DNA from: Rubellicoccus peritrichatus
Lineage (GTDB): Bacteria; Verrucomicrobiota; Verrucomicrobiia; Opitutales; Cerasicoccaceae
Length of the DNA stretch: 64,000 nt
Assembly: GCF_033100135.1 (NCBI RefSeq)
Contig: NZ_CP136920.1
Coordinates: 3,839,001 to 3,903,000, forward strand
Direction: 5' to 3'
A program made the translations under genes and the position numbers. Every line of letters starts with the position of its first letter. Within the stretch, counting starts at the first letter, position 1. Below the pieces are notes generated by a model. It was not told the origin of the DNA and did not search any database. It saw only the letters and a program-made list of their open reading frames with translations. Shown here one piece after another: positions 1-64,000 of the stretch.

Positions 1-576
1 TCTGGCACCCTGTTTGGGGATATCGATCTCCGGCACCTTGAAGGTGGGGGAATAAGTCTCGTTAAACTTGGTTGCGATGTCACGAGTGAGCTCAAGATGC
101 TGTTTCTGATCTTCTCCAACCGGAACGCGGTCAGCATTGTAAAGCAGGATATCCGCAGCCATAAGAACGGGGTAAGTCAACAACCCGCTTCCAATAAAAC
201 CGGCACTGCCTTCATCCTGTTGCTTACGCGACTTGTCTTTAAACTGAGTCATTCGCTCGAGCCGTCCTAAAGGCGTCAAACATCCAAGAACCCAGGCCAG
301 TTCCGTATGCCCAATGACATGGCTTTGTAAAAACAAGCTGCATTTGGCTGGATCAAGGCCACACGCAATGTATTGCGCAATACAATCAAGTGAGCTTTTT
401 CTCAACTCCGACGGATTGTAAGGGACGGTGATTGCGTGCATGTCCACAATACCGAAAAAACACTCATAGCCTTCTTGGTAGGAAACCCAATTGCGAATAG
501 CACCAAGGTAGTTGCCCAAATGGAGTTTTCCAGTGGACTGTGCACAAGTCAGGATTACGGGCTTCTCTTCAGACAT
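1..576 (-). CDS. trpS: Tryptophanyl-tRNA synthetase, N-terminal part
   Basis: This is a class I aminoacyl-tRNA synthetase that charges tRNA-Trp in the cytoplasm. The first 192 residues are visible; the gene runs off the left edge of the window. The start ATG is at 574-576 and the protein opens MSEEKPVILTCAQSTGKLHL. The class I HIGH signature appears as HLGN at residues 19-22. The stretch GSGLLTYPVLMAADILLYNA followed by VPVGEDQKQHLELTRDIA is the typical TrpS active-site region (ATP and tryptophan pocket, dimer interface). The KMSKS loop would lie beyond the edge. The next gene upstream on the same strand ends 86 bases away. Family assignment is firm. Confidence 0.95.
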   Translation of the reverse strand, partial: MSEEKPVILTCAQSTGKLHLGNYLGAIRNWVSYQEGYECFFGIVDMHAITVPYNPSELRKSSLDCIAQYIACGLDPAKCSLFLQSHVIGHTELAWVLGCLTPLGRLERMTQFKDKSRKQQDEGSAGFIGSGLLTYPVLMAADILLYNADRVPVGEDQKQHLELTRDIATKFNETYSPTFKVPEIDIPKQGAR

Positions 577-662
577 ATCTGGGCAAGACTTGGCGAGTCG
601 CTTCTGAAGGCAAGTGGATTTTGTGTCTTAAGTGGCCACACCGTGAAGTTCTTCTATCTGCG

Positions 663-1661
663 TTAATTAACGCGCACAGTTCTGCCATCCTCCGAGCTAA
701 TGAACAGTCTGGGATCGGTCGTTTCTTCCAAGTAAAAGAGCCAGCCTTCATTAGCACTCCAGATTGTTGGATAGAGTTCCAGGCTAATCCAGATCCAGCC
801 GAGAGATGCATCATAGGCCCAAAAGCTACCAACACCCTGTCCAGTCATGAACCACCATCCATGTTCCAGATGGTAAGCCCACGGGAACTGAGTTGCATTG
901 TACCAACCAAGTGAGGCACTAAAGCTCCAGGGGTTGTTCGGGTCGTCAGGGCTCATGATTCCATCAAGATAGGCTTCATTTCTGATTCCGATGGCATCCA
1001 GATCAAATCCAGCTGATCCACTGGTTGGGTAGGGATCATAGATCGGACGGCCATCGCTATCCAACTGAGACCCATCTCCAATCACATCAACGATTCTTAC
1101 GTATCGAATATTTGCCAGGTCGAGCCCATTGGAGGACCATCCTTCGAGCGACTGGAGATCTGCCAAATCAAATGGAGTCCCATATCCGGCAATGTATTTG
1201 CCTGCCAGATTGTTAAGATCAGTGGCGTCTACTTGTCCAAAAGCAGGGACGGAAGCAGCGGTTAATGATGCATTGGGAAACTGCCGATAGCGGATGCCAT
1301 CAGTCGACACCCAGACTGTCCCCAACTCAAGGAACAACCCATCAAAGCTGTTCTCAAAGATGACAAAGTCCCAGCCCGGGCCGTTGGAGATACCATTTGG
1401 GAAGCTCAGAACAATTTCGCCGCCTCGTCCCAATGAAACAATCTCAAAAGCTGTTCCCTCTGCCTGGCCAAGCGCTTTTTCCGGTGTCCTCCAGACTTCA
1501 TCAACCGCTTCGCCATAGGTAATCGATTCTACGGAACTTGCCCAGGAGACAATCTCTGTCGAGTCGAGAGGTACAGCATCACTGCCTGCCTCGTTTGCTG
1601 ACGGTGAGAATGGCCCGGATAACAGGCTTAAAAGGAATGCACTCGTTAATGGCAGTGACAT
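663..1661 (-). CDS. Secreted cell-surface protein with tryptophan-rich C-terminus
   Basis: A 332-residue protein of unknown function. ATG at 1661 opens [16 protein letters not shown], a hydrophobic leader; a GTG start at 1682 would add seven residues. Residues of about 75-240 contain the pattern [20 protein letters not shown] then VIFENSF, which is characteristic of a family of bacterial surface proteins with a lectin-like beta-sandwich fold. The last ~75 residues are strikingly rich in Trp, Tyr and Gly in short repeats (LGWY, HGWWF, SFWAYD, LGWIWIS, GWLFY). That module looks like a cell-wall or surface-display tail. A related but distinct W-rich tail is on the GH5 protein at 37845. Export is inferred from the leader. 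Confidence 0.7.
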
Positions 1662-1771
1662 GCCATAAAGTGTTGCGTACACTACAGAAAGTCCAAGGAA
1701 AAAAGTAATTCGAACAGGACAAGGGCGTGGAGTTTTTTTTATCGTCTTACGCTGATACTATGATTGATGGC

Positions 1772-3403
1772 CTAATTTGCTTCGTTTTTCAGGCTAATGG
1801 CCTGATAAGGATGCCAGTCCAGAATATTGGCGTGCCAGCCTTCGACAGCTGGATTGACCAGGTAGACACTCATATAGAAGTAAATCGGGATGACCGGCAT
1901 TTCTTTCAAAGCCATTGCTTCAGCTTCCTGTAGAATCGTAAATCGTTTCTCAGGATCGGAGGTGCGTGAAGCCTCGTCGAGGAGTTCATCAAACTCCAGA
2001 GACGCCCAGCCCGTATGGTTGTTGCCTGAGTAAGATGCCATCAAATCGAGGAAATTGATTGGATCGACAAAGTCTCCAATCCAGGAAGCCCGGGCGATGT
2101 CATAGTCCTTCTGTCGTCGAGAGTTCAAGTAGACTTTCCAGTCCTGATTAATAAGGCTTACGTCTATCCCGAGGTTCTTCTTCCACATTTGCTGGATTGC
2201 CTCAGCAATTAGCTTATGACTTTCGGAGCTATTATAAAGCAGTTCGATCACCGGGAAATTTTTGCCTCCTGGGAATCCGGCATCCGCCAGTAACTTTTGG
2301 GCTTCTTCCACGTTTTCCTGAACATTATATTCAGTAGTATAGCCACCTGTGTTGGGAGGGGTGAAGTGAAGTGCCGGTAATTGACCGCCCTTGAGTATCT
2401 TCTCAGTAATCAGTTTCCGATCAATCGCCATTGAAAGGGCCTTTCTAACCTCAATATTGTCCAAAGGCGGCCTCGTTGTGTTGATCGTGTAGTAATATAT
2501 TCCGAGATATGGGTTAATGCGCAGGTCTTTGCTGCCGCTTGCCCGGTAACTATCGACTTTGGAAAGAGGAATGCTTTTCGTGATATGTACCTGGCCTGCG
2601 CGAAATGCACGTTCCTCAGTATTGAGATTTTCAATCGGCAAAAAGTGGATGCCATTCAGAGCTACAGCATCGTTGTCCCAGTAGTTTGTGTTTCGAGTGA
2701 CGACCAGATCATCGTTCACACTCCATTTTTTCAGTGCAAAAGGACCATTGGAAACCATATTGCCCGGACGAGTCCAACGCGTTCCCAGTTCATCCATCTC
2801 GCCATGCTTCAGGATTGTCGGGGGATGAACTGGATACCATGACAGGTGAAGAATCAGAGACAGAAAGTAGGGAGTAGGGGATTCCAGATCAATTTGCAGG
2901 GTGTGATCATCTATGGCTTTAACGCCGACCTCAGCGAAATCATCGATCTCACCTTGATTGAATTTCGACGCATTCAGAATCGGATAGAGCATATAGGCAT
3001 ACTGAGACCCCAAATTCGGAGACAATATACGCTTGTAGGAAAACTCAAAGTCGTGCGCGGTAATTGGATCTCCATTTGACCAAAGTGCATCTTTTCGAAA
3101 AAAGAAAGTGTAACGTTTGCCGTCTTCACTGGCTTCGTAGCTTTCCGCAACTGCCGGCTCGGGATCTAGTGTGACTGGATTTGGCTTCATCAAGCCTTCA
3201 AACAGAGAAAGCAGGATGTCGAATTCAATGACCCCAGTGGCTAATTGAGGGTCGAGCGTTGCCGGATCTGCGCCATTTGCCTTGAGTAGTATTTGCTCTT
3301 TGTTCGCTCGCTCTACCGGAGTTATTCTTTCGCTGCAACCAGTGAAAAAAAAGATGATAAAAAGAGATAAATTTATAAGGGAGAAGACTTGCTTCGCTTG
3401 CAT
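1772..3403 (-). CDS. Oligopeptide ABC transporter substrate-binding lipoprotein (OppA/MppA family)
   Basis: A 543-residue periplasmic binding protein of the SBP_bac_5 family, which delivers oligopeptides to an ABC permease. The N-terminus has a lipoprotein signal, with a hydrophobic segment ending FFFTGCSE, so Cys at about residue 23 should be lipidated. The family landmarks follow in order: ANGADPATLDPQLATG, LSLFEGLMKP, a YTFFFRKDALWSNGDPITA strand, NGPFALKKW, VRKALSMAIDRKLI and the C-terminal MPVIPIYFY. Length matches OppA. No permease or ATPase genes adjoin it, so it is an orphan binding protein whose partners must lie elsewhere, or which acts in muropeptide recycling like MppA. The exact ligand cannot be read from the sequence. 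Confidence 0.88.
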   Translation of the reverse strand: MQAKQVFSLINLSLFIIFFFTGCSERITPVERANKEQILLKANGADPATLDPQLATGVIEFDILLSLFEGLMKPNPVTLDPEPAVAESYEASEDGKRYTFFFRKDALWSNGDPITAHDFEFSYKRILSPNLGSQYAYMLYPILNASKFNQGEIDDFAEVGVKAIDDHTLQIDLESPTPYFLSLILHLSWYPVHPPTILKHGEMDELGTRWTRPGNMVSNGPFALKKWSVNDDLVVTRNTNYWDNDAVALNGIHFLPIENLNTEERAFRAGQVHITKSIPLSKVDSYRASGSKDLRINPYLGIYYYTINTTRPPLDNIEVRKALSMAIDRKLITEKILKGGQLPALHFTPPNTGGYTTEYNVQENVEEAQKLLADAGFPGGKNFPVIELLYNSSESHKLIAEAIQQMWKKNLGIDVSLINQDWKVYLNSRRQKDYDIARASWIGDFVDPINFLDLMASYSGNNHTGWASLEFDELLDEASRTSDPEKRFTILQEAEAMALKEMPVIPIYFYMSVYLVNPAVEGWHANILDWHPYQAISLKNEAN

Positions 3404-3687
3404 ATGGATAACACTTCTCTAAATCCACTAAATTTAGCAAAAAGAAATGTGTAAGGTATTTAAATAAAAGACGATTAATAGAGTAATAAACCCTGTATGA
3501 ACATATGAATGTGTCGCAGTTTCATCCAGTGCTTTGCAGCTCAAAGCCTTGAAAATAGTGCTGAAAATCTACCTCATAATCAATATTAACAATTTCTTTA
3601 CCGCTGTAGGGTGAAACCACTGATTGACTTTACAGCCATTTAACCTAAACTGATAGCTACTACTCAATTACCAGATATAGGCTACAA
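3404..3687. other. Divergent intergenic region before pilin cassette A
   Basis: An AT-rich 284-base gap between the divergent OppA-like gene and the first pilin gene, so promoters for both should lie here. A TTGACT hexamer at 3624-3629 is a possible -35 box for the cassette, but I see no convincing -10 box at the right distance and no sigma-54 type element. No RNA gene was recognised. Confidence 0.4.
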
Positions 3688-4248
3688 ATGCTTACAACAG
3701 CAGGAGAAAATCACCGAAACACTCTCAAATCCGGCTTCAGTCTTGTTGAGATCATGATTGCCATGTCATTACTGGGGATCGTTGCACTTGGGCTGGGAAA
3801 GGCGATGATTCAGTCGCGCAAAATGGCTGAGAGTTCAATTTATGCGACTACAGCTCATGGCGTGGCTTATGGGTATGCAGAACAAATCATGGCACTGGAT
3901 TATGTTGATTTCGAGTCCAGTGTTAAAGACAACGCCGTACCGGTAACCCTTAAGGCAATTTCACCGTCCTCGACCTCTGGCTCTGTAGAGATTGATGATC
4001 CACTTTATATTGGTGTCTGGACGGACAAAGACATTGTCATCGACGTCAAAGGCGAAGGAACAGAAGAACGTTCCATTGTCATGCCAATGAAGTTCTCTCT
4101 TTCTGCGACAAGCCTAAACTCAGGAGTTAACCCTCGGGATGCTTATGAGATCAAACTTGCTTATCAGTTTAAGTCTCCGAGTCGTCGCGATGACAGTTGG
4201 TTGTCCGACACTATTAACTTCGTCAAGTCGTCCGTTCCAATATACTAA
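3688..4248 (+). CDS. Minor prepilin (PilV/GspI-like), cassette A gene 1
   Basis: A 186-residue class III prepilin, expected to be cleaved by a PilD-type peptidase, N-methylated and built into a type IV pilus or type II secretion pseudopilus. The signal is KSG|FSLVEIMIAMSLLGIVAL: short charged leader, Gly before the cut, Glu at mature position 5, then a hydrophobic helix. Downstream there is an A..YAEQIMALDY segment also found in its paralogue at 21067-21609. The ATG at 3688 gives a leader of about 16 residues before the cut. It is followed five bases later by a second prepilin gene and then a PilX-like gene, the order typical of minor pilin operons (PilV, PilW, PilX). No PilY1-like adhesin or assembly ATPase is present here. 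Confidence 0.88.
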   Translation: MLTTAGENHRNTLKSGFSLVEIMIAMSLLGIVALGLGKAMIQSRKMAESSIYATTAHGVAYGYAEQIMALDYVDFESSVKDNAVPVTLKAISPSSTSGSVEIDDPLYIGVWTDKDIVIDVKGEGTEERSIVMPMKFSLSATSLNSGVNPRDAYEIKLAYQFKSPSRRDDSWLSDTINFVKSSVPIY

Positions 4249-4253
4249 AGCAG

Positions 4254-4985
4254 ATGCAAACTGATTTTAGAATTCAACCTGGAATCGCGGTGAGGCAATC
4301 CTTGCTTGAAATGAGAGGGTTCACTCTTACCGAGATAATGATCGCAGTAACCATCTTCTCCTTGCTGATGGTTGGTGCAACTCAGTTCCTTATTGACGGA
4401 TATGAAGTTACCTTTGTGACCGAAAAGAAGCTCGAGATTAATGCTGATATTCGGGAAGTCACAAACGGAATATTCGATGAAGCTCGTGGAGCCAATTACT
4501 TTGTGATGTACCAGAGTTTCTTTCCTGATGACACGGGGACGCCACCAGGAGATTTCAGAAACCCTACCTCAGGTTATAGTGCTGAAGATTACCGCCAGCG
4601 AAAAGGGAACTCGGGCGACTTCGTTGTTTTCGTCTACACAGGAGTTGATGCAAACCCCAATGATGCCACGCCTGCACCGATCGAACGTTTGGTTGGATAT
4701 TTACGAGACGACAGTGCGGCTGATTCCTCTGAAGCTCCGGTTATGCGTTTCGACATTAATATACCAGCAGCCGATCAAAATAAGACTGTAGAAGAGTTAA
4801 TTCCGACGGTTGATCAAAAAACTAACTTCAAGACGGTCATCAATCTGGTTACAGGTTTAGCCAATGGAAATTTGTTTTATAATGTTGAAGACAGGAGTGT
4901 CCTGATTAACGGAAAAATTATTCATGGTAACCAAGCGAAACAGGTTACCGGCACATACAACTTTACCGTCTCACCACGTGGATAA
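4254..4985 (+). CDS. Minor prepilin (PilW/GspJ-like), cassette A gene 2
   Basis: A 243-residue prepilin with the cleavage signal MRG|FTLTEIMIAVTIFSLL at about residues 20-36; the unusually long leader includes an internal Met at residue 20 that could be an alternative start. After the helix the protein has a beta-rich pilin domain. It ends in the segment VLINGKIIHGNQAKQVTGTY, closely matched by VIVVNGEILHGNQAEEVTNTY-type sequence at the end of the paralogue at 20330-21040. The shared ending FTVSPRG/LSISPRG confirms common descent. It starts five bases after gene 1 and its stop is about 20 bases before the ATG of gene 3, so the cassette is almost certainly one transcript. The role as PilW-like minor pilin is inferred from size and order. 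Confidence 0.88.
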   Translation: MQTDFRIQPGIAVRQSLLEMRGFTLTEIMIAVTIFSLLMVGATQFLIDGYEVTFVTEKKLEINADIREVTNGIFDEARGANYFVMYQSFFPDDTGTPPGDFRNPTSGYSAEDYRQRKGNSGDFVVFVYTGVDANPNDATPAPIERLVGYLRDDSAADSSEAPVMRFDINIPAADQNKTVEELIPTVDQKTNFKTVINLVTGLANGNLFYNVEDRSVLINGKIIHGNQAKQVTGTYNFTVSPRG

Positions 4986-5006
4986 TCTTAAAGTTTGGAG
5001 AGCGTC

Positions 5007-7274
5007 ATGAAAATTATAGATAATAGAAAAGAAAACAGAGGTTCCGCCTTGGCTGCGGTGATAATGATTGCTGCTGTTATCGGGCTAATTGTAGCTTCAA
5101 TATTTGAAGGCACTGTTACTGAAATGAAAGTCAATGATCGTTACGTGACAAGGATCAAGGCAAAGACAGCTGCTGAAACTGCGATTGAATATGGTGCCTC
5201 TGATCTGTCCTCTCGATTTGAAAGACGCTCATCATTTCCAACGGACGAATTAAAGACAGGAAAAAATCCACTAACCATGCCAGACACGATGGGCTCTTTC
5301 TATGGTGGCACTGACATTATGTGGCAGAAAATGGCCATTAATGGAGGTGTCGTTCCTCCTGGTGAATGGGTCTACTTTGACCCAACTGATCCTGCTAACG
5401 AATTCGACCCAATGAGAGGACGTCGAGCTTATGTTCGTGAAATTGTTCTCCTTGGTAAGGGAGCAGCAAAGGCCGCTAATGGTGATGAGATTAATGCTTT
5501 TGCCACTGAGTTGTTTCAAGTGCGAGATGCACCACTTTTTGCCAACGCTATTTTTTACAATGCGGATCTGGAAATTAATCCTGGAGTGAATATGGACATT
5601 TATGGCCCTGTTCACACAAATGGTGACCTGTATGTAGGTGCAAAGTCTGTCGCAAATTTGAGATTTCATGACAAAGTGACGACGACAGGCGATGTCATAC
5701 ATGGTGAAAAGAAGCCTGTGCATATCAGTGACGGAAGTAACGTATGGTTCCCTAGCAGCACCAATCCTGAAATTCTACGTAATATGCGTGATGGTAACAG
5801 CATTCTCGACTCGAGCGACGCGAACTTCCCGGAAGATGCATCAGAAAGATGGAATGGCTACCTTCAAGATGGCGAAATGGGAGTTGGTCCACAGAATGTT
5901 GTAGCATTTGATGATTATGTAGCAGACGATTATGCAACTGCTGCAAACGAAAAGACGAATTCCGGTTATGCTTTGATTGAGCCATTATTGCCGACTAACC
6001 ACGCGGATCGTAAGTCTGATTCACTCAGAGAACAAAAGATGGCTTACAAAGCAGGACTTGTGCTGAAAGTCGTTAGTGATCCAAATCGGTCACATGGGCA
6101 TGATGAATATTACACTGTAAAAGCATATAAATACTCACGGACTAATGCTGATAATCCACTTAGTAATCCTGTCCTGGATGCAGATGGTAATCTTACACTG
6201 ACTGAGGTAACCCTACCACCTAATATTGTTGGTGATCCGGAAAGTGATTTTCTCTCTGTGGGTGACAACGTTATCGAACAATACGAAGATGACGATGACT
6301 ACTGGTGGAAGCCGACAGAGGGCGGTCTTTATGATAATCGCGAAAACAGGGGTGTTGCAACCTTTGGCCTGGATGTTGGGAAGCTAAAGCAGTACATCGA
6401 CGCAAAAGACAATACTGCCACAGGTTTTGATGGCACCTACGATGTCGACAAAGAATGGAATGGCATTGTTTATGTTGAGTTTCCAACTTCAAGTACTCGA
6501 GACTCAACGTCTGGAGAATTTGATTATGGTACCTCATCCGGAAAGAATACTTACAATATTGTCCCAGCGGTGATTGATACTGATTCCGAGGGAGAATCAA
6601 TGGAACTGGCCTTGATGGTGCTCAATGGAAAGGAAATACCTGATCCATCTGGCATGGAACAACCAGGCTTCACTTTGGCGACAAACGCACCAATGTATAC
6701 AGTTGGTTCCTTTAATGCAAACGGTGTTTTCCATACAAATGATGCCACAGCTCCCGATGATAACGATGAAAAGCCAGCTGCGTTGATTGCTGACACAATC
6801 ACAGTCCTGTCAGATGAATGGGACGGTAATCGCCGTTACAGTTATCTCGATGGCCGTAGCTACTTGGATGATTATCGTGATGTATCCGGCGGCATCGAAA
6901 TTTCTGCTGCTTTAGTTTCAGGAACTCCCAATACCGTACCTAGCGGTGCTGCTCATACTGGAGGCGCTTCTTCATCACGTCCGTTGAGCCTTGGTGTGGT
7001 CAACCTTCCACGATTCCTCGAATATTGGACAAGCGAAACGCTGACCATCCGCGGCTCTATGGTTTCGCTTTATGAAAGTGAAGTTCGCCCGCTTGGTGCT
7101 CCTACGAACTTCAATGATTATTACACACCACCAATTAGGGACTGGGGTTTCAGTGACCTGTTTAAGGCCGGCAACTATCCTCCTGGAACGCCATTGGTCA
7201 GGACTTATCGCCGATTAATGTACGAAGAAATGGAAGAAACTTCTTACAATACTGCGATGACGAATCTTCACTGA
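5007..7274 (+). CDS. Very large PilX-like pilus-associated protein, cassette A gene 3
   Basis: A 755-residue protein whose N-terminus resembles PilX/GspK: RGSALAAVIMIAAVIGLIVA followed by an amphipathic helix KVNDRYVTRIKAKTAAETAIE. Gly is at the expected cleavage site but Glu5 is missing, as in PilX. The usual PilX is under 200 residues, so about 550 extra residues form an unrecognised domain. Blocks shared with the paralogue at 18082-20325 are VRDAPLFANAIFYN, PVHTNGDLYVG, LPRFLEYW, the IRGSMVSLYESEV block and YPPGTPLVRTYR. ATG at 5007 is chosen because GGAG lies at 4997-5000; a TTG at 4995 is in frame. It probably acts at the pilus tip or as a pseudopilus cap, which is inference. Confidence 0.8.
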   Translation: MKIIDNRKENRGSALAAVIMIAAVIGLIVASIFEGTVTEMKVNDRYVTRIKAKTAAETAIEYGASDLSSRFERRSSFPTDELKTGKNPLTMPDTMGSFYGGTDIMWQKMAINGGVVPPGEWVYFDPTDPANEFDPMRGRRAYVREIVLLGKGAAKAANGDEINAFATELFQVRDAPLFANAIFYNADLEINPGVNMDIYGPVHTNGDLYVGAKSVANLRFHDKVTTTGDVIHGEKKPVHISDGSNVWFPSSTNPEILRNMRDGNSILDSSDANFPEDASERWNGYLQDGEMGVGPQNVVAFDDYVADDYATAANEKTNSGYALIEPLLPTNHADRKSDSLREQKMAYKAGLVLKVVSDPNRSHGHDEYYTVKAYKYSRTNADNPLSNPVLDADGNLTLTEVTLPPNIVGDPESDFLSVGDNVIEQYEDDDDYWWKPTEGGLYDNRENRGVATFGLDVGKLKQYIDAKDNTATGFDGTYDVDKEWNGIVYVEFPTSSTRDSTSGEFDYGTSSGKNTYNIVPAVIDTDSEGESMELALMVLNGKEIPDPSGMEQPGFTLATNAPMYTVGSFNANGVFHTNDATAPDDNDEKPAALIADTITVLSDEWDGNRRYSYLDGRSYLDDYRDVSGGIEISAALVSGTPNTVPSGAAHTGGASSSRPLSLGVVNLPRFLEYWTSETLTIRGSMVSLYESEVRPLGAPTNFNDYYTPPIRDWGFSDLFKAGNYPPGTPLVRTYRRLMYEEMEETSYNTAMTNLH

Positions 7275-7287
7275 TAAAAAGTCTATT

Positions 7288-8058
7288 GTGCGCTTAATAC
7301 TACTTCTATTCGCTTGCATATTAATACAGTCAACTGCCGCAACTGCCAAAGAAAAGGCTTGGCAGTTTCCTTGGCCCCAAAACTACATTAAGCTAAATGT
7401 TAAGTTGGATTCCGAAGATCTTGACGGTAGCGAATCGACTCGTCTCTACATAACCGGGCAGGATGGTTTTAAAATGGGCGGTGCCTTAAGTAGCATTTGG
7501 TCTGTTACAAGTGGCAAAGGCCAATCCATGAATGTGAAGATGCTCTACCGTCCTGATGTTAAGACCTGGTTTTATCTCTATGCAAAGCCTTCAAGCATTC
7601 CGATGGACAATGCCAAGGCCTTTCGTGCTTATGCCGAACGTATTGTCAAAAAGGCGGAAAAAGATAAATCTTTCAAAATAGAATTCGATTTGAATGAAGA
7701 TGAAGAACTTCGGATTTATCCTGAAATTCCGGAAAGTCATCTAGCGCGTTTTAAGGAATCCGGAGTTGAATTGACCGATGTGGCTTTAAGCAGACTCAGG
7801 CCCAGGCTTTTTGGTAACGTATATTACCAGCTGGAATATGACACGGTTCAGAATGACGTTCCAGTTAAAGGATCTCTTGTTTTTGTTGATGTTGACGATT
7901 GGGTTCTGTGCTATGAAATAGAGACGAATGCCGATGGGAGAGACTATCCGAGGAAATCGCTTAGTGATTTCCTGGCACATCTCTATGTTGAAGACAGATA
8001 TATTGATGACAGCTTGCAGGTTGCTGATCAGCCTAAAAAGGTAGATCTTAGTAATTGA
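7288..8058 (+). CDS. Secreted protein of unknown function, cassette A gene 4
   Basis: A 256-residue protein starting at GTG 7288, 13 bases after the PilX-like gene, so co-transcribed. The N-terminus MRLILLLFACILIQSTAATA is a clear Sec signal peptide. The mature part is a mixed alpha/beta protein without motifs I recognise. The cassette B counterpart at 17371-18027 is shorter (218 residues), also has a signal peptide, and shares the general layout (WPxPQN or WPGQND near the start, a late segment describing a single folded domain), but obvious sequence identity is low. Its constant place after the PilX-like gene suggests a periplasmic partner or chaperone of the pilin complex. That is inference from position only. 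Confidence 0.7.
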   Translation: MRLILLLFACILIQSTAATAKEKAWQFPWPQNYIKLNVKLDSEDLDGSESTRLYITGQDGFKMGGALSSIWSVTSGKGQSMNVKMLYRPDVKTWFYLYAKPSSIPMDNAKAFRAYAERIVKKAEKDKSFKIEFDLNEDEELRIYPEIPESHLARFKESGVELTDVALSRLRPRLFGNVYYQLEYDTVQNDVPVKGSLVFVDVDDWVLCYEIETNADGRDYPRKSLSDFLAHLYVEDRYIDDSLQVADQPKKVDLSN

Positions 8059-8061
8059 ACC

Positions 8062-8083
8062 CTTGGGCAAATATTTGCCCAAG
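8062..8083. terminator. Perfect 22-base palindrome between convergent genes
   Basis: The arms CTTGGGCAAAT (8062-8072) and ATTTGCCCAAG (8073-8083) pair perfectly without a loop spacer and fill most of the 32 bases between two convergent stop codons. An outer GAAC/GTTC pair (8057-8060, 8089-8092) could extend the stem. There is no long T tract, so termination strength is uncertain, but a bidirectional terminator is the simplest reading. Confidence 0.55.
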
Positions 8084-8090
8084 AAAGAGT

Positions 8091-10910
8091 TCATCCCTTC
8101 GTTCGATAAAGTGACTTATCGGCCACTTTTGCTGCTTTATCTGCGTCAAAGTCAACTCCTAGAAAATCCGCCACCCGTTGTGCTACAGTCTTAGGATCGT
8201 TTACTGCATCAGCATAGCCTACGACAAGTAGTTCGACTTTATCACGTGCAACAGTGAGCTGATTAACTCCAGCAAGCTGTGCTGCGAATGTACGAGCCAG
8301 TGCCTCGTCTTCAGTCGTAGCGCCAGTCTTTCCGTCCCGTTCCAGCATTGTACGCTGGGATGTAATCACTTCATTCGGATCACGTTGCATGAAAATGATT
8401 TTCACCGGAAGGACAGGGGGGATGAAGCCAAGGAGTGGTGCAATGATCTTAATTGCCTGGCCCCGGCATTCCTTTAACCAACTACGGTCTTTTTCTGTAG
8501 GAAGCTTTTTGACGCGCTCGTCTTCGTAGTAACCTTTCGGATTGGATTCATCAGCCACACGTTCCTTGTCAGTTACGATCGAAATTCCTCCGGCATCCAA
8601 CATCTGCATCATGAGTGAGGTGCCTGAACGAGGAAGTCCTGAAACGACCACAAGTGGTTGGCCGTCTGGTTCTTTCAAGCGACCAGTGACTTCCGTAATT
8701 TTAGGGAATTCCGGAAGGGACTCTTTTTCGACTAGCTTGCCGGACTTGATGTCAGCAATACGCTGTTTGGCCGTTTCCGCCCATTCGCTATGTTGCTTAG
8801 CTTTCTCTGGCTGTTTCAATACCTTGTCATAGAGCTGCGCTAGGCGTTGGTGAGCCAAAGGGTAATTCGGGTTTTGGGAGATAGCAGTCAACAGCGTTTG
8901 TTCGGCCAGCTTGGGCTTGCCAATTTGAATCAACGCCGTGCCATAAACCGTATGAGCCTTTGGATTATGGAATATCAATTCCAATGATGCAAGCGCTTCG
9001 CCTGCGGCCTCAAAGTGATTGCCGCGCTGCATGCAAATCTGAGCGAGACCGAGATGCGCATCGTGGCTGTTGGGAGCAATCTCAAGAACTTTTTGATAGC
9101 ACTTCTCCGCTTCATCCCAGTTTTTGAGTTCAAAATGAACATCACCCATTTTGGAATATAAACTCGGCTGATTCGCCACTTGAACGGCTTCGGCTTTTTT
9201 AAGCATTTCGAGGGCTTCTTCGTTTTTACCTTCGAGTGCTAATACGCAACCATTAAGGTAAGCAAGGGCATGTGGATTTGTTCCAGCATGTCCACGAAGG
9301 CGGCGAAGCTTTTGCTGCAAGCTGCGAGATATTTCCTCTGGCTTGTATTCTTCGCCTTTTTCTTCTGCTTCCTTTTTGCCTTTTTCTTCCTTCTCTTTCA
9401 GTTCTTCCTGAAGTTTTTTCAACTCCTTACCAGCAGACTCCGCTGCTGCCTGCTTACGTTCAAGCATGAGGTCAAAAGTTTTGCGTGATTTATCAGCCTC
9501 CTCGAGTGCGAGCCAGCATGAGAGCAGTTTGGTTCCAAATCGGCTTTCTTCCGGCCAGCGATCCCATTGTTTTTCCAGAATTCGTGCGGCCTCGGTGTAG
9601 CGTCCTCCGTCCATGTAGGCCTGGACAAGATTGTATTGAAGCTCGCGAATGGTTTCATCAATGGCCTTCCCCTGGTCCGGATTTGGTTCATCAATATAAC
9701 CGAGGTCTACTAGTTGCTTCAAGGACTCGCGAGACTCAACAGCGTCGAGCTGTGCGCCTGCTGGATGACTGCCGTCATCGCCTTCGATATCATCCCATGA
9801 ATCGACAAATTCCACGGTCTGTTCTTCTTCGAAGCAATTGACCAAAACTTTTCCGTCCATGTCACGCCCTACAGGCAGCCCATAGAGATGCAGAATCGTG
9901 GGTGCAATATCCAGCAGAGAGGCACCATAAATACGCTCTCCTTTTTGAATGCCAGGTCCTCGCAGGCAAAATATCCCATAAGGACTATGTTCTGCAGCTG
10001 GACCAGCAGGTTCGTTGGGGATTGATTGTGGGCGTAAGTTGCCAGGCTCAAATCCGTGATCAGAGATTAGCATGATGGTCGTATCGTCACCAGCGATTTG
10101 CATCAATACCCCAAGCATCATGTCGTGAAAGCGATAACCGGCTTCGATGACATCCTTGTAGAGCTCAAATTCTTCTTCTTTAACCCAAGGCTGACGCGGT
10201 GGGTGGTATTTCATGAAGCCATGCCCAAAGTGGTCGATGCCATCATAGTAAACCGCCATGTAATCCCAGGGTTCCAGTTGCATACATGCCGTGGCCGCCG
10301 CATGAATCCCGGAAATTTCCGCGATAATCTTGGCGCATGATTCCATCCGCTTATCCTTCTCCTGATCGATCTCGGCAGCTTTCGGAATAAAAGGCAGGAT
10401 ATGCTCGTTTTCCAGCTCAGCCGGATGAATGCGCATTTCCTTAAGTGGCTCTTCAAGTTCTTTTGGATGGACGGTACCTGGACGCATCGGCCAGTCTTCG
10501 TCCACGTTCTTGACTGCCTGCTGGAAATGATTTGAGACCATAACGCCGTCAATGGGCTCAGCAGGATGGGAGGGCCACCAGCCAATAACATTACTCTTCC
10601 AGCCATGTTGATTGAAGATATTCCAAACGGCCTTGGTTTTGCGGGAAAGATTTGTGATTGGACGAATGCCACCTGTAGCCGGGCAAGGCTCTGAGAATCC
10701 ATGAATACCGTGCTTCCAGGCGCGTTTACCAGTGGCAATACTAGTCCAGAGCATTGGCGAAAGAACAGGGCGTATTGTCGCAAGATTGCCCCAGACACCA
10801 TCATCCATGAGTTTTTTGAGAGCGGGCATCTTCCCTTGTTCAATCAAAGGACGAGCTACATTCCAGTCGGCGGCATCCCAGCCAATGAGTAAGACTTTTC
10901 TTTCGGGCAT
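8091..10910 (-). CDS. Phosphodiesterase/alkaline phosphatase-fold, TPR and sulfotransferase fusion protein
   Basis: A 939-residue cytoplasmic-looking protein of three parts. Residues of about 1-365 are a type I phosphodiesterase/nucleotide pyrophosphatase domain: [12 protein letters not shown] with the metal-binding Asp, the [12 protein letters not shown] block carrying the nucleophile Thr or Ser, [11 protein letters not shown] and ISDHGFEPG metal ligands. Residues of about 400-730 hold a charged coiled segment and several TPR repeats ([42 protein letters not shown]). Residues of about 750-935 are a sulfotransferase domain with the PAPS loop [10 protein letters not shown] and the second site [16 protein letters not shown] at 10910 begins MPERKVLL; a TTG at 10934 is possible. 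Substrates are unknown. The joining of a sulfate or phosphate ester hydrolase fold to a sulfotransferase is unusual. Confidence 0.82.
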
Positions 10911-11189
10911 ATGAAAATAGTTGAAAGCCCTCAATTAACCGTGGAGAGCATCAGAAGCGCAAAGGTTTTTTTCGTTAATGAAAAATTCAGGAAAGTGCTC
11001 TCTGAGAATATTGCATTTGCGATTTCAAAAGCTCATTCGCAAAGAACATAGTCTTGAATAAGAGTATGCCCATGCCAAGGGCGTCCCGTTTAATAGCTTG
11101 GATGGGGAGCATTCCATTTTTCGAATGCCATGTTTGAAACTTCGAATGGCCTGAATAAAGGCTGTTTCAGCATTATCAAATGCAGCAAA
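10911..11189. other. Intergenic region with weak inverted repeats
   Basis: A 279-base gap between two minus-strand genes. An imperfect hairpin with CCATTTTTCGAA and TTCGAATGG arms lies around 11118-11150 and could end the transcript of the PEP-CTERM gene, but no T tract supports this. Nothing else was recognised. Confidence 0.3.
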
Positions 11190-11837
11190 TCACGCTTGTG
11201 TGTTCTCAGCCTTTGCTTTTCTCCAACGACGAAGGCCTACAATAGAAAGGGCAAACGTGCCAAACCCTAACGCATAGGTTGCTGGCTCGGGCACAGTCAC
11301 GGAAGCAATTGTGAATGGATCAGACCCTCCTGGAAAACTGCCGATATTAAGAACTGCTTGGATAATGGTAGAATCAGAAATATTATCGGGACTGGTGATG
11401 TTTACAAAAAATTGTGTAACACTCCCAGCACTGATGTTTAGGGTATCTCCCGACTGTCCGTTTGAGCTTGAGAGATTTACGAATAGGACTAAATCACGAG
11501 GCGATATGACTCCGGTAGAGAAGCCATAAGTACCAAACGTGTGATAATTGTTGCCGTCGTTATTCCCACCTCCCTGAAGTGCAATACTAAAGGCCGTACT
11601 GCCAAGCGATCCATAACCAGATGTTGAGCTGACAACTGTTCCCTGGTCGCTGTTGTAGACATCTTTTAACACGATACCAATCTCACTTCCAGTCAGGCTT
11701 GCATTCAGGGGGATCGCAATATCCTGAGTTACAGTCATCGTGAGATTTGTGCCTGAGCCACCCGAAAAGGTAATTGCAGCGTTCGTCTTGAGCGCAAGGC
11801 CAATTAAAGCAACGGCGAGCAAGTGTCGTAATTTCAT
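11190..11837 (-). CDS. PEP-CTERM sorting domain protein
   Basis: A 215-residue exported protein. The N-terminus MKLRHLLAVALIGLALKTNA is a signal peptide. The body is a Gly/Ser/Thr-rich beta domain of unknown role. The C-terminus shows the PEP-CTERM tripartite signal VPEPATYALGFGTFALSIVG then LRRWRKAKAENTQA: PEP motif, hydrophobic helix and basic tail. In organisms with an exosortase such tails are cleaved and the protein is attached to the surface or to exopolysaccharide. No exosortase gene is in this window. The ATG at 11837 is the natural start. Function of the body is not recognisable. Confidence 0.85.
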   Translation of the reverse strand: MKLRHLLAVALIGLALKTNAAITFSGGSGTNLTMTVTQDIAIPLNASLTGSEIGIVLKDVYNSDQGTVVSSTSGYGSLGSTAFSIALQGGGNNDGNNYHTFGTYGFSTGVISPRDLVLFVNLSSSNGQSGDTLNISAGSVTQFFVNITSPDNISDSTIIQAVLNIGSFPGGSDPFTIASVTVPEPATYALGFGTFALSIVGLRRWRKAKAENTQA

Positions 11838-12146
11838 TAAAACAGTCTGGTAGTAGTTAAATTTTGCATCTTAGCAATCGCAACATGGGCGCTATCCTAA
11901 ATGCATTTCAAGTCTTTTGCCCAAGAATAAGCTAGGGTTCAAGCCTTATCTTCTAAATGATATACTTAATATTCCCCCCTTTACCACTAGACAATGCCAG
12001 ATGTTGAGAGCACTTGATCATCCTGTAGTTCTTTCTAGCAGATTACCCAAGATTTTCTGCAGCTTTATTCCTCTTAGACTCTTACTATCCGCCCTTGCAT
12101 TCTGTTGCATGCTCTTTACCTTTTCTCGTTTTTCAAAAATTACGAG
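11838..12146. other. Divergent intergenic region
   Basis: A 309-base gap between the divergent PEP-CTERM and FAD oxidoreductase genes. It is AT-rich with a C6 run at about 11974. A short open frame across it has no coding character. I see no RNA gene, no clear hairpin and no strong promoter pair. Confidence 0.35.
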
Positions 12147-13619
12147 ATGGCGAAAGACTGGTTGGAGGGAGTAGATGAAGAATATGACGTTGTTGTCATT
12201 GGCAGCGGCTTGGGTGGATTGACTGCAGCTAACACATTGGCAAAATTAGGGCGAAAAGTTCTATTGTTGGAGCATCATTATCAATATGGTGGACTTGCCA
12301 CATGGTTCAAGCGCCCAGGACGGCATATTTTCGACATATCGCTCCACGGCTTTCCTATCGGCATGATCAAAAGTTGCCGCAAATACTGGACCAAAGAGAT
12401 TGCTGACAGCATTCGCCAAGTGCGTGAAGTGCGTTTTATCAATCCGCAGTTTGATGTTTCGACCACTTTTGATCGCGAGGACTTCACAAAAATATTTATT
12501 GAGAAATTCGGCATTAGCCGAGAGCGGGTAGAGGCATTTTTTGAGCATCTACGCCAGATGAACTACTACGATCGTGATAATCGTACAACCAAGGAGATGT
12601 TTGAGGAATTCTTTCCCGGGCGTAATGATGTTCATCGCCTTTTGATGGAACCGATTGCCTATGCCAATGGCTCCACCTGGCATGATCCTGCTATCACCTA
12701 TGGTATCGTTTTCTCCAACTTCATGAGTAAGGGTGTTTACATCTACCAAGGTGGAACTGATCAGCTTATCGGCCGTATGGAGGCTGAGATGCAGAAGAAT
12801 GGTGTTACTCTGCGGAAGAACTGTCTGGTTGAAAAGGTTCATGTGGAAGAAGGGGCAGACGGTCCTGAGATTTGCGGTGTAACGATCAAGCCCCGCACGG
12901 GTGAGACTCGTACCATCAACTGTAAAGCAGTTGTGTCGAATGCGAACATTAAGAACACTATTTTCGAACTCACTGGTGAGGAGCACTTTACAGATGAATT
13001 CATTGAGGAGGCCAGGGCAGTTCGCATGAACACAAGCTCCTGCCAAGTCTACATTGGGATTCGAAAGGGTGATAGTATTCCCGATATTGGCGAATTGGTC
13101 TTTACTTCGGATGCTGAGGAATTCTCAAGCGAGGAACTTACAAATTTTAAGACGAGTAGCCGAACCTTCTCAGTTTATTACCCCGAAACACGACCGCAAA
13201 ACGAAGTGGATCGATATGGCATTGTCGCATCTTTGAATGCACAATGGGCTGACTGGAAAAACCTGACGGATGAAGAATACACGGCCGCAAAGGAACGTCT
13301 CTGCCAGGAAGCGCTGGATGGTTTGGAGAAGTTCATACCTGATATCCGGAAGAAAGTGGATCACCTGGAGGCGGCGACACCAAGGACGGTTAAACATTAC
13401 GTCCGCCATTTCAGTGGGACATCATTTGGAACAAAGTTTGAAGGCCTCAAGGTTTCAATGGAACTTCCTGATCAGATTCGAGGTCTATATCACGCGGGCA
13501 GTGTCGGAATTATAATGAGCGGCTGGCTCGGCACCATCAATTACGGTGTCATCGTATCGAGTAAGGTGGATTCGATGCTAGCTGCGATCCAGTCACGGAA
13601 TTCCACCTCGGCCAGCTAA
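12147..13619 (+). CDS. CrtI/CrtISO-like FAD-dependent oxidoreductase
   Basis: A 490-residue flavoprotein of the phytoene desaturase/carotenoid isomerase superfamily. The dinucleotide-binding motif is [20 protein letters not shown], followed by the acidic end of the second strand ([11 protein letters not shown]). A C-terminal FAD-contact block, [20 protein letters not shown], closes the protein. The segment after the first motif ([20 protein letters not shown]) differs from typical phytoene desaturases and is closer to CrtISO or retinol saturase-like enzymes, so the substrate may be a polyene or another lipid. ATG at 12147 (MAKDWLEG) is preferred to an earlier in-frame ATG at 12105. A second CrtI-like gene lies at 15900. 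No phytoene synthase or cyclase gene is nearby. Confidence 0.8.
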
Positions 13620-13627
13620 TGGGTGGC

Positions 13628-13945
13628 TTATAAAAATGGCTTTCGAAATGGGAGAACTTCGCGTGCGATAGAGTCTATCTCAAGGTAGATATTTAGCCAA
13701 CCGAGAGCTTTTCCGAATTCAGCTTCTTCATCAACCCGCATCATATCCAAGACCCAAAACTGTTCGTGGAAATTAAGGTTTAGTTTATAGGCCGTTATTA
13801 GCCATTCACTTTTATCCATGTATTGCAGCGAATTCAGGTAGTTGGTTCTATGATTTTCATCGACCAATTCAACATAGTCCCTGTGATTACTCGTGTGCTC
13901 AAGTGATGGGGCAAATTCCGGGTAAAAGAAAGATTGAATGTCCAT
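13628..13945 (-). CDS. Hypothetical protein, 105 residues
   Basis: A small soluble protein, acidic and rich in aromatic residues, ending convergently nine bases from the oxidoreductase gene. I do not recognise the family. The start ATG at 13945 (MDIQSFFYPEF) is chosen because TTGAGG lies just upstream with good spacing; an open frame continues to 14074 but has no better start. It contains no cysteine or signal peptide. The segment LNFHEQFWVLDMMRVDEEAE hints at a helical protein. Function is unknown. Confidence 0.6.
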   Translation of the reverse strand: MDIQSFFYPEFAPSLEHTSNHRDYVELVDENHRTNYLNSLQYMDKSEWLITAYKLNLNFHEQFWVLDMMRVDEEAEFGKALGWLNIYLEIDSIAREVLPFRKPFL

Positions 13946-14107
13946 TTTTGCCTCAAGGAAAGATTTTTCCCAGCAAAGTGTGTAAGAAAATGAGGTGAGG
14001 CACTGGGATCTACTTAGCTTTTGAGGTATCTTCATTTGCTTAACAGGGCATAGACTAGTATGGGATATTAGCATAATAACTTTATGAATTCATGTGAGAC
14101 AAAGATG

Positions 14108-14133
14108 TTTTCCCCTCATTTACTAGGGGAAAA
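14108..14133. promoter_or_regulatory. Perfect inverted repeat next to a TTGACA box
   Basis: Arms TTTTCCCCT (14108-14116) and AGGGGAAAA (14125-14133) flank an eight-base spacer. A TTGACA hexamer follows at 14137-14142. The site lies between the divergent 105-residue gene and the ribbon-helix-helix gene, so it may be an autoregulatory operator for the latter. No T tract makes it a good terminator. The binding role is inference. Confidence 0.35.
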
Positions 14134-14199
14134 AGCTTGACATTAGGGGCATCACGGAAGAGAAAGGATATGTTTAAAAAACACGAACAATAATATAAC

Positions 14200-14367
14200 A
14201 TGAAGAAAAAAACAAAGAAAGACACAGGAAAAACACAAATCTCAATAAGTTTACCAGAAGAACTGGTAGCCCGTGTTGACGAAATGGCAGAAAAAGAGAA
14301 TAGAAATCGTTCTAACTTTATTTCTACTACATTGACACGTTTAGCTGAAAGCCAGACAAAGGGTTGA
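14200..14367 (+). CDS. Small ribbon-helix-helix (CopG/Arc-type) DNA-binding protein
   Basis: A 55-residue protein starting at ATG 14200. After a Lys-rich head it has the RHH pattern: a beta strand TQISISLPEELVARVDEMAE, helix, then NRSNFISTTLTRLAE, with the conserved turn NRS(N/E)FI between the helices. Such proteins dimerise and bind inverted repeats in the major groove through the strand residues. No toxin gene adjoins it, so it does not look like a toxin-antitoxin pair. The inverted repeat at 14108-14133, upstream of its start, is a plausible target. Confidence 0.75.
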   Translation: MKKKTKKDTGKTQISISLPEELVARVDEMAEKENRNRSNFISTTLTRLAESQTKG

Positions 14368-14505
14368 GGTCCACTTTTGAGGCTTTTAGCCATCGACGAT
14401 TCACCTATTGACCTATTGTATCTTACTTAATTTTGGGCGCAGTATTAATCTCTCCCGCATAAGCTTTAGCGTCCTATTAATTAGGTGCCTTTAGCGAAAG
14501 ACTTA

Positions 14506-14538
14506 CCCGGCAGATGAACTACATCTGTCGGGTTTTTT
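14506..14538 (+). terminator. Strong intrinsic terminator
   Basis: The arms CCCGGCAGATG (14506-14516) and CATCTGTCGGG (14522-14532) pair over 11 positions with one G-U, with loop AACTA, followed by TTTTTT. It ends transcription coming from the ribbon-helix-helix gene, leaving a 3' region of about 140 bases, or from an unrecognised small RNA. Confidence 0.85.
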
Positions 14539-14568
14539 GTCTCTGTTCAGGAAGCCTCGTGGGCGATA

Positions 14569-14577
14569 TGTTATAAT
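14569..14577 (+). promoter_or_regulatory. Extended -10 promoter for the yicC operon
   Basis: TGTTATAAT at 14569-14577 is a perfect TATAAT with a TG one base upstream (extended -10). There is no good -35 box, as is usual for this class. It lies between the terminator at 14506-14538 and the yicC start, in the right direction, giving a leader of roughly 50 bases. Confidence 0.55.
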
Positions 14578-14597
14578 TCTTTAGCTTTGAGATTGAG

Positions 14598-14615
14598 CTT
14601 TTGCTTCGGCAAAAG
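14598..14615 (+). promoter_or_regulatory. UUCG-tetraloop hairpin in the yicC leader
   Basis: CTTTTGC, loop TTCG, GCAAAAG form a perfect seven-pair stem closed by the very stable C(UUCG)G tetraloop, 21 bases before the yicC start codon. No T tract follows, so it is not a terminator. It may stabilise the transcript or affect ribosome loading. Since YicC is an RNase, self-regulation is conceivable but unproven. Confidence 0.45.
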
Positions 14616-14636
14616 GTGATCTAGTCTTGAGCGCTT

Positions 14637-15509
14637 ATGTTATCAATGACCGGCTATGGAAGGGGAAATGCCTCTGGAGAAGATCTTGAAATCACGGTCG
14701 AGCTTTCTTCGGTAAACCGAAAGGGACTCGAGGTCGGTGCTTCGCTGCCGCGTGAATGGCAAGGCATGGAGCGCACACTATGCGATGATGTGCGTAAGGC
14801 CGTTAGCCGAGGGAAAGTAAGTATTGCACTGCGCATAGAAAGCCTGACTGAAAAGTCCGGTCTATCATGGGATGACGCAGCTGTGAAATCCTCCATTGCT
14901 CGTTTGAGCACATTGGCTAAAGAAGTCAATACCGACTTCACGCCCAATGCAGATGCCCTGTTGAGGCTGATTGGCCTGCTGGATACCTCTGGAAAGTTGC
15001 CCGATTGGGAAGAAGTGCTACCGGTTGTGAAAGCAGCTCTTAGTGCAGCACTCAGTCATTTCGTTGAAATGCGGAGCAAAGAGGGGGCAGCACTGGCAGA
15101 TGACATGCGAGCAAGGCTTTCACTTCTGCGGGAATCGACTGCTAATATTCGATCACTATCGACTAAAACAGTTCCACATTATCGTGAGCTCTTACTTGAG
15201 CGCCTGCAGAAGGCGGGGCTTGAGTTGGAGCTTGAAGATGAACGCGTCCTTAAGGAAATCGCAATTTTTGCGGATCGTTGCGACATTGCGGAGGAGTTGA
15301 CCCGATTGGAAAGCCACTTCGAACAATTTGAGGAGACGCTACAGCAGAAAGAGCCGGTTGGTAGAAAACTGGACTTTATTTGTCAGGAGCTTTTCCGGGA
15401 AATCAATACTGTTGGCAGCAAGGCTAACAATATTGATGTAACACGTCTTGTGATTGAGATGAAGAACGAACTCGAACGCATTCGCGAACAAGTGCAAAAC
15501 GTAGAGTAG
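14637..15509 (+). CDS. yicC: YicC/YloC family endoribonuclease
   Basis: A 290-residue cytoplasmic protein of the YicC family, known in E. coli and Bacillus as a metal-dependent endoribonuclease acting on small RNAs. The N-terminal signature SMTGYGRG is at residues 3-10. The C-terminal domain has ERVLKEIAIFADRCDIAEEL, GRKLDFICQELFREINTVGS and KANNIDVTRLVIEMKNELER, all family hallmarks. Length equals that of E. coli YicC. It starts at ATG 14637 after an extended -10 promoter and a leader hairpin. It is followed within four bases by a four-helix-bundle gene and then a CrtI-like gene, an unusual operon; the common neighbours gmk and rpoZ are not next to it here. Confidence 0.95.
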   Translation: MLSMTGYGRGNASGEDLEITVELSSVNRKGLEVGASLPREWQGMERTLCDDVRKAVSRGKVSIALRIESLTEKSGLSWDDAAVKSSIARLSTLAKEVNTDFTPNADALLRLIGLLDTSGKLPDWEEVLPVVKAALSAALSHFVEMRSKEGAALADDMRARLSLLRESTANIRSLSTKTVPHYRELLLERLQKAGLELELEDERVLKEIAIFADRCDIAEELTRLESHFEQFEETLQQKEPVGRKLDFICQELFREINTVGSKANNIDVTRLVIEMKNELERIREQVQNVE

Positions 15510-15512
15510 TAG

Positions 15513-15896
15513 ATGTCAGAAGATTCAAATAATATAGAAGACCTGAGGAATCGTACTAATGATTTGGTTGTGAGCGTATTGCGAAGCCTCGGTGATGTTA
15601 AAGCATGTCCGGCGGGAGCTACACTGGTTCAGGAAGCAGTTATTTCAGCTGGTCAAACACAGCTGTTTTTTCGGCGTGCCTGCAATGTGAAGTCAAAGGA
15701 AGAGTTTCATGAACGCTTGCCAATGGTTCAGGAAGCAGCGGAGAGGACGGCCTATTGGCTTAATCTTATTGCTGAGACGGAAATGATTCCCCATGCAAAG
15801 ACCGATACACCATTGGCTCTGGCCAGAGAAACGATGTCAGCCTTAACAGCAGCAAAGGTTACACGCAAACTTCGTTCAAAACGATCCAGTCGTTAA
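15513..15896 (+). CDS. Four-helix-bundle protein (23S rRNA intervening-sequence protein family)
   Basis: A 127-residue helical protein. The layout matches the TIGR02436-type family: opening helix DLRNRTNDLVVSVLRSLGDV, then a small-residue segment CPAGATLVQEAVISAGQTQ, FRRACNVKSKEEFHERLPMV and EAAERTAYWLNLIAETEMI. Members are often encoded inside 23S rRNA intervening sequences, but many are free-standing genes of unknown role. It sits between yicC and a CrtI-like gene with gaps of three bases on each side, so it is part of the operon. The C-terminal tail is basic (RKLRSKRSSR), suggesting contact with nucleic acid. Confidence 0.75.
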   Translation: MSEDSNNIEDLRNRTNDLVVSVLRSLGDVKACPAGATLVQEAVISAGQTQLFFRRACNVKSKEEFHERLPMVQEAAERTAYWLNLIAETEMIPHAKTDTPLALARETMSALTAAKVTRKLRSKRSSR

Positions 15897-15899
15897 GTG

Positions 15900-17384
15900 A
15901 TGGGAAGTCGTGAGAAGAAGGCAATCGTCATTGGCGGCGGCCTTGGAGGACTCAGTGCAGCAATATATCTAGCGGCGAAGGGGCTTGATGTTCAACTCCT
16001 TGAGAAAAACGAACACCTTGGCGGAAAGGCAAACCGATTATCATGGAATAATTTTCATTTTGATACGGGACCATCTCTCCTCACGATGCCTTTTGTTTTG
16101 CGCGAGGTCTTTGAAGCGGCTGGCCGAAAAATGGAAGACTATCTGGAGCTCATAAGAGTTCGTCCAGCATGCCGTTACTTCTTTCATGACAAACAGATTT
16201 TCGATGCCCCCGGAGATCTCTCTGCAATGCGTGAGGCAATTAAAGAGGCCTTTCCAGATGACCTTGAGGGATTTGATAGTTTTGTCCGAGACGGACGCCG
16301 TTTATGGGAGGTGAGCGGACCAGCCTTTCTTTTTAACCGAATGGAATTGGAGACTCTGTTCAAAATTAATCCCCTGAAAGGTTTGGCAGGCCTTGGTGCA
16401 TTGCGCAAGGAGACTTTAGGTCAGTCGCTCAATCGTTACTTCAAGGAACCTCATTTAATTCAGCTGTTTAGTCGCTATGCGACTTATAATGGATCTGACC
16501 CATCTAAAACTCCAGCCACATTTAATGTGATCAGTTACGTTGAAATGGCTTTTGGCTCCTGGCATGTTAAAGGTGGTATTTATGCAATGGTCGAAGCCTT
16601 AGCTAAGCTTGCGAACGAGCTTGGTGTCGAGATATCTACAGATTCTCCAGTAGCTCGAATTCGATTCTCTGAAGGCCACAAATCAGTTGCAGGTGTTATA
16701 ATGGAGTCTGGCGAAATTATTGATTCCAATAATGTTCTGGTGAATGCGGATGCCGCCACAGCATTGCAAGGACCACTAATGGCAGATCATCCGCAATCTA
16801 AAAAATGGCAAGAAGACTGGTGTCGCCGAGAGGCATCCAGCAGCGGTTATGTTCTGCTTCTTGCCATGGATTCGGAAAACACTTCACTGGCCTGCCATAA
16901 CATCTTTTTTAGAAAAGATTATGCTCGCGAATTTACTGAATTGTTTGATCAGCCCAAGCCACTGACTTGCCCAACAATTTATGTTTCTGTACCTGGTAAG
17001 ATCGACAGTACTCAGGCACCTCCCGGTAAGGAATCATGGTTTGTTCTCGTGAATGCTCCAAGTCTAACCAAAACGAGGGACTGGGAAAATTACAGCGAAG
17101 GTATACTCGAACAAATGAGCGATCTAGTCCCAGGTTTCAATACTGAGACTATTCTCTGGCAAAACGCCTTACCACCGACGTTCCTGGAGAAAAAGTACAA
17201 CGCCTGGAAAGGATCAATTTATGGTCCTAGCTCCAATGACTTGCGTTCTGCCTTCTTCCGTGTAAGAAATCGTGGAGCGGCTAGGGGATTGGCTTTCGCT
17301 GGTGGTAGTGCTCATCCTGGCGGAGGAATTCCATTGGTTCTAACGAGTGGCAGGCTTGCAGCCGAAATCATCACGAATCAATAA
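15900..17384 (+). CDS. Phytoene desaturase-family FAD oxidoreductase (CrtI-like)
   Basis: A 494-residue flavoprotein. The FAD-binding motif AIVIGGGLGGLSAAIYLAAK is at about residues 8-27, followed by LLEKNEHLGGKANRL and the CrtI hallmark FDTGPSLLTMPFVL. The segment YATYNGSDPSKTPATFNVIS and the C-terminal GGSAHPGGGIPLVLTSGRLA are typical of carotenoid desaturases such as CrtI and CrtN. GTG at 15897 is directly followed by ATG 15900, which is taken as the start. It is the third gene of the yicC operon. The reaction is probably dehydrogenation of phytoene or diapophytoene, but no synthase gene is in the window, so the substrate is unproven. Its end overlaps the convergent gene by 14 bases. Confidence 0.88.
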   Translation: MGSREKKAIVIGGGLGGLSAAIYLAAKGLDVQLLEKNEHLGGKANRLSWNNFHFDTGPSLLTMPFVLREVFEAAGRKMEDYLELIRVRPACRYFFHDKQIFDAPGDLSAMREAIKEAFPDDLEGFDSFVRDGRRLWEVSGPAFLFNRMELETLFKINPLKGLAGLGALRKETLGQSLNRYFKEPHLIQLFSRYATYNGSDPSKTPATFNVISYVEMAFGSWHVKGGIYAMVEALAKLANELGVEISTDSPVARIRFSEGHKSVAGVIMESGEIIDSNNVLVNADAATALQGPLMADHPQSKKWQEDWCRREASSSGYVLLLAMDSENTSLACHNIFFRKDYAREFTELFDQPKPLTCPTIYVSVPGKIDSTQAPPGKESWFVLVNAPSLTKTRDWENYSEGILEQMSDLVPGFNTETILWQNALPPTFLEKKYNAWKGSIYGPSSNDLRSAFFRVRNRGAARGLAFAGGSAHPGGGIPLVLTSGRLAAEIITNQ

Positions 17385-18027
17385 AATGCATTGAGCTGGC
17401 GGGCTGCTTGACCGTCGCTAGAAATGAATCAAAATTCTTTTCAGGCGCTTCCACTGTGACGACATAGTAGTTGCCTTCAAGGAGAACCCAGCTCTCTTGG
17501 CGAACTATTTTTTCGAGTGATCCGTTATCATTTTCAACAGTATATGCATAACGGATGGTGAAGGGTTTTGCATTCAGGAAGCGAAATACTGTACGGCCAC
17601 CATCTGGCTCTGGCTCCATCAAAATCTCGAAGCTTTCATCTTCATTTTTAACTGCTTGTTTTGAGAGATTACCGAGATACTTGAGCATAGTCTCCTCTTC
17701 AAGAACCGGAGAAAAGATACTTGCTTTAAAAACACTAAGTCCAAACGTAACCAAAGGGTTGTATGGCGAAGTAAAGGCTACGGAATAACCTTCAGGAGTC
17801 TCAATCTGAGTCATCCCATCAAGCAGGTCCATTTGAATATTCCGAGGCCCGCTTAGTAGAATGCGTTCCATAGCCACGGTCTCCATCATCTCCGTTGTCA
17901 GTTCTGACTCATAGCGAACCATGTCATTTTGGCCAGGCCATGTCACTTCCGCATCAATAGAAGTCGTTGCTAGCGAGGAAACGCCGAGAATGAAGCAACA
18001 TTTGAAAAATTGTCCAAGGGAAGCCAT
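17371..18027 (-). CDS. Secreted protein of unknown function, cassette B gene 4
   Basis: A 218-residue protein with an N-terminal signal peptide (FFKCCFILGVSSLATTSIDA). It is the last gene of pilin cassette B, 54 bases after the PilX-like gene, and holds the same place as the 256-residue secreted protein of cassette A at 7288-8058. The mature part is a mixed alpha/beta domain without motifs I recognise. Sequence likeness to the cassette A gene is weak, so shared ancestry is inferred mainly from position, signal peptide and size. A role with the pilin complex in the periplasm is possible. The stop overlaps the CrtI-like gene by 14 bases. Confidence 0.65.
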   Translation of the reverse strand: MASLGQFFKCCFILGVSSLATTSIDAEVTWPGQNDMVRYESELTTEMMETVAMERILLSGPRNIQMDLLDGMTQIETPEGYSVAFTSPYNPLVTFGLSVFKASIFSPVLEEETMLKYLGNLSKQAVKNEDESFEILMEPEPDGGRTVFRFLNAKPFTIRYAYTVENDNGSLEKIVRQESWVLLEGNYYVVTVEAPEKNFDSFLATVKQPASSMHFIDS

Positions 18028-18081
18028 TGCGTTAATGGAAATTACAGGGAAACACGCTCTCTCTCTATATAAGTTGTCTGA

Positions 18082-20325
18082 CTATATGCTGGTCAGATTG
18101 GTGATGATTTGAGCCATAGCCGTATTATACTCTGATTCAGACAAATCCTGATAATCTCTTCCACGGAATGTACGAGTTGTTGGCGTACCGGGGGGGTAGA
18201 AGCCTTCACCAAACTTCTTATGGAATCCCCAATTACGTTTGGGAGGGTTATAAACATCGCCGCTTCCCCATTTCTCCGTTGCAACTTCACTTTCATACAG
18301 GCCAACAATTGAACCGCGAATTCGAAGAGTTCTACCGCTCCAGTTTTCGAGAAACCGAGGGAAGTTTTCCACTCCACCACTGTATGAGTTTGAACCAGTT
18401 TTCCCAGAAGGGACAACACCAGCCAAAATGGCGGCAGAAACTTCTGTAAAATTCGAAGCAACGCGATTGCTCTTACTTTGGGCACTGTTTTCATCATTCC
18501 AGTTTGTACTTAGAAATGTGATTGCATCAGCAACCAGTGCAGAAGAGGCCTCTTCACCTTGTTTGGCAAAATCAGCAGCAGAATCTGGTTCAACGGGACT
18601 ACCTGTATTAATATCTCCATCACTGTTGTAATGGCCATCAATATACATGGTCTGGTTTGTTGCGAATGTAGTCCCATAAATGCCTTTAGCCCTGGCGAAA
18701 TCAGGGTTCGGTATTTCCTTCGCGTTGGTGATTTTTACTCCCCAGCCATCAATCGCGGGATTGACATCATCAACACGCGTTGAAGACGGCGCTTGCTGAT
18801 CATAAGACACATAGACGACTCCATTCCACCAGGTTTCAGGTTTTTCACCACCTACCCAGTCAGAACCATTGTTGTCGTGGATAAGGGTAGTTAACTTGCC
18901 AACATCGATTTCAATAGTATCGAGTTCTTTGCCTCGACGCTTATCATACAATCCAGAATTAACAACTTCACTGGAACCGGATCCCGTACTTGCAAATGAT
19001 TCAGCTGTAACAAAATCGGTGTTTGGTATAATCGTTGTCCTCTTTGGTGTGCCATCAGCTTCATACTCAACTTGTCCGTCAGCATCACGTTTCAATGTGT
19101 GGAGGCTGACTGTTCCAGCTGAGCTGACATTAATAGTAAGCCCGGCCTTGTAGGAAAACTTTTGTTTTTCGATCTCATTGCGCCTTAACGCTTCTTCATA
19201 CCCGATTGGGTCCGTAGTTGGATCGGGTAATGCTAATTGCGTTTTATCCAATACAGGCTGTATGAGTGTGTAGGAATAGTTCTCCGAATCTTTTACACTC
19301 GTGCTCGTATCGGTGTCTTCAACATAGTCAAGCACACCAACAGGATTTTGAGTCATGACATCGTGATCTGAATTCTGGACATTGCCGTCCCACAATTGAT
19401 TAGCCAGGGTTTCCCAGTTAGCATCTGTGCTTTCCAGCCAGCCGCCTCCAAACATACTTTGTGCCTCAGTATTCCATGAGCTGTCTTCCTGCATGGATAC
19501 CCAATCACCATCTCGGTTTTGCATCTTAACGGGACCACCACTGTCGCTCAGTCCCGATTCACCTCTGCGGCCATGGTAAATGCCATCTGCCGAAGTAACC
19601 TTCTGGTGAAAGTAAAGCCCACTTCCGGCTTGCAAAAAGGCATCTCCATTAGAGTGGACATTTCCATATACATGCATTTCTGGCCCAGGGGCAATTTCCA
19701 TGGGGATATTATAAAAAATTGCATGTGCAAACAATGGAGCATCTCGAACCTCAAGAATTTGTCTGGTATAAGCCGTAGTGTTGCCCCAATTCTTCTTTTC
19801 TACAGTCGCTTTTGCCAGTATTTCGATTCCACGTACAAAGGATAGTGTTCCCGCGAGCGGATCATTTTCATTCCCAGGGACATTTGGATCTATGAAGCGC
19901 CAGTCACCGGGAGGAATTGGACCACCGATTACTTCCGTGTCTTCGCTTCCAAACTCTGACATTGCCGTATATTTTGTTTTCGTCGGCATAACGACATTAT
20001 GGCTAGCAGTCGCCCCCCCCGGAACAGATAAATTGGTCTGATATTTAGTGACAAATTCACCAGGAACTGAAAGTGGATTGCGCGTCGGTGAAAGTTCATC
20101 GACAGGAAAAGCAGCACTATCGGTCATACGCTTATGCAGGTCTGCAAAACTACTTTGCAACAGTGTTTCTGCTGCGAAACGAGCTTCATGGTAAATATAA
20201 GCCCGCTTATTCATGGAGGACTCATGACGAACACTCCTGAGCGTTGCAAAAACCGCTGCTCCGAGGGCAGTAGATATGATTAATACCAACAGAATGGTGT
20301 TACCCTTACGTTGCTTTGTATTCAT
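18082..20325 (-). CDS. Very large PilX-like pilus-associated protein, cassette B gene 3
   Basis: A 747-residue paralogue of the protein at 5007-7274. The N-terminus QRKGNTILLVLIISTALGAA followed by an amphipathic helix is PilX/GspK-like. Shared blocks are EVRDAPLFAHAIFYN, YGNVHSNGDAFLQ, FPRFLENW, the IRGSIVGLYESEV block and YPPGTPTTRTFR. It starts four bases after the second prepilin gene. Its coding strand has a run of eight G (20013-20020 read on the minus strand) in codons for Val-Pro-Gly-Gly-Ala and a run of seven C (18190-18196) in the YPPGTP motif. Cassette A uses CCT CCT at the latter site. These tracts could slip and switch the gene off. Function at the pilus tip is inferred. Confidence 0.8.
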   Translation of the reverse strand: MNTKQRKGNTILLVLIISTALGAAVFATLRSVRHESSMNKRAYIYHEARFAAETLLQSSFADLHKRMTDSAAFPVDELSPTRNPLSVPGEFVTKYQTNLSVPGGATASHNVVMPTKTKYTAMSEFGSEDTEVIGGPIPPGDWRFIDPNVPGNENDPLAGTLSFVRGIEILAKATVEKKNWGNTTAYTRQILEVRDAPLFAHAIFYNIPMEIAPGPEMHVYGNVHSNGDAFLQAGSGLYFHQKVTSADGIYHGRRGESGLSDSGGPVKMQNRDGDWVSMQEDSSWNTEAQSMFGGGWLESTDANWETLANQLWDGNVQNSDHDVMTQNPVGVLDYVEDTDTSTSVKDSENYSYTLIQPVLDKTQLALPDPTTDPIGYEEALRRNEIEKQKFSYKAGLTINVSSAGTVSLHTLKRDADGQVEYEADGTPKRTTIIPNTDFVTAESFASTGSGSSEVVNSGLYDKRRGKELDTIEIDVGKLTTLIHDNNGSDWVGGEKPETWWNGVVYVSYDQQAPSSTRVDDVNPAIDGWGVKITNAKEIPNPDFARAKGIYGTTFATNQTMYIDGHYNSDGDINTGSPVEPDSAADFAKQGEEASSALVADAITFLSTNWNDENSAQSKSNRVASNFTEVSAAILAGVVPSGKTGSNSYSGGVENFPRFLENWSGRTLRIRGSIVGLYESEVATEKWGSGDVYNPPKRNWGFHKKFGEGFYPPGTPTTRTFRGRDYQDLSESEYNTAMAQIITNLTSI

Positions 20326-20329
20326 TATG

Positions 20330-21040
20330 TTATCCTCTTGGTGAAATGGAAAGATTGTAAGTATTAGTGACTTCCTCAGCCTGGTTTCCGTGTAGGATCT
20401 CTCCGTTTACAACAATAACTTTCCCTTGTCGGAAGTTGGTAAACAGCCGACCGTCAGCCATGCCTCTGGACAGCTCAACGATCACCGGATAATCGCCTGT
20501 GTCGTCTGCTGCAATGCTGGTGAGCAGTTCTTCGATAGTCTTACCAGACGCATCAACGTAATGACTGGTTCCGGTGGTTCCCGAAGCAGGCCATTCCAGC
20601 CGACGAACAGGACCAATGTTTTCAGTTTCAGCTGCCTTGCGGAAATAAACAATAACACGCGTGTAGTGCTCTGGGGAATCCGCATTAGGGTAGGGTTCGG
20701 TATTTACCAGCACCAGGCAATCGCCACTTAGTCCGTCATCTCGTCTGTCAGCTCCCTGATCTCTATCTGTATTCTTGAAACTGGAATATATAATAGCAGA
20801 ATTTGCTGAACGCGCTTCTGCCGCAATTCTCATTGTGAAAGAGCGTACATCCTGTGAGATCTCTATTTTCTGAGTCCCCCAAAAAAGCCCATAAGCGACA
20901 TCTTTCATGAAGTAAGTGAGACCAGCAGAAAGAAAGCCTATAATGGTCAGACTGATAAGTGCTTCAGGCAAGGTGAAGCCGCGAGACTTTGATTTCTCAG
21001 ATTTTATTCTCTGTTGAGAAGAGGTGTGAGAATAGTACAT
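20330..21040 (-). CDS. Minor prepilin (PilW/GspJ-like), cassette B gene 2
   Basis: A 236-residue prepilin with the signal SRG|FTLPEALISLTIIGFLSA at about residues 20-38; Glu is at mature position 5. The body matches the cassette A protein at 4254-4985: VRSFTMRIAAEARSAN versus VTNGIFDEARGAN, an ADDTGDYPVIVELSRGMADG segment matching VINLVTGLANG, and the ending GEILHGNQAEEVTNTY then LSISPRG. The next gene starts four bases after its stop and the preceding prepilin gene ends 26 bases before its start, so they are co-transcribed. It should be processed by a PilD-like peptidase in the inner membrane and act in a pilus or pseudopilus tip complex. Confidence 0.88.
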   Translation of the reverse strand: MYYSHTSSQQRIKSEKSKSRGFTLPEALISLTIIGFLSAGLTYFMKDVAYGLFWGTQKIEISQDVRSFTMRIAAEARSANSAIIYSSFKNTDRDQGADRRDDGLSGDCLVLVNTEPYPNADSPEHYTRVIVYFRKAAETENIGPVRRLEWPASGTTGTSHYVDASGKTIEELLTSIAADDTGDYPVIVELSRGMADGRLFTNFRQGKVIVVNGEILHGNQAEEVTNTYNLSISPRG

Positions 21041-21066
21041 TGTTTTTCTCTGGAATTATACAAAGA

Positions 21067-21609
21067 TCAGTAGGTCGATACTTCGCTTCGAAGACTATTG
21101 ACGGATCCGCCAAAAGCGCGGTCACGTGTTGGGTGATCCCATGAGTAATCCACTTGTAACCAGTAAGCATCAAATGAGGCTGCTACTGATTTTGAGACAT
21201 TAAGAATCACATCGAGTTCCTTCACTACATTACCATCGGACTTGGAAACTATCGGCACCGTAATCGTTATATCTTCATCCAGGGGAACTTCGAGAGCTGT
21301 TCCAGAACCGATAATGAAGGTGAAGACGTCTTTGCCTGCTGGATTAGTCGGCGGATCTTCCAGCAATCCATAATCGAAACTCTTCATTTGTTCGATAAAG
21401 CTCATTGCCACGTTTAAAGCTGACGATTCGTACAGGTTGTTTTCCGCATCGGCCTTAACCGTAAATACAGCAGATATGATCCCAGCTGCCATGATGGTCA
21501 AAATGAGCATGGCAATCATGATCTCAACAAGAGTCATGCCAGAGTGTTTGTGACTACGCTGCGAGATCTGATTGTTCATGAAAAGCTGTCCGTCGGACAT
21601 TCGAACCAT
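21067..21609 (-). CDS. Minor prepilin (PilV/GspI-like), cassette B gene 1
   Basis: A 180-residue prepilin with the signal HSG|MTLVEIMIAMLILTIMAA; the first mature residue is Met, which peptidases of this class accept. Glu5 is present. The region after the helix (SALNVAMSFIEQMKSFDYG) parallels THGVAYGYAEQIMALDYVD in the cassette A gene at 3688-4248, supporting paralogy. The start is uncertain: ATG at 21609, 21600 or 21579 would give leaders of about 23, 20 or 13 residues; none has a clear Shine-Dalgarno sequence. It opens cassette B, which reads towards cassette A. Confidence 0.85.
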   Translation of the reverse strand: MVRMSDGQLFMNNQISQRSHKHSGMTLVEIMIAMLILTIMAAGIISAVFTVKADAENNLYESSALNVAMSFIEQMKSFDYGLLEDPPTNPAGKDVFTFIIGSGTALEVPLDEDITITVPIVSKSDGNVVKELDVILNVSKSVAASFDAYWLQVDYSWDHPTRDRAFGGSVNSLRSEVSTY

Positions 21610-21814
21610 GTAAATAATGTCTAGCTATATTGGGATACTTTTCAATCTCTAACGATAACAACACATGGTTTTAAAGGATTCTTTACTACACCTAAGGTGA
21701 CTGTGAAAAAGAACTTATATGCTTTCAGTAGTCATTCTGAATCTTTTCTGCAAAGTTCATTCAGCAATTTGCTCAACCCTATTAGGGTGAATGCACCAGG
21801 CCATTTCTTTTATT

Positions 21815-22801
21815 TTATGGCATTCTCAATCCGGAGAGCACTTGGAACTTCGAACCCATGTGATGTGGATGGATCAACTCAATAACATCCTGGCGCGCAG
21901 AATCGAACTCGCCTGGTTTAGAGGATATGATTCTTGAAATTTCATCCTGTGCATGATGAACAAAGAACGCTTCCTGCCTCTCTAATTTCATTGCCGTAAA
22001 GCCACTGCGAAGCGCAACTTTTTCCAGCCGATCCCAACAAACATGGCAGGTCAGATCTTGTTGGCCTGGGGTATCGAGAAGATTTCTGCTGATATTGTGA
22101 CGTCGGTAGGCTCGTGCTGTGCCTGAAGGGCAATTACTGACCAATTCATGCCACAACTTGCCATAGTCAAAAAGGACCAAGACACCTTGCCAGTGATTTG
22201 AGCAAATCTTGTGTAGAAGCGCTTCAGCCTGAGGTGAAACATCAAGTAGATATCCATCGGGGGCGGTCGATGGAAGATCCAGCTCAGCAGCTACTATCGG
22301 TTGACTTAATTCTGGCAACTCGCTTTCCACAAGCTCGTCTCCGTCAAGTCGAACACCTAGCTCTCGCCAAACTCCATTTTTAAAAACCAACCTGTGAAAT
22401 GGCTGGGCATCTAATATCTCGTTGGCAAATACAACTGACTTCCCTGAGAGTAGAATTTCATCCTGAACTGAAAAGGCCTGATATCCATTGAAATTGTGAG
22501 TTGTTTCAGCAAAAGACCCAGAACCAGGCTCAGCTCCTAACTCCACAAAAGTGAAATCGTTGAGGTTCTCATGTCGCAATATGGACTTTACAGCAGCTAT
22601 AGTCAGTTGTGCGAAAACCGGTCCAAGGCTTTCGGCAGTATAAAAATCCGTATCCCTATTACGTCCAACGCGTTGTCGCTTCTGCTGGTAGTAACCGAAA
22701 AGTGGGTGATACAATGCTATTTCGCAAAATTGAGCATAAGTCAGAGCAGTATGTTTTTGCGCTTCAGTCTTGAGCGCATTGATGATTCCGTCTTCTCTCA
22801 C
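21815..22801 (-). CDS. MidA/NDUFAF7-family SAM-dependent methyltransferase
   Basis: A protein of about 328 residues of the DUF185/MidA family. The eukaryotic member NDUFAF7 methylates an arginine of complex I during assembly; bacterial roles are less clear. Visible landmarks are LTYAQFCEIALYHPLFGYY, DFYTAESLGPVFAQL, FVELGAEPGSGSFA (SAM-binding loop) and VVFANEILDAQPFHRL. I take GTG at 22801 as the start because the conserved fold begins right after it; the open frame extends to 22957 but would run into the divergent protease gene and has an atypical, basic sequence. It is divergent from that gene with only 15 bases between the chosen starts. Confidence 0.82.
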   Translation of the reverse strand: MREDGIINALKTEAQKHTALTYAQFCEIALYHPLFGYYQQKRQRVGRNRDTDFYTAESLGPVFAQLTIAAVKSILRHENLNDFTFVELGAEPGSGSFAETTHNFNGYQAFSVQDEILLSGKSVVFANEILDAQPFHRLVFKNGVWRELGVRLDGDELVESELPELSQPIVAAELDLPSTAPDGYLLDVSPQAEALLHKICSNHWQGVLVLFDYGKLWHELVSNCPSGTARAYRRHNISRNLLDTPGQQDLTCHVCWDRLEKVALRSGFTAMKLERQEAFFVHHAQDEISRIISSKPGEFDSARQDVIELIHPHHMGSKFQVLSGLRMP

Positions 22802-22816
22802 TGTTATTATTTTAAA

Positions 22817-24088
22817 GTGAAAATCTTCTTCCGTTATGTCCTGATTATATTGGTAGCCGTGTTGATAGCACGATTTACCGTGCTTTGGGTGCTTCGTCCT
22901 TCTGAGCGTGCATGGTTGTCTCCGACATATTGGGAGACGATGGGCAAAGTGGGGCACGTCATGCGCATCGTCAATGCGTATTACGTTGATGCGGACAAGG
23001 CCGATTTTGATACGCTGTCTTTGGATGCCCTAAACCAAATGCTAGGAGGGCTTGACCGCTACTCTGATTACTTGGATTCGGATGAATTTTCAGATTTCGA
23101 GGTCACTGCAGATCAACGCTATGCCGGAATCGGTGTCGAAATCGAACGATTGAATCGCAGGATCACTGTGAGCGATGTTTTTGAAGGAAGTCCTGCTGAG
23201 GAAGTCGGTTTCCTTGAAGGCGACCAAATTGTCGCCGTTGGTGAGGAGGACATGAGAGAGGCAGGCTTGGAGGAGATTGTTGAGCTCCTACGTGGCCCCG
23301 AAGGCTCAACAACAGCGCTAACTCTATTTCGCCCAGCGACAAATGAATCTTTTGAGCTGGAGGTCGAGAGACGCCATATTGAATACCCGACTGTACGTGA
23401 TATTGAGCTCACGAAAGATGCTATTGGGTATTTTCGATTAAGCCAATTCAGTCGCCGTTCAGCCGAAGAGGTTGCCCAGGCACTGGATGATTTAGAAGCT
23501 CGAGGTATGAAAGGGCTTATCTTGGACATGCGTAACAATCCTGGGGGAACACTTCCAGCTTCTATAGCTATTGCAGGCGAGTTCCTTGAGCCGGATACAG
23601 TCGTGATTTCAACACGAGGACGCTCAGAATCAGATGTTAGCTACGAATTAACAGGCGAGGGAGCAGCGAACAGAACATTCCCGGTAGTGATACTGATCAA
23701 TGATTTTAGTGCCAGTGCTTCCGAAATTGTGTCCGGGGCACTTCAGGACCTCAAAAGAGCAATTATTGTAGGCGAGGAGTCAGTTGGCAAAGGTTCAGTT
23801 CAGAGCATTATTTATCTTGCAGACCAGGAAGCAGTTCGACTGACAACCGCGCGGTATTATCTCCCAAGTGGCCGTACTATTCACGAGGTCGGCGTTAAAC
23901 CGGACATCGAAGTGCCTGTAACTGCAGAAGAGAGATTGCGCCTTTTCGGCCAGAGGGCGTTTCGGGATTTAACAGACGATGAATTCAAAGAGCGTTTTGG
24001 CGTGATGCGAACGCCTGATGTTCAACGCGATGTCGCGGAAGATGTCCTAAGGGGCATTTTTGCCTTTGAGAATAGAAAGGGGTCTTGA
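22817..24088 (+). CDS. S41-family C-terminal processing peptidase
   Basis: A protein of about 423 residues with one N-terminal membrane segment (VKIFFRYVLIILVAVLIARF), a PDZ domain (AGIGVEIERLNRRITVSDVF, then SPAEEVGFLEGDQIVAVGEE) and an S41 protease domain. The catalytic Ser lies in NDFSASASEIVSGAL and the Lys in GKGSVQSI, the usual Ser-Lys dyad of Ctp/Prc proteases. The substrate-binding block MRNNPGGTLPASI precedes. Such enzymes trim the C-termini of periplasmic or cell-wall proteins. GTG at 22817 is chosen because the membrane segment follows immediately; upstream codons belong to the divergent midA-like gene. tsaD starts 10 bases after its stop. Confidence 0.88.
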   Translation: MKIFFRYVLIILVAVLIARFTVLWVLRPSERAWLSPTYWETMGKVGHVMRIVNAYYVDADKADFDTLSLDALNQMLGGLDRYSDYLDSDEFSDFEVTADQRYAGIGVEIERLNRRITVSDVFEGSPAEEVGFLEGDQIVAVGEEDMREAGLEEIVELLRGPEGSTTALTLFRPATNESFELEVERRHIEYPTVRDIELTKDAIGYFRLSQFSRRSAEEVAQALDDLEARGMKGLILDMRNNPGGTLPASIAIAGEFLEPDTVVISTRGRSESDVSYELTGEGAANRTFPVVILINDFSASASEIVSGALQDLKRAIIVGEESVGKGSVQSIIYLADQEAVRLTTARYYLPSGRTIHEVGVKPDIEVPVTAEERLRLFGQRAFRDLTDDEFKERFGVMRTPDVQRDVAEDVLRGIFAFENRKGS

Positions 24089-24098
24089 GGTCAAAGTC

Positions 24099-25130
24099 AT
24101 GCTTCTCGCGATAGAAAGCTCGTGTGATGAGTCAGCAATTGCTGTCTTTGATCCTCAAAGTGGCATCATAGGTGAATGGGTCCATTCGCAGATTGCCTTG
24201 CACAAGGAATATGGTGGTGTCGTTCCGGATTTGGCCAGCCGTGAGCATTTGGAGCGATTTGGTCCAATGCTTGAAAAGATTGCTGACACAGTCGACTTGA
24301 CCTTGATCAAGCAAATATGCGTGACAGTTGGTCCTGGTCTCGCTGGTTGCCTTGCCATGGGAATCGCCACTGCCAGAGCACTTTCGCTGGTGCTTGATGT
24401 GCCAGTGGTTGGCGTTAATCACCTGCGTGGACATGTCTTTTCACCTTTCATTTCATTACATAAGAGTGATCCGGATTCTTTCTCCGAATCCATTGAGTCA
24501 GTTTCTCCACATCTTGGACTGCTGGTATCGGGAGGCAATACCTTGCTATTCTCCCTCGATGACCAAAGACGCATTTCAATTCTTGCACAAACGGTCGATG
24601 ATGCAGCAGGAGAAGCATTGGATAAAGGAGCCAAGTTATTGGGTATGCCATACCCTGGTGGCCCCTTGATGGAAAAGAGAGCTTCAACTGGAAACAGTAA
24701 GGCAATTAAGTTTCCCACTGGAATTGCTGAACGGGGCGACTGGCGTTTTAGCTTTTCAGGGCTCAAAACAAGCCTGCGCTATCGCATTGAGAAGCTCACA
24801 GATGAGGCGCTGGAGGCAGAGATGCCAGATATTTGCGCCAGCTATCAGGAGGCTGTTGTCCGACAACTCGTTCGCAAGACAAGCCAAGCATTGAAAGAAG
24901 GGCAATTCCGAAGCCTGGGACTCTCTGGCGGTGTTGCCAACAATACTGCTCTTCGTCAAGCAATGGAAAACCTGGCGAAAAAGTTTGGAGTTCCATTGTT
25001 TGCTGCAGATCGCAAACATACAGGAGATAATGCGGCTATGATCGCATTTGCTGCATGGATAAATCAAGATGGGCTTCAGCAAAATAGATCTGCATCGCCC
25101 AATTTTGAACCATCCTTGAAATTAGTTTGA
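24099..25130 (+). CDS. tsaD: tRNA N6-adenosine threonylcarbamoyltransferase
   Basis: A 343-residue essential enzyme of the Kae1/Qri7/TsaD family that transfers threonylcarbamoyl to A37 of ANN-reading tRNAs. Visible motifs are LLAIESSCDESAIAV at the start, the metal-binding HLRGHVFSPF (two His), GLLVSGGNTLLF, the FSFSGLKTSLRY block, LSGGVANNTALRQ and HTGDNAAMIA. ATG at 24099 is chosen over an upstream in-frame start because GAGG at 24086-24089 is well spaced and the family starts MxxLxIESSCDE. It lies just after the processing-protease gene, probably in one operon. Partners tsaB, tsaC and tsaE are not in the window. Confidence 0.96.
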   Translation: MLLAIESSCDESAIAVFDPQSGIIGEWVHSQIALHKEYGGVVPDLASREHLERFGPMLEKIADTVDLTLIKQICVTVGPGLAGCLAMGIATARALSLVLDVPVVGVNHLRGHVFSPFISLHKSDPDSFSESIESVSPHLGLLVSGGNTLLFSLDDQRRISILAQTVDDAAGEALDKGAKLLGMPYPGGPLMEKRASTGNSKAIKFPTGIAERGDWRFSFSGLKTSLRYRIEKLTDEALEAEMPDICASYQEAVVRQLVRKTSQALKEGQFRSLGLSGGVANNTALRQAMENLAKKFGVPLFAADRKHTGDNAAMIAFAAWINQDGLQQNRSASPNFEPSLKLV

Positions 25131-25229
25131 TATTTAAAAAGATCCTTTATCTTGACTTTTTGACTAAAGAACTAAAGATTGAATTCAGATTGTAAGGAAA
25201 AAGAATTTCTTCACACTAATATTTTACAC

Positions 25230-26942
25230 ATGCCAACGATAGAAGAACCAAAGAAACTCGCTAAAAATGAAGGCCTGAAAACAGCCAGTAACTTTTTGCG
25301 TGGGACGATTTTAGAAGGTCTTGCCGACGTATCAACTGGGGCCTTATCCGATGACGATACACAACTGACTAAATTCCATGGGATTTATCAGCAGGATGAC
25401 CGTGATGTTCGTAACGAGCGCCGTAAGCAGAAACTTGAAAAGGCTTTCAGCTTTATGATCCGCGTTCGCGTACCAGGTGGGGTTTCAACACCACATCAGT
25501 GGCTGGAGATGGATCGTTTGTCAGATGATTATGCAAATGGAACGATCAAATTAACGACTCGCCAGGCATTTCAATTTCATGGGGTGATCAAGAGTAACCT
25601 CAAATCAACGATCAAGGAGATTAATGATTCCCTTCTGGATACGGTTGCTGCCTGCGGTGACGTGAACCGCAATGTCATGTGCAATCCGAATCCTTATCAG
25701 TCTGCAATACATCAGGAAGTTTACGAAGTCTCCAAAGCGATTAGTGATCACCTGACTCCTGCGACCAGAGCTTACCATGAGATCTGGCTTGATGGTGAGA
25801 AGGTTGAATCGACTCAAGAAGATGAAGAACCGATTTATGGCGAGACTTACCTTCCGCGTAAATTCAAGACTGTGATTGCGGTTCCGCCAAGTAACGATGT
25901 TGATATCTTTGCGCACTGCCTTGGGTTCATTGCCATTATCGAAGACGACAAACTTGTTGGCTTCAATATTACTGTAGGTGGTGGAATGGGCATGACTCAT
26001 AATAACAAGAAGACTTATCCGCGACTCGCTGATGTTCTTGGTTTTTGCAAAACTGAAGATGCCGTCAAGTTTGCTGAAGCGATTGTGATAACTCAGCGCG
26101 ACTTTGGAGATCGCTCAGATCGCAAGCATGCCCGGTTGAAATATACCGTTGAGGATATGGGACTCGATGCTTTTCGCGCTGAAGTAAACAAGCGTGCGGG
26201 AATAGAACTTGGAGGCGCAAAGCCATTTCAATTCGATAGCACAGGTGATCGTTATGGCTGGACCGAAGGGTTAAACGGCAAATGGAATTTAACGCTCTTC
26301 ATTGAAAATGGACGCGTTAAGGACACCGCTGATTACCCAATGAAAAAGGGACTCCGTGAAATTGCCAAGGTGCACGATGGGGATTTCCGTCTAACGGCAA
26401 ACCAGAACCTGATCATCGGGAATGTTTCGGTTAAAAACAAGAAAGCGATCGATAAGCTAATCAATGAGTATGGTCTGAATCGTGGTTTTGACAGCAGTGG
26501 TCTTCGGCTCAACTCAATGGCTTGTGTGGCTTTACCAACCTGTGGTTTGGCTTTGGCAGAATCTGAACGTTATTTGCCCGATTTGGTATCTGAGCTTGAA
26601 GCAATTATTGATGATGCTGGCTTACACGAGGATGCTATCGTGATTCGATCAACGGGTTGCCCAAATGGTTGCGCCAGACCTTTCATGGCAGAGATCGGAC
26701 TCGTTGGTCGCAGCCCTGGTAAATACAATCTGTATCTAGGTGCGGCTTTTTCTGGTGAGCGAATGAACAAGCTCTACAAGGAAAGTTTGACCAATGATCA
26801 GATCATCTCAGAACTGGACCCAATCATTCGACGCTATGCGAAAGAGCGTGAGGCTAATGAACGATTTGGCGATTTCGTTATACGAACTGGCTATGTTAAG
26901 CCGGTAAGGGTCGCCAAAGAAGATTGGTGGGCACCAAATTAA
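25230..26942 (+). CDS. cysI: Sulfite reductase hemoprotein beta subunit (CysI-type)
   Basis: A 570-residue siroheme and [4Fe-4S] enzyme of assimilatory sulfur metabolism, reducing sulfite to sulfide with six electrons. The cluster-binding cysteines are in [15 protein letters not shown] (about residue 432) and [11 protein letters not shown] (about 475), the C-x5-C and C-x3-C pattern of CysI. The N-terminal [12 protein letters not shown] and the substrate-site [10 protein letters not shown] segment with [11 protein letters not shown] match CysI. ATG at 25230 gives exactly the length of E. coli CysI; a TTG at 25179 would add 17 residues. No flavoprotein cysJ or cysH gene adjoins it, so the electron donor must be encoded elsewhere. 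Two TTGACT-like boxes lie at about 25152-25165 upstream. Confidence 0.95.
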
Positions 26943-28879
26943 CGATTCCTGTTCTCAAGCAGTTGTTCGCGTGGTATTGTAGTTGTACCATTCGGGACTA
27001 GTTTCCTTTGCCACCAATTACCTGTTTGAGTCTTCTCTTCAGGAGTTGAGAACCTGTAGTCATAGAGATTGATCCTGAAAAACTCGGGAGGCTCATTCGC
27101 AAATGGATTTTCGGCCAGTAAGTCTATTACGGGTTCTCTGTTTTCGGCAAGTGCCTGCAGAAAACCGACAAACCAATGCGGATAACGACCAGTGCGCTCA
27201 ACATTCAGGGCTGCGAACCACATCTGCCAGTCAAGGCGTGGCATGTGTGGTGTCACCCAGGAGGGAGCTTCATCAAGCGCTCCAATTTTGTATTTAAATT
27301 CGTATGGTTGCCAGGTCTTACCATCGGAACTGCCTTCAATGACGATTTCAGGCCGCTCAGTTGTCATCACCCGAAACAAACCATATTGATTGAGCAAATG
27401 ATATCGCTGAATCAAAATATAAAACGGTGCCCATGCAGGTGGCTTCTCAGTGGTAAGCTTGTCACGTAAGTCATAAAGATTAGCTGAGGCAGCCAATTGA
27501 ATGATTCCAAAGAAGACGAAAATGACCGCTACTGGAACTCGAATCCAGCCAATCGGAGCCAGTGTTTCCTGCCAATGAGAGATTTTGCTTTCAGGACGAA
27601 GCCAACCACGTATTCGTTGAGGCAAACTTTGGTCATCGATCAATAAAATACACAGGCTGATTGTCAGTAAGTTGAAGAAACCATAATTGCCAGATGCGAT
27701 GATTAATACCTGTAGAAGAATTAATAGGCTACAGGCTATCATTCTCACCCGCCGTGGACCAATGATTAAGAATGGAACCACGAGTTCTATAAAGAACATC
27801 ACAACGATGGATGCTTGTTGGAATATTTCAGGAAACCAATGGAAGAACCAACTTCGATTGTTGGGAATTGGTTGCGTGAAGTAATGAAAATTGAGTGCAG
27901 TCAGGTCAGACCACGTATTATTTTCAAGTCCTGGTATGATCAGTTTTACAATACCAGACTCGAACATCAGACGAAAGATCAACCACCAGACCAACCAGCG
28001 GGCAATCGTTGGTGGATCACGCGGATTCGACAATTTTTCCCGAAATGACCAAGGAGCTAGCAGTATTGTCAAAAAACCTGCTTCAAGCAGTAGGATATCC
28101 CATTGGAAACTCAGGAAGACAGGTACAACATTAACCAGGGATAGATAGAGCAGCCAACAGACGAGTGCAGAAAAACCTGGCAAAAGGCCAAGAATGAGCA
28201 GCAGACTGAAGGCAGCGCCGACCCAGGCCAGGCCATTAAGTGCTGCATCAGAGCTGTCCAGCCAAAGAAGACTTGGAGCTAACCTCCAGCCACTCATGTT
28301 ATTGGGGCTTTGTTCAGCGTAACGCTCAATTGCAGATAAATGATCCGAGACGGGCAAGATGCCATTGCTGCCAATTAATCCAGCTGACTGTATTTCGAAA
28401 GAAACGAAAGCAATGAGGTAGACAAGCCCCATAAGCTTAGCGAATATTGAACCCGAAAATCGAAAGGTAGAGTATTCAACGGAATTCCCCCATAGCATTC
28501 TCGTTATGAATGAGAAAAACATCCGCTGATTAGCCACGAGCGTGTAGGCATGCTCAGACAACTTTGCGAATCCTTTGAAGCGACGATAAAATCCAAGGAG
28601 GAATCGATACCGTCCCGCAAACTCCAGGCATGAAAAAACAGCTTCGGCTCCACTAACGGCTACTCCATCGAGCCCAATGAAATGAACCGCTTTAGAGAAC
28701 CTCTCTTCACCAATCTCAGGGAACCGCTCAGCGACATCCTGATAGCGATGATATTCAACCTCTCCAGCAGTTGCCTGATCCCATCGCTTGATCCATTTGC
28801 CACAGAAATGGCAGTCTCCATCCCAGATCATCCAAGGTTTTACACGCGGTGGGGAAGCCACATGGACTTTGCTGTTCAT
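26939..28879 (-). CDS. DCC thiol-oxidoreductase domain fused to lipase maturation factor-like membrane protein
   Basis: A 646-residue protein. Residues of about 15-125 are a DCC (DUF393) domain with [14 protein letters not shown], the D-G-D-C-x2-C thioredoxin-like active site. Residues of about 130-640 form a polytopic membrane protein of the lipase maturation factor (LMF1) family: several hydrophobic segments, MFESGIVKL, the W-rich [25 protein letters not shown] and the late [15 protein letters not shown] with [15 protein letters not shown]1 assists folding of secreted lipases in the animal ER; bacterial roles are unknown. The DCC domain could handle disulfides in clients. AAGG lies just before the ATG. 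It is 13 bases after hemL, and its stop overlaps cysI by four bases. Confidence 0.85.
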
Positions 28880-28892
28880 CAGGAAAACCTTA

Positions 28893-30167
28893 TCAAAAGT
28901 TGAAAGATGCAGTCAGCACTTCACAAGTCCGGTCGATTGCAGACTTGTCGTGAGCGGTACTGATGAAACAAGTTTCAAACGGAGAAGGTGGTAGATAAAC
29001 GCCGGCCTCCAGCGCCCGATGGAAAATTGTTTTAAAATGACCTGTTTCGCTCGAAGTAGCATGGTCGAAGTTCTCAACAGTATTTTCAGTAAAAAACAGT
29101 GCAAACATAGAACCCGTTTGGGGCACTTGTAACGGAATACCTTTGCCTTTTGCCGCAGACAAGAGAGCGTCCCGAATCTGAGCTCCTGCATCAGCTAATC
29201 GATTATACGGCATTTCTTCTTTTAAGAGTTGCAAGGCGGCAATTCCGGCAGCCATGGCGAGTGGATTACCACTCAAGGTTCCAGCTTGATACACTTTTCC
29301 CTCCGGAGCCAGACAATCCATGATTTCGGCTCTTCCACCGAAAGCACCAACTGGTAAACCGCCACCGATGATCTTGCCCATTGCGGTAAGATCAGGTTTG
29401 ATTCCTTCGACTTCCTGAACACCGCCCAAGGCCAGACGGAAGCCCGTCATAACCTCATCGAAAATTAAAAGTGCACCTGACGAAGTGCAAATCTCACGCA
29501 TGGTCTGAAGAAAACCTGGTTTGGGCAAAATGAGGCCGCAATTGGCTGGGTAGGACTCAACGATGATGCCTGCGATATCCTCGCCATTGCTGGCGAATGC
29601 TTCACGTAATGCTGTTTCATCATTGTAGGGCAAAACAATCGTTTCAGCAGCAAACCCTGCGGGCACACCCGCACTATCGGGATTACCAAAGGTCAGTGCC
29701 CCTGAACCCGCTTTAACTAGCAGCGAATCAACATGCCCATGATAGCATCCGGCAAACTTGATGATTTTGCTCCTGCCGGTAAATCCGCGAGCCAGACGAA
29801 TGGCTGACATTGTGGCTTCAGTCCCGCTATTGACCATGCGGACTTTTTCCACGGAAGGCACAAGCTCCACCAATAGCTCGGCCATCGTCACCTCATAAGG
29901 ATTGGGTGTTCCAAAGCTGGTACCTTTTTCCAAGGCCTCTGCCACCGCCTGCCGTATTTTAGGATGATTGTGGCCATGGATCGCTGGTCCCCATGTGCAG
30001 ACATAGTCGATCAATTCACGATCGTCTGCTGTGATCAAACGACAGCCATCAGCCGACTTTGTAAAAAAAGGAGAACCGCCAACGGAACGAAAGGCGCGGA
30101 CGGGTGAGTTGACACCGCCGGGAATCACACGACGGGCACGATCAAAAAGATTTTCTGAGCTTATCAC
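28893..30167 (-). CDS. hemL: Glutamate-1-semialdehyde 2,1-aminomutase
   Basis: A 424-residue PLP enzyme that turns glutamate-1-semialdehyde into 5-aminolevulinate, the first committed precursor of heme by the C5 route. The PLP lysine is in [17 protein letters not shown]; other landmarks are the start [19 protein letters not shown], the [16 protein letters not shown] block, and [16 protein letters not shown]. Start is GTG at 30167; the family commonly begins a few residues before this motif. It is followed closely by the DCC-LMF fusion gene and preceded by nadE on the same strand. Siroheme needed by the neighbouring cysI product also derives from this pathway. Confidence 0.97.
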
Positions 30168-30203
30168 GAGTAGGAGGGAAGAGAACAGCTGACCTTCTCC
30201 AGG

Positions 30204-31844
30204 TCAACCCACATACTTTTGTACAATTGGAATTCTACGTCCAACCCCAAAGGCAAGACTGGTGATTTTCAGCCCCGGAGCTGCCTGTTTCCGCTTGTAT
30301 TCATTCAAATCTACTTTGCGGATGATGTCATCGACTACTGATCCCTGAAAACCACGTTCTGCAATCTCTGATCGCGAGAGGCCTTCTTCAACATAGAGAC
30401 GTAGAATTTCATCCAGAATCTCATAGGGAGGGAGGCTGTCCTGATCGACTTGATCCGGACGAAGCTCTGCTGATGGTGGCTTGGTGATGGTGTTCTCGGG
30501 AACCCGTTCGCCGTCTTTATTCATGAAGCGGGCGAGCTCGTAGACTTGCATCTTGGGTAAATCAGAAATCACAGCCAGGCCGCCAGCCATATCGCCGTAA
30601 AGCGTGCAATAACCCACAGCAACTTCACTTTTGTTGCCAGTGGTCAGGAGTAGGGCGCCAAACTTGTTGGAAACCGCCATGAGAAGCAGCCCGCGCGCTC
30701 GCGCCTGGATGTTTTCTTCAGTAACATCAGATTCCAGTCCGGAAAATATTCCGCCAAGGGAATCGACAGCTGAATCTACGATGCTGGCAATCGATAAGGT
30801 TTCAAAACGAATGCCGAGGTTTTCGGCTAAAATACGTGCATCGTCCCGGCTGTGTTGACTGGAAATTGCAGATGGCAGGCTAATACCAATGACGTTTTCC
30901 GGTCCAAAAGCTTCGGTCGCCAGTGCCGCTACGACGGCAGAATCAATTCCACCACTCAATCCAATCAATGCCTTCCTGAAACCGCTCTTATGCGCATAGT
31001 CGCGTAATCCCAGCACGAGGGCGTCGTGGATATCCGCAATTGGTTCCTGGTGATAGGTCGGATCCATGAACGGCTTATCCATTGCGAGGTCGACGACAGT
31101 CAGCTCTTCCCTAAATGCAGCCAGGCCAGCAACCAACTCCCCATCGCGGCCAACGATTTTACTGTGACCATCGAAGATCAGCTCGTCATTTCCACCAACA
31201 AGATTGCAGTAAACGATTGGACATTTACAGCGATTGGCGGCATCTGCCAAAAGCCCTTTGCGGAAGAGGTTTTTGCCAAAATGCCATGGACTGGCCGACA
31301 AATTGACAATCAGGTCTACCTTGGCCTCGGCCATGAATGAAACCGGGTCCGCCTTGTAATGCCGCCGCGTTGGCACAGCAGGGTGGTTCCACATATCTTC
31401 GCAGATCGTAATGCCAATACGCTTACCCTCCCAATCGAAAACAGTAGGTTCAGGGGCGGGTTCAAAGTATCGATCTTCGTCAAAAACATCGTATGTCGGC
31501 AACAGACATTTACGGGCGATGGCCTTGACTTGTCCGTCCTCGCACCAGGCTGCCGAATTGTAGGCTCGGCGTCCATCTTCTCCACGATTGGTTTCGACTG
31601 TGCCAATAATCGCGGGAACTGCAGTGATTTCTTTGGCCAGTTCTTTCAATGCTACTTCGACATCACTGATGAACCGGCTCTTGAATAACAAATCCCTTGG
31701 TGGATACCCAACCAGGGCCAGTTCGGGGAAGATAATCAAGTCAGCTCCATCGTCGCGTAACTTGCCATATGCCTCGACAATCTTCTGCGCGTTGCCATGC
31801 AGATCGCCTACCGTCGTGTTGATTTGTGCCAGTCCTATCTTCAT
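30204..31844 (-). CDS. nadE: Glutamine-dependent NAD+ synthetase
   Basis: A 546-residue two-domain enzyme that makes NAD+ from deamido-NAD+, ATP and glutamine. The N-terminal nitrilase-like glutaminase domain starts [15 protein letters not shown], with catalytic Glu in [13 protein letters not shown] and Cys in [12 protein letters not shown]. The C-terminal synthetase domain has the PP-loop [17 protein letters not shown] and [23 protein letters not shown] at 31844 is chosen because the family begins at this motif; further upstream codons are atypical. It lies 36 bases upstream of hemL, so the two may be co-transcribed. Confidence 0.96.
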
Positions 31845-32028
31845 TCGAAAGGAGGGAGTGTAGGGCAAAGCAGGGCTTTGAAAAGTCTGGTCTTTGCTTT
31901 TTCTTTGTTTGTTAAGACCACCTCCAATGGAGCATCGGCGACTTCCATTGAGGCATTGTCCATGTCCCAAGCCACTTATTTCATAGCCGAAGGCTCATGC
32001 AAGCCGCCCAACTCCTGATCAAGTATGA

Positions 32029-32874
32029 TCAAGCTGGCTTCTGAATGACCACCCACATGTTATCACTCGTGGGCATCCTGTCCTGAAAGCGAAAGCGGGC
32101 GATTTCGTAGCCGGTTTGTTTTGCCAGCCGGGTTAGGCTCTCCGGCGTGAAGTAATTCACATGATCGGGGAAACGAAATCCGCACCATTCGCCTCCACGA
32201 ACAGACCGGTTAACACAACCGTAATTAGGCACTTTTATGATGACACATCCACCAGGCTTCAGGATACGATGCAGTTCGTTGAGCAGTGGACCGGGTTGGA
32301 CTTCGTGCTCAAGAAAGGCACTCATCATAACACCATCGAACTGTTTTTCTGGAAACTGCTTGGCGCCTTCGAGTGCACTGGCTTGGATGACCTTGCCGCC
32401 GCCAGCTTCTGCGAACCGGTTGGATTCAATAGCGAGGGCTTTGGAGATTTCGATTCCGTAGGGAACATGGCCTTCTCCGGGCAAACGGCCCAAAGTCCCG
32501 CCACCACCGCAGCCAATATCCAGGACATTGCCGGTTGGGATGTAGACACGCACAAGATCCATCAGCTTATCGCGCTTGAGAACCTTTTGGCGAAATTGCT
32601 TCCAGGCCGTACTGACTGCCTTGGCTGCCGGACGCTTCTCTTTACGCCGCTCTTCTTCTTTGGCCGAAGTTTTCTCCCAGGCAAAGTCTTCTTCCAGAGC
32701 TTCGTAGGTCGGTGGATTCTCAAGATAAACGCAGCCACAGGACGCGCACTCCTTAATCTCCCAGGGTGCCTGGGAGTAGGCGAGGGCAGTTTGGTTTGCG
32801 TTGTCAGTGTCGCAGACCGGGCACTTGCGATGTGTGAGATTACTGTCCATCAATTCGGGGAGTTTCAGGTTCAT
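32029..32874 (-). CDS. Class I SAM-dependent methyltransferase with N-terminal zinc-ribbon
   Basis: A protein of about 281 residues. The N-terminal part has CPVCDTDN and CASCGCVYL, two C-x2-C knuckles that can bind zinc, a layout common in methyltransferases of surface polysaccharide or lipid loci. The Rossmann part has VLDIGCGGGGTLGRL (SAM loop), an acidic YGIEISKALA, and the SAFLEHEVQPGPLLNELHRILKPGG block. The start is uncertain: ATG at 32874 overlaps the upstream gene by 35 bases and ATG at 32850 by 11. The upstream neighbour is an acyltransferase-heptosyltransferase fusion, suggesting a role in lipopolysaccharide or glycan modification, which is inference. Confidence 0.82.
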   Translation of the reverse strand: MNLKLPELMDSNLTHRKCPVCDTDNANQTALAYSQAPWEIKECASCGCVYLENPPTYEALEEDFAWEKTSAKEEERRKEKRPAAKAVSTAWKQFRQKVLKRDKLMDLVRVYIPTGNVLDIGCGGGGTLGRLPGEGHVPYGIEISKALAIESNRFAEAGGGKVIQASALEGAKQFPEKQFDGVMMSAFLEHEVQPGPLLNELHRILKPGGCVIIKVPNYGCVNRSVRGGEWCGFRFPDHVNYFTPESLTRLAKQTGYEIARFRFQDRMPTSDNMWVVIQKPA

Positions 32875-34777
32875 CGCGTTTCTGCGCGAGCAGATTATTG
32901 TATGCTTTGACAACCTCATCCGGTTTGACCTTGGCGATGTCCGAACCACCTGTTCGGGGACAACCTTCAGGCTGGATGATCTCTGTTTGCCCATTAAAGA
33001 TCGGCCCTGTCCTCACTGGATTGGTTGGCCCGTAGATCACAACGACTGGCACGCCAAGCATGTTGGCTAAATGCATGCCACCCGTGTCATTGCAAATGAG
33101 TGCTTCGCATTGGCAGAGCGCTTCCGCGAATTCGACGAGCCCTGTTTTGCCAGCCTGGTTGATCACTCGATCCGGCGAAAAACCATCAGCGACTGCATTG
33201 GTTATCTCAACATCACGCGATGTCCCAAAGAGATGAAACGCTTTATCCGGCATCGCCTGGATCAACTCACGCCAGCGCTCAACCGGCCATCGTTTCTCTG
33301 GAGAGTTTTCCGTCGCACAGATGAGACCAATAGCTTCAGTTTGCTTACGTTGTGTTGAGGCAATGCGGATCGGGTGTAGATCAAGCGCTTCCTGCAAACC
33401 GAAATGCTGGAAGAATTTTTCCCACAGGTAGGTCTGATGAATTTCCGCCTCATCAAGCTCAGTTGGTTTCGGCCAGGTATGAGAGAGTAACTTGCGACGC
33501 TTTCCAGGGCGTTCGATTCCAAATCGCTGTGGTGCCCGGATGGCTCGAGCTTCGAGATCGCCACGAGTGGAATTGGTTAGCAAAATATGAACATCGGGGT
33601 AATCCTCACGAAGCTCTTTGAAGAATTTAAGATAGCCAGTCTCTCCCTTCTTGGGAATGGCAATCAGCCGTTCAGCCAATTCGAGTTTTTCCAATAGTGG
33701 AATGAAATGGGATTGGGCCAGTAGCGTGACCTCCGCATCGGGACGCCCCTTACGCAAAGCACTAATTAAAGGGACAGCCATGACCACATCACCAAGCCAG
33801 TTAGGAAGGCGAATCCAAAAACGGCTTCGACGGGGCAGGGCACTTAAATCTTGATAAGCCAGAGTCTCTTCCAGACGATTTCGTTTTGACTCAAGCCTCA
33901 AACGCCGATGCGGCTCATCCTGGTGTCGCCATCGATTATGCAACCAAAGCCAATCAGCGCAGATGTTCTCATCATCGGTTAGTTTTTGCTCCAACCATTG
34001 ATTCGCCTTAAAAACGACCTGTGAAGAATCCTCTGGGCACTCGAATTCATTGAGACGGACCGTTCCTCGCCAGAAGCCGGTATGCTCCGTATAAATCCCG
34101 CCAATGCGGGCATCGAATTTAGCAGCCAGTAATCCAGGTAATTCGGTCGAAGCTACGACACGACCGAAAAAAGTCGTCAGTAGCCCACGCGAACCCGCAT
34201 TCTGGTCAAAGAGCACGGCAACGACTCCCTTGTCTCGAAGGATCTCCTGTGCGCGATTGAAGCCCTTCTTGCGTGAAAGCAGCTCCATGCCAAATCTCTG
34301 GCGTGTATCCAGAACCCACTTTTCGATCGCCGCTTGTTTGAGAGGGCGGTAGATCGTCGCGCAGTGTTGCATCGGGCCATCAATCAGTCCTGGAAGGATG
34401 GTTAAAGCTTCCATCATCGCAAAATGTGGAATGAGTAAAATAGCAGGTCGCTCCTCATCTGCATTTTCTTTGATCCGTCTGGCAAATTCAGGATCAATGG
34501 AAAAGCGTTTTCGCAGTCTCTCTTTGCTCATGTGAGGAGAAACCAATATGAACGTAGCCATCTCAATAATACGGCGGCAGCTTTCCCTTGCTGTTTTCTC
34601 ACGCCACTCCCTTGAACGATCCGGGAAACAATGATGGAAATTCGACAGCAACATGTGCCGTCGTTTTGTTGGCAAAAAGAATATAATGTCGCCCAGAAGC
34701 CTGCAAAGCAGCCGCGGAATAAACTCCGGAGACAATGCCAGCAACTTGCCAAAAACCTTTATGAATAAAACCGCCAC
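32840..34777 (-). CDS. Fusion of lipid A acyltransferase (LpxL-like) and heptosyltransferase-type GT9
   Basis: A 645-residue protein joining two lipopolysaccharide enzymes. Residues of about 1-300 are an LpxL/HtrB-family acyltransferase: N-terminal hydrophobic helix, the catalytic H-x4-E motif in IPHFAMME (His118, Glu123), FDQNAGSRGLLTTFFGR and LPGLLAAKF. Residues of about 325-640 are a glycosyltransferase family 9 domain of the WaaF/WaaC type: IRLPNWLGDVVMAVPLISAL, EKRWPVERWRELI, CNDTGGMHLANMLGVP and YGPTNPVRTGP. Start is GTG at 34777; no ATG is near. The methyltransferase gene follows with overlap. The fusion would couple lipid A secondary acylation and core-sugar transfer at the inner membrane. 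Sequence is continuous, with no sign of frameshift. Confidence 0.88.
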   Translation of the reverse strand: MAVLFIKVFGKLLALSPEFIPRLLCRLLGDIIFFLPTKRRHMLLSNFHHCFPDRSREWREKTARESCRRIIEMATFILVSPHMSKERLRKRFSIDPEFARRIKENADEERPAILLIPHFAMMEALTILPGLIDGPMQHCATIYRPLKQAAIEKWVLDTRQRFGMELLSRKKGFNRAQEILRDKGVVAVLFDQNAGSRGLLTTFFGRVVASTELPGLLAAKFDARIGGIYTEHTGFWRGTVRLNEFECPEDSSQVVFKANQWLEQKLTDDENICADWLWLHNRWRHQDEPHRRLRLESKRNRLEETLAYQDLSALPRRSRFWIRLPNWLGDVVMAVPLISALRKGRPDAEVTLLAQSHFIPLLEKLELAERLIAIPKKGETGYLKFFKELREDYPDVHILLTNSTRGDLEARAIRAPQRFGIERPGKRRKLLSHTWPKPTELDEAEIHQTYLWEKFFQHFGLQEALDLHPIRIASTQRKQTEAIGLICATENSPEKRWPVERWRELIQAMPDKAFHLFGTSRDVEITNAVADGFSPDRVINQAGKTGLVEFAEALCQCEALICNDTGGMHLANMLGVPVVVIYGPTNPVRTGPIFNGQTEIIQPEGCPRTGGSDIAKVKPDEVVKAYNNLLAQKRDEPETPRIDGQ

Positions 34778-34819
34778 AAAAACGGTTTATTACGAGCTGT
34801 GATCTTAATAATGGCAAGC

Positions 34820-34864
34820 GCGAGGTTTGAAGACTTGGCCCAGGCTGTGTTTTCAAACCTTCGC
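34820..34864. repeat. Hairpin made of abutting right and left ends of the repeat element
   Basis: AGGTTTGAAGAC (34823-34834) and GTGTTTTCAAACCT (34847-34860) are inverted copies, with outer GCG and CGC. The first part resembles the right end of the element described at 34842-35028 and the second part is its left end. They sit head to head, as if two copies or an end duplication had met here. Confidence 0.6.
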
Positions 34865-35028
34865 ATTCTGTATTCATTCAAAAAATGGACTGCCATAACA
34901 GAAAGACCGGAAAGAACGGTAAGGGTTGTAAAGTCATGATTCGCTTTCCGTTCTTTCCAATCTCCCTGTTTTAAATCCTAACTTTTATAGGAAGAATGCG
35001 GCAAAAGTAGGTTTGAAGACAAGCCCTA
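34842..35028. mobile_element. MITE-like inverted-repeat element, 187 bases
   Basis: No gene lies inside. The left end AGGCTGTGTTTTCAAACCT (34842-34860) followed by CGCATTCT (34862-34869) is mirrored at the right end by AGAATGCG (34993-35000) and AGGTTTGAAGACAAGCCCTA (35009-35028). A perfect inner inverted repeat, GGAAAGAACGG (34909-34919) and CCGTTCTTTCC (34948-34958), lets the whole unit fold. Related ends occur at 41592-41646. It fills the gap between two minus-strand genes and abuts the VOC stop codon. The parent transposase was not seen. Confidence 0.6.
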
Positions 35029-35032
35029 GGCC

Positions 35033-35422
35033 TTAAATGCGAATGCCAGCTTCAATGTTATTTCCATCAAGATCCAAAAGGTAAGCGGCGAAGTAATTCC
35101 CGCCACAATCTTCGGGGGCTCCATTGTCTTTAGCGCCATTTTCCAAACCCAACCGATGGAATTCTCGAACGGCTTCAATTGAAGGTGCCTTGAATGCGAT
35201 ATGCATGGGGCGGTGTATTTGTGGGCTCAAACTTTTACCATAATAATCTCCTTTGGCCGGGCCAACCCAAAGAAATGGAAAATCAGGTTTTCCTGAAAAA
35301 ATCGCCGCACCAAACTGAGGCTGCCGCTGATAGATTTTGATTCCAAGCGGCGCCAGGCACTTCTCATAGAAAGCGATGCTCTGCTCTGAGTCAGAAACAA
35401 ATATACCCAGATGATCAAACAT
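35033..35422 (-). CDS. VOC-family (glyoxalase/dioxygenase fold) protein
   Basis: A 129-residue protein of the vicinal oxygen chelate superfamily. It opens MFDHLGIFVSDSEQSIAFYE with the first metal-ligand His at residue 4, continues with FLWVGPA and a HIAFKAPSIEAVREFH segment carrying a second His, and ends YFAAYLLDLDGNNIEAG with the C-terminal metal-binding Glu. The length matches single-chain VOC proteins that act as dimers. The substrate is unknown; relatives include lyases, isomerases and resistance proteins. The gene stands alone between a MITE-like element and a decayed gene fragment. Confidence 0.88.
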   Translation of the reverse strand: MFDHLGIFVSDSEQSIAFYEKCLAPLGIKIYQRQPQFGAAIFSGKPDFPFLWVGPAKGDYYGKSLSPQIHRPMHIAFKAPSIEAVREFHRLGLENGAKDNGAPEDCGGNYFAAYLLDLDGNNIEAGIRI

Positions 35423-35425
35423 GGT

Positions 35426-35515
35426 TTAGTTCCGAGATAAAGAGCGTTTCTCTTTTTCTCGTTCCCTTCAAGACCAATGTCTGACTCAGGCAGTGCAATC
35501 CTTTCGCAAGAGAGT
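35426..35515 (-). pseudogene. Decayed copy of the 3' end of the 68-residue gene at 37470-37676
   Basis: Read on the minus strand, this stretch encodes LPESDIGLEGNEKKRNALYL, which aligns with AQLELDIGLERKEKKGNALI in the intact gene, and the DNA itself can be aligned over some 85 bases with scattered substitutions and small indels. There is no start codon and the upstream half is missing. It lies just after the beta-helix PEP-CTERM gene, so a partial duplication around that gene is likely. Confidence 0.6.
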
Positions 35516-35518
35516 CGC

Positions 35519-37192
35519 TCAAGCGCAACGGCGTCGGAGAATTACCATCGATAAGACAACTAAGCTGGTAAGGAGTGCATATGTCGTCGGCTCAGGAATA
35601 GGGGCGCCGAATTCATAAGCGCCAATGTCCTGCTGGCTCACTGGACGTAAATAGCCTCGCTGGTCTGTGCCCAAGCTTGTTGACCCAGTATCAATCGCAT
35701 CGCTTAATGCTCCCAATGCATGGGTAAAGGTCGGCCCACCATTGTCGGCAAGAGGTTGGAGGTCGGCGTCTGCGTTGAATAGGTCACCTACACTCGCAAT
35801 TATGCCGCCGCCATCATCATCAAAGAGATTGTGTCCACCAGAATCGACGGATTCACCGCCACCGATGGTGTTGGTCGCTCCGTTCGCGATATTGCCACTG
35901 AAGATTGAATTCTGAACTTCGAAGGTAGAATCAAACTCAGTGGAGAACCGAAGACCACCGCCATTCGCAGATCCGCTATCATTATCGGCAATGGTGCTGC
36001 TGTCGATCTCTCCGGATGCGCCCGCGGAAACGATTAAGCCGCCACCACCGAGTGAACTCGTGTTTCCGCTGATGGTGCTGTTTTCGACAATGACTGTGTT
36101 CCTTGTAGCATCTTCATCACCGCTAGCGGCACTGATGCCTCCGCCTCCACCATTGAGTGCGTCATTATTGCTGATCGTCGATTGGATGACAGTCAAATCA
36201 GCTTCGGCCACATTGATGCCGCCACCGCCATCAGCGGTATTTCCGTCGATGGTTGTGCGCTCGATGGTGACGCTGGTGCCGCCAGTCTGAGCGTGGATTC
36301 CGCCTCCTCTGCTGCCCGATGCAGCTGTGTTGTCATTAATCTCACTATCTGTGATAGTCACCTGAGCTCCTGAGGCAATTTGAAGGCCGCCTCCATCTTC
36401 ACCAGAGCCCTGGCTTTCGTTGTTGTTGATTGACGAATCGTCGATGTCCAGGGTTCCGCCCTGAATAAAGATCCCACCATTCGAACGCTCCCCTGTATTG
36501 TTGGAGATATCAGAATTCTGGATGGTTATGTTAGGGGCACCAAATGCCGAGATGCCACCAGCCAGTCCTGCAGCGCCAAAGAGTCGGAGCGAAGCCGTGT
36601 TGTTAGTGATTTGAGAGTTGGTAAGCAACAGAGAGCCCGTCGACATTGCAATGGCGCCTCCTTGAAGGCCGTCATTGTTTGTAAATACACTTGTATTAAT
36701 CGTCGCCGAACCATTGCTGCCAATGCGTATTGCACCACCAGTTCGATCAGTAACATTGTCGGTAAAGGTGCTACCGGACACGGAGAAGGTACCGCCATTC
36801 ACGTTGATTGCCCCGCCACTACTGGCACCGGACGCAAAATTCTGAAGCGTGAAACTTGAAAGGCTGAGATTTCCTCCTGGATCAATGGTAAAGGCGCGAT
36901 TCGCAGCGCTGGTTCCATCCAGAATGACATTGAAGCCATTGCTGCTGATAGAAAATTCGGTGGTGACTGTTGGAAAGATGCTTCCAACATCCAAAGTGCC
37001 ACCGACCTGGAAATTTATCTGATCAGCCTCGGGGGTCGCCTCAGCCTGGTTAATAGCGTCGCGCAGTGATCCTGCGCCGCTGTCTAAAAGATTAATAACA
37101 TTGTATACGGCAGCATTGCCAGCTAAAGGCAAACCAGTTGCCCATACACAAGTCGTCAGGAGGGCCAGAGCAGCCCGATGAGAGTAATTCAT
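35519..37192 (-). CDS. Beta-helix surface protein with PEP-CTERM tail
   Basis: A 557-residue exported protein. After a signal peptide (LALLTTCVWATGLPLAGNAA) it has the opening VINLLDSGAGSLRDAINQA typical of polymorphic-outer-membrane-like or right-handed beta-helix surface proteins. Many short repeats follow in the style SSGGAINVNGGTFSVSGSTF and NNDALNGGGGGISAASG, each likely one coil of the helix. Near the end, STSLGTDQRGYLRP and DIGAYEFG form the choice-of-anchor Q-type domain. The tail IPEPTTYALLTSLVVLSMVI then LRRRCA is a PEP-CTERM signal. It is probably displayed at the cell surface. The repeats are degenerate, so assembly error or copy-number variation is possible. Confidence 0.85.
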   Translation of the reverse strand: MNYSHRAALALLTTCVWATGLPLAGNAAVYNVINLLDSGAGSLRDAINQAEATPEADQINFQVGGTLDVGSIFPTVTTEFSISSNGFNVILDGTSAANRAFTIDPGGNLSLSSFTLQNFASGASSGGAINVNGGTFSVSGSTFTDNVTDRTGGAIRIGSNGSATINTSVFTNNDGLQGGAIAMSTGSLLLTNSQITNNTASLRLFGAAGLAGGISAFGAPNITIQNSDISNNTGERSNGGIFIQGGTLDIDDSSINNNESQGSGEDGGGLQIASGAQVTITDSEINDNTAASGSRGGGIHAQTGGTSVTIERTTIDGNTADGGGGINVAEADLTVIQSTISNNDALNGGGGGISAASGDEDATRNTVIVENSTISGNTSSLGGGGLIVSAGASGEIDSSTIADNDSGSANGGGLRFSTEFDSTFEVQNSIFSGNIANGATNTIGGGESVDSGGHNLFDDDGGGIIASVGDLFNADADLQPLADNGGPTFTHALGALSDAIDTGSTSLGTDQRGYLRPVSQQDIGAYEFGAPIPEPTTYALLTSLVVLSMVILRRRCA

Positions 37193-37469
37193 TTAGGTTA
37201 ATGTCGATGGATTTCATGTTTATGTAGAGTGAACCTTTATCTAGCAACATGCATGCCACTGATTCGTCAAGTGAAATATATGCAGAAGATTTGAGCTTAA
37301 TTTGATGGTTTTTTCCCAAATAACCCATTATGAGGCATTTGGAGGTCAGATTTTGCAAAAATCAGCCAGCAATTAATAGTGCTAGCCCTAATTTTATGCA
37401 CATGCCTATTTTGTGGCTTTCCCGGAGCTTATGCTTCGCTTCGTTTTAAGCGGTCCAAGCTTTGAATGA
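37193..37469. other. Intergenic region, no recognised element
   Basis: A 277-base AT-rich gap between two minus-strand genes. It should hold the promoter of the beta-helix gene and the end of the 68-residue gene's transcript. A short stem (GCTT/AAGC around 37429-37451) is too weak to call. Confidence 0.3.
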
Positions 37470-37676
37470 TCAGGCGCGGCTTAGCTTCCAGATAAGAGCA
37501 TTTCCCTTTTTCTCTTTTCGTTCAAGGCCGATGTCTAATTCAAGCTGGGCAATCCATTCAGCACAAGGTTGAGAGTAGGGTAGTGAAAGTGAAGCCTTGA
37601 GTTCCTTCCATGTCTTACCGGCTGGGTTTGCCCGAAGATCTTCTTCAATCAAATTCTTAAATTCACTGTACCTCAT
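37470..37676 (-). CDS. Small conserved protein, 68 residues
   Basis: A compact basic-acidic protein, MRYSEFKNLIEEDLRANPAG then KTWKELKASLSLPYSQPCAE and ending GNALIWKLSRA. The layout suggests a winged-helix-like fold (helix, helix-turn-helix segment, strand), in which KTWKELKASLSLPY would be the turn region. I do not know its function. Support for a real gene comes from its clear coding pattern and from a decayed copy of its 3' end at 35426-35515. It is divergent from the GH5 gene. Confidence 0.65.
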   Translation of the reverse strand: MRYSEFKNLIEEDLRANPAGKTWKELKASLSLPYSQPCAEWIAQLELDIGLERKEKKGNALIWKLSRA

Positions 37677-37844
37677 AACTTATGAAACCAATATGAAGCG
37701 ATACTTAGATGAACTTACAACTTGTCTTCAAGATACTAAATATCAGAGCATCAAAATGGGGTATATACACTTGATAGAATCGGGTTTATAGTTCATTACT
37801 CAACTCGTGCCGTTTTGAGGCATTCACACTACCACAAACATACT

Positions 37845-39611
37845 ATGAAAAGACCTCTGTTCTATTTTCTGACTATCTCTGTACTTGCGACTATGTCGCT
37901 TTGGGGACAAGGGATCCAGCTATTCAATTACCTTGGCACTGGAACCAGTCCTAATCTCCGCATTGAATTGGCTAACAATGGGAGTGGCTCATGGGGAAAT
38001 TATCCAATTGGCTGGGGCTTCGGAGGGGGCTTACCCTTTAATACAGATCCTAATTCATCCTGGAGCTCATGGAATGTTTTCGACGAGAATGATGTGTTTT
38101 ATGGCAACATTACGGTAAAGAGTGATGGCACTGTCGCAGGCACAGAATGGGTCGGCTATAATATCGATGGCACCACAGGTTATTACCTTGAAAACATTAT
38201 TTTCTCTCCAACATCCGACGGTTTAAACTACCAACTGACGGTTGATCGAATCATCTATCCGGACAATCCGTCAAAACCTGTTTCGAATGGACCTTTTCCT
38301 GATGCACCTTTGGCCACTCCAGCTACGTTTGCTGGCACAGATACCCCTATCATTCTTAAAGTTGATGCTGATAAGATTCTCGACAACATGGGATCTGAAA
38401 TCCGATTGAAGGGCTTTGCACGACCATCTCTTGAATGGAATAATCAGGGACAATTTCTCAGTCCACAAGATATCGAAAACATGTCCAAATGGGGGAGTGC
38501 GACCAATCCGCCGAATGTTGTCAGGCTATCCCTCAATCAGGATTTTTGGTTCAATTCTGAAGCTGTCGATGTCAAAGGGTCTTACAAGCAAATCATTGAT
38601 GCCGTGATTTACTACGCAACACGGCATGGCATGATCGCAATCCTTGATCTGCATTGGGTGGACACGAACGGACAGCCACCAATGGCAAACCGTGATTCTA
38701 TAACCTTTTGGTCAGAAGTGGCCACACAGTACAAAGATTTTGGAACCGTATTATTTGAGCTTTTCAATGAGCCATATATCGACTCGACCGACGTCTGGCT
38801 AAATGGCGATGCGAACTACGCTGGCTATCAGGAACTTTATCAGGCTGTTCGAGATGCTGGTGCTGCAAATATCGTCATTGTTAATGGTCTCGACTACGGA
38901 TACGATATCAGCTTTGTCGGACCGGACGGCATCACAGTAACAGGAGACAACATCATTTATGGGTCACACCCATATAATGACAAAGGAGCTCCAGGCTGGA
39001 CTGGACGAGGCGGTGATTTTGCGAACAACTTTGCTGGTGTTCTTGGTAACTACCCCCTGATTTTTACAGAATTCGGAGATAACCGTCCTGACTCCTATCC
39101 ACCAATATCTGAGAATTATAGCCCGGTTTACACCCGCATTCTTGACGAAATCGAAAAGAACGCGATTCATTACTCTGGTTGGGCCTGGTGGATTGAACCA
39201 TCTAATCCAGCTTTTCCAGTTCTGGTTGAGGGCGACTGGTCGAATCCCGCGGCAGCCTACGGGGGGATTCAAGTCCAGAAGAACCTCCAGGACCATGGCC
39301 CGACTGTAATTTCTACAAATTTGAGTTACTGGAACCAGTTTTTCGGTTCTAGTTTGTTCGATATGGGTGAATCGCTGGCATTCATCCAGAATCTAGGTTT
39401 TGTCTATACAAACAAGGATTGGTTTTATCTTTATACATTTACAGCAGGTGGATGGTTTTTTCCGGCTGCGGGAGATTTCAATACCGATGATGGCATCTGG
39501 CTTTACAAAGCTGCCGACAATGGATCAAGCGCGCGCTATATTTGGACCAGCTCAACAATAGCACCCTGGTATTACGACCACACACTGAACGAGTTTCTTT
39601 ACAGCGAGTAA
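37845..39611 (+). CDS. Secreted GH5-type cellulase-family glycoside hydrolase
   Basis: A 588-residue exported protein. Signal peptide KRPLFYFLTISVLATMSLWG; ATG at 37845 is preferred to a TTG at 37815. Residues of about 20-150 form a beta-rich N-terminal domain. Residues of about 160-480 form a (beta/alpha)8 GH5-like domain: HGMIAILDLHWVD, the acid/base Glu in LFELFNEPY (about residue 307), IYGSHPYND and the nucleophile Glu in LIFTEFGD (about 408). The final ~90 residues are Trp/Tyr-rich (DWFYLYTFTAGGWFFPAAGD, YYDHTLNEFLYSE), a tail likely for surface or substrate attachment. It should cut beta-1,4-linked glucans or mannans outside the cell; the exact substrate is unknown. Confidence 0.87.
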   Translation: MKRPLFYFLTISVLATMSLWGQGIQLFNYLGTGTSPNLRIELANNGSGSWGNYPIGWGFGGGLPFNTDPNSSWSSWNVFDENDVFYGNITVKSDGTVAGTEWVGYNIDGTTGYYLENIIFSPTSDGLNYQLTVDRIIYPDNPSKPVSNGPFPDAPLATPATFAGTDTPIILKVDADKILDNMGSEIRLKGFARPSLEWNNQGQFLSPQDIENMSKWGSATNPPNVVRLSLNQDFWFNSEAVDVKGSYKQIIDAVIYYATRHGMIAILDLHWVDTNGQPPMANRDSITFWSEVATQYKDFGTVLFELFNEPYIDSTDVWLNGDANYAGYQELYQAVRDAGAANIVIVNGLDYGYDISFVGPDGITVTGDNIIYGSHPYNDKGAPGWTGRGGDFANNFAGVLGNYPLIFTEFGDNRPDSYPPISENYSPVYTRILDEIEKNAIHYSGWAWWIEPSNPAFPVLVEGDWSNPAAAYGGIQVQKNLQDHGPTVISTNLSYWNQFFGSSLFDMGESLAFIQNLGFVYTNKDWFYLYTFTAGGWFFPAAGDFNTDDGIWLYKAADNGSSARYIWTSSTIAPWYYDHTLNEFLYSE

Positions 39612-39728
39612 AAGTGTTATTCTCAGGATATTGAGAGAGCATTTCTCAAAAATATCCATAGCCAAGAAAAGGCTTCCCTCGTATCGCATTGTTGACCTTA
39701 ATGCGTCGGAATCTTGCTGTTCAGGGGT

Positions 39729-41594
39729 ATGATATTTGAGAACATTTCAATAGCCTCCGGGAATGGAGCTGTGGCTTCAAGCCTTTTGCTGATCTTCGCG
39801 ATCGGAGCTGCTGCCCAGTGGCTGGGATGGCGCCTAAAGGTACCGGCTATTCTACTCTTACTGGCTGGAGGTTTTCTGGCGGGACCAGTCTTTCAGGTTT
39901 TGCACATTGATGAGGTTTTTGGCGAATTACTCTTTCCAATTGTCTCTGGTGCGGTGGCGATTATTCTCTTTGAGGGTGGGCTGACATTGCGTTTTCACGA
40001 GCTGAAGGGGAAAGCTGGCGCGGTCATCTTTCGTCTGGTGTCGGTTGGAGTACTCGTCAGTTGGCTGGTTATTGCCTGGTTGGCGCACATGGTCCTTGGC
40101 TTCCCGCTGCTTCTCGCTGCACTGCTTGGTGCATTGCTTACAGTGACCGGTCCCACAGTGATTGGGCCAATGTTGAGAACAATCCGCCCGAAGGGCAAAG
40201 TGCGTAGCATTGCCAAGTGGGAAGGTATTCTCATTGATCCAGTTGGCGTCGTTCTGGCAGTGCTCATTTTTGAGGTCTTCCTTGCGGGGCAAGTCGCAGA
40301 GGCACCCATGCTCCACATGCTAGTTGGAGCGGTCAAAACGCTTGTCATTGGCGTAGTATTCACCGGTATTGCCGGTGGATTGGTCTTACTGCTGGTCAAA
40401 CGGCGAATGTTACCGGATTATCTGCAAAATACAGTGGTACTAGCGCTTCTGTTATTGGCTTTTGGGGCTTCGAATTACCTGCAGGAAGAGTCCGGTCTCG
40501 TGACAGCAACGCTTTTCGGGATCTTTTTGGCGAATCAATCGATTTTTGAAGTTCGTCACATCGTTGAGTTTAAGGAAAATCTACAGATCCTGCTGATCTC
40601 CTTTCTCTTTGTGGTGCTTGCTGCACGGGTTGAGCCCGAGGCTGTCAGCCTGCTCGGCTGGCAGAGTGCGGTCTTTTTAATCGGGGTTATCGTATTGGCA
40701 CGTCCAATGGCAGTTATGATATCAACCGCATTCTCGAATTTGAAATGGTCGGAACGTTCCTTGCTCATGATGCTTGCACCACGTGGTATTGTGGCCGTTG
40801 CGCTGACATCCGTTTTCGTCCTCAAACTTGATCAAATCGGTGTTCCTCAAGCCCAGGAGTTTCTTGCACTGACATTGCTTGTAGTGGTGGGGACAGTCGT
40901 GTTTTATGGGCTCTTAGCTGCTCCTGTAGCAACACGTTTAGGCTTGTCCAATTTGGACCCCCAAGGGGTGATTTTCGTTGGTGCGCATGACTGGTCCATC
41001 AAGCTGGCTTCTGCGCTGCATGATGCCAACGTACCTGTCCTGATGCTGGACTCCAACCGTATGAATATCGACCGTGCCAGAAAAGCAGGTTTGCTGGGGG
41101 AGGTCGGAAATGTCTTTGCCGATGAATTCATTCACGAGTTGGACTTTTCAAACATGGGGCATGCATTGGCGCTTACAGCGAATGATGAAGTCAATGCTTT
41201 CGCGCGTAGCGCACTCAGCCATAGTTTGGAGCGTGCAGACACTTATCATCTTGTTGCGACAAAACAGGACAATCCACAAGGAGGGAAAAGGCGCCGCATG
41301 AACCCACTTTTTGCTGAAGGTGCTACATTTCGCTACTTTCAGAATGCATTTATCAATGGGGCAAAAGTGCGTATGGCTGTGATCGACGAAGGTTCTGGAA
41401 TGGATAGTATTCGTCCGGCCAAGGATGCTCATCCAATTCCATTGTTTTGCATTGAACCGGATGGTACCGTTCAAATCTTTAGCGCAAAAACGGAGATCAA
41501 GCCCAAGCCTGGTGCGACAATCATTTATTTGGAGACTTCGGCCCTGCCGCCCGCTCCCCAGAAAGAGACCAATCCCCCAATGAAGAATGCTTAG
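39729..41594 (+). CDS. CPA1-type sodium/proton antiporter with C-terminal TrkA-N-like domain
   Basis: A 621-residue inner-membrane protein. About 12-13 hydrophobic segments fill residues 10-400, with family blocks LLLLAGGFLAGPV, ILFEGGLTLRFHEL, LTVTGPTVIGPMLR, KWEGILIDPVGVVLAVL (the acidic ion-site helix) and LAPRGIVAVALTSVFVL. A cytosolic nucleotide-binding-like domain follows (GVIFVGAHDWSIKLASALHD, then LMLDSNRMNIDRARKAGL), as in regulated CPA antiporters. ATG at 39729 is used; an in-frame TTG at 39714 is possible. It may control pH or salt in a marine cell. Its stop codon TAG is formed by the outer end of the inverted-repeat element at 41592. Confidence 0.9.
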   Translation: MIFENISIASGNGAVASSLLLIFAIGAAAQWLGWRLKVPAILLLLAGGFLAGPVFQVLHIDEVFGELLFPIVSGAVAIILFEGGLTLRFHELKGKAGAVIFRLVSVGVLVSWLVIAWLAHMVLGFPLLLAALLGALLTVTGPTVIGPMLRTIRPKGKVRSIAKWEGILIDPVGVVLAVLIFEVFLAGQVAEAPMLHMLVGAVKTLVIGVVFTGIAGGLVLLLVKRRMLPDYLQNTVVLALLLLAFGASNYLQEESGLVTATLFGIFLANQSIFEVRHIVEFKENLQILLISFLFVVLAARVEPEAVSLLGWQSAVFLIGVIVLARPMAVMISTAFSNLKWSERSLLMMLAPRGIVAVALTSVFVLKLDQIGVPQAQEFLALTLLVVVGTVVFYGLLAAPVATRLGLSNLDPQGVIFVGAHDWSIKLASALHDANVPVLMLDSNRMNIDRARKAGLLGEVGNVFADEFIHELDFSNMGHALALTANDEVNAFARSALSHSLERADTYHLVATKQDNPQGGKRRRMNPLFAEGATFRYFQNAFINGAKVRMAVIDEGSGMDSIRPAKDAHPIPLFCIEPDGTVQIFSAKTEIKPKPGATIIYLETSALPPAPQKETNPPMKNA

Positions 41595-41646
41595 GGCGTG
41601 TTTTCAAACCTCGGAACGAGAAGCCGAAGTTGATTTTTGAGCCCTA
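41592..41646. repeat. Short inverted-repeat element with TAGGGC ends
   Basis: TAGGGCGTGTTTTCAAACCT (41592-41611) matches the ends of the element at 34842-35028. The other end reads TTGATTTTTGAGCCCTA, so both termini carry TAGGGC in inverted orientation around a 55-base unit. It lies between convergent genes, supplies the stop codon of the antiporter gene, and may also serve as a terminator-like hairpin. Confidence 0.55.
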
Positions 41647-41649
41647 GAT

Positions 41650-42849
41650 TCAGCTTTTGAGAGGTGGGTTCTTCATGAAGACCTCAAATACGGTGGCAAA
41701 GCAGCCAGCAAGGTTGTCATCATCAGAATCACTGATTTTGAATTCCAGAGTTTCTTTCATGTGAGGCAGAGTTTCGTCCATTAGAGTGGATCGAATGCTT
41801 GTATCTGCATATTTCATCAAGCTGCGTAATCTGCCGCCCACAACAACAAGAGATGGATTGAAAGTCTGGACTAATCCGGCCAAGCCTTTGCCCACTTGTT
41901 CACCAACAGCGTTCAATACACTCGCAACCTTAGCATCACCAGATTCTGCCAGTTCGGTGACATAGCCGATCCAATCCTCCTGCACATGCTGCTGGTCAGG
42001 CAACCGAACTCCTGCAGCCTTGAGTTTTTCAATAATTGCCAGCGAGCCTATTTCCGTCACCCAGCATCCGCGTTTGCCACAACTGCACTGCTTTCCATTA
42101 TCGGTAAATGCGATATGCCCGATCTGTCCTGCAAAGCCCTGGTCCCCACGAAGAAGTGATCCGCCAACGAAAACACCGGCTGCCAAACCAACCCCCAGAC
42201 TAAGATAAACAAGATTATCGGCACCTCTTGTGGACTCGTGATGCCTGACACCAATTGCGCTGGCATGTGCCTCATTCTCAACAAAGACCGGTGCACTGAA
42301 GCGCTCTTCCCAATTCTCCCTCAGGGAGATGTCTTCCCAGCCAGAGATCGGGCCATAGGCCAGCTTTCCCGCTTCGTGGTCGACCAGCCCTGACCAGGCA
42401 ACACTGATCCCAAAACAAGCGAGTCCAGCCTTATGCCCCACGGACAATCCTTCATCGATTAGCGTCTCTGCTCTCTGTAAACACTCGGTTGGGGTTGCCT
42501 CAGGATCGAGTGAGGCATCTTTTCGCCATATGATTTCCTGTCCCAGGTTAGCCAAGGCAACGGTCACACTATCCAAATCAATTCGAACTGCAATAATACA
42601 GGCGCACTCCGCATTTAAACTCAATAAAAGTCCTGGGCGTCCGGCACTTCCTGCCACAAAATCGGTCTCACATATCAATGATGTTTCAAGCAGCTCGGAA
42701 ACGATATTTGAAACAGCGGCACGAGTTAGCCCCAAATGTTGTGCTATCTGTGCTCTGGATAAAGGGCCCTGATTGCGCAGTTGGTCCAGTACACTCATTG
42801 CGTTAAGGCGCCGAATATCCCTCCTGTCATACCTGTTTTTTGTAGTCAT
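41650..42849 (-). CDS. ROK-family transcriptional regulator
   Basis: A 399-residue protein. Residues of about 5-65 are a winged-helix domain (SVLDQLRNQGPLSRAQIAQH, then LGLTRAAVSNIVSELLE). The rest is a ROK sugar-binding domain with VFVENEAHASAIG, the GVGLAAGVFVGGSLLRGDQG block and the zinc-binding segment GQIGHI...CSCGKRGCW (His plus three Cys). Such proteins repress sugar genes and release DNA on binding a sugar or sugar phosphate. It is divergent from the four-gene oxidoreductase-DUF1080 cluster, which it most likely controls. An imperfect operator-like site lies at 42884-42904. Confidence 0.92.
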   Translation of the reverse strand: MTTKNRYDRRDIRRLNAMSVLDQLRNQGPLSRAQIAQHLGLTRAAVSNIVSELLETSLICETDFVAGSAGRPGLLLSLNAECACIIAVRIDLDSVTVALANLGQEIIWRKDASLDPEATPTECLQRAETLIDEGLSVGHKAGLACFGISVAWSGLVDHEAGKLAYGPISGWEDISLRENWEERFSAPVFVENEAHASAIGVRHHESTRGADNLVYLSLGVGLAAGVFVGGSLLRGDQGFAGQIGHIAFTDNGKQCSCGKRGCWVTEIGSLAIIEKLKAAGVRLPDQQHVQEDWIGYVTELAESGDAKVASVLNAVGEQVGKGLAGLVQTFNPSLVVVGGRLRSLMKYADTSIRSTLMDETLPHMKETLEFKISDSDDDNLAGCFATVFEVFMKNPPLKS

Positions 42850-42883
42850 CTCTATATCTTCTTGACTCGTGTAACTAAAACAC

Positions 42884-42904
42884 TTTGTTTATTAACTCAA
42901 CAAA
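42884..42904. promoter_or_regulatory. Candidate ROK operator
   Basis: TTTGTT (42884-42889) and AACAAA (42899-42904) are inverted around a nine-base AT-rich spacer, in the 92-base gap between the ROK gene and the first oxidoreductase gene. AT-rich inverted repeats of this kind are usual for ROK regulators. No binding evidence exists. Confidence 0.35.
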
Positions 42905-42941
42905 TTAATTTCACGCTCTGTTTTAACATTTGAATCATCCT

Positions 42942-44390
42942 ATGAATAAAGTCTCATTCCCTAGTAAAACCCCAGATCAAAGTTCTCAATTATCGCGACG
43001 ACGTTTTCTTAAAACATCAACGGCGCTTGGGGCGTTCAGTTTTCTACCATCGTCCTATGTGTTTGGTCAGAACTCAAGTGGTGGTGATCCGGCCCCGAGT
43101 GGTCGTGTTAATCTTGCGATGGTTGGAATAGGGCATCAGGGCAATGGAGTCAGGAAGTCGCTTCTCAATTCGGGCCTTTGCAATGTCGTAGCGCTTTGTG
43201 ATGTTGACTTACAAGCTGAGCATGCACAGGAGGCCATTGCCAGCCATCCCAACGCAAAGCAATTCACGGATTTTCGCGTCATGTTTGATACGATGGCTGA
43301 CGAGATCGATGCAGTTGCGATCGCCATACCGGATCACGCTCACTTCAGCGTCACCATGCTAGCGATGTCATTGGGCAAACATGTTTTTGTAGAGAAACCA
43401 TTGGCGCATACATTTGGGCAGTGCGAACGCCTGATAGACCTTGCTGAAAGATCCGGTGTTGTCACTCAAATGGGCAATCAGGGCCATTCCGGGGCAAACT
43501 ACTTTCAATTCAAAGCCTGGTTTGAAGCTGGTGTCATCAAGGATGTTACCAGAATTACAGCACACATGAATAACTGGCGACGCTGGCACGGCTGGGGAAC
43601 AGAGTGCACAGGATTTCCAAGCGAACCAATGCCCGAAGGTATCAACTGGGACGCTTGGATAAACGATGGTGCTATCAATCCATACAGCAAACGTTTGCAT
43701 CCGCAGAATTGGCGAAGCTGGTTTGACTACGGCAGTGGGGCTTTTGGAGATTGGGGGCCACATATTCTCGATACAGCTCATCGCTTCCTCAAACTTGGAC
43801 TTCCCAACAGGGTTACCGCAGTAAAATTGGATGGCCCTAATCCGTATGTTTTCCCCCAAGCCTCTACGATTCGCTTTGATTTTCCTGAACGCGAAGGAAT
43901 GCCTGCCTGTGAAGTCACTTGGTATGATGGCCAAAAAAATAAACCGGGAATCGAAACGGAGTACGGTGAACTCGTAACGAACCCGGAAACAGGTGCGACT
44001 GCCCGTGAATCAGTCAATGTCGATAAACCCGGAAAAGTGATTTACTCTGAGGATTTGGTTTTTCAAGGCGGTTCGCATCACTCGCCATTGCGCATCATTC
44101 CAAAGGAGAAATTCATGGATATGCGCAAGTCCTTGCCCAAGTTTCCACAGAAGAATTCAAACCATTACAAGAACTTCCTCCTTGCCTGCAAAGGTGAAGA
44201 AGAAAGCCGTTCGCCTTTCAGCGTGAGTGGGCCGCTTACCCAGGTATTCAACATCGGAATATTGTCTCAACGTTTCGGAGGCGTGCTTGAGTTTGATCGT
44301 GAAAGCAAGAAAATCACGAATAACAAAACAGCCAATGCCTTTCTTGACCCGGCCCCACGAAGAGGCTGGGAAGAATTCTACAAATTGTAA
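42942..44390 (+). CDS. Tat-exported Gfo/Idh/MocA-family oxidoreductase
   Basis: A 482-residue protein. A twin-arginine signal SRRRFLKTSTALGAFSFLPS is at about residues 19-38. The NAD(P)-binding part has VNLAMVGIGHQGNGVRKSLL, followed by CDVDLQAEHA, AIAIPDHAHFSVTMLAMSLG and the Gfo/Idh hallmark KHVFVEKPLAHT. The C-terminal part has the FDYGSGAFGDWGPHILDTAH block with the catalytic-type His. ATG at 42942 is chosen over a TTG at 42930. Exported members of this family oxidise or modify glycosides, usually with a tightly bound cofactor. It heads the ROK-divergent cluster and is followed 23 bases later by the DUF1080 gene. A 3-dehydrogenase acting on glycosides is the likely role, by inference. Confidence 0.88.
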   Translation: MNKVSFPSKTPDQSSQLSRRRFLKTSTALGAFSFLPSSYVFGQNSSGGDPAPSGRVNLAMVGIGHQGNGVRKSLLNSGLCNVVALCDVDLQAEHAQEAIASHPNAKQFTDFRVMFDTMADEIDAVAIAIPDHAHFSVTMLAMSLGKHVFVEKPLAHTFGQCERLIDLAERSGVVTQMGNQGHSGANYFQFKAWFEAGVIKDVTRITAHMNNWRRWHGWGTECTGFPSEPMPEGINWDAWINDGAINPYSKRLHPQNWRSWFDYGSGAFGDWGPHILDTAHRFLKLGLPNRVTAVKLDGPNPYVFPQASTIRFDFPEREGMPACEVTWYDGQKNKPGIETEYGELVTNPETGATARESVNVDKPGKVIYSEDLVFQGGSHHSPLRIIPKEKFMDMRKSLPKFPQKNSNHYKNFLLACKGEEESRSPFSVSGPLTQVFNIGILSQRFGGVLEFDRESKKITNNKTANAFLDPAPRRGWEEFYKL

Positions 44391-44413
44391 AATCTGAGAT
44401 CTGTTACCTGATC

Positions 44414-45742
44414 ATGATACAGTTATTTCGAATCGTTACACCGATCATTCTTCTGGGGATTACCCACGCCTATTCCGCACCTGATGCCAATGCCACCAAG
44501 TCATGGCCGAAAGGCATTAACCCTGCGAAGTTATTGACGAACACAGATGCGGAACCAGACGTGAATCAACCAGGATTCATTGAGCTGTTCAATGGAAAGG
44601 ATCTAAACGGATGGAGTATTCAAGGCGGCCAGATGACGTATGAAGTCATCGACGGTGCCATCGTCGGAACGGCTATTCCCGGGGTGAAACCAAACAGCTT
44701 TTTATGCACGGATGATACTTACGACGATTTCATTTTCACAGCCGAGTTTAAATGGGACATCCCAAGCAACTCTGGTATCATGTTTCGTGCAGACACAAAA
44801 CAACCGGACAAAAATGGAGTACGTCGCGTTTTTGGCTACCAAAGTGAGATGGATCAAAGCGATCGTCGCTGGACTGGTGGGATTTATGGAGAGGGCATGG
44901 GTGGTTGGAAGTATCCACTTTCCAAACCACAAGCACATGCTGCAGCGAGGGCCGCAATCAAAGATCATAGCGCATGGAACCGTATGACAATTTACGCAAA
45001 CGGTGACGTGATTAAGACATGGATCAACGGTGTGCCGTGTTCATACCTGATTAATGATGAACGCAGCGAAGGTTTCTTCGGGTTACAGCTTCATACCGGC
45101 CCGAAAGGTATAGTTGCTTGGCGTAATATCAAGGTGAAGGAGCTGAATGGATCACCAGAAGAACCGGAAGGCTGGACAGATCTTTTTGCTGATGATGATT
45201 TCTCCGAATGGGAACAAGCTAATGGAAAAGATGTTGGTAGCGGGTGGACAATAAAGAATGGTGTTGTTCATCGACATAGTATGCTAGCGGGCAGCATCAG
45301 AACACGGCAAAGTTACGAAGACTTTGAGTTGATTTTTGAATGGAAAATATCTGAATCCGGGAATAGCGGAATCAAGTACCGCACGCATAAAAATCTTGGT
45401 CCGGAGTATCAAGTGCTGGATGACATAAATTACCCGCAAAGCAAACCAACACATCTTGCCGCTTCCCTTTATGATTTGGTTGCCGCAGATGATGCAAAAC
45501 CAATCAAGCCTGTTGGCGAATGGAATACTGGACGTATTGTTGCGGATGGTAATCAGCTAGAGCATTGGCTCAATGGCGAAATGGTTGCCAGTGTAACACT
45601 GGGCAATGACGACTGGCAGCGACGATTCAAGCAAAGCAAATACAAAAACTTCAAAAACTTTGCCACAGGTAAAGGGCCAATTCTTTTGCAGGACCACAAT
45701 GATGAAGTGTGGTTTCGTAACATGAAGGTTCGTGAGCTTTAA
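44414..45742 (+). CDS. Secreted tandem DUF1080 (3-keto-disaccharide hydrolase-like) protein
   Basis: A 442-residue exported protein with signal peptide FRIVTPIILLGITHAYSA. It carries two DUF1080 domains. The first (about 50-255) has GFIELFNGKDLNGWSIQGG, DFIFTAEFKWDIPSNSGIMF and IVAWRNIKVKEL. The second (about 258-442) has GWTDLFADDDFSEWEQANG, DFELIFEWKISESGNSGIKY and EVWFRNMKVREL. The fold is a concanavalin-like jelly roll. Characterised relatives hydrolyse 3-keto-glycosides made by Gfo/Idh-type 3-dehydrogenases, matching the gene just upstream. It is followed by a carrier gene 18 bases later. Substrate specificity and whether both domains are active are unknown. Confidence 0.88.
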   Translation: MIQLFRIVTPIILLGITHAYSAPDANATKSWPKGINPAKLLTNTDAEPDVNQPGFIELFNGKDLNGWSIQGGQMTYEVIDGAIVGTAIPGVKPNSFLCTDDTYDDFIFTAEFKWDIPSNSGIMFRADTKQPDKNGVRRVFGYQSEMDQSDRRWTGGIYGEGMGGWKYPLSKPQAHAAARAAIKDHSAWNRMTIYANGDVIKTWINGVPCSYLINDERSEGFFGLQLHTGPKGIVAWRNIKVKELNGSPEEPEGWTDLFADDDFSEWEQANGKDVGSGWTIKNGVVHRHSMLAGSIRTRQSYEDFELIFEWKISESGNSGIKYRTHKNLGPEYQVLDDINYPQSKPTHLAASLYDLVAADDAKPIKPVGEWNTGRIVADGNQLEHWLNGEMVASVTLGNDDWQRRFKQSKYKNFKNFATGKGPILLQDHNDEVWFRNMKVREL

Positions 45743-45760
45743 TGCTTAGTATTGCTGCCC

Positions 45761-47407
45761 ATGAGTGATTATACACCGTCAGTAGATGTTTCTCCCAAAG
45801 AGTCTGAAAAGCTTCAACAGATCCACAGTAAGGGCTTTGTTGGAAAGTTAAGCAGCTATGCACGTTTAACCGGTCCTGGCTGGCTTCAAGCAGCGGTAAC
45901 TCTTGGTGGCGGGTCACTGGCCAGCGCCTTGTATCTAGGGGTGATCTCCGGTTATTCACTGATGTGGCTTCAGCCATTAGCGATGCTCTGTGGGGTCATC
46001 ATGTTGATGGCACTTGCGCATGTGACACTGGGCAATAAAAAATATCCATTTACTTCAGTTAAGGAAACCATCTCACCAGTGCTGGCATGGTCCTGGCTCG
46101 GAGCTACAGTAGTTGCGGATGTCGTCTTTTGTGCTGCTCAAGCCTCACTTGGAGTAGCAGCCGTGCAGCAGAATCTGGGCATCAACATTAATGCGTATAT
46201 CATTACAATTATCCTGTCTGCGATAGGTCTCGCCTCAGCTGCATTGTATGCACTCGGCAGCAACGCGGTAAAGCAACTGGAGTTCATTTTAAAAATTCTA
46301 GTCGGTATTGTTATTGTTTGTTTTGCGGCAGCTGCTGTTACGCTCTTATTCAGTGGCAAAGTAAATCTCGGGGCGATTTTCGCCGGCCTAATTCCTAACC
46401 CGATGGCACTCTTCAAGCCAGCTACATCTCTGGATGCGATGATTGCTGCGACGGGTCCATCGGCTGATTATTGGAATAACTACGTAACGGATCTTCAGCG
46501 CAGTCGTATTATTGCTGCTTTTGGTACGGCCGTAGGAATCAATATGACTTTTCTACTGCCTTACACTCTTGTTAAGCGAGGGTGGGGCAAGGTGCATCGT
46601 GAACTTTCTCGTTTCGATCTGGTCATTGCTTTGTTTCTTCCTTTCTCGCTGGCTACCGGTTTGCTTGTCATTTGCGCTGCATCGTCTTTCCACGGACAAA
46701 CCACCGATGTGTTAGATTCGAATGGACGACCAGTTCCATCGCTTGAAGCCGGTTATTATAAAATCCTGAATCAGCGCCTCGTGGCTGAAGGCGACTTGCC
46801 GGTCGATCCGGCTGCCACCCGTGAAATGGCAAACCAGCTCCCACTGGCTGAGCGGGAACTCGCCGCCGCTTTGACGAACCGTGATGCCAAACAACTCTCC
46901 AACACGCTTGCTCCAATCATGGGGCAGGGCATGGCCGATCTGGTTTTCGGAGTTGGGATTCTTGCGATGGCTTTATCGACAATGATGGTTCACATGCTGA
47001 TGAATGGTTTTGCAATTTCTCAAAGCGTCGGAAAGCCTGGCAAGTTCAAGCCCTTCGTGATTGGTGCTTCAATGCCTGCACTGCTTGCCATTTTTGCTCC
47101 GTTCGTCTGGAGCGGTGATGCTAAGGCAGCATTGCAAATCCCAGCCGCAGTCATTGCAACCACGCTATTGCCGATTGCTTACCTTGCAATTCTACTGCTG
47201 ATGAACAGCCGCAAGACACTGCAAGACGGCGAGCGCGCATCGCCTATCGTAAATATTTTGATGGTGATTTCAGCCGGTATCGCGACCTTCGCCTCTTTCT
47301 GGCTGTTATCTCACAAAGGTACAGCCGGAATGATCGGGATCGCAGGACTCATTCTACTGGCATTGACGGGGGTCTTTGGCTTCTGGCGCCACAAGCGCAA
47401 AGCGTGA
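45761..47407 (+). CDS. Nramp-fold membrane carrier lacking canonical metal-binding motifs
   Basis: A 548-residue inner-membrane protein with about 11-12 hydrophobic segments and the Nramp (SLC11-like) fold pattern. The start of helix 1 reads LTGPGWLQAAVTLGGGSLAS. Classical Nramp proteins have DPGN here for metal coordination; the Asp and Asn are replaced (GGGS). In helix 6 the classical M/A-P-H motif is also absent (GINMTFLLPYTLV). An extra loop with charged residues lies around 46700-46920. It should therefore not be assumed to carry Mn or Fe. Its place inside a putative keto-sugar cluster suggests an organic substrate. ATG at 45761 is used; a TTG nine bases upstream is possible. Confidence 0.82.
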   Translation: MSDYTPSVDVSPKESEKLQQIHSKGFVGKLSSYARLTGPGWLQAAVTLGGGSLASALYLGVISGYSLMWLQPLAMLCGVIMLMALAHVTLGNKKYPFTSVKETISPVLAWSWLGATVVADVVFCAAQASLGVAAVQQNLGININAYIITIILSAIGLASAALYALGSNAVKQLEFILKILVGIVIVCFAAAAVTLLFSGKVNLGAIFAGLIPNPMALFKPATSLDAMIAATGPSADYWNNYVTDLQRSRIIAAFGTAVGINMTFLLPYTLVKRGWGKVHRELSRFDLVIALFLPFSLATGLLVICAASSFHGQTTDVLDSNGRPVPSLEAGYYKILNQRLVAEGDLPVDPAATREMANQLPLAERELAAALTNRDAKQLSNTLAPIMGQGMADLVFGVGILAMALSTMMVHMLMNGFAISQSVGKPGKFKPFVIGASMPALLAIFAPFVWSGDAKAALQIPAAVIATTLLPIAYLAILLLMNSRKTLQDGERASPIVNILMVISAGIATFASFWLLSHKGTAGMIGIAGLILLALTGVFGFWRHKRKA

Positions 47408-47439
47408 TTTTAGTTTTTTATTAATTTTTCTCAAGGAAT

Positions 47440-48507
47440 ATGAAATTTGGAATAATCGGAACAGGAATGGTGGCTGACTTTCATGCCAAAGCCATCCAAG
47501 CCATGGATGGCGGCGAACTCTTCGGAGTTGCCAGCAGTAGTTATGAACGGGCTCAACCATTTGTAGATAAACATAAATGCAAAGCCTACGCATCCGCGGA
47601 AGAACTGCTTGCACAATCTGAACTTGATATCGTCACCATAGCAACACCTTCTGGAGCACACTATGATCCAGCCATGGCTGCCATCGCAGCAGGCAAGCAT
47701 GTCATTGTTGAAAAACCGCTTGAAATCACTACGCAGCGAATTGACGAAATGAAGTCTGCCGCAGCTCAAGCTGGTGTCACGCTTGCGGCAATTTTGAACC
47801 GACGCTTTCACCCGGCAATGGATGCCTTCAAGAAAGCAATCGATAATGGACGTTTTGGTCGTCTAACTTCAGCCTCAGCTTATATCAAATGGTATCGAAA
47901 TCAGGCCTATTATGATTCTGCCGCATGGCGTGGCACATGGGCACTTGATGGAGGCGGTGTGTTGATCAATCAGTCGATTCACACTATCGACATTTTGCTT
48001 CACCTTGCAGGCCCAGTCAAATCAGTGCAGGCAAGCACTGCCTGCCTTGCACATGAGAACATTGAAGTGGAGGACATTGGGGCTGCTCTTCTGGAATTCG
48101 AAAATGGCGCTCTTGGTGTCATTGAAGGCAGCACCTGTTCTTGGTCTAAGGATGGCCATCCAGCTCGTGTCCAGATCGCAGGGACAGAGGGGTCAGTCTT
48201 TTTAGCAGACGATGCTTTTGAAATATGGGACTTCATGAAAGAAGAACCTGATGACGCGTTCGTTCATGCAAATCTAATGAAAGGTTCCGCTGCTGGCCTC
48301 GGTGCCAATGACCCCAATGCGATGGGCTTCCAGCAGCACCAACACAATTTTGAAGAAGTCGTTCAGGCCATTCGGGAAGGTCGCGAACCAAGCACTTCAG
48401 TCAATGATGCCCGCCGTAGTGTCGAACTGATTCGGGCTATTTACGAGTCCGCTCAAAACAATGGTGACAAGATCCTGCTTGGCCGCCAAATGCAGGGAAT
48501 GCATTAA
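47440..48507 (+). CDS. Cytosolic Gfo/Idh/MocA-family oxidoreductase
   Basis: A 355-residue NAD(P)-dependent sugar oxidoreductase without a signal peptide. It starts MKFGIIGTGMVADFHAKAIQ (dinucleotide-binding loop), has IVTIATPSGAHYDPAMAAIA and KHVIVEKPLEIT with the conserved E-K-P, and the catalytic-type block GGGVLINQSIHTIDILLHLAG. The ATG at 47440 follows AAGGA at a good distance. It is the last gene of the ROK-divergent cluster, 32 bases after the carrier gene. The likely role is reduction of an imported keto-sugar, or oxidation of the free sugar, in the cytoplasm. The family acts on many cyclic sugars and polyols, so the substrate stays open. Confidence 0.9.
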   Translation: MKFGIIGTGMVADFHAKAIQAMDGGELFGVASSSYERAQPFVDKHKCKAYASAEELLAQSELDIVTIATPSGAHYDPAMAAIAAGKHVIVEKPLEITTQRIDEMKSAAAQAGVTLAAILNRRFHPAMDAFKKAIDNGRFGRLTSASAYIKWYRNQAYYDSAAWRGTWALDGGGVLINQSIHTIDILLHLAGPVKSVQASTACLAHENIEVEDIGAALLEFENGALGVIEGSTCSWSKDGHPARVQIAGTEGSVFLADDAFEIWDFMKEEPDDAFVHANLMKGSAAGLGANDPNAMGFQQHQHNFEEVVQAIREGREPSTSVNDARRSVELIRAIYESAQNNGDKILLGRQMQGMH

Positions 48508-48511
48508 AACC

Positions 48512-48526
48512 CTGAGAACTCCTCAG
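48512..48526. terminator. Small hairpin between convergent genes
   Basis: CTGAG (48512-48516) and CTCAG (48522-48526) pair around five bases, between the oxidoreductase stop and the carA stop, reaching into the carA end. On the minus strand it is followed by GGTTTT, so it may weakly terminate carA transcription. Confidence 0.3.
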
Positions 48527-49680
48527 CTCTTCGCCTTTTCCACCATATTGTAGAATTGCTCAAAAAGCGGATCGGCGTCGTTGGGACCTGGTGCAGCCTC
48601 AGGATGATACTGGACACTGAACACAGGCCATTCCTTGTGGCGGAGGCCTTCGACGGTATCGTCGTTTAAGTTCAATTCAGTAACCACAGCACCACAGTTT
48701 TCAATCTCTTCGCGGGTTGAAGCAAATCCGTGGTTTTGAGCCGTAATAGCCACATTACCAGTTTCTATATTCTTCACCGGCTGATTTCCACCACGATGAC
48801 CGAATTTGAGCTTAAAAGTCTTTGCACCAAGTGCGTGCGTGATGATTTGATGGCCAAGGCAGATGCCGAAAGTCGGATATTTGGGCAGGAGCTGCGATAC
48901 GGTTTCATGGGCATATGTCACCGCTGAAGGATCGCCAGGACCATTGCTTAGGAAAACGGCATCAGGCTTCAGTGCATCCACATCTTCAATTTTAGAGGAT
49001 GCTGGCAAGACATGAACATCGAATCCGTGATGAACCAGCTTGCGAAGGATCGAGCGCTTAACTCCGAAGTCAAAAGCGGCTACCTTGAAGCGCTTTTGAC
49101 GGTCTTTATTTTTGTAAAGTTGAGTGCCTTCGACAAGGAAAGGGCCAGTGACCTCAGGGGGAGCCTCATATTGATAAGTTTCCTTCGTTGTAACGTCCTT
49201 GACGTAGTCTACGCCGACAAGTCCACCCCATTCTTTGGCCAATTTCACGGCCTCAGCATCGCTAATATCGACAGTGCTCAGGCAGGCCTTCATGGCCCCG
49301 GCAACCCGCAGGCGCTTGGTCAAGGCACGAGTATCAAGGCCTTCCAGTCCGGGGACTCCGAAACGCTCCAGATAATCCGGTAAGGACTCATTGCTACGCC
49401 AGTTACTAGTGACTGGGCTCAGGTCACGAACGATAAAGCCGGAAACCTTTGGCCCGTCAGATTCTTCATCGCCTGGATTGATTCCATAGTTACCAATTTG
49501 CGGCGCAGTCATCGTAACGATCTGAGCAAAATAGGAAGGGTCTGTCAGAATCTCCTGATAACCCGTCATCGACGTATTGAAACAGGCCTCTCCAACGACT
49601 GTTTTCTGCGCTCCAAAAGCTTTCCCACGAAAGACGCTCCCGTCTTCCAGTGCTAGCACCCCATATGATTGTCCGGACAT
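48523..49680 (-). CDS. carA: Carbamoyl-phosphate synthase small subunit
   Basis: A 385-residue glutaminase subunit that supplies ammonia for carbamoyl phosphate, used for pyrimidines and arginine. The N-terminal domain starts [19 protein letters not shown] and has [17 protein letters not shown] and [19 protein letters not shown]. The C-terminal class I amidotransferase domain has the nucleophile Cys in [15 protein letters not shown], followed by [11 protein letters not shown] and the catalytic His in [12 protein letters not shown]. Length fits the family. carB is not adjacent. It ends convergently with the sugar oxidoreductase gene. Confidence 0.97.
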
Positions 49681-49767
49681 TAGCGGTAGAGCGAATGGAG
49701 AGGGTAGAGGAGAGGCAATTGAAAAAGAGTGGTTGGCGCCATTTTTCTGCCTTGGTCATCCATGCAG

Positions 49768-51012
49768 TCACTCTTGAGTTACCGTAAGCCTCAGGAATAC
49801 AGGGTTCTCTGGTCCGCTGTAAGTTGCTGTCCAGATTTCCATCCCATCCTGGATTCCAGTATTCACAAGCGTAATCTCATCGCTTGACCAACTGGCGGAC
49901 TCAAGAGTGGATGACCACTCAGGTGTAAATTGAATGCCTGTTGCCGAGGTACTTTTACGAAAGCGAATAGCATGGTCTGAATCATTGTTAAATAGCTCAG
50001 GGCTGTCTTCCACACTAGGGGCACCAGGATCGCTGTTGAAAGCAAATTCAAGGAGATTCGTCAGTCCATCGAAATCTGGGTCTGCGTCAATTGAAGCATC
50101 GGCGTTGTAGATTCCATGATCAGTGATCCAACCCGTAAAAGTGCTCGTATCTGGCACTGCAGCCAGAATCGCACTGACATAACTTGAGATGCGGACAAAT
50201 AGATTCTGGTCACCACGATTGAAAAATCCCCCTCCAAAGGTGGAAGTATCAGCGCCTTCCTGTTGAGTCACGAGTGTGGCCAAACCGGCTAGATACCATT
50301 GACCGTTTATTTCAATGAATAAGCCTGATCCGGAGTCGTAGGTTGCAAGAGCAGCCTCATCATTTCCTCCAGAGTTGTCGAGATAGGTGGTTAAAGCCGT
50401 ATAGGTTCCACCATTTGTAATGGATTCCGTCCCTTCGACTTCGTTGAGGCCCCAGCGTTTGGCAATTGTGTCATTGCTTGTATCCCAATCCCAGGTGATT
50501 TTCTGGCCGGATATACTCGGATCGGGAGTACTTTCGTTATGGGCACGCCCCCAGCCAATCAAAGTTGCATCTGCGCTGCTATCAAGTGAAGCATTAGTAT
50601 TTAATGTGACTCCATTGATCCCTGGATCATCAATAAGCTTAATCAACTTCAAATCCAGTTCACCTATGCGTATGGGCGTAAATCCAGCATCACGCTCCCA
50701 GTAGGTATTGCTATCAAAGGTTACATGGGTGCGCGTATTCCCTCCATCAACATGATTCGCCGTAATGAGATATTTGCCACCAAGGTAGACGGCACTTCCG
50801 GCCGGGGAGCTTCCGCCATCATTGCAAATCAAAGCAATGGCATGAAAAGGCACTCCCGTTCCAGGATCTGTTAGATTCGCATCATTGTCCCCGGACCCAA
50901 GCAACATCGCGTGCGCATCACAGGCAATGAATGATATCATTACCGTATAAACCGTACACAAGCTTCTGATTTGGGGAATCACTCGACTCTTGGATATATG
51001 TAACCCTACCAA
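49768..51012 (-). CDS. Secreted trypsin-like serine protease
   Basis: A protein of up to 414 residues. The N-terminal hydrophobic stretch SLCTVYTVMISFIACDAHA is a signal peptide; the start is uncertain (TTG 51012, GTG 50985 or ATG 50940, the last giving a very short signal). The S1 protease domain is seen from GSAVYLGGKYLITANHVDGG (catalytic His), IGELDLKLIKL (Asp) and ATYDSGSGLFI (catalytic Ser in D-S-G-S-G, close to the usual GDSGGP). Near 300 comes DADPDFDGLTNLLEFAFNSD, a calcium-binding type segment often seen before C-terminal domains of Verrucomicrobia surface proteins. The last ~90 residues are a beta-sandwich-like tail. It probably acts outside the cell. Confidence 0.82.
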   Translation of the reverse strand: MVGLHISKSRVIPQIRSLCTVYTVMISFIACDAHAMLLGSGDNDANLTDPGTGVPFHAIALICNDGGSSPAGSAVYLGGKYLITANHVDGGNTRTHVTFDSNTYWERDAGFTPIRIGELDLKLIKLIDDPGINGVTLNTNASLDSSADATLIGWGRAHNESTPDPSISGQKITWDWDTSNDTIAKRWGLNEVEGTESITNGGTYTALTTYLDNSGGNDEAALATYDSGSGLFIEINGQWYLAGLATLVTQQEGADTSTFGGGFFNRGDQNLFVRISSYVSAILAAVPDTSTFTGWITDHGIYNADASIDADPDFDGLTNLLEFAFNSDPGAPSVEDSPELFNNDSDHAIRFRKSTSATGIQFTPEWSSTLESASWSSDEITLVNTGIQDGMEIWTATYSGPENPVFLRLTVTQE

Positions 51013-51039
51013 AGTTAGAAAGTTACAGACGACCCTTGC

Positions 51040-51351
51040 TTAGGCTTTCTCCAAAAATGCGCTGCTCAGTGAATCCAACACCATCTGTGCCTCTTCGACA
51101 TTGACATAATAATAGACATCCCGGCATTGCTTGGTGGATTCAATGATCCCTGCTTGTCGAAGAATCCTCAAATGGTGGGAGACGGTTGGCTGAGACATTT
51201 CCAACTTTTCTGCCAGTTGCGAAACATTCATGCCTTCGCAACATTCAGCCGTTTGCGGTAACAGCGCCAATAAGCGCAAACGCACAACATCGCCAAGCGC
51301 CCAAAGTTGCTTGGCTAATTCGTCGTCTGTTTTTGTTACTCTCACAATCAT
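51040..51351 (-). CDS. ArsR-family winged-helix regulator
   Basis: A 103-residue dimeric repressor-type protein. After DELAKQLWALGDVVRLRLLA comes an ECCEGMNVSQLAEKLEMSQP segment with the recognition helix in SQPTVSHHLRILRQAGIIES. Vicinal Cys residues just before the DNA-binding helix, plus another in TKQCRDVYYY, could bind thiophilic metals or sense thiol state. It is divergent from kamA with a 143-base gap, so it may control kamA and itself. No metal-efflux gene is nearby, so the signal is unknown. Confidence 0.9.
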   Translation of the reverse strand: MIVRVTKTDDELAKQLWALGDVVRLRLLALLPQTAECCEGMNVSQLAEKLEMSQPTVSHHLRILRQAGIIESTKQCRDVYYYVNVEEAQMVLDSLSSAFLEKA

Positions 51352-51453
51352 CGGGATAGTGAATTACTCTATTAAATCAAATGAAACTGGAGAAAAATGC
51401 AACCCTATGTATTGAAGATTTTAAATATATAAAAAAGTTAGTTGAAAAAAGAA

Positions 51454-51473
51454 GACAAATAGTTTTGTTTGTC
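51454..51473. promoter_or_regulatory. Candidate operator upstream of kamA
   Basis: GACAAA (51454-51459) and TTTGTC (51468-51473) form an inverted repeat around eight bases, 21 bases before the kamA ATG and in the gap shared with the divergent ArsR-type gene. It fits the place of a repressor site but does not match a known ArsR consensus closely. Confidence 0.3.
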
Positions 51474-51494
51474 GCCTCACCATAATAATTGCCG

Positions 51495-52688
51495 ATGTAC
51501 CCGAACGATCGCTATAAAGACTGGTTTCGCGGCCAGGGCCTCTGGGCTCATGTGCCGGAGGAAGATTGGAAGAACTGGAAATGGCAGCTAAGAAACCGAA
51601 TTACCAAGGTTGAGCAGCTTGAAGAGTATCTGGATCTAACTCCTGAAGAGAAAGCGGGATGTTACTTTGCCAATCAGAAGCTTGCCCTCGCTATAACCCC
51701 TTACTTTTTCAACCTGATTGATCGCAACGATCCGAATTGTCCGATTCGGCGTCAGGTAATTCCTCGAGGAGGCGAGATGAAAGTCTCATCAGAGGAATTG
51801 CTGGATCCTGTTGGTGAAGAAGGAACGATGCCAGTCGAAGGATTGGTTCACCGCTATCCAGATCGTGTGCTGTTTCTGGTAACAGATCGCTGCGCCTCAT
51901 ATTGTAGGTATTGCACTCGAAGCCGTCTTGTTTCCAACGCGCAGGATTATAATTTCCATGCGGAGTTTGAGCAGGGATTGAAGTATATCGAAAGCCACCC
52001 TGAAGTTCGTGATGTGCTTTTATCCGGGGGAGACCCCTTGTTGCTGAGCGATCACAAGTTGGATTATCTTTTGGGGCGTTTGCGCGCAATTCCGCATGTA
52101 GAATTCATTCGAATTGGTTCACGTATTCCGGTCTTTTTGCCCCAGCGCATAACGCCCGAATTGGGAGAAATTTTCAAGAAACATGGTCCCATCTGGATGA
52201 GCATTCATGTCAATCATCCTCGGGAATGCACAGAGGAACTGCGCCAGGCAACAGAACGCCTTGCCTTCTCCGGCGTCCCATTAGGCAATCAGAGTGTTCT
52301 CTTGAAGGGTGTTAATGATGAGACCGAGGTAATGAAGGCCCTTATTCACAGGCTATTGATGATGCGCGTCCGGCCTTACTACCTTTATCAATGCGATCTC
52401 ATTACAGGCAGTGCTCACTTGAGGGTTGATGTCAGGAAGGGTATCGAAATCATCCGTCAGCTTCGTGGCCATACTACTGGCTATGCGATTCCCCAATATG
52501 TAATTGATGCACCTGGAGGCGGAGGCAAAGTCCCAATAAATCCCGATTACGTTAAAGAAATCACTGAGTCAGAGATTGTTATGCGGAATTTTGCCGGTGA
52601 GGAATACCGATATCCACTAATTCCAGGCAAAGGATCGATACAGCCAGCTGACAAGCCTGTTGGAGAGCCACATGAAATCATGGCTTAA
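51495..52688 (+). CDS. kamA: Lysine 2,3-aminomutase (radical SAM)
   Basis: A 397-residue enzyme that converts L-lysine to beta-lysine using SAM, a [4Fe-4S] cluster and PLP. The radical-SAM motif is DRCASYCRYCTRSRLV (C-x3-C-x2-C, about residues 132-139), followed by the SAM-contact DVLLSGGDPLLLSD. Later blocks are IWMSIHVNHPRECTEE, NQSVLLKGVNDETEVM and PYYLYQCDLITGSAHLRV, then the PLP-region IPQYVIDAPGGGGKVP. ATG at 51495 is chosen over a TTG two codons earlier. In many marine microbes kamA (ablA) is paired with an acetyltransferase (ablB) to make the osmolyte N-epsilon-acetyl-beta-lysine; no such gene follows here. The enzyme may serve lysine fermentation or beta-lysine synthesis. Confidence 0.93.
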   Translation: MYPNDRYKDWFRGQGLWAHVPEEDWKNWKWQLRNRITKVEQLEEYLDLTPEEKAGCYFANQKLALAITPYFFNLIDRNDPNCPIRRQVIPRGGEMKVSSEELLDPVGEEGTMPVEGLVHRYPDRVLFLVTDRCASYCRYCTRSRLVSNAQDYNFHAEFEQGLKYIESHPEVRDVLLSGGDPLLLSDHKLDYLLGRLRAIPHVEFIRIGSRIPVFLPQRITPELGEIFKKHGPIWMSIHVNHPRECTEELRQATERLAFSGVPLGNQSVLLKGVNDETEVMKALIHRLLMMRVRPYYLYQCDLITGSAHLRVDVRKGIEIIRQLRGHTTGYAIPQYVIDAPGGGGKVPINPDYVKEITESEIVMRNFAGEEYRYPLIPGKGSIQPADKPVGEPHEIMA

Positions 52689-52750
52689 TCTCAGCAAAAT
52701 AAGGCAAAGTCTTTTGTTTATCTTTCTGAATTAGTGCCGATAGGAGGATC

Positions 52751-54790
52751 GTGTCCCGGAACCCAGGTTCCAGAAGGGCCCTTGAGCGCCGTCGTGAATT
52801 ATCGCGAGAAGCTGACGCCACAGTTCGTCGGCTAACTCGTTTGTACACAACAGCTTTGGCCTTGCTGGCCTTGCTGATAATTGGCGGACAATTTCTCCTG
52901 CATTATACATTGTATGACCAGCGTGATGACGCTGATATCATCAATATTGCAGGCCGTCAGCGCATGCTCAGTCAGGGAATTGTGAAAAATTTGCTCTTGT
53001 TACGCATGAGCGATTCACCTGATGGGCGATTTTCACTGGTGAACAGGTTGGAAAAAGATCTCAGACTGTTTGAAGATTCCCATACAGGTCTGATTGCAGG
53101 TGATAGTGAGATGCATCTTTCCGGGAACAATAGTGAAGAAATACGGCGGCTTTTCAGAGAGCTTGATTATGACTATAATGCCATTATTACATCTGTGTAT
53201 GAGATCGTTCGTCAATTGAACGACACTCCTAACCATGTGTTAGACGAGCACAGTATCACACTAATAGACAAAACAATGTTCCATGAGGATGATTTCCTCA
53301 GGACCATGAACAACATTGTATTTACCTATGCCTATGAGTCTCAGGCAAGAGTCACACAGATCCAAAAAATTGTTCTGACGGTTTTCGTCATTACGATCAT
53401 CGTATTGTTGATTGAGGCGACCATGATATTTCGTCCGGTTGCAATCCGAGTAGGGCGCACCTTACGGGCACTACAATCTTCAGATCGCCGCAATTCAGAA
53501 TTGGCAGATACGTTGACAATGCAAAACACTGAGCTTCGACGCGCTCGTGAACAGGCTGAAGCAGCCAACCGCGCTAAATCTGCCTTTTTGGCCAGCATGA
53601 GTCATGAAATTCGAACCCCAATGAATGGTATCATTGGTATGAGCCATCTATTGGCTGAAACGGACTTGAGCGAAGAACAGCAAGAATATGTAAAAACGAT
53701 TGTTGGGGGTAGTGATCATTTGATGTCTTTGATCAATGACGTTCTTGATTTCTCAAAAATTGAGGCTGATCAGCTGGAATTAGCCTGGGAGCCTTTTTTG
53801 CTGGCCGATACTGTCAATCAGTCAACCGATATTTTTCTAGCCCTTGCAAAGCAGAAACAAGTGCGGTTTTCGATCAAAGTTGATGAAGACATTCCCAAGA
53901 AACTCCTGGGAGATGAATCCAGAATCAGGCAAGTGCTAACCAACTTATTAAGCAATGCCTTGAAATTTACCGAAGGCGGAGAAGTCACGCTTCGTGTATC
54001 ACAGGAAATGCCACCCCAGATAAAGCGCCTTGCGAGAGAATCAAATGCGATCCTGCCGCCATTAGGCCGGTTCAACACGGAACCGTTGAAAGTATGGTTC
54101 AGTGTTGAGGACACTGGTATTGGTATCAGTCGTGATCAAAGTAAGCGATTATTCACTGCCTTTGTTCAGGGTGATACTTCTGTGACTCGAAAATTTGGTG
54201 GAACGGGTCTTGGCTTGGTGATTTCACGTCGCCTGGTGGAACTGATGGGAGGGCGTATTGGTTATACGTCCAAGGAAGGCGAAGGGAGTATTTTTGCCTT
54301 TTCCGTCGCAACACAGGAAACTGATGAAGAAAGCACCAAACAGCATCACCTTATTGATCAAGCAGTTCCACTGGAAGAGACTTCAACTGCCATTGACAGT
54401 AATCTAGAAATCCTTATCGCTGAAGATAATGCAACAAATCGCAAAGTTTTTGCTCTCCATTTGAAGCGCCTTGGACTCGACGCCGATATGGCTGAAAATG
54501 GAATGGTCGCAGCTGAAAAATCGAGACACAAACATTACGATGTTATTTTCATGGATCTTCAGATGCCTGAGTTGTCTGGCTTTGAGGCCACACGGATGAT
54601 CCGTGGTGAATCGCAGACCAAAAAACAACCATTCATTGTGGCTGTATCTGCTACCGTAACCAAAGAGGCGCAAAAGGAATGTCACGAGGCAGGAATGGAC
54701 GGCTTCATTAGCAAACCAATCCAATTTAACCAAATTAGTGACATCTTTGTTCGAATAAAAAGAGAAAGAGAAAAGCAGATGGAGTCTTGA
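52751..54790 (+). CDS. Hybrid sensor histidine kinase with PilJ/NarX-type sensor and receiver domain
   Basis: A 679-residue inner-membrane signalling protein. The first membrane segment is near residues 32-54 and the second near 210-232; between them lies a periplasmic sensor with [20 protein letters not shown], the PilJ/NarX-like type IV signature. Then come a coiled segment, the HisKA box [20 protein letters not shown] (phospho-His near 283), the HATPase block with [23 protein letters not shown] and [11 protein letters not shown], and a C-terminal receiver with [12 protein letters not shown] and phospho-Asp in [10 protein letters not shown] (about 600). Start is GTG at 52751, with a strong TAGGAGG just before it. 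No response regulator gene adjoins it. The PilJ-like sensor might link it to surface sensing, by inference. Confidence 0.92.
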
Positions 54791-54792
54791 CA
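54787..54792 (+). promoter_or_regulatory. Candidate -35 box of the tRNA gene
   Basis: TTGACA overlaps the TGA stop of the kinase gene, 40 bases before the tRNA. The -10 region at 17 bases distance (CTTACT) is a poor match. The same 11 bases, TTGACATCTAT, recur at 54953-54963 after the tRNA. Confidence 0.35.
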
Positions 54793-54831
54793 TCTATAAG
54801 TCATGAGAGCTTACTCCGTCGCTTCCATTTT

Positions 54832-54905
54832 AGGCCCATGGTGTAATGGTAGCACTAAGGTTTCTGGTTCCTTCAGTCGGGGTTCAAATCCCTGTGGGCC
54901 TGCCA
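54832..54905 (+). tRNA. tRNA-Gln (anticodon CTG)
   Basis: A 74-base cloverleaf that includes an encoded CCA. Acceptor AGGCCCA pairs with TGGGCCT; D stem GTGT/GCAC; anticodon arm AAGGT-TTCTGGT-TCCTT with CTG at positions 34-36 and a T-T mismatch closing the loop; T arm CGGGG-TTCAAAT-CCCTG; discriminator G. CTG reads CAG (Gln). It stands alone between the kinase and aldehyde dehydrogenase genes. Confidence 0.92.
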
Positions 54906-55002
54906 CCAAAGCGTGGTTTGAGAATTTCTATATAATGTCTGATGAATGTAGTTTGACATCTATCTTCTTGCATAAGAGGGCAATACGAGCTGAAAAACAG
55001 TA

Positions 55003-56364
55003 ATGCCAGTTACAATCAATCCTGCCACGGAAGAAGTCATTACTGAGTATGAGGATATGCCTTATCCGGAACTTGAGGCGATTTTAAAGGCCACTTCCAA
55101 AGAGGCTGCAGCCTGGAGTGAATTTCCCATTGAGGATCGTGCTCAACATATGTTCAAAGCCGCTGATGTGCTTGATCGGCGCAAAGAAAAGCTGGCCTTG
55201 CTGATGACCCGAGAAATGGGAAAACCGATCAAGGAGGCGAGGGGAGAGGTTGAAAAATGTGCAATGGTTTGCCGTTATTTCGCTGAGCATGGGCCACGAT
55301 TTCTGGAAGACGAAACGATCGAAGGAGATGTCAAAAGCTATGTGACCTTTCACCCTCTGGGAGTCGTATTGGCAATCATGCCCTGGAATTTTCCGCTCTG
55401 GCAAGTTTTCCGTTTCGTTGCTCCAGGATTAATTGCCGGGAATGGTGGCATTTTGAAGCATTCCCCAAACGTGACAGGCTGTGCGCTCGCGATTGAATCA
55501 GTGCTCCAGGAAGCCGGTTTTCCTAAAAACTTGTTCCGAACAATCATCGCAAGCACTGACGATATCAAACAAGTCATAGAGAGCGATTACATACAAGCAG
55601 TCACTCTAACAGGCAGTGAACGAGCGGGAGTGGCTGTAGCAACTGCTGCCGGAGGTTCGCTGAAGAAATGCGTTCTAGAGCTCGGTGGTAGTGACCCATA
55701 TCTCATACTTGAAGATGCCGATCTTGATCTTGCCGTGGACAAATGTGTTGCCGGCCGTCTCCTAAATGCTGGTCAAAGCTGTATCGCAGCAAAACGCCTT
55801 ATAACGATCGCTTCAATCCACGACAACTTCGTTGAGGAATTGATGAGAAAAGTTGCCAGTTATACTGTTGGCGATCCAGAGGATGAAAAGACTGATATTG
55901 GACCGATGGCTCGTAGTGACTTACGCGAAAGTCTTCACAAGCAGGTAACAGCGAGTGTTTCTGGTGGCGCTGAACTAAAACTCGGTGGCACCATTCCCAA
56001 CAAAACTGGGTTTTATTATCCGATCACGATCCTTGATCATGTCAAAGCAGATACACCAGCATATGACGAAGAGCTATTTGGACCGGTCATCACAATAATA
56101 GAAGCTAAAGATGAAGCCGATGCAATTAGGATAGCAAACGACACACGCTTTGGCCTCGGCTCAGCAGTATTCACCCAAGACCTCGCACGTGGTGAGAGAA
56201 TTGCCAAGCAGTTGGAAAGCGGACTGACCTTCATTAACGATTTCGTCAAGTCTGACGCGAATCATCCGTTTGGTGGCGTTAAGAAAAGCGGCTACGGCCG
56301 CGAACTTTCTCAGTACGGCATTCGCGAATTCGTCAATATCAAGACTGTTATGGTGATGGGATAA
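55003..56364 (+). CDS. NAD(P)-dependent aldehyde (succinate-semialdehyde-type) dehydrogenase
   Basis: A 453-residue ALDH-superfamily enzyme. The coenzyme and active-site blocks are [56 protein letters not shown], the general-base Glu in [14 protein letters not shown] and the nucleophile Cys in [13 protein letters not shown]. The short N-terminus and the KHSPN segment are typical of the GabD2/Sad-like group that oxidises succinate semialdehyde. The gene stands alone between tRNA-Gln and leuB, so the pathway cannot be told from context. Confidence 0.92.
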
Positions 56365-56372
56365 GAGCAGTT

Positions 56373-57476
56373 TTATAACCGCTCTATAATTGCATCACAC
56401 ATCGCTTCGGTCCCAATCGCCTTCTTGCCAAATGCAATGTCACCCGTACGGATATCATTCTGGACTGCTGACTTAATCGCGGCTTCAATGCGATCTGCGA
56501 TATCTCCAAGGCCAAAACTGAAGCGGAGCATCATAGCACCAGAAAGTACCTGTGCACAAGGATTGGCAACTCCTTGTCCTGCAATATCGGGTGCAGTTCC
56601 ACCTGCTGGCTCGTAAAGTCCGAAAGGTTGGCCATGGCCATTCTTGGCTGTGCCAAGGCTTGCGCTGCTCATCATGCCCATAGAACCACAAATCACTGCC
56701 ATTTCATCGCTGAGAATGTCGCCAAACATATTTTCGGTAAAAAGCACATCAAATTGGTTTGGATCGCGGGCCAATTGCATGGCAGCATTATCGACGTACA
56801 TATGGCTCAATTCCAATTCCGGATACTTCTCTTCGAAGAATGCAGTTACAGTTTTCCGCCAGAGAACCGAAGTTTCCAAGACATTAGCCTTGTCAACAGA
56901 GCAAACGCGTTTGCCACGACCAAGAGCAGTCTGGGCGGCAACTTCGGCAATCCTCTCAATTTCACTGGTCTTATAGACCATGGTATCAATCGCTTCCAAC
57001 TCACCGTTTTCCAACTCGCGGGTTTCTTTAGGCTGCCCAAAGTAAATGCCACCAGTCAGCTCACGAATGCAGACAATATCAATTCCATCCGGAATACGCT
57101 CAGTTTTCAGCGGAGATGCATCAACCAGCTCCTTAAAAAGCAAACCAGGGCGAACATTGGCAAAAAGGCTGAAAGCTTTGCGAATTGGCAGTAATGCAGC
57201 GCGCTCGGGCTGTTCTTTAGGTGGAAGATTTTCCCATTTCGGACCACCGACTGAGCCGAAAAGAATGGCATCAGAAGCTTTGCAAACATCCAGGGTGGAA
57301 TCGGGAAGGGCGACGCCATGGTTATCAATGGCGATGCCGCCGACATCAGCACTTTCATATTCCAGCGTAATACCTGACGGCTTTGTGGCTGCTTCAAGCA
57401 CCTTCAGCGCCACATTCATTACTTCCGGTCCGATTCCATCACCCGGCAAAACTGCAAACTTCAACGTTTTTGACAT
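56373..57476 (-). CDS. leuB: 3-Isopropylmalate dehydrogenase
   Basis: A 367-residue NAD-dependent enzyme of leucine synthesis that oxidises and decarboxylates 3-isopropylmalate. Visible are the start AVLPGDGIGPEVMNVALKVL, AILFGSVGGPKWENLPP (specific for LeuB), IRELTGGIYFGQPKE with the substrate Arg/Tyr, DNAAMQLARDPNQFDVLFTE, NMFGDILSDEMAVICGSMGM with the metal Asp residues, and EPAGGTAPDIAGQGVANP. Length is typical. No leuACD gene is next to it. It ends eight bases from the convergent dehydrogenase stop. Confidence 0.97.
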   Translation of the reverse strand: MSKTLKFAVLPGDGIGPEVMNVALKVLEAATKPSGITLEYESADVGGIAIDNHGVALPDSTLDVCKASDAILFGSVGGPKWENLPPKEQPERAALLPIRKAFSLFANVRPGLLFKELVDASPLKTERIPDGIDIVCIRELTGGIYFGQPKETRELENGELEAIDTMVYKTSEIERIAEVAAQTALGRGKRVCSVDKANVLETSVLWRKTVTAFFEEKYPELELSHMYVDNAAMQLARDPNQFDVLFTENMFGDILSDEMAVICGSMGMMSSASLGTAKNGHGQPFGLYEPAGGTAPDIAGQGVANPCAQVLSGAMMLRFSFGLGDIADRIEAAIKSAVQNDIRTGDIAFGKKAIGTEAMCDAIIERL

Positions 57477-57644
57477 GGCAGCCTAGCGAATAGGGAATCC
57501 GAAAAAGGGAAAGGGAAAAGTTTGCTATTCGTCGACTTTTATTGAGTAAGCAGAACTAATACGCCTCATATATCACGCAATTAATAGAGTTTGTGATATC
57601 TGCTTTCACCTCGACAAATGCGGTTATTTTGCTAGCAACAGAGC

Positions 57645-59627
57645 ATGTTAGACGAAACCGTCAGTAACAACAGTAGTGCCGTGGATGATAGCATCCGGAA
57701 GGCGCAGGACTTTCTCTTCTCCATACAACATGAGGATGGCTATTGGAATTGCGAATTGCCGATCGACTCCACTGTAGCCTGTGATTACCTATTGTATTTT
57801 TTCTGGACCGGTGAAGCAGACGCTATTCCTGTTGATCGGATTGCCGATTTTGTGCGAGGGCGCCAACTTGAGGATGGCGGCTGGCCGCAGTTTCCTGGAG
57901 GGCCTTCCGAGCTCAATGCAACGGTAAAAGGATACCATGCATTGAAGATGGCAGGTGATTCGCCGAATGCGGAGCATATGCAACGCGCGCGCACAAAGGC
58001 ACTAGAGCTTGGTGGCATTCCTGCCATGCACACTTGGGGCAAATTATATTTAGCTATGGTCGGGTGCTTCCCATGGAAGTTTTGCCCATTGATCCCAGTT
58101 GAACTGTTGATGTTGCCGAAATGGTTTCCAGTTCACATATACCGCATGTCCAGTTGGACGAGGAACATGCTAGTGCCCCTGTCTGTGATTAACCATTTCA
58201 AACCCGTCAGAGAAATTCCATCCTGTCCGGATTTGAATGAGCTTTATCCAGAAGGAACCATGGAGGGGAACTGGTCGCTGAAGTGGTCGGAAAAAACTTT
58301 TTCAGCGAAGAATGTCTTTCTGGTGCTCGATAAGTTGGGCCGCTTCGTGAACCACATCCCAGAGGGGATCACACGCAAACGTGGTCTCAAGATTGCCGAA
58401 CAATGGATATGTGACCGAGTAGGGCAAGGCTCTGATGGAATGGGAGCAATTTTTCCAGCCATCATGAATGTGCTCATTGCATTCGAGCTACTTGGCTATA
58501 AAAAGGATCACTGGCTTTTTAAGAAGAACCGCCGACACTTTGAAGAACTAACAATGTTCGACCGGGTCCAGCCAGTCTTCTTAAGCAATGATCAGACGGA
58601 TTATTATGAAAAAGGAGAAAAAACGGAGCCAGGCTGGCGTGTTGGGCCTTGTTTTTCACCAGTTTGGGATACGGCTTTAATCACCATGGCCTTGGGCGAA
58701 AGTGGCATTGGTAAAGACGATGCCCGCATGACTCGTGCTGGAGATTGGCTACTGGATCGAGAGATTGGTTTACGCGGCGACTGGAAAGAGAACTGCGACT
58801 TCCCAGAGGCAACAGGTTGGGCTTTCGAATTCAATAATGACTGGTATCCGGATGTTGATGATACATTTCAAGTCTTATTAGGATTGAATGAGACGGGTGC
58901 AAGTGATGAAGATCGGCATTCTGCTTGTTTGGATCGTGGCATGCGCTGGTGCCGCGCAATGCAGTGTAAAGAGGGCGGATTTGCTGCATTTGACAAAGAT
59001 GTAACCGATTGGTGGCTGGAGGCTGTCCCATTTGCTGACCATAACGCAATTCTTGATCCGCCATGCAGTGATATTACGGGTCGCGCGCTGGAAACCTTGG
59101 CTATGGCTGGTTATGACACGGAAGACGATGTCGTTCGAAGAGCCCGCCAATTTCTCGTTGATACCCAGGAACAGGATGGCTCATGGTTCGGCCGATGGGG
59201 CGTTAACTACATTTATGGGACTAGTCATGCTATTCGTGGGCTTAAGGCAATTGGCGAAGATATGACTCAGGTTTGGCTGCAGAAATCGCGTAATTTTCTC
59301 GAGAACAACCAAAATGCAGATGGAGGCTGGGGCGAATCCTGCTGGAGTTATCATGATGATTCGACCAGGGCTCAGGGGGAATCAACAGCTTCACAGACTG
59401 CATGGGCGTTATTAGGACTTTTGTGCTATGGAGATCCTGAGCGCGCTTCAATTCGCCGTGCCGTGAATTATCTGCTTGAGAAGCAACTTGAGGATGGGTC
59501 ATGGCGTTATGATGAATTCACTGGAACTGGATTCCCAAGAATCTTCTACCTCAAGTATACTTCTTATCAATGGTATCTTCCTCTATACGCCTTGGCCAAA
59601 TATAGGAAACTGTGCGATAAGCAGTAA
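57645..59627 (+). CDS. shc: Squalene-hopene cyclase
   Basis: A 660-residue monotopic membrane enzyme that cyclises squalene to hopene, the core of hopanoids. The catalytic acid motif DVDDT (family DxDD) is in NDWYPDVDDTFQVLLG at about residue 405. Several QW repeats are visible, for example QHEDGYWNCELP near the N-terminus, QLEDGGWPQFPG, QEQDGSWFGRWGVNYIYGT, NQNADGGWGESCWSY and KQLEDGSWRYDEFTG. The C-terminal FYLKYTSYQWYLPLYALAKY block is typical. ATG at 57645 fits family length. Other hopanoid genes (hpnCDE, hpnH) are not in the window. Hopanoids and carotenoids (genes at 12147 and 15900) would both derive from isoprenoid precursors. Confidence 0.97.
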   Translation: MLDETVSNNSSAVDDSIRKAQDFLFSIQHEDGYWNCELPIDSTVACDYLLYFFWTGEADAIPVDRIADFVRGRQLEDGGWPQFPGGPSELNATVKGYHALKMAGDSPNAEHMQRARTKALELGGIPAMHTWGKLYLAMVGCFPWKFCPLIPVELLMLPKWFPVHIYRMSSWTRNMLVPLSVINHFKPVREIPSCPDLNELYPEGTMEGNWSLKWSEKTFSAKNVFLVLDKLGRFVNHIPEGITRKRGLKIAEQWICDRVGQGSDGMGAIFPAIMNVLIAFELLGYKKDHWLFKKNRRHFEELTMFDRVQPVFLSNDQTDYYEKGEKTEPGWRVGPCFSPVWDTALITMALGESGIGKDDARMTRAGDWLLDREIGLRGDWKENCDFPEATGWAFEFNNDWYPDVDDTFQVLLGLNETGASDEDRHSACLDRGMRWCRAMQCKEGGFAAFDKDVTDWWLEAVPFADHNAILDPPCSDITGRALETLAMAGYDTEDDVVRRARQFLVDTQEQDGSWFGRWGVNYIYGTSHAIRGLKAIGEDMTQVWLQKSRNFLENNQNADGGWGESCWSYHDDSTRAQGESTASQTAWALLGLLCYGDPERASIRRAVNYLLEKQLEDGSWRYDEFTGTGFPRIFYLKYTSYQWYLPLYALAKYRKLCDKQ

Positions 59628-59748
59628 ACTCCATCAAGTAGAAGGAGAGGCTTGAAATAGCAGAATTACAATACGTAAGCACTTCATAATCAGCCCTTAA
59701 TAAATTAGACATAATATATATTGTGCGAATAATATTGCTATTTTATGA

Positions 59749-60435
59749 ATGAAAGAGTTATCGCGATTTAATCATATCTTAATCGGTATTATGTTAATAT
59801 CTGCCGGATATATGAAATCCAGCAAAGTAAAATCTGTCTCTGTAAACGCGCTGTGCTATGCTACGGCAGCATCAAGTTCTCATGGCATCATACAGTTCTA
59901 TGACATGGGTGGCCAAGGTGGTCCCGATAATACATTCAACTTCTCTTGGGATATTGACCAGGATGGAACCAATGAGGCCATTCTTTCTTTCGAATATGGC
60001 GCTGAGTCACATGTTAATCTGAAACAGCTTAATAACTCGTTCCGGGTAATAACGGATGAGGCAAAAGTCCGTGGATTCGATTCAGGTTACTTACCCCCTA
60101 TTGGACTTCCTAGTGTGGCCACAATACAGTCCATTGTCGCCGATAACCAAATAAAGAATGCCATTTTCTTCAATTTCGATACACCACGTTTTATTGGGTT
60201 CAGCTTCACACCTGACAGCACTAAGCTTCATGGCTGGGCTAGCGTGACGCTATCAACTGGCGGCTTTTCAGGCATTGTTACCATCAATAACTGGGCCTAT
60301 GAAGATTCAGGTGCAGCTATAACTATGGGGGCAATTCCAGAGTCATCTGATGTTGCTTTGGGCTTAGGAGGTCTTGCTCTTGGTGCTGTTGGCCTGCGTT
60401 CCTGGCGTAAAAACAAGGCAAAAAGAAAACCCTAA
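59749..60435 (+). CDS. Exported protein with PEP-CTERM-like tail (PES variant)
   Basis: A 228-residue protein. An N-terminal hydrophobic stretch (HILIGIMLISAGYM) may be a signal peptide or anchor. The body has an Asp/Asn-rich FNFSWDIDQDGTNEAILSFE that could bind calcium, and a beta-rich domain with HGWASVTLSTGGFSGIVTIN near the end. The tail IPESSDVALGLGGLALGAVG then LRSWRKNKAKRKP has the hydrophobic helix and basic end of PEP-CTERM proteins, but the motif is PES instead of PEP. It resembles the tail of the protein at 11190-11837 (VGLRRWRKAKAE). Function of the body is unknown. Confidence 0.72.
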   Translation: MKELSRFNHILIGIMLISAGYMKSSKVKSVSVNALCYATAASSSHGIIQFYDMGGQGGPDNTFNFSWDIDQDGTNEAILSFEYGAESHVNLKQLNNSFRVITDEAKVRGFDSGYLPPIGLPSVATIQSIVADNQIKNAIFFNFDTPRFIGFSFTPDSTKLHGWASVTLSTGGFSGIVTINNWAYEDSGAAITMGAIPESSDVALGLGGLALGAVGLRSWRKNKAKRKP

Positions 60436-60448
60436 AAAACTGGCCTTA

Positions 60449-61765
60449 CTACTCCGCAGGTCCCCAGCGACTTGTAAATGGATAAAAGATAAAGAAAGCA
60501 CGCCCGATGACTTCCGTTTCCGGGACGTAATTCAGATTCTCTCCGGGCTTGTTGAAACCCCAGCCTCGGCTGTCGTAGCTTTCTGGAGAGTTATCTCCCA
60601 TGGCATAGACATATCCATCAGGAACTGTGTCGGTTTGCCCGGGGCGTAAACGCCACATTGGTTTATAGCCGGCGTAGCCGTCTATTTCCTGGGCATTTTT
60701 ATCAAAAGCATCTGCACCGGCGATTGGAGCATCGTTCCTGTACAATGTGGATTCCTTGACTTCCAGTGTGTCACCAGGAACTCCAACAAGTCGTTTGATG
60801 TAGTATTGCTCTGCCGGATTGCCTGCCTTGTCGTTGAGCCCGGGAATCTTCTGAGTTCTGAACACAATTGGAGAACCAACCTTAGGTCGCACAAAATTAT
60901 AGCTGAAACGATCGACAAAGAGCATGTCTCCCGTGTCGATATCAAAGTCTATGACATTCTGGCCTTTTTTGACTTGTTTTCCCGTAGCTATTGCCTGGCC
61001 ACCGCCACCATTACGTATGATTTGTCCCTTAGCTTTAGCAGCAGCGTAGGCATCATATAATGTCTCATATTCAGGAAAATATGTCTGACGAATGACATCG
61101 TCCAAATGAAAATCAATTGGCACTTCAATCGCAACATATTGCCCTTCAATCCATAAACGATAACGCCACTTTACAGCTGGCAAAATCCCAAACCATTTTC
61201 TGCCTTCAAAGACTTCAAACGGAACAATCGCTCTTGGTCCCAATTCATCGCTGCCTATATTGACAGGAACAATAACCTCACCGTCAGTCGGAGATTGTTC
61301 ATCGATATGAGTAGCCCCCAGCCTTATGGTATGCCATAGCTTCTCTATAGCATTGGGACCTGGCCCATCAATGCTGTAGACTTTTTCAGTCATTCCAGCA
61401 TAGGTCGGATACATTGAATTGGTTGGAATCTTAAATGGCTGAAGGAAAAAGGTCCGAATACCGATTGCCAATATTGCTGCGACCAGAAGCATTTCAACAT
61501 TCTCGTTGATAAAAGTCACTGGGTAGATGTCGCCCCCATGCTTTTTCATGATTTTGTCCAAACGCCCCATCGCCTTCTCAACTGTCTCCTGCCTTGGCGG
61601 TTGGTCCTTTGAACCAAGCATTTGCTCAAGCTCCTCGCGTTGCCGCCGAATGTCCTCAACGGCCTCTTCCGGCATCAAATCCATGCGGTAAGAGATGACC
61701 TTGTCGGCCAGACGAATGAGGTTAAGTGCCTCTTTACGAAGCTTTTTGGGTAATGGACTAGACAT
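60449..61765 (-). CDS. lepB: Signal peptidase I
   Basis: A 438-residue inner-membrane protease that removes Sec signal peptides. The catalytic Ser is in FKIPTNSMYPTYAGM (about residue 120) after a membrane segment (VEMLLVAAILAIGIRTFFLQ); the general-base Lys is in YYIKRLVGVPGDTLEV, and the C-terminal GYVYAMGDNSPESYDSRGWG box is intact. It is longer than the usual 250-330 residues because of an N-terminal helical region of about 85 residues (RREELEQML and similar) and an inserted domain of about 130 residues between the Ser and Lys boxes. Such large forms occur in the PVC and Bacteroidota groups. It ends convergently 13 bases from the PES-tail gene. Confidence 0.95.
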   Translation of the reverse strand: MSSPLPKKLRKEALNLIRLADKVISYRMDLMPEEAVEDIRRQREELEQMLGSKDQPPRQETVEKAMGRLDKIMKKHGGDIYPVTFINENVEMLLVAAILAIGIRTFFLQPFKIPTNSMYPTYAGMTEKVYSIDGPGPNAIEKLWHTIRLGATHIDEQSPTDGEVIVPVNIGSDELGPRAIVPFEVFEGRKWFGILPAVKWRYRLWIEGQYVAIEVPIDFHLDDVIRQTYFPEYETLYDAYAAAKAKGQIIRNGGGGQAIATGKQVKKGQNVIDFDIDTGDMLFVDRFSYNFVRPKVGSPIVFRTQKIPGLNDKAGNPAEQYYIKRLVGVPGDTLEVKESTLYRNDAPIAGADAFDKNAQEIDGYAGYKPMWRLRPGQTDTVPDGYVYAMGDNSPESYDSRGWGFNKPGENLNYVPETEVIGRAFFIFYPFTSRWGPAE

Positions 61766-61829
61766 GAAATGAGCGTACAGAAAAAGCCTTAGCGACTTCT
61801 TTTGGCAATGCTTAACTTGGAATCATGCG

Positions 61830-62534
61830 TTAGTCGAATTGAGCCCTAAAGCGTGCAAACTCTTCACTCAAATCGTTTAGTCGGCTGTTAAGCGCATCGA
61901 TTTGCGATTGTTGAATGAGTAATTGTTCTCTGAGAGACGGCTGTGCTACTCCTTGCAACTCATGGTTTGTTGAAGCAGTACCATCATTATCCGTCTCGCC
62001 CGCTTCGACTTCGTTGGGATACGAAGTCTGCTGTTGATCTCCGAGGAGATGGGCAAAACGAGCCTCCTTGCGCCCTGCCTGACGCGGGAGTTGCGTCACC
62101 AAAGGCTCTTCGAAGTCTTCCTGCAGCGTTTTGAGCGCCTCCAATACAGCATTTGGGTTGGCAAATGAATGCAAACGTTCCGTTCGTGTCCTAAGCTCAC
62201 CTGGAGTTTGTGGGCCACGTAGACACAACACACAAAGCAAAGCTTTTTGAGGGAGATTGAACTGATCGACCGAATCCAAATCGTAACGGTATTTCGCAAC
62301 TCTTGAGCCAGCCGTATCAACCCGATAAACCAGTCTCTTTTCGCGCAGAGAATCCAGGGCATCGAGCACCTCATCCTCCTCAAGTTCAAGAACAGGGTCA
62401 CGACTACTCTTCTGGTTGCATGCATTGACCAGACTATTGAGTGTCAGTGGATAATTTTCCGGTGTGGTTGACTCTTTCTCAATCAGACAACCTAAGACAC
62501 GGATTTCAACGGATGACAATGACGGGGCTTCCAT
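61830..62534 (-). CDS. YceH-family (DUF480) protein
   Basis: A 234-residue protein with two winged-helix domains. The signature LSSVEIRVLGCLIEKESTTP then ENYPLTLNSLVNACNQKSSR opens the protein, with RVAKYRYDL and LCVLCLRGPQTPGELRTRTE later. The final part is a coiled segment (QQSQIDALNSRLNDLSEEFA). The family is widespread and well conserved, but its biochemical role is not known. It lies between lepB and the ParB-like gene on the same strand. Confidence 0.92.
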   Translation of the reverse strand: MEAPSLSSVEIRVLGCLIEKESTTPENYPLTLNSLVNACNQKSSRDPVLELEEDEVLDALDSLREKRLVYRVDTAGSRVAKYRYDLDSVDQFNLPQKALLCVLCLRGPQTPGELRTRTERLHSFANPNAVLEALKTLQEDFEEPLVTQLPRQAGRKEARFAHLLGDQQQTSYPNEVEAGETDNDGTASTNHELQGVAQPSLREQLLIQQSQIDALNSRLNDLSEEFARFRAQFD

Positions 62535-62579
62535 GCACTAGATGCGATGATGAGAAAAACGTTCAGGCAAACGAAAAAT

Positions 62580-63434
62580 TCAAACTGACGCCAAGGCTGC
62601 ACTGAATTTCTGTTTCTCCAGCCATTTTTCAATCCTCGAGATGGCATCTCCGCGCTTTGGGTCGTTCTCCTTCATACGGTTCAAAACATTGAGAGCGGTT
62701 TCCGCATAATCAATCGCTGTGGCTGAGCTCAAATTATCCAATTCGGAGTGCTTGATTTCCCCATTGCGGATCATGGTACGAGCTTCAGCCTCGATTTCAG
62801 CATTGCTGCCACCTGGATTTGGAACCTCGCCTTTGGGCTTCCCACCAGCAGAGCCCCCACCGGAATCACTTGAGCTTGCCTCAGTTTTTCCACGGGGTTC
62901 ACGCTCGATTCCACTTGGGTATTGCTTGCCGTCCTTACCGGTTACGGCCTCACGTTTTTCAATCCTTTCCTCTTTCTCCAGATCAAGGCGTGTTCGGCGA
63001 ACGAGATCTGTAGAAATTCGACATAATTCTGCGATAACACCATTTGACAATTCTGGCCATTCCTCGAGCGCGATCTCAGCCGCATTGCGTTTGTCGCCAT
63101 TTGAACGATAAATTCCATTCGTCGCATTTGCCCCCAGAGCATGCTTGAGTGCATCGGTTCGAGACCCCTCATTGACCTCAGCGCTTATGGCGGCATAACC
63201 ATTACGTTGTGCCGCAAGAAAGCGATGAAAACCATCGGCGAGCCAGTATTTGGCCCCGTCAAAGTAGACAACAATCGGAGGAAAAACAGCGCCAGCCAGC
63301 ATCTCTTCCGCATAGCTTGAAATAGCATCGTCGTTCGTTGCAACACGCGTTTGCGTACCGCCATAAATGTCAATCTGGTCGAGGGAAATATCTTTACTTT
63401 GCATCTGAAAAAGCTGGCGGTTTTGCCTTTTCAT
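62580..63434 (-). CDS. ParB-like nuclease/DNA-binding domain protein
   Basis: A protein of about 284 residues. Residues of about 12-105 are a ParB/Srx-type domain: SLDQIDIYGGTQTRVATNDD, FPPIVVYFDGAKYWLADGFH (the G-x-H-R site reads ADGFHRFLAAQRNG) and GANATNGIYRSNGDKRNA. A helix-turn-helix follows (NGVIAELCRISTDLVRRTRL), then a GKDGKQYPSG motif seen in solitary ParB-like proteins, a Ser/Gly-rich linker and a helical C-terminus. No parA or parS-like site is nearby, so it is not a classic partition protein. Start choices are ATG 63434 (used), TTG 63443 or ATG 63404. Confidence 0.8.
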   Translation of the reverse strand: MKRQNRQLFQMQSKDISLDQIDIYGGTQTRVATNDDAISSYAEEMLAGAVFPPIVVYFDGAKYWLADGFHRFLAAQRNGYAAISAEVNEGSRTDALKHALGANATNGIYRSNGDKRNAAEIALEEWPELSNGVIAELCRISTDLVRRTRLDLEKEERIEKREAVTGKDGKQYPSGIEREPRGKTEASSSDSGGGSAGGKPKGEVPNPGGSNAEIEAEARTMIRNGEIKHSELDNLSSATAIDYAETALNVLNRMKENDPKRGDAISRIEKWLEKQKFSAALASV

Positions 63435-63570
63435 GAAGCCCAAGACAAGGGTTTTTTCTGACTCTTCTCCCTATCCTCGTAAACAATCAGCACTAAAACT
63501 GCCATGCAACTCCAGCTCTTGGCTGAATTTTGTAACGGAGAGGATTTGTCTGGCATTCAGGCCAAAGCGT

Positions 63571-64000
63571 ATGATTCTCAGTCCGATGGAAAATTTTAAG
63601 CTGATCGTGACTCACCCAGGTGGTGCCCACAAAGATGACCTCCTGGCATGTTGTGTCTTGCTGGCCGTTAATCCGTCACCAATAGAGCGGCGTGAGCCCA
63701 CAGCTGAAGATCTGGATGATTCTGACATCTGCGTTGTTGATGTTGGTCATGAACATAAACCGGAGAAAAGGAATTTCGATCACCATCAGTTTCCTAGAGA
63801 CCATGAGCCGACATGCTCCCTTTCATTAGTTCTCCAGTATTTAGGTGTTTATGAAGATGCACGGAAGTTTTGCGATTGGCTGGAGCCAGCGGAGTGGTTT
63901 GACTGTCGTGGTGCGAAGGATACAGCAAAATGGCTCGGTATTGAGCGCGACATTGTCACCAAGCTGAACTCCCCTATCGATGTGACAATCTTAAGACGTT
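63571..64000 (+). CDS. MYG1-family metal-dependent protein, N-terminal part
   Basis: An open frame running off the right edge; about 143 residues are visible. It reads LIVTHPGGAHKDDLLACCVL and later CVVDVGHEHKPEKRNFDHHQ, which matches the MYG1/UPF0160 family (DHH-like metal ligands: His and Asp in the first block, Asp in the second, DHHQ in the third). The eukaryotic MYG1 is an exonuclease processing RNA in nucleus and mitochondria; bacterial roles are little known. Start may be ATG 63571 or ATG 63586, in frame with each other. It is divergent from the ParB-like gene. Confidence 0.85.
   Translation, partial: MILSPMENFKLIVTHPGGAHKDDLLACCVLLAVNPSPIERREPTAEDLDDSDICVVDVGHEHKPEKRNFDHHQFPRDHEPTCSLSLVLQYLGVYEDARKFCDWLEPAEWFDCRGAKDTAKWLGIERDIVTKLNSPIDVTILRR

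Follow-up and report, generated by a model that had tools for sequence, protein, structure and literature searches.

A putative periplasmic 3-keto-glycoside operon with an Nramp-fold carrier that lacks the metal site

Within a 64,000-nucleotide stretch of the Rubellicoccus peritrichatus genome (hereafter the window, to which all coordinates refer), a four-gene operon divergent from a ROK-family regulator is interpreted here as a novel form of the periplasmic route already known for 3-keto-glycosides, the surprise being a carrier with the Nramp fold. With some reserve, we favor the view that the operon encodes such a pathway and that its carrier handles a sugar or uronate, possibly in the 3-keto form; the substrate and the direction of each step are what we infer from the genes and their relatives.

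The run consists, on the plus strand, of an exported Gfo/Idh/MocA oxidoreductase and putative glycoside 3-dehydrogenase (GfoTat, 42930–44390), a secreted double-domain DUF1080 (3-keto-disaccharide hydrolase) protein (44414–45742), the carrier (NRAMPL, 45752–47407) and a cytosolic Gfo/Idh/MocA oxidoreductase (GfoC, 47440–48507), with gaps of 23, 9 and 32 bp in the ORF list; the ROK gene lies divergently on the minus strand (41650–42849), and the next gene after GfoC, carA (48523–49680), is on the strand opposite to the run. ORFs and Pfam bear out these genes in the order given by the first-pass annotation, whose span (42850–48507) holds the four-gene run but begins after the ROK gene. That annotation would have been undermined had the genes not been conserved together; the run recurs in other Opitutia, including two genomes (G103 and G179) from another family of the same taxonomic order, and carrier and GfoC are paired across phyla. 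The series GfoTat, DUF1080 protein and carrier behind a divergent ROK gene is also found in loci L045–L049 and L069, with one extra gene ahead of the carrier in L046–L048 and a second GfoTat–DUF1080 pair in L069, and L043 has ROK, DUF1080 protein and carrier without GfoTat; because of this recurrence, the arrangement is taken to be more than chance. A promoter and terminator scan of the locus gave signal near the shuffled level and carries no weight here. The suggestion that a nearby GH5 hydrolase (37815) feeds the cluster found no support and was dropped, because a Na+/H+ exchanger gene lies in between.

Both an HTH (MarR_2, 30.2 bits) and a ROK domain (PF00480, 142.5 bits) are recognized by Pfam in the regulator, homologues of which score at least 200 bits in L043–L049 and L069. 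The gap between the ROK gene and GfoTat contains a putative operator, a 17-bp imperfect palindrome (42886–42902) with a leave-one-out matrix score of 15.7 (null mean −0.6, maximum 15.5; p about 0.003), which is overlapped by an inverted repeat found in a separate repeat search. Similar palindromic sites are present in 8/8 gaps tested, seven at p about 0.003 and that of L044 at 0.017; the ROK protein would repress the operon until sugar is present.

The carrier had been described as Nramp-like, which holds for its fold and family (PF01566, 79.8 bits, over the cut-off) but not for the Nramp metal site. Fold comparison was needed because sequence searches against solved structures were nearly empty, the carrier profile giving one chance match (E 0.85) and the single sequence one weak Nramp match (E 0.0077). 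The predicted structure (pLDDT 93.1) superimposes on Deinococcus radiodurans Nramp (6d91) with Z 40.3 and rmsd 2.6 over 392 aligned residues at 19% identity, identity to the listed solved Nramps being 19% or less; the first 18 rows of the comparison contain nothing but Nramps and their Mg2+ relative EleNRMT, so that the model, as predicted, has the Nramp (LeuT-type) fold. In place of the metal ligands, TM1 carries TLGGGS (45899–45916, plus strand) where Nramps have DPGN, and TM6 carries AVGINMT (46529–46549, plus strand) where they have MPH, so that GGGS replaces DPGN and GIN aligns with MPH; both Nramp motifs are retained in 11/11 canonical rows of the same alignment, and the TM3 acid of Nramps aligns to Gln in the carrier. 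Across 66 aligned carrier rows T50, L51, G52, G54, V261, N264 and M265 are invariant, and the position of the Nramp Asp is Gly in 66/66. A start at 45761 is also possible for this gene.

The YcsG-FabL model 9a52 (Z 31.5) also stands among the Nramps in the fold comparison; YcsG, which we take to be a Bacillus subtilis relative encoded with 5-oxoproline genes, would in that case set an organic-substrate precedent. A quick-mode tree of 88 rows sets the carriers apart from four canonical Nramps and groups the window protein with L043 and L044; because the program warned of long-branch joins, the tree is relied on solely for how close relatives divide. By PF01566 membership, less than 30% identity to Slc11 and absence of the metal-site residues, the carrier is likened, by these criteria and not by branch, to the Slc11/Nramp outgroup (orphan group and NRMT), which shares PF01566 and replaced metal-site residues in passages of PMC4072509, PMC9606685 and PMC10606218; these passages name no orphan-group substrate and have an NRMT carrying Mg2+, whereas the window carrier is tied to sugar-oxidizing genes.

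The two secreted proteins resemble known players in 3-keto-glycoside chemistry. GfoTat, for which an alternative start at 42942 is possible, matches PF01408 (74.8 bits) and has 8tdf and 8tdh as its best solved relatives; its TAT_signal match (20.0 bits) is under the 22.7 cut-off, the motif SRRRFLK being recognized by eye. Against NF058561 (BT_2158_fam) it scores 286 bits where the cut-off is 750, indicating homology below equivalog level. The DUF1080 protein has an N-terminal signal peptide, read by eye, matches PF06439 in two stretches (279.6 bits) and has 4jqt as its best solved relative; two genomic places both score over the cut-off.

One of the closest comparisons is with Bacteroides thetaiotaomicron BT2157–BT2160, which, in part according to PMC11300592, PMC9007349 and NCBIfam names, shares a periplasmic Gfo/Idh glycoside 3-dehydrogenase, a DUF1080 protein and a second Gfo/Idh protein. 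Features of the window's own are the divergent ROK gene, the double-domain DUF1080 protein and the Nramp-fold carrier within the operon; moreover, GfoC is nearest to uronate 3-dehydrogenases and GfoTat falls below the BT_2158 cut-off. A precedent is the lactose cluster of Caulobacter crescentus, which likewise combines periplasmic 3-oxidation and DUF1080 cleavage with nearby transporter, epimerase and reductase genes that matter for growth (PMC9007349), but its dehydrogenase is LacABC and not a Gfo/Idh protein; the word Nramp is absent from the main text of that article. Oxidation and cleavage in the periplasm followed by reduction in the cytosol, as proposed, agree with the signals and with known systems (PMC9007349, PMC11300592); the pathway first suggested is partly supported.

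Across genomes, the widespread core is the carrier with GfoC and not Gfo with DUF1080. Among 80 carrier loci, taken from at least 540 as those most similar to the window protein and hence biased toward the seeds (5 of the 11 search seeds, window included, already had GfoC beside them), GfoTat (6/80) and DUF1080 (13/80) are found in a minority, and tblastn places GfoC next to the carrier in 53/80, or in 51/73 with at least 400 bp downstream, the other 22/73 having no adjacent GfoC. By ORFs, in counts that overlook genes lying under longer antisense ORFs and that leave out L110 and L119 (which gave no carrier ORF and are inside the tblastn counts), a co-directional GfoC directly follows the carrier in 49/75 loci and other genes of the same loci in 5/996; GfoC is detected in 52/78, in all 52 within the carrier's own directon. 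The pair spans Verrucomicrobiota, Bacteroidota and Lentisphaerota, cultured relatives with it including Rubritalea marina and Croceivirga thetidis (L052 and L075), L044 also holding a GfoC (509 bits, tblastn), and GfoC labels are clustered on the carrier tree (14 changes against a shuffled mean of 24.4).

In a control of 28 loci from related genomes, which amount to 23 distinct canonical Nramp genes, these genes had no Gfo, DUF1080, ROK, TIM, UxaC or SDR match (tblastn, 1e-5) within flanks of 1.5 kb or, for five of the genes, of about 5 kb. Six control loci contained a carrier-type protein (at least 100 bits): L151 and L164, which represent the same gene (G245), have Gfo matches (GfoC 150 bits; in L164, GfoTat up to 331 and ROK 249), and L152, L154, L158 and L165 have none by tblastn. 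The link weakens with distance: in another set of carrier loci GfoC is adjacent in only 8/30, one being the window, and three Planctomycetota carrier loci (L093, L107, L122) have no adjacent GfoC.

GfoC has GFO_IDH_MocA with C3/C domains and no signal, and would be a 3-keto-sugar or 3-keto-uronate reductase. Its best solved relatives are 3q2k (176.6 bits) and 3q2i (168.9), aligned over nearly the full length, followed by a partial alignment to the glucuronide-3-dehydrogenase 8tdi (95.1). The structures 3q2k and 3q2i are presumably WlbA, an enzyme whose substrate is a sugar of the glucuronic acid type. A reference title in PMC10622841 matches this identity; from such WlbA-type and glucuronide 3-dehydrogenases GfoC differs in belonging to a probably catabolic operon, where it would run as a reductase. 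In the window's clade, 10/36 loci have UxaC close to the carrier, and in L191, L192 and L195 UxuA is no more than about 1 kb away from it; such neighbors point to sugar acids as the substrate class. The Rubellicoccus genome has UxaC in a uronate cluster 1.3 Mb from the operon, among whose ORFs, as read, no inner-membrane sugar carrier was found.

In the favored pathway, GfoTat would oxidize C3 of the glycoside's sugar in the periplasm, the DUF1080 protein would cleave the 3-keto-glycoside and the carrier would take up the 3-keto sugar thus freed or its glycal, with a uronate as the likeliest case; in the cytosol, GfoC would then reduce C3 back with NAD(P)H, and the uronate would enter the UxaC pathway, whose genes lie at another place in the genome. 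Loss of the metal site, together with the carrier's place in a sugar-oxidizing operon, suggests that part of the NRAMP family carries sugars or sugar acids rather than metals. We give even chances to the broader proposal that a large PF01566 clade, with a GGGS/GIN pocket replacing the metal site, comprises carriers for sugar acids or 3-keto sugars and provides the importer still lacking from the periplasmic pathways for 3-keto-glycosides and uronates in Verrucomicrobiota and Bacteroidota. The carrier's relatives in PF01566, a family named for metal transport, number at least 540 and are probably annotated as metal transporters, names that would mislead if they carry sugars or sugar acids; the uptake step of these pathways would gain a candidate gene, some of the Nramp outgroup would acquire a testable function, and the Nramp fold would serve an organic substrate, like other LeuT-fold carriers. 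In a literature search that covered few subscription journals, no title or abstract opening among those listed connects the transport of sugars or keto-sugars with an Nramp-type protein.

The same architecture might instead serve a neutral sugar, such as the glucosides or disaccharides of BT2157–2160, the uronate neighbors elsewhere reflecting another use of the carrier family. This is rather unlikely: GfoTat and the DUF1080 protein do resemble BT_2158 and 8tda-type proteins, the ORF list has no uronate gene inside the window's operon and GfoC also resembles the inositol dehydrogenase IolG (140.9 bits), but other genomes repeatedly have UxaC or UxuA close to the carrier, and GfoC is nearest to the presumed WlbA structures, then 8tdi. 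Also in line with a neutral sugar, BT2158 is required for trehalose, leucrose and palatinose (PMC11300592).

Recurrent TIM-barrel genes bear on a further alternative, in which inositol is what the carrier brings in, GfoC acts as an inositol 2-dehydrogenase and the TIM barrels of its relatives are inosose isomerases or dehydratases. IolG is indeed the top NCBIfam match of GfoC, IolE/IolI are among the proteins that the TIM barrel model resembles, and a second TIM barrel matches IolO (108.6 bits). The alternative is nonetheless improbable, all Iol matches, including those to IolG and IolO, being far below equivalog cut-offs and no IolB, IolC or IolD being recognized by eye among recurrent neighbor clusters; moreover, DUF1080 is not known to take part in the breakdown of inositol. 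A TIM-barrel gene is usual in the window's clade (27/36 loci), and a genome search of Rubellicoccus gave a short weak match only; because this gene is missing and the uronate genes are 1.3 Mb distant, the pathway is doubtfully self-contained, as it had been called. The TIM barrel occurs in 83/286 genomes of the class, and its standing as an obligatory partner of the carrier is weakened by 20 TIM-barrel loci, of which only L237 and L239 hold an Nramp-fold carrier and 18 have none nearby.

That the carrier still transports a metal, supplied to the pathway enzymes, would agree with its fold and Pfam family but is very improbable, given Gly at the Asp position in 66/66 aligned rows, the loss of the Met-Pro-His motif and the fact that an MFS carrier can take its place. 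Seven TIM-barrel loci have a strong GfoC (at least 400 bits): two hold the Nramp-fold carrier, L243 and L246 hold neither carrier type, and in three an MFS gene is directly divergent from GfoC, so that an MFS carrier can stand beside GfoC where the Nramp-fold carrier is missing. These MFS carriers are nearest to aromatic-acid, sialate and metabolite:H+ symporters, with scores below the cut-offs.

The gene content and order that the first-pass annotation described for the five-gene cluster, a ROK regulator divergent from genes for a Tat-type exported Gfo/Idh oxidoreductase (GfoTat), a secreted DUF1080 protein, a carrier and a cytosolic Gfo/Idh oxidoreductase (GfoC), proved sound upon ORF reading and Pfam analysis. 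Gaps of 23, 9 and 32 bp between the four co-directional genes would fit a single transcript. The best reading of the operon is, in general terms, a periplasmic 3-keto-glycoside pathway, and we lean towards a uronate as its substrate; the main new point is the carrier, which combines an Nramp fold without metal ligands with ties to sugar-oxidising genes across phyla.

Pfam assigns the carrier to PF01566. In a motif alignment of carriers with 11 canonical Nramps from related genomes, it has GGGS in TM1 where the latter have DPGN, GIN in TM6 aligned to the canonical MPH, and a Gln in TM3 at the canonical acidic position. A set of 66 aligned rows shows no variation at G52, G54, N264 or M265 and hardly any at G53; in the motif alignment, distant members carry GAGS at the same TM1 place. 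The top 18 structural matches of its AlphaFold model (pLDDT 93.1, pTM 0.91) are all Nramps or EleNRMT, the best being 6d91 (Z 40.3, rmsd 2.6, 392 aligned, 19% identity); 9a52 (YcsG model) scores Z 31.5, and LeuT-fold carriers other than Nramps start at Z 27.5. A helical insertion (~residues 315-390) lies between TM7 and TM8 by our own helix count. A PF01566 outgroup without metal residues has been considered to possibly connect metal carriers with those of non-metal substrates (PMC4072509), and it is elsewhere handled as an outgroup or orphan type (PMC9606685, PMC10606218); the relevant passages of these three papers give no substrate for it. Other PF01566 proteins, distant from both carriers and canonical Nramps, replace DPGN with GTGS or GPGS (L147, L148, L149), and the L147 type has a C-terminal part matching beta-propeller proteins.

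Scanning the species-genome collection with 11 carriers yielded at least 540 relatives, the best 80 of which were retained. Within these best 80 of at least 540 loci, GfoC is co-directional with and directly downstream of 49/75 carriers vs 5/996 other genes; by tblastn it is directly downstream in 53/80 (51/73 with at least 400 bp of downstream DNA), and in 29 of the 36 loci that form the window's clade in the family tree. Counted anywhere in the locus by tblastn, with thresholds of at least 200 bits for ROK and GfoTat, GfoC occurs in 56 of these best 80 and 31 of the 36 clade loci, TIM barrel c2 in 30 and 27, DUF1080 in 13 and 12, UxaC in 10 and 10, a second TIM barrel in 10 and 0, ROK in 8 and 8, and GfoTat in 6 and 6. 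A looser locus set, sharing some genomes with the 80 and including the window as one locus, has a Gfo directly downstream in 8/30. At 28 loci covering 23 distinct canonical Nramp genes, tblastn gave no match to any of eight partner proteins. The distant GAGS-type carrier of L164 (genome G245) has ROK, GfoTat-like (331 bits) and GfoC-like (150 bits) matches within 11 kb, suggesting that the association may extend beyond the window's clade.

In six Saprospiraceae loci (L060, L062, L067, L068, L070, L076) the carrier is preceded by a DUF7133/cytochrome c protein (c9) that might serve as a redox partner in the periplasm. The window genome itself holds a second carrier copy (39% identity; L029, G000:C1:5686000-5704000) whose neighbours are genes for a cupin, ThuA, a Gfo/Idh, a DUF6807 protein and a regulator that joins LacI-type and AraC domains; together they look like another sugar-oxidation set.

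Among 20 loci chosen by TIM barrel c2, seven have a strong GfoC (at least 400 bits) and five a weaker Gfo (114-149 bits). Two of the seven contain the Nramp-fold carrier (L237, L239), in three an MFS carrier gene diverges directly from GfoC (L241, L244, L245), and both carriers are absent from L243 and L246. The MFS proteins match Sugar_tr and, under cut-offs, aromatic-acid, sialate and metabolite:H+ symporters; their presence in the carrier's slot supports an organic substrate for that slot. The TIM barrel of relatives, modelled from L049 (pLDDT 92.3), is a xylose-isomerase-like barrel matching Art22 isomerase (Z 27.6) and UlaE (25.8). Its substrates may be keto or enol intermediates. The window genome gave no TIM-barrel match at 1e-15 and a single short one (28% over 65 residues); an unrelated enzyme, or none, would take this step there.

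GfoTat carries a twin-arginine motif by eye, with a Pfam TAT match slightly under cut-off. In NCBIfam it scores highest against the BT_2158 glycoside 3-dehydrogenase (286 bits vs a cut-off of 750), and its nearest solved structures are 8tdf and 8tdh; published work places BT2158 in the periplasm as a glycoside 3-dehydrogenase required for disaccharides (PMC11300592). The DUF1080 protein has two PF06439 domains (Pfam) and, by eye, a signal peptide. A Caulobacter DUF1080 protein, proposed as a periplasmic 3'-ketolactose hydrolase, matters for lactose use, as nearby transporter, reductase and two epimerase genes do for growth (PMC9007349); among the published plans consulted, this cluster is the nearest to the window operon.

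GfoC has no signal and is related to IolG (140.9 bits). Among solved structures it comes nearest to 3q2k (176.6 bits) and 3q2i (168.9), which we take to be WlbA, a UDP-GlcNAcA 3-dehydrogenase, followed by the glucuronide 3-dehydrogenase 8tdi (95.1); they hint at, short of proof, C3 chemistry on uronates. Within the best 80 of at least 540 loci, tblastn places UxaC, a uronate catabolism enzyme, at most 10 kb away in L044-L048, L051, L053, L054, L056 and L075. As further sugar-acid evidence, L191, L192 and L195 have UxuA close to the carrier. With family names taken from representatives, the gene order in L053 and L054 is hydroxyacid dehydrogenase, gluconokinase-type kinase, Ldh_2, UxaC, mannonate-oxidoreductase-like SDR, carrier, GfoC and TIM barrel, a sulfatase (by eye) separating carrier from GfoC in L053. 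The window genome's UxaC (651 bits) lies in a uronate catabolism cluster (L205, G000:C1:5214000-5233000) beside a PfkB kinase and, by eye, LacI-like, hydroxyacid dehydrogenase-like, Ldh_2-like and SDR genes; no inner-membrane sugar carrier was recognised among the ORFs listed there.

A palindrome like TGTTTATTAATTAAACA is found in the ROK gap of all eight loci tested (window, L043-L049), with a leave-one-out p of ~0.003 in seven and 0.017 in L044; near copies L045 and L048 were held out together, and L069, where predicted genes overlap, was left out.

The window (G000:C1:3839001-3903000) belongs to a 5.8-Mb single-contig genome with DUF1080 at 12 places above cut-off, in 10 open frames, so that the conserved arrangement is remarkable and DUF1080 alone is not. 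The closest carrier relatives in the family tree are from Puniceicoccaceae (Verrucomicrobiota). Since the carrier is present in 31 of the 104 genomes searched as relatives (window genome counted) and absent from all 9 other same-family genomes among them, the operon seems to be an accessory trait of patchy occurrence. Two other secreted proteins of the window, both with zero Pfam matches, show by eye a repetitive beta-helix-like sequence ending in a PEP-CTERM-like tail (35519-37192) and a likeness to trypsin-like protease (49768-51012).
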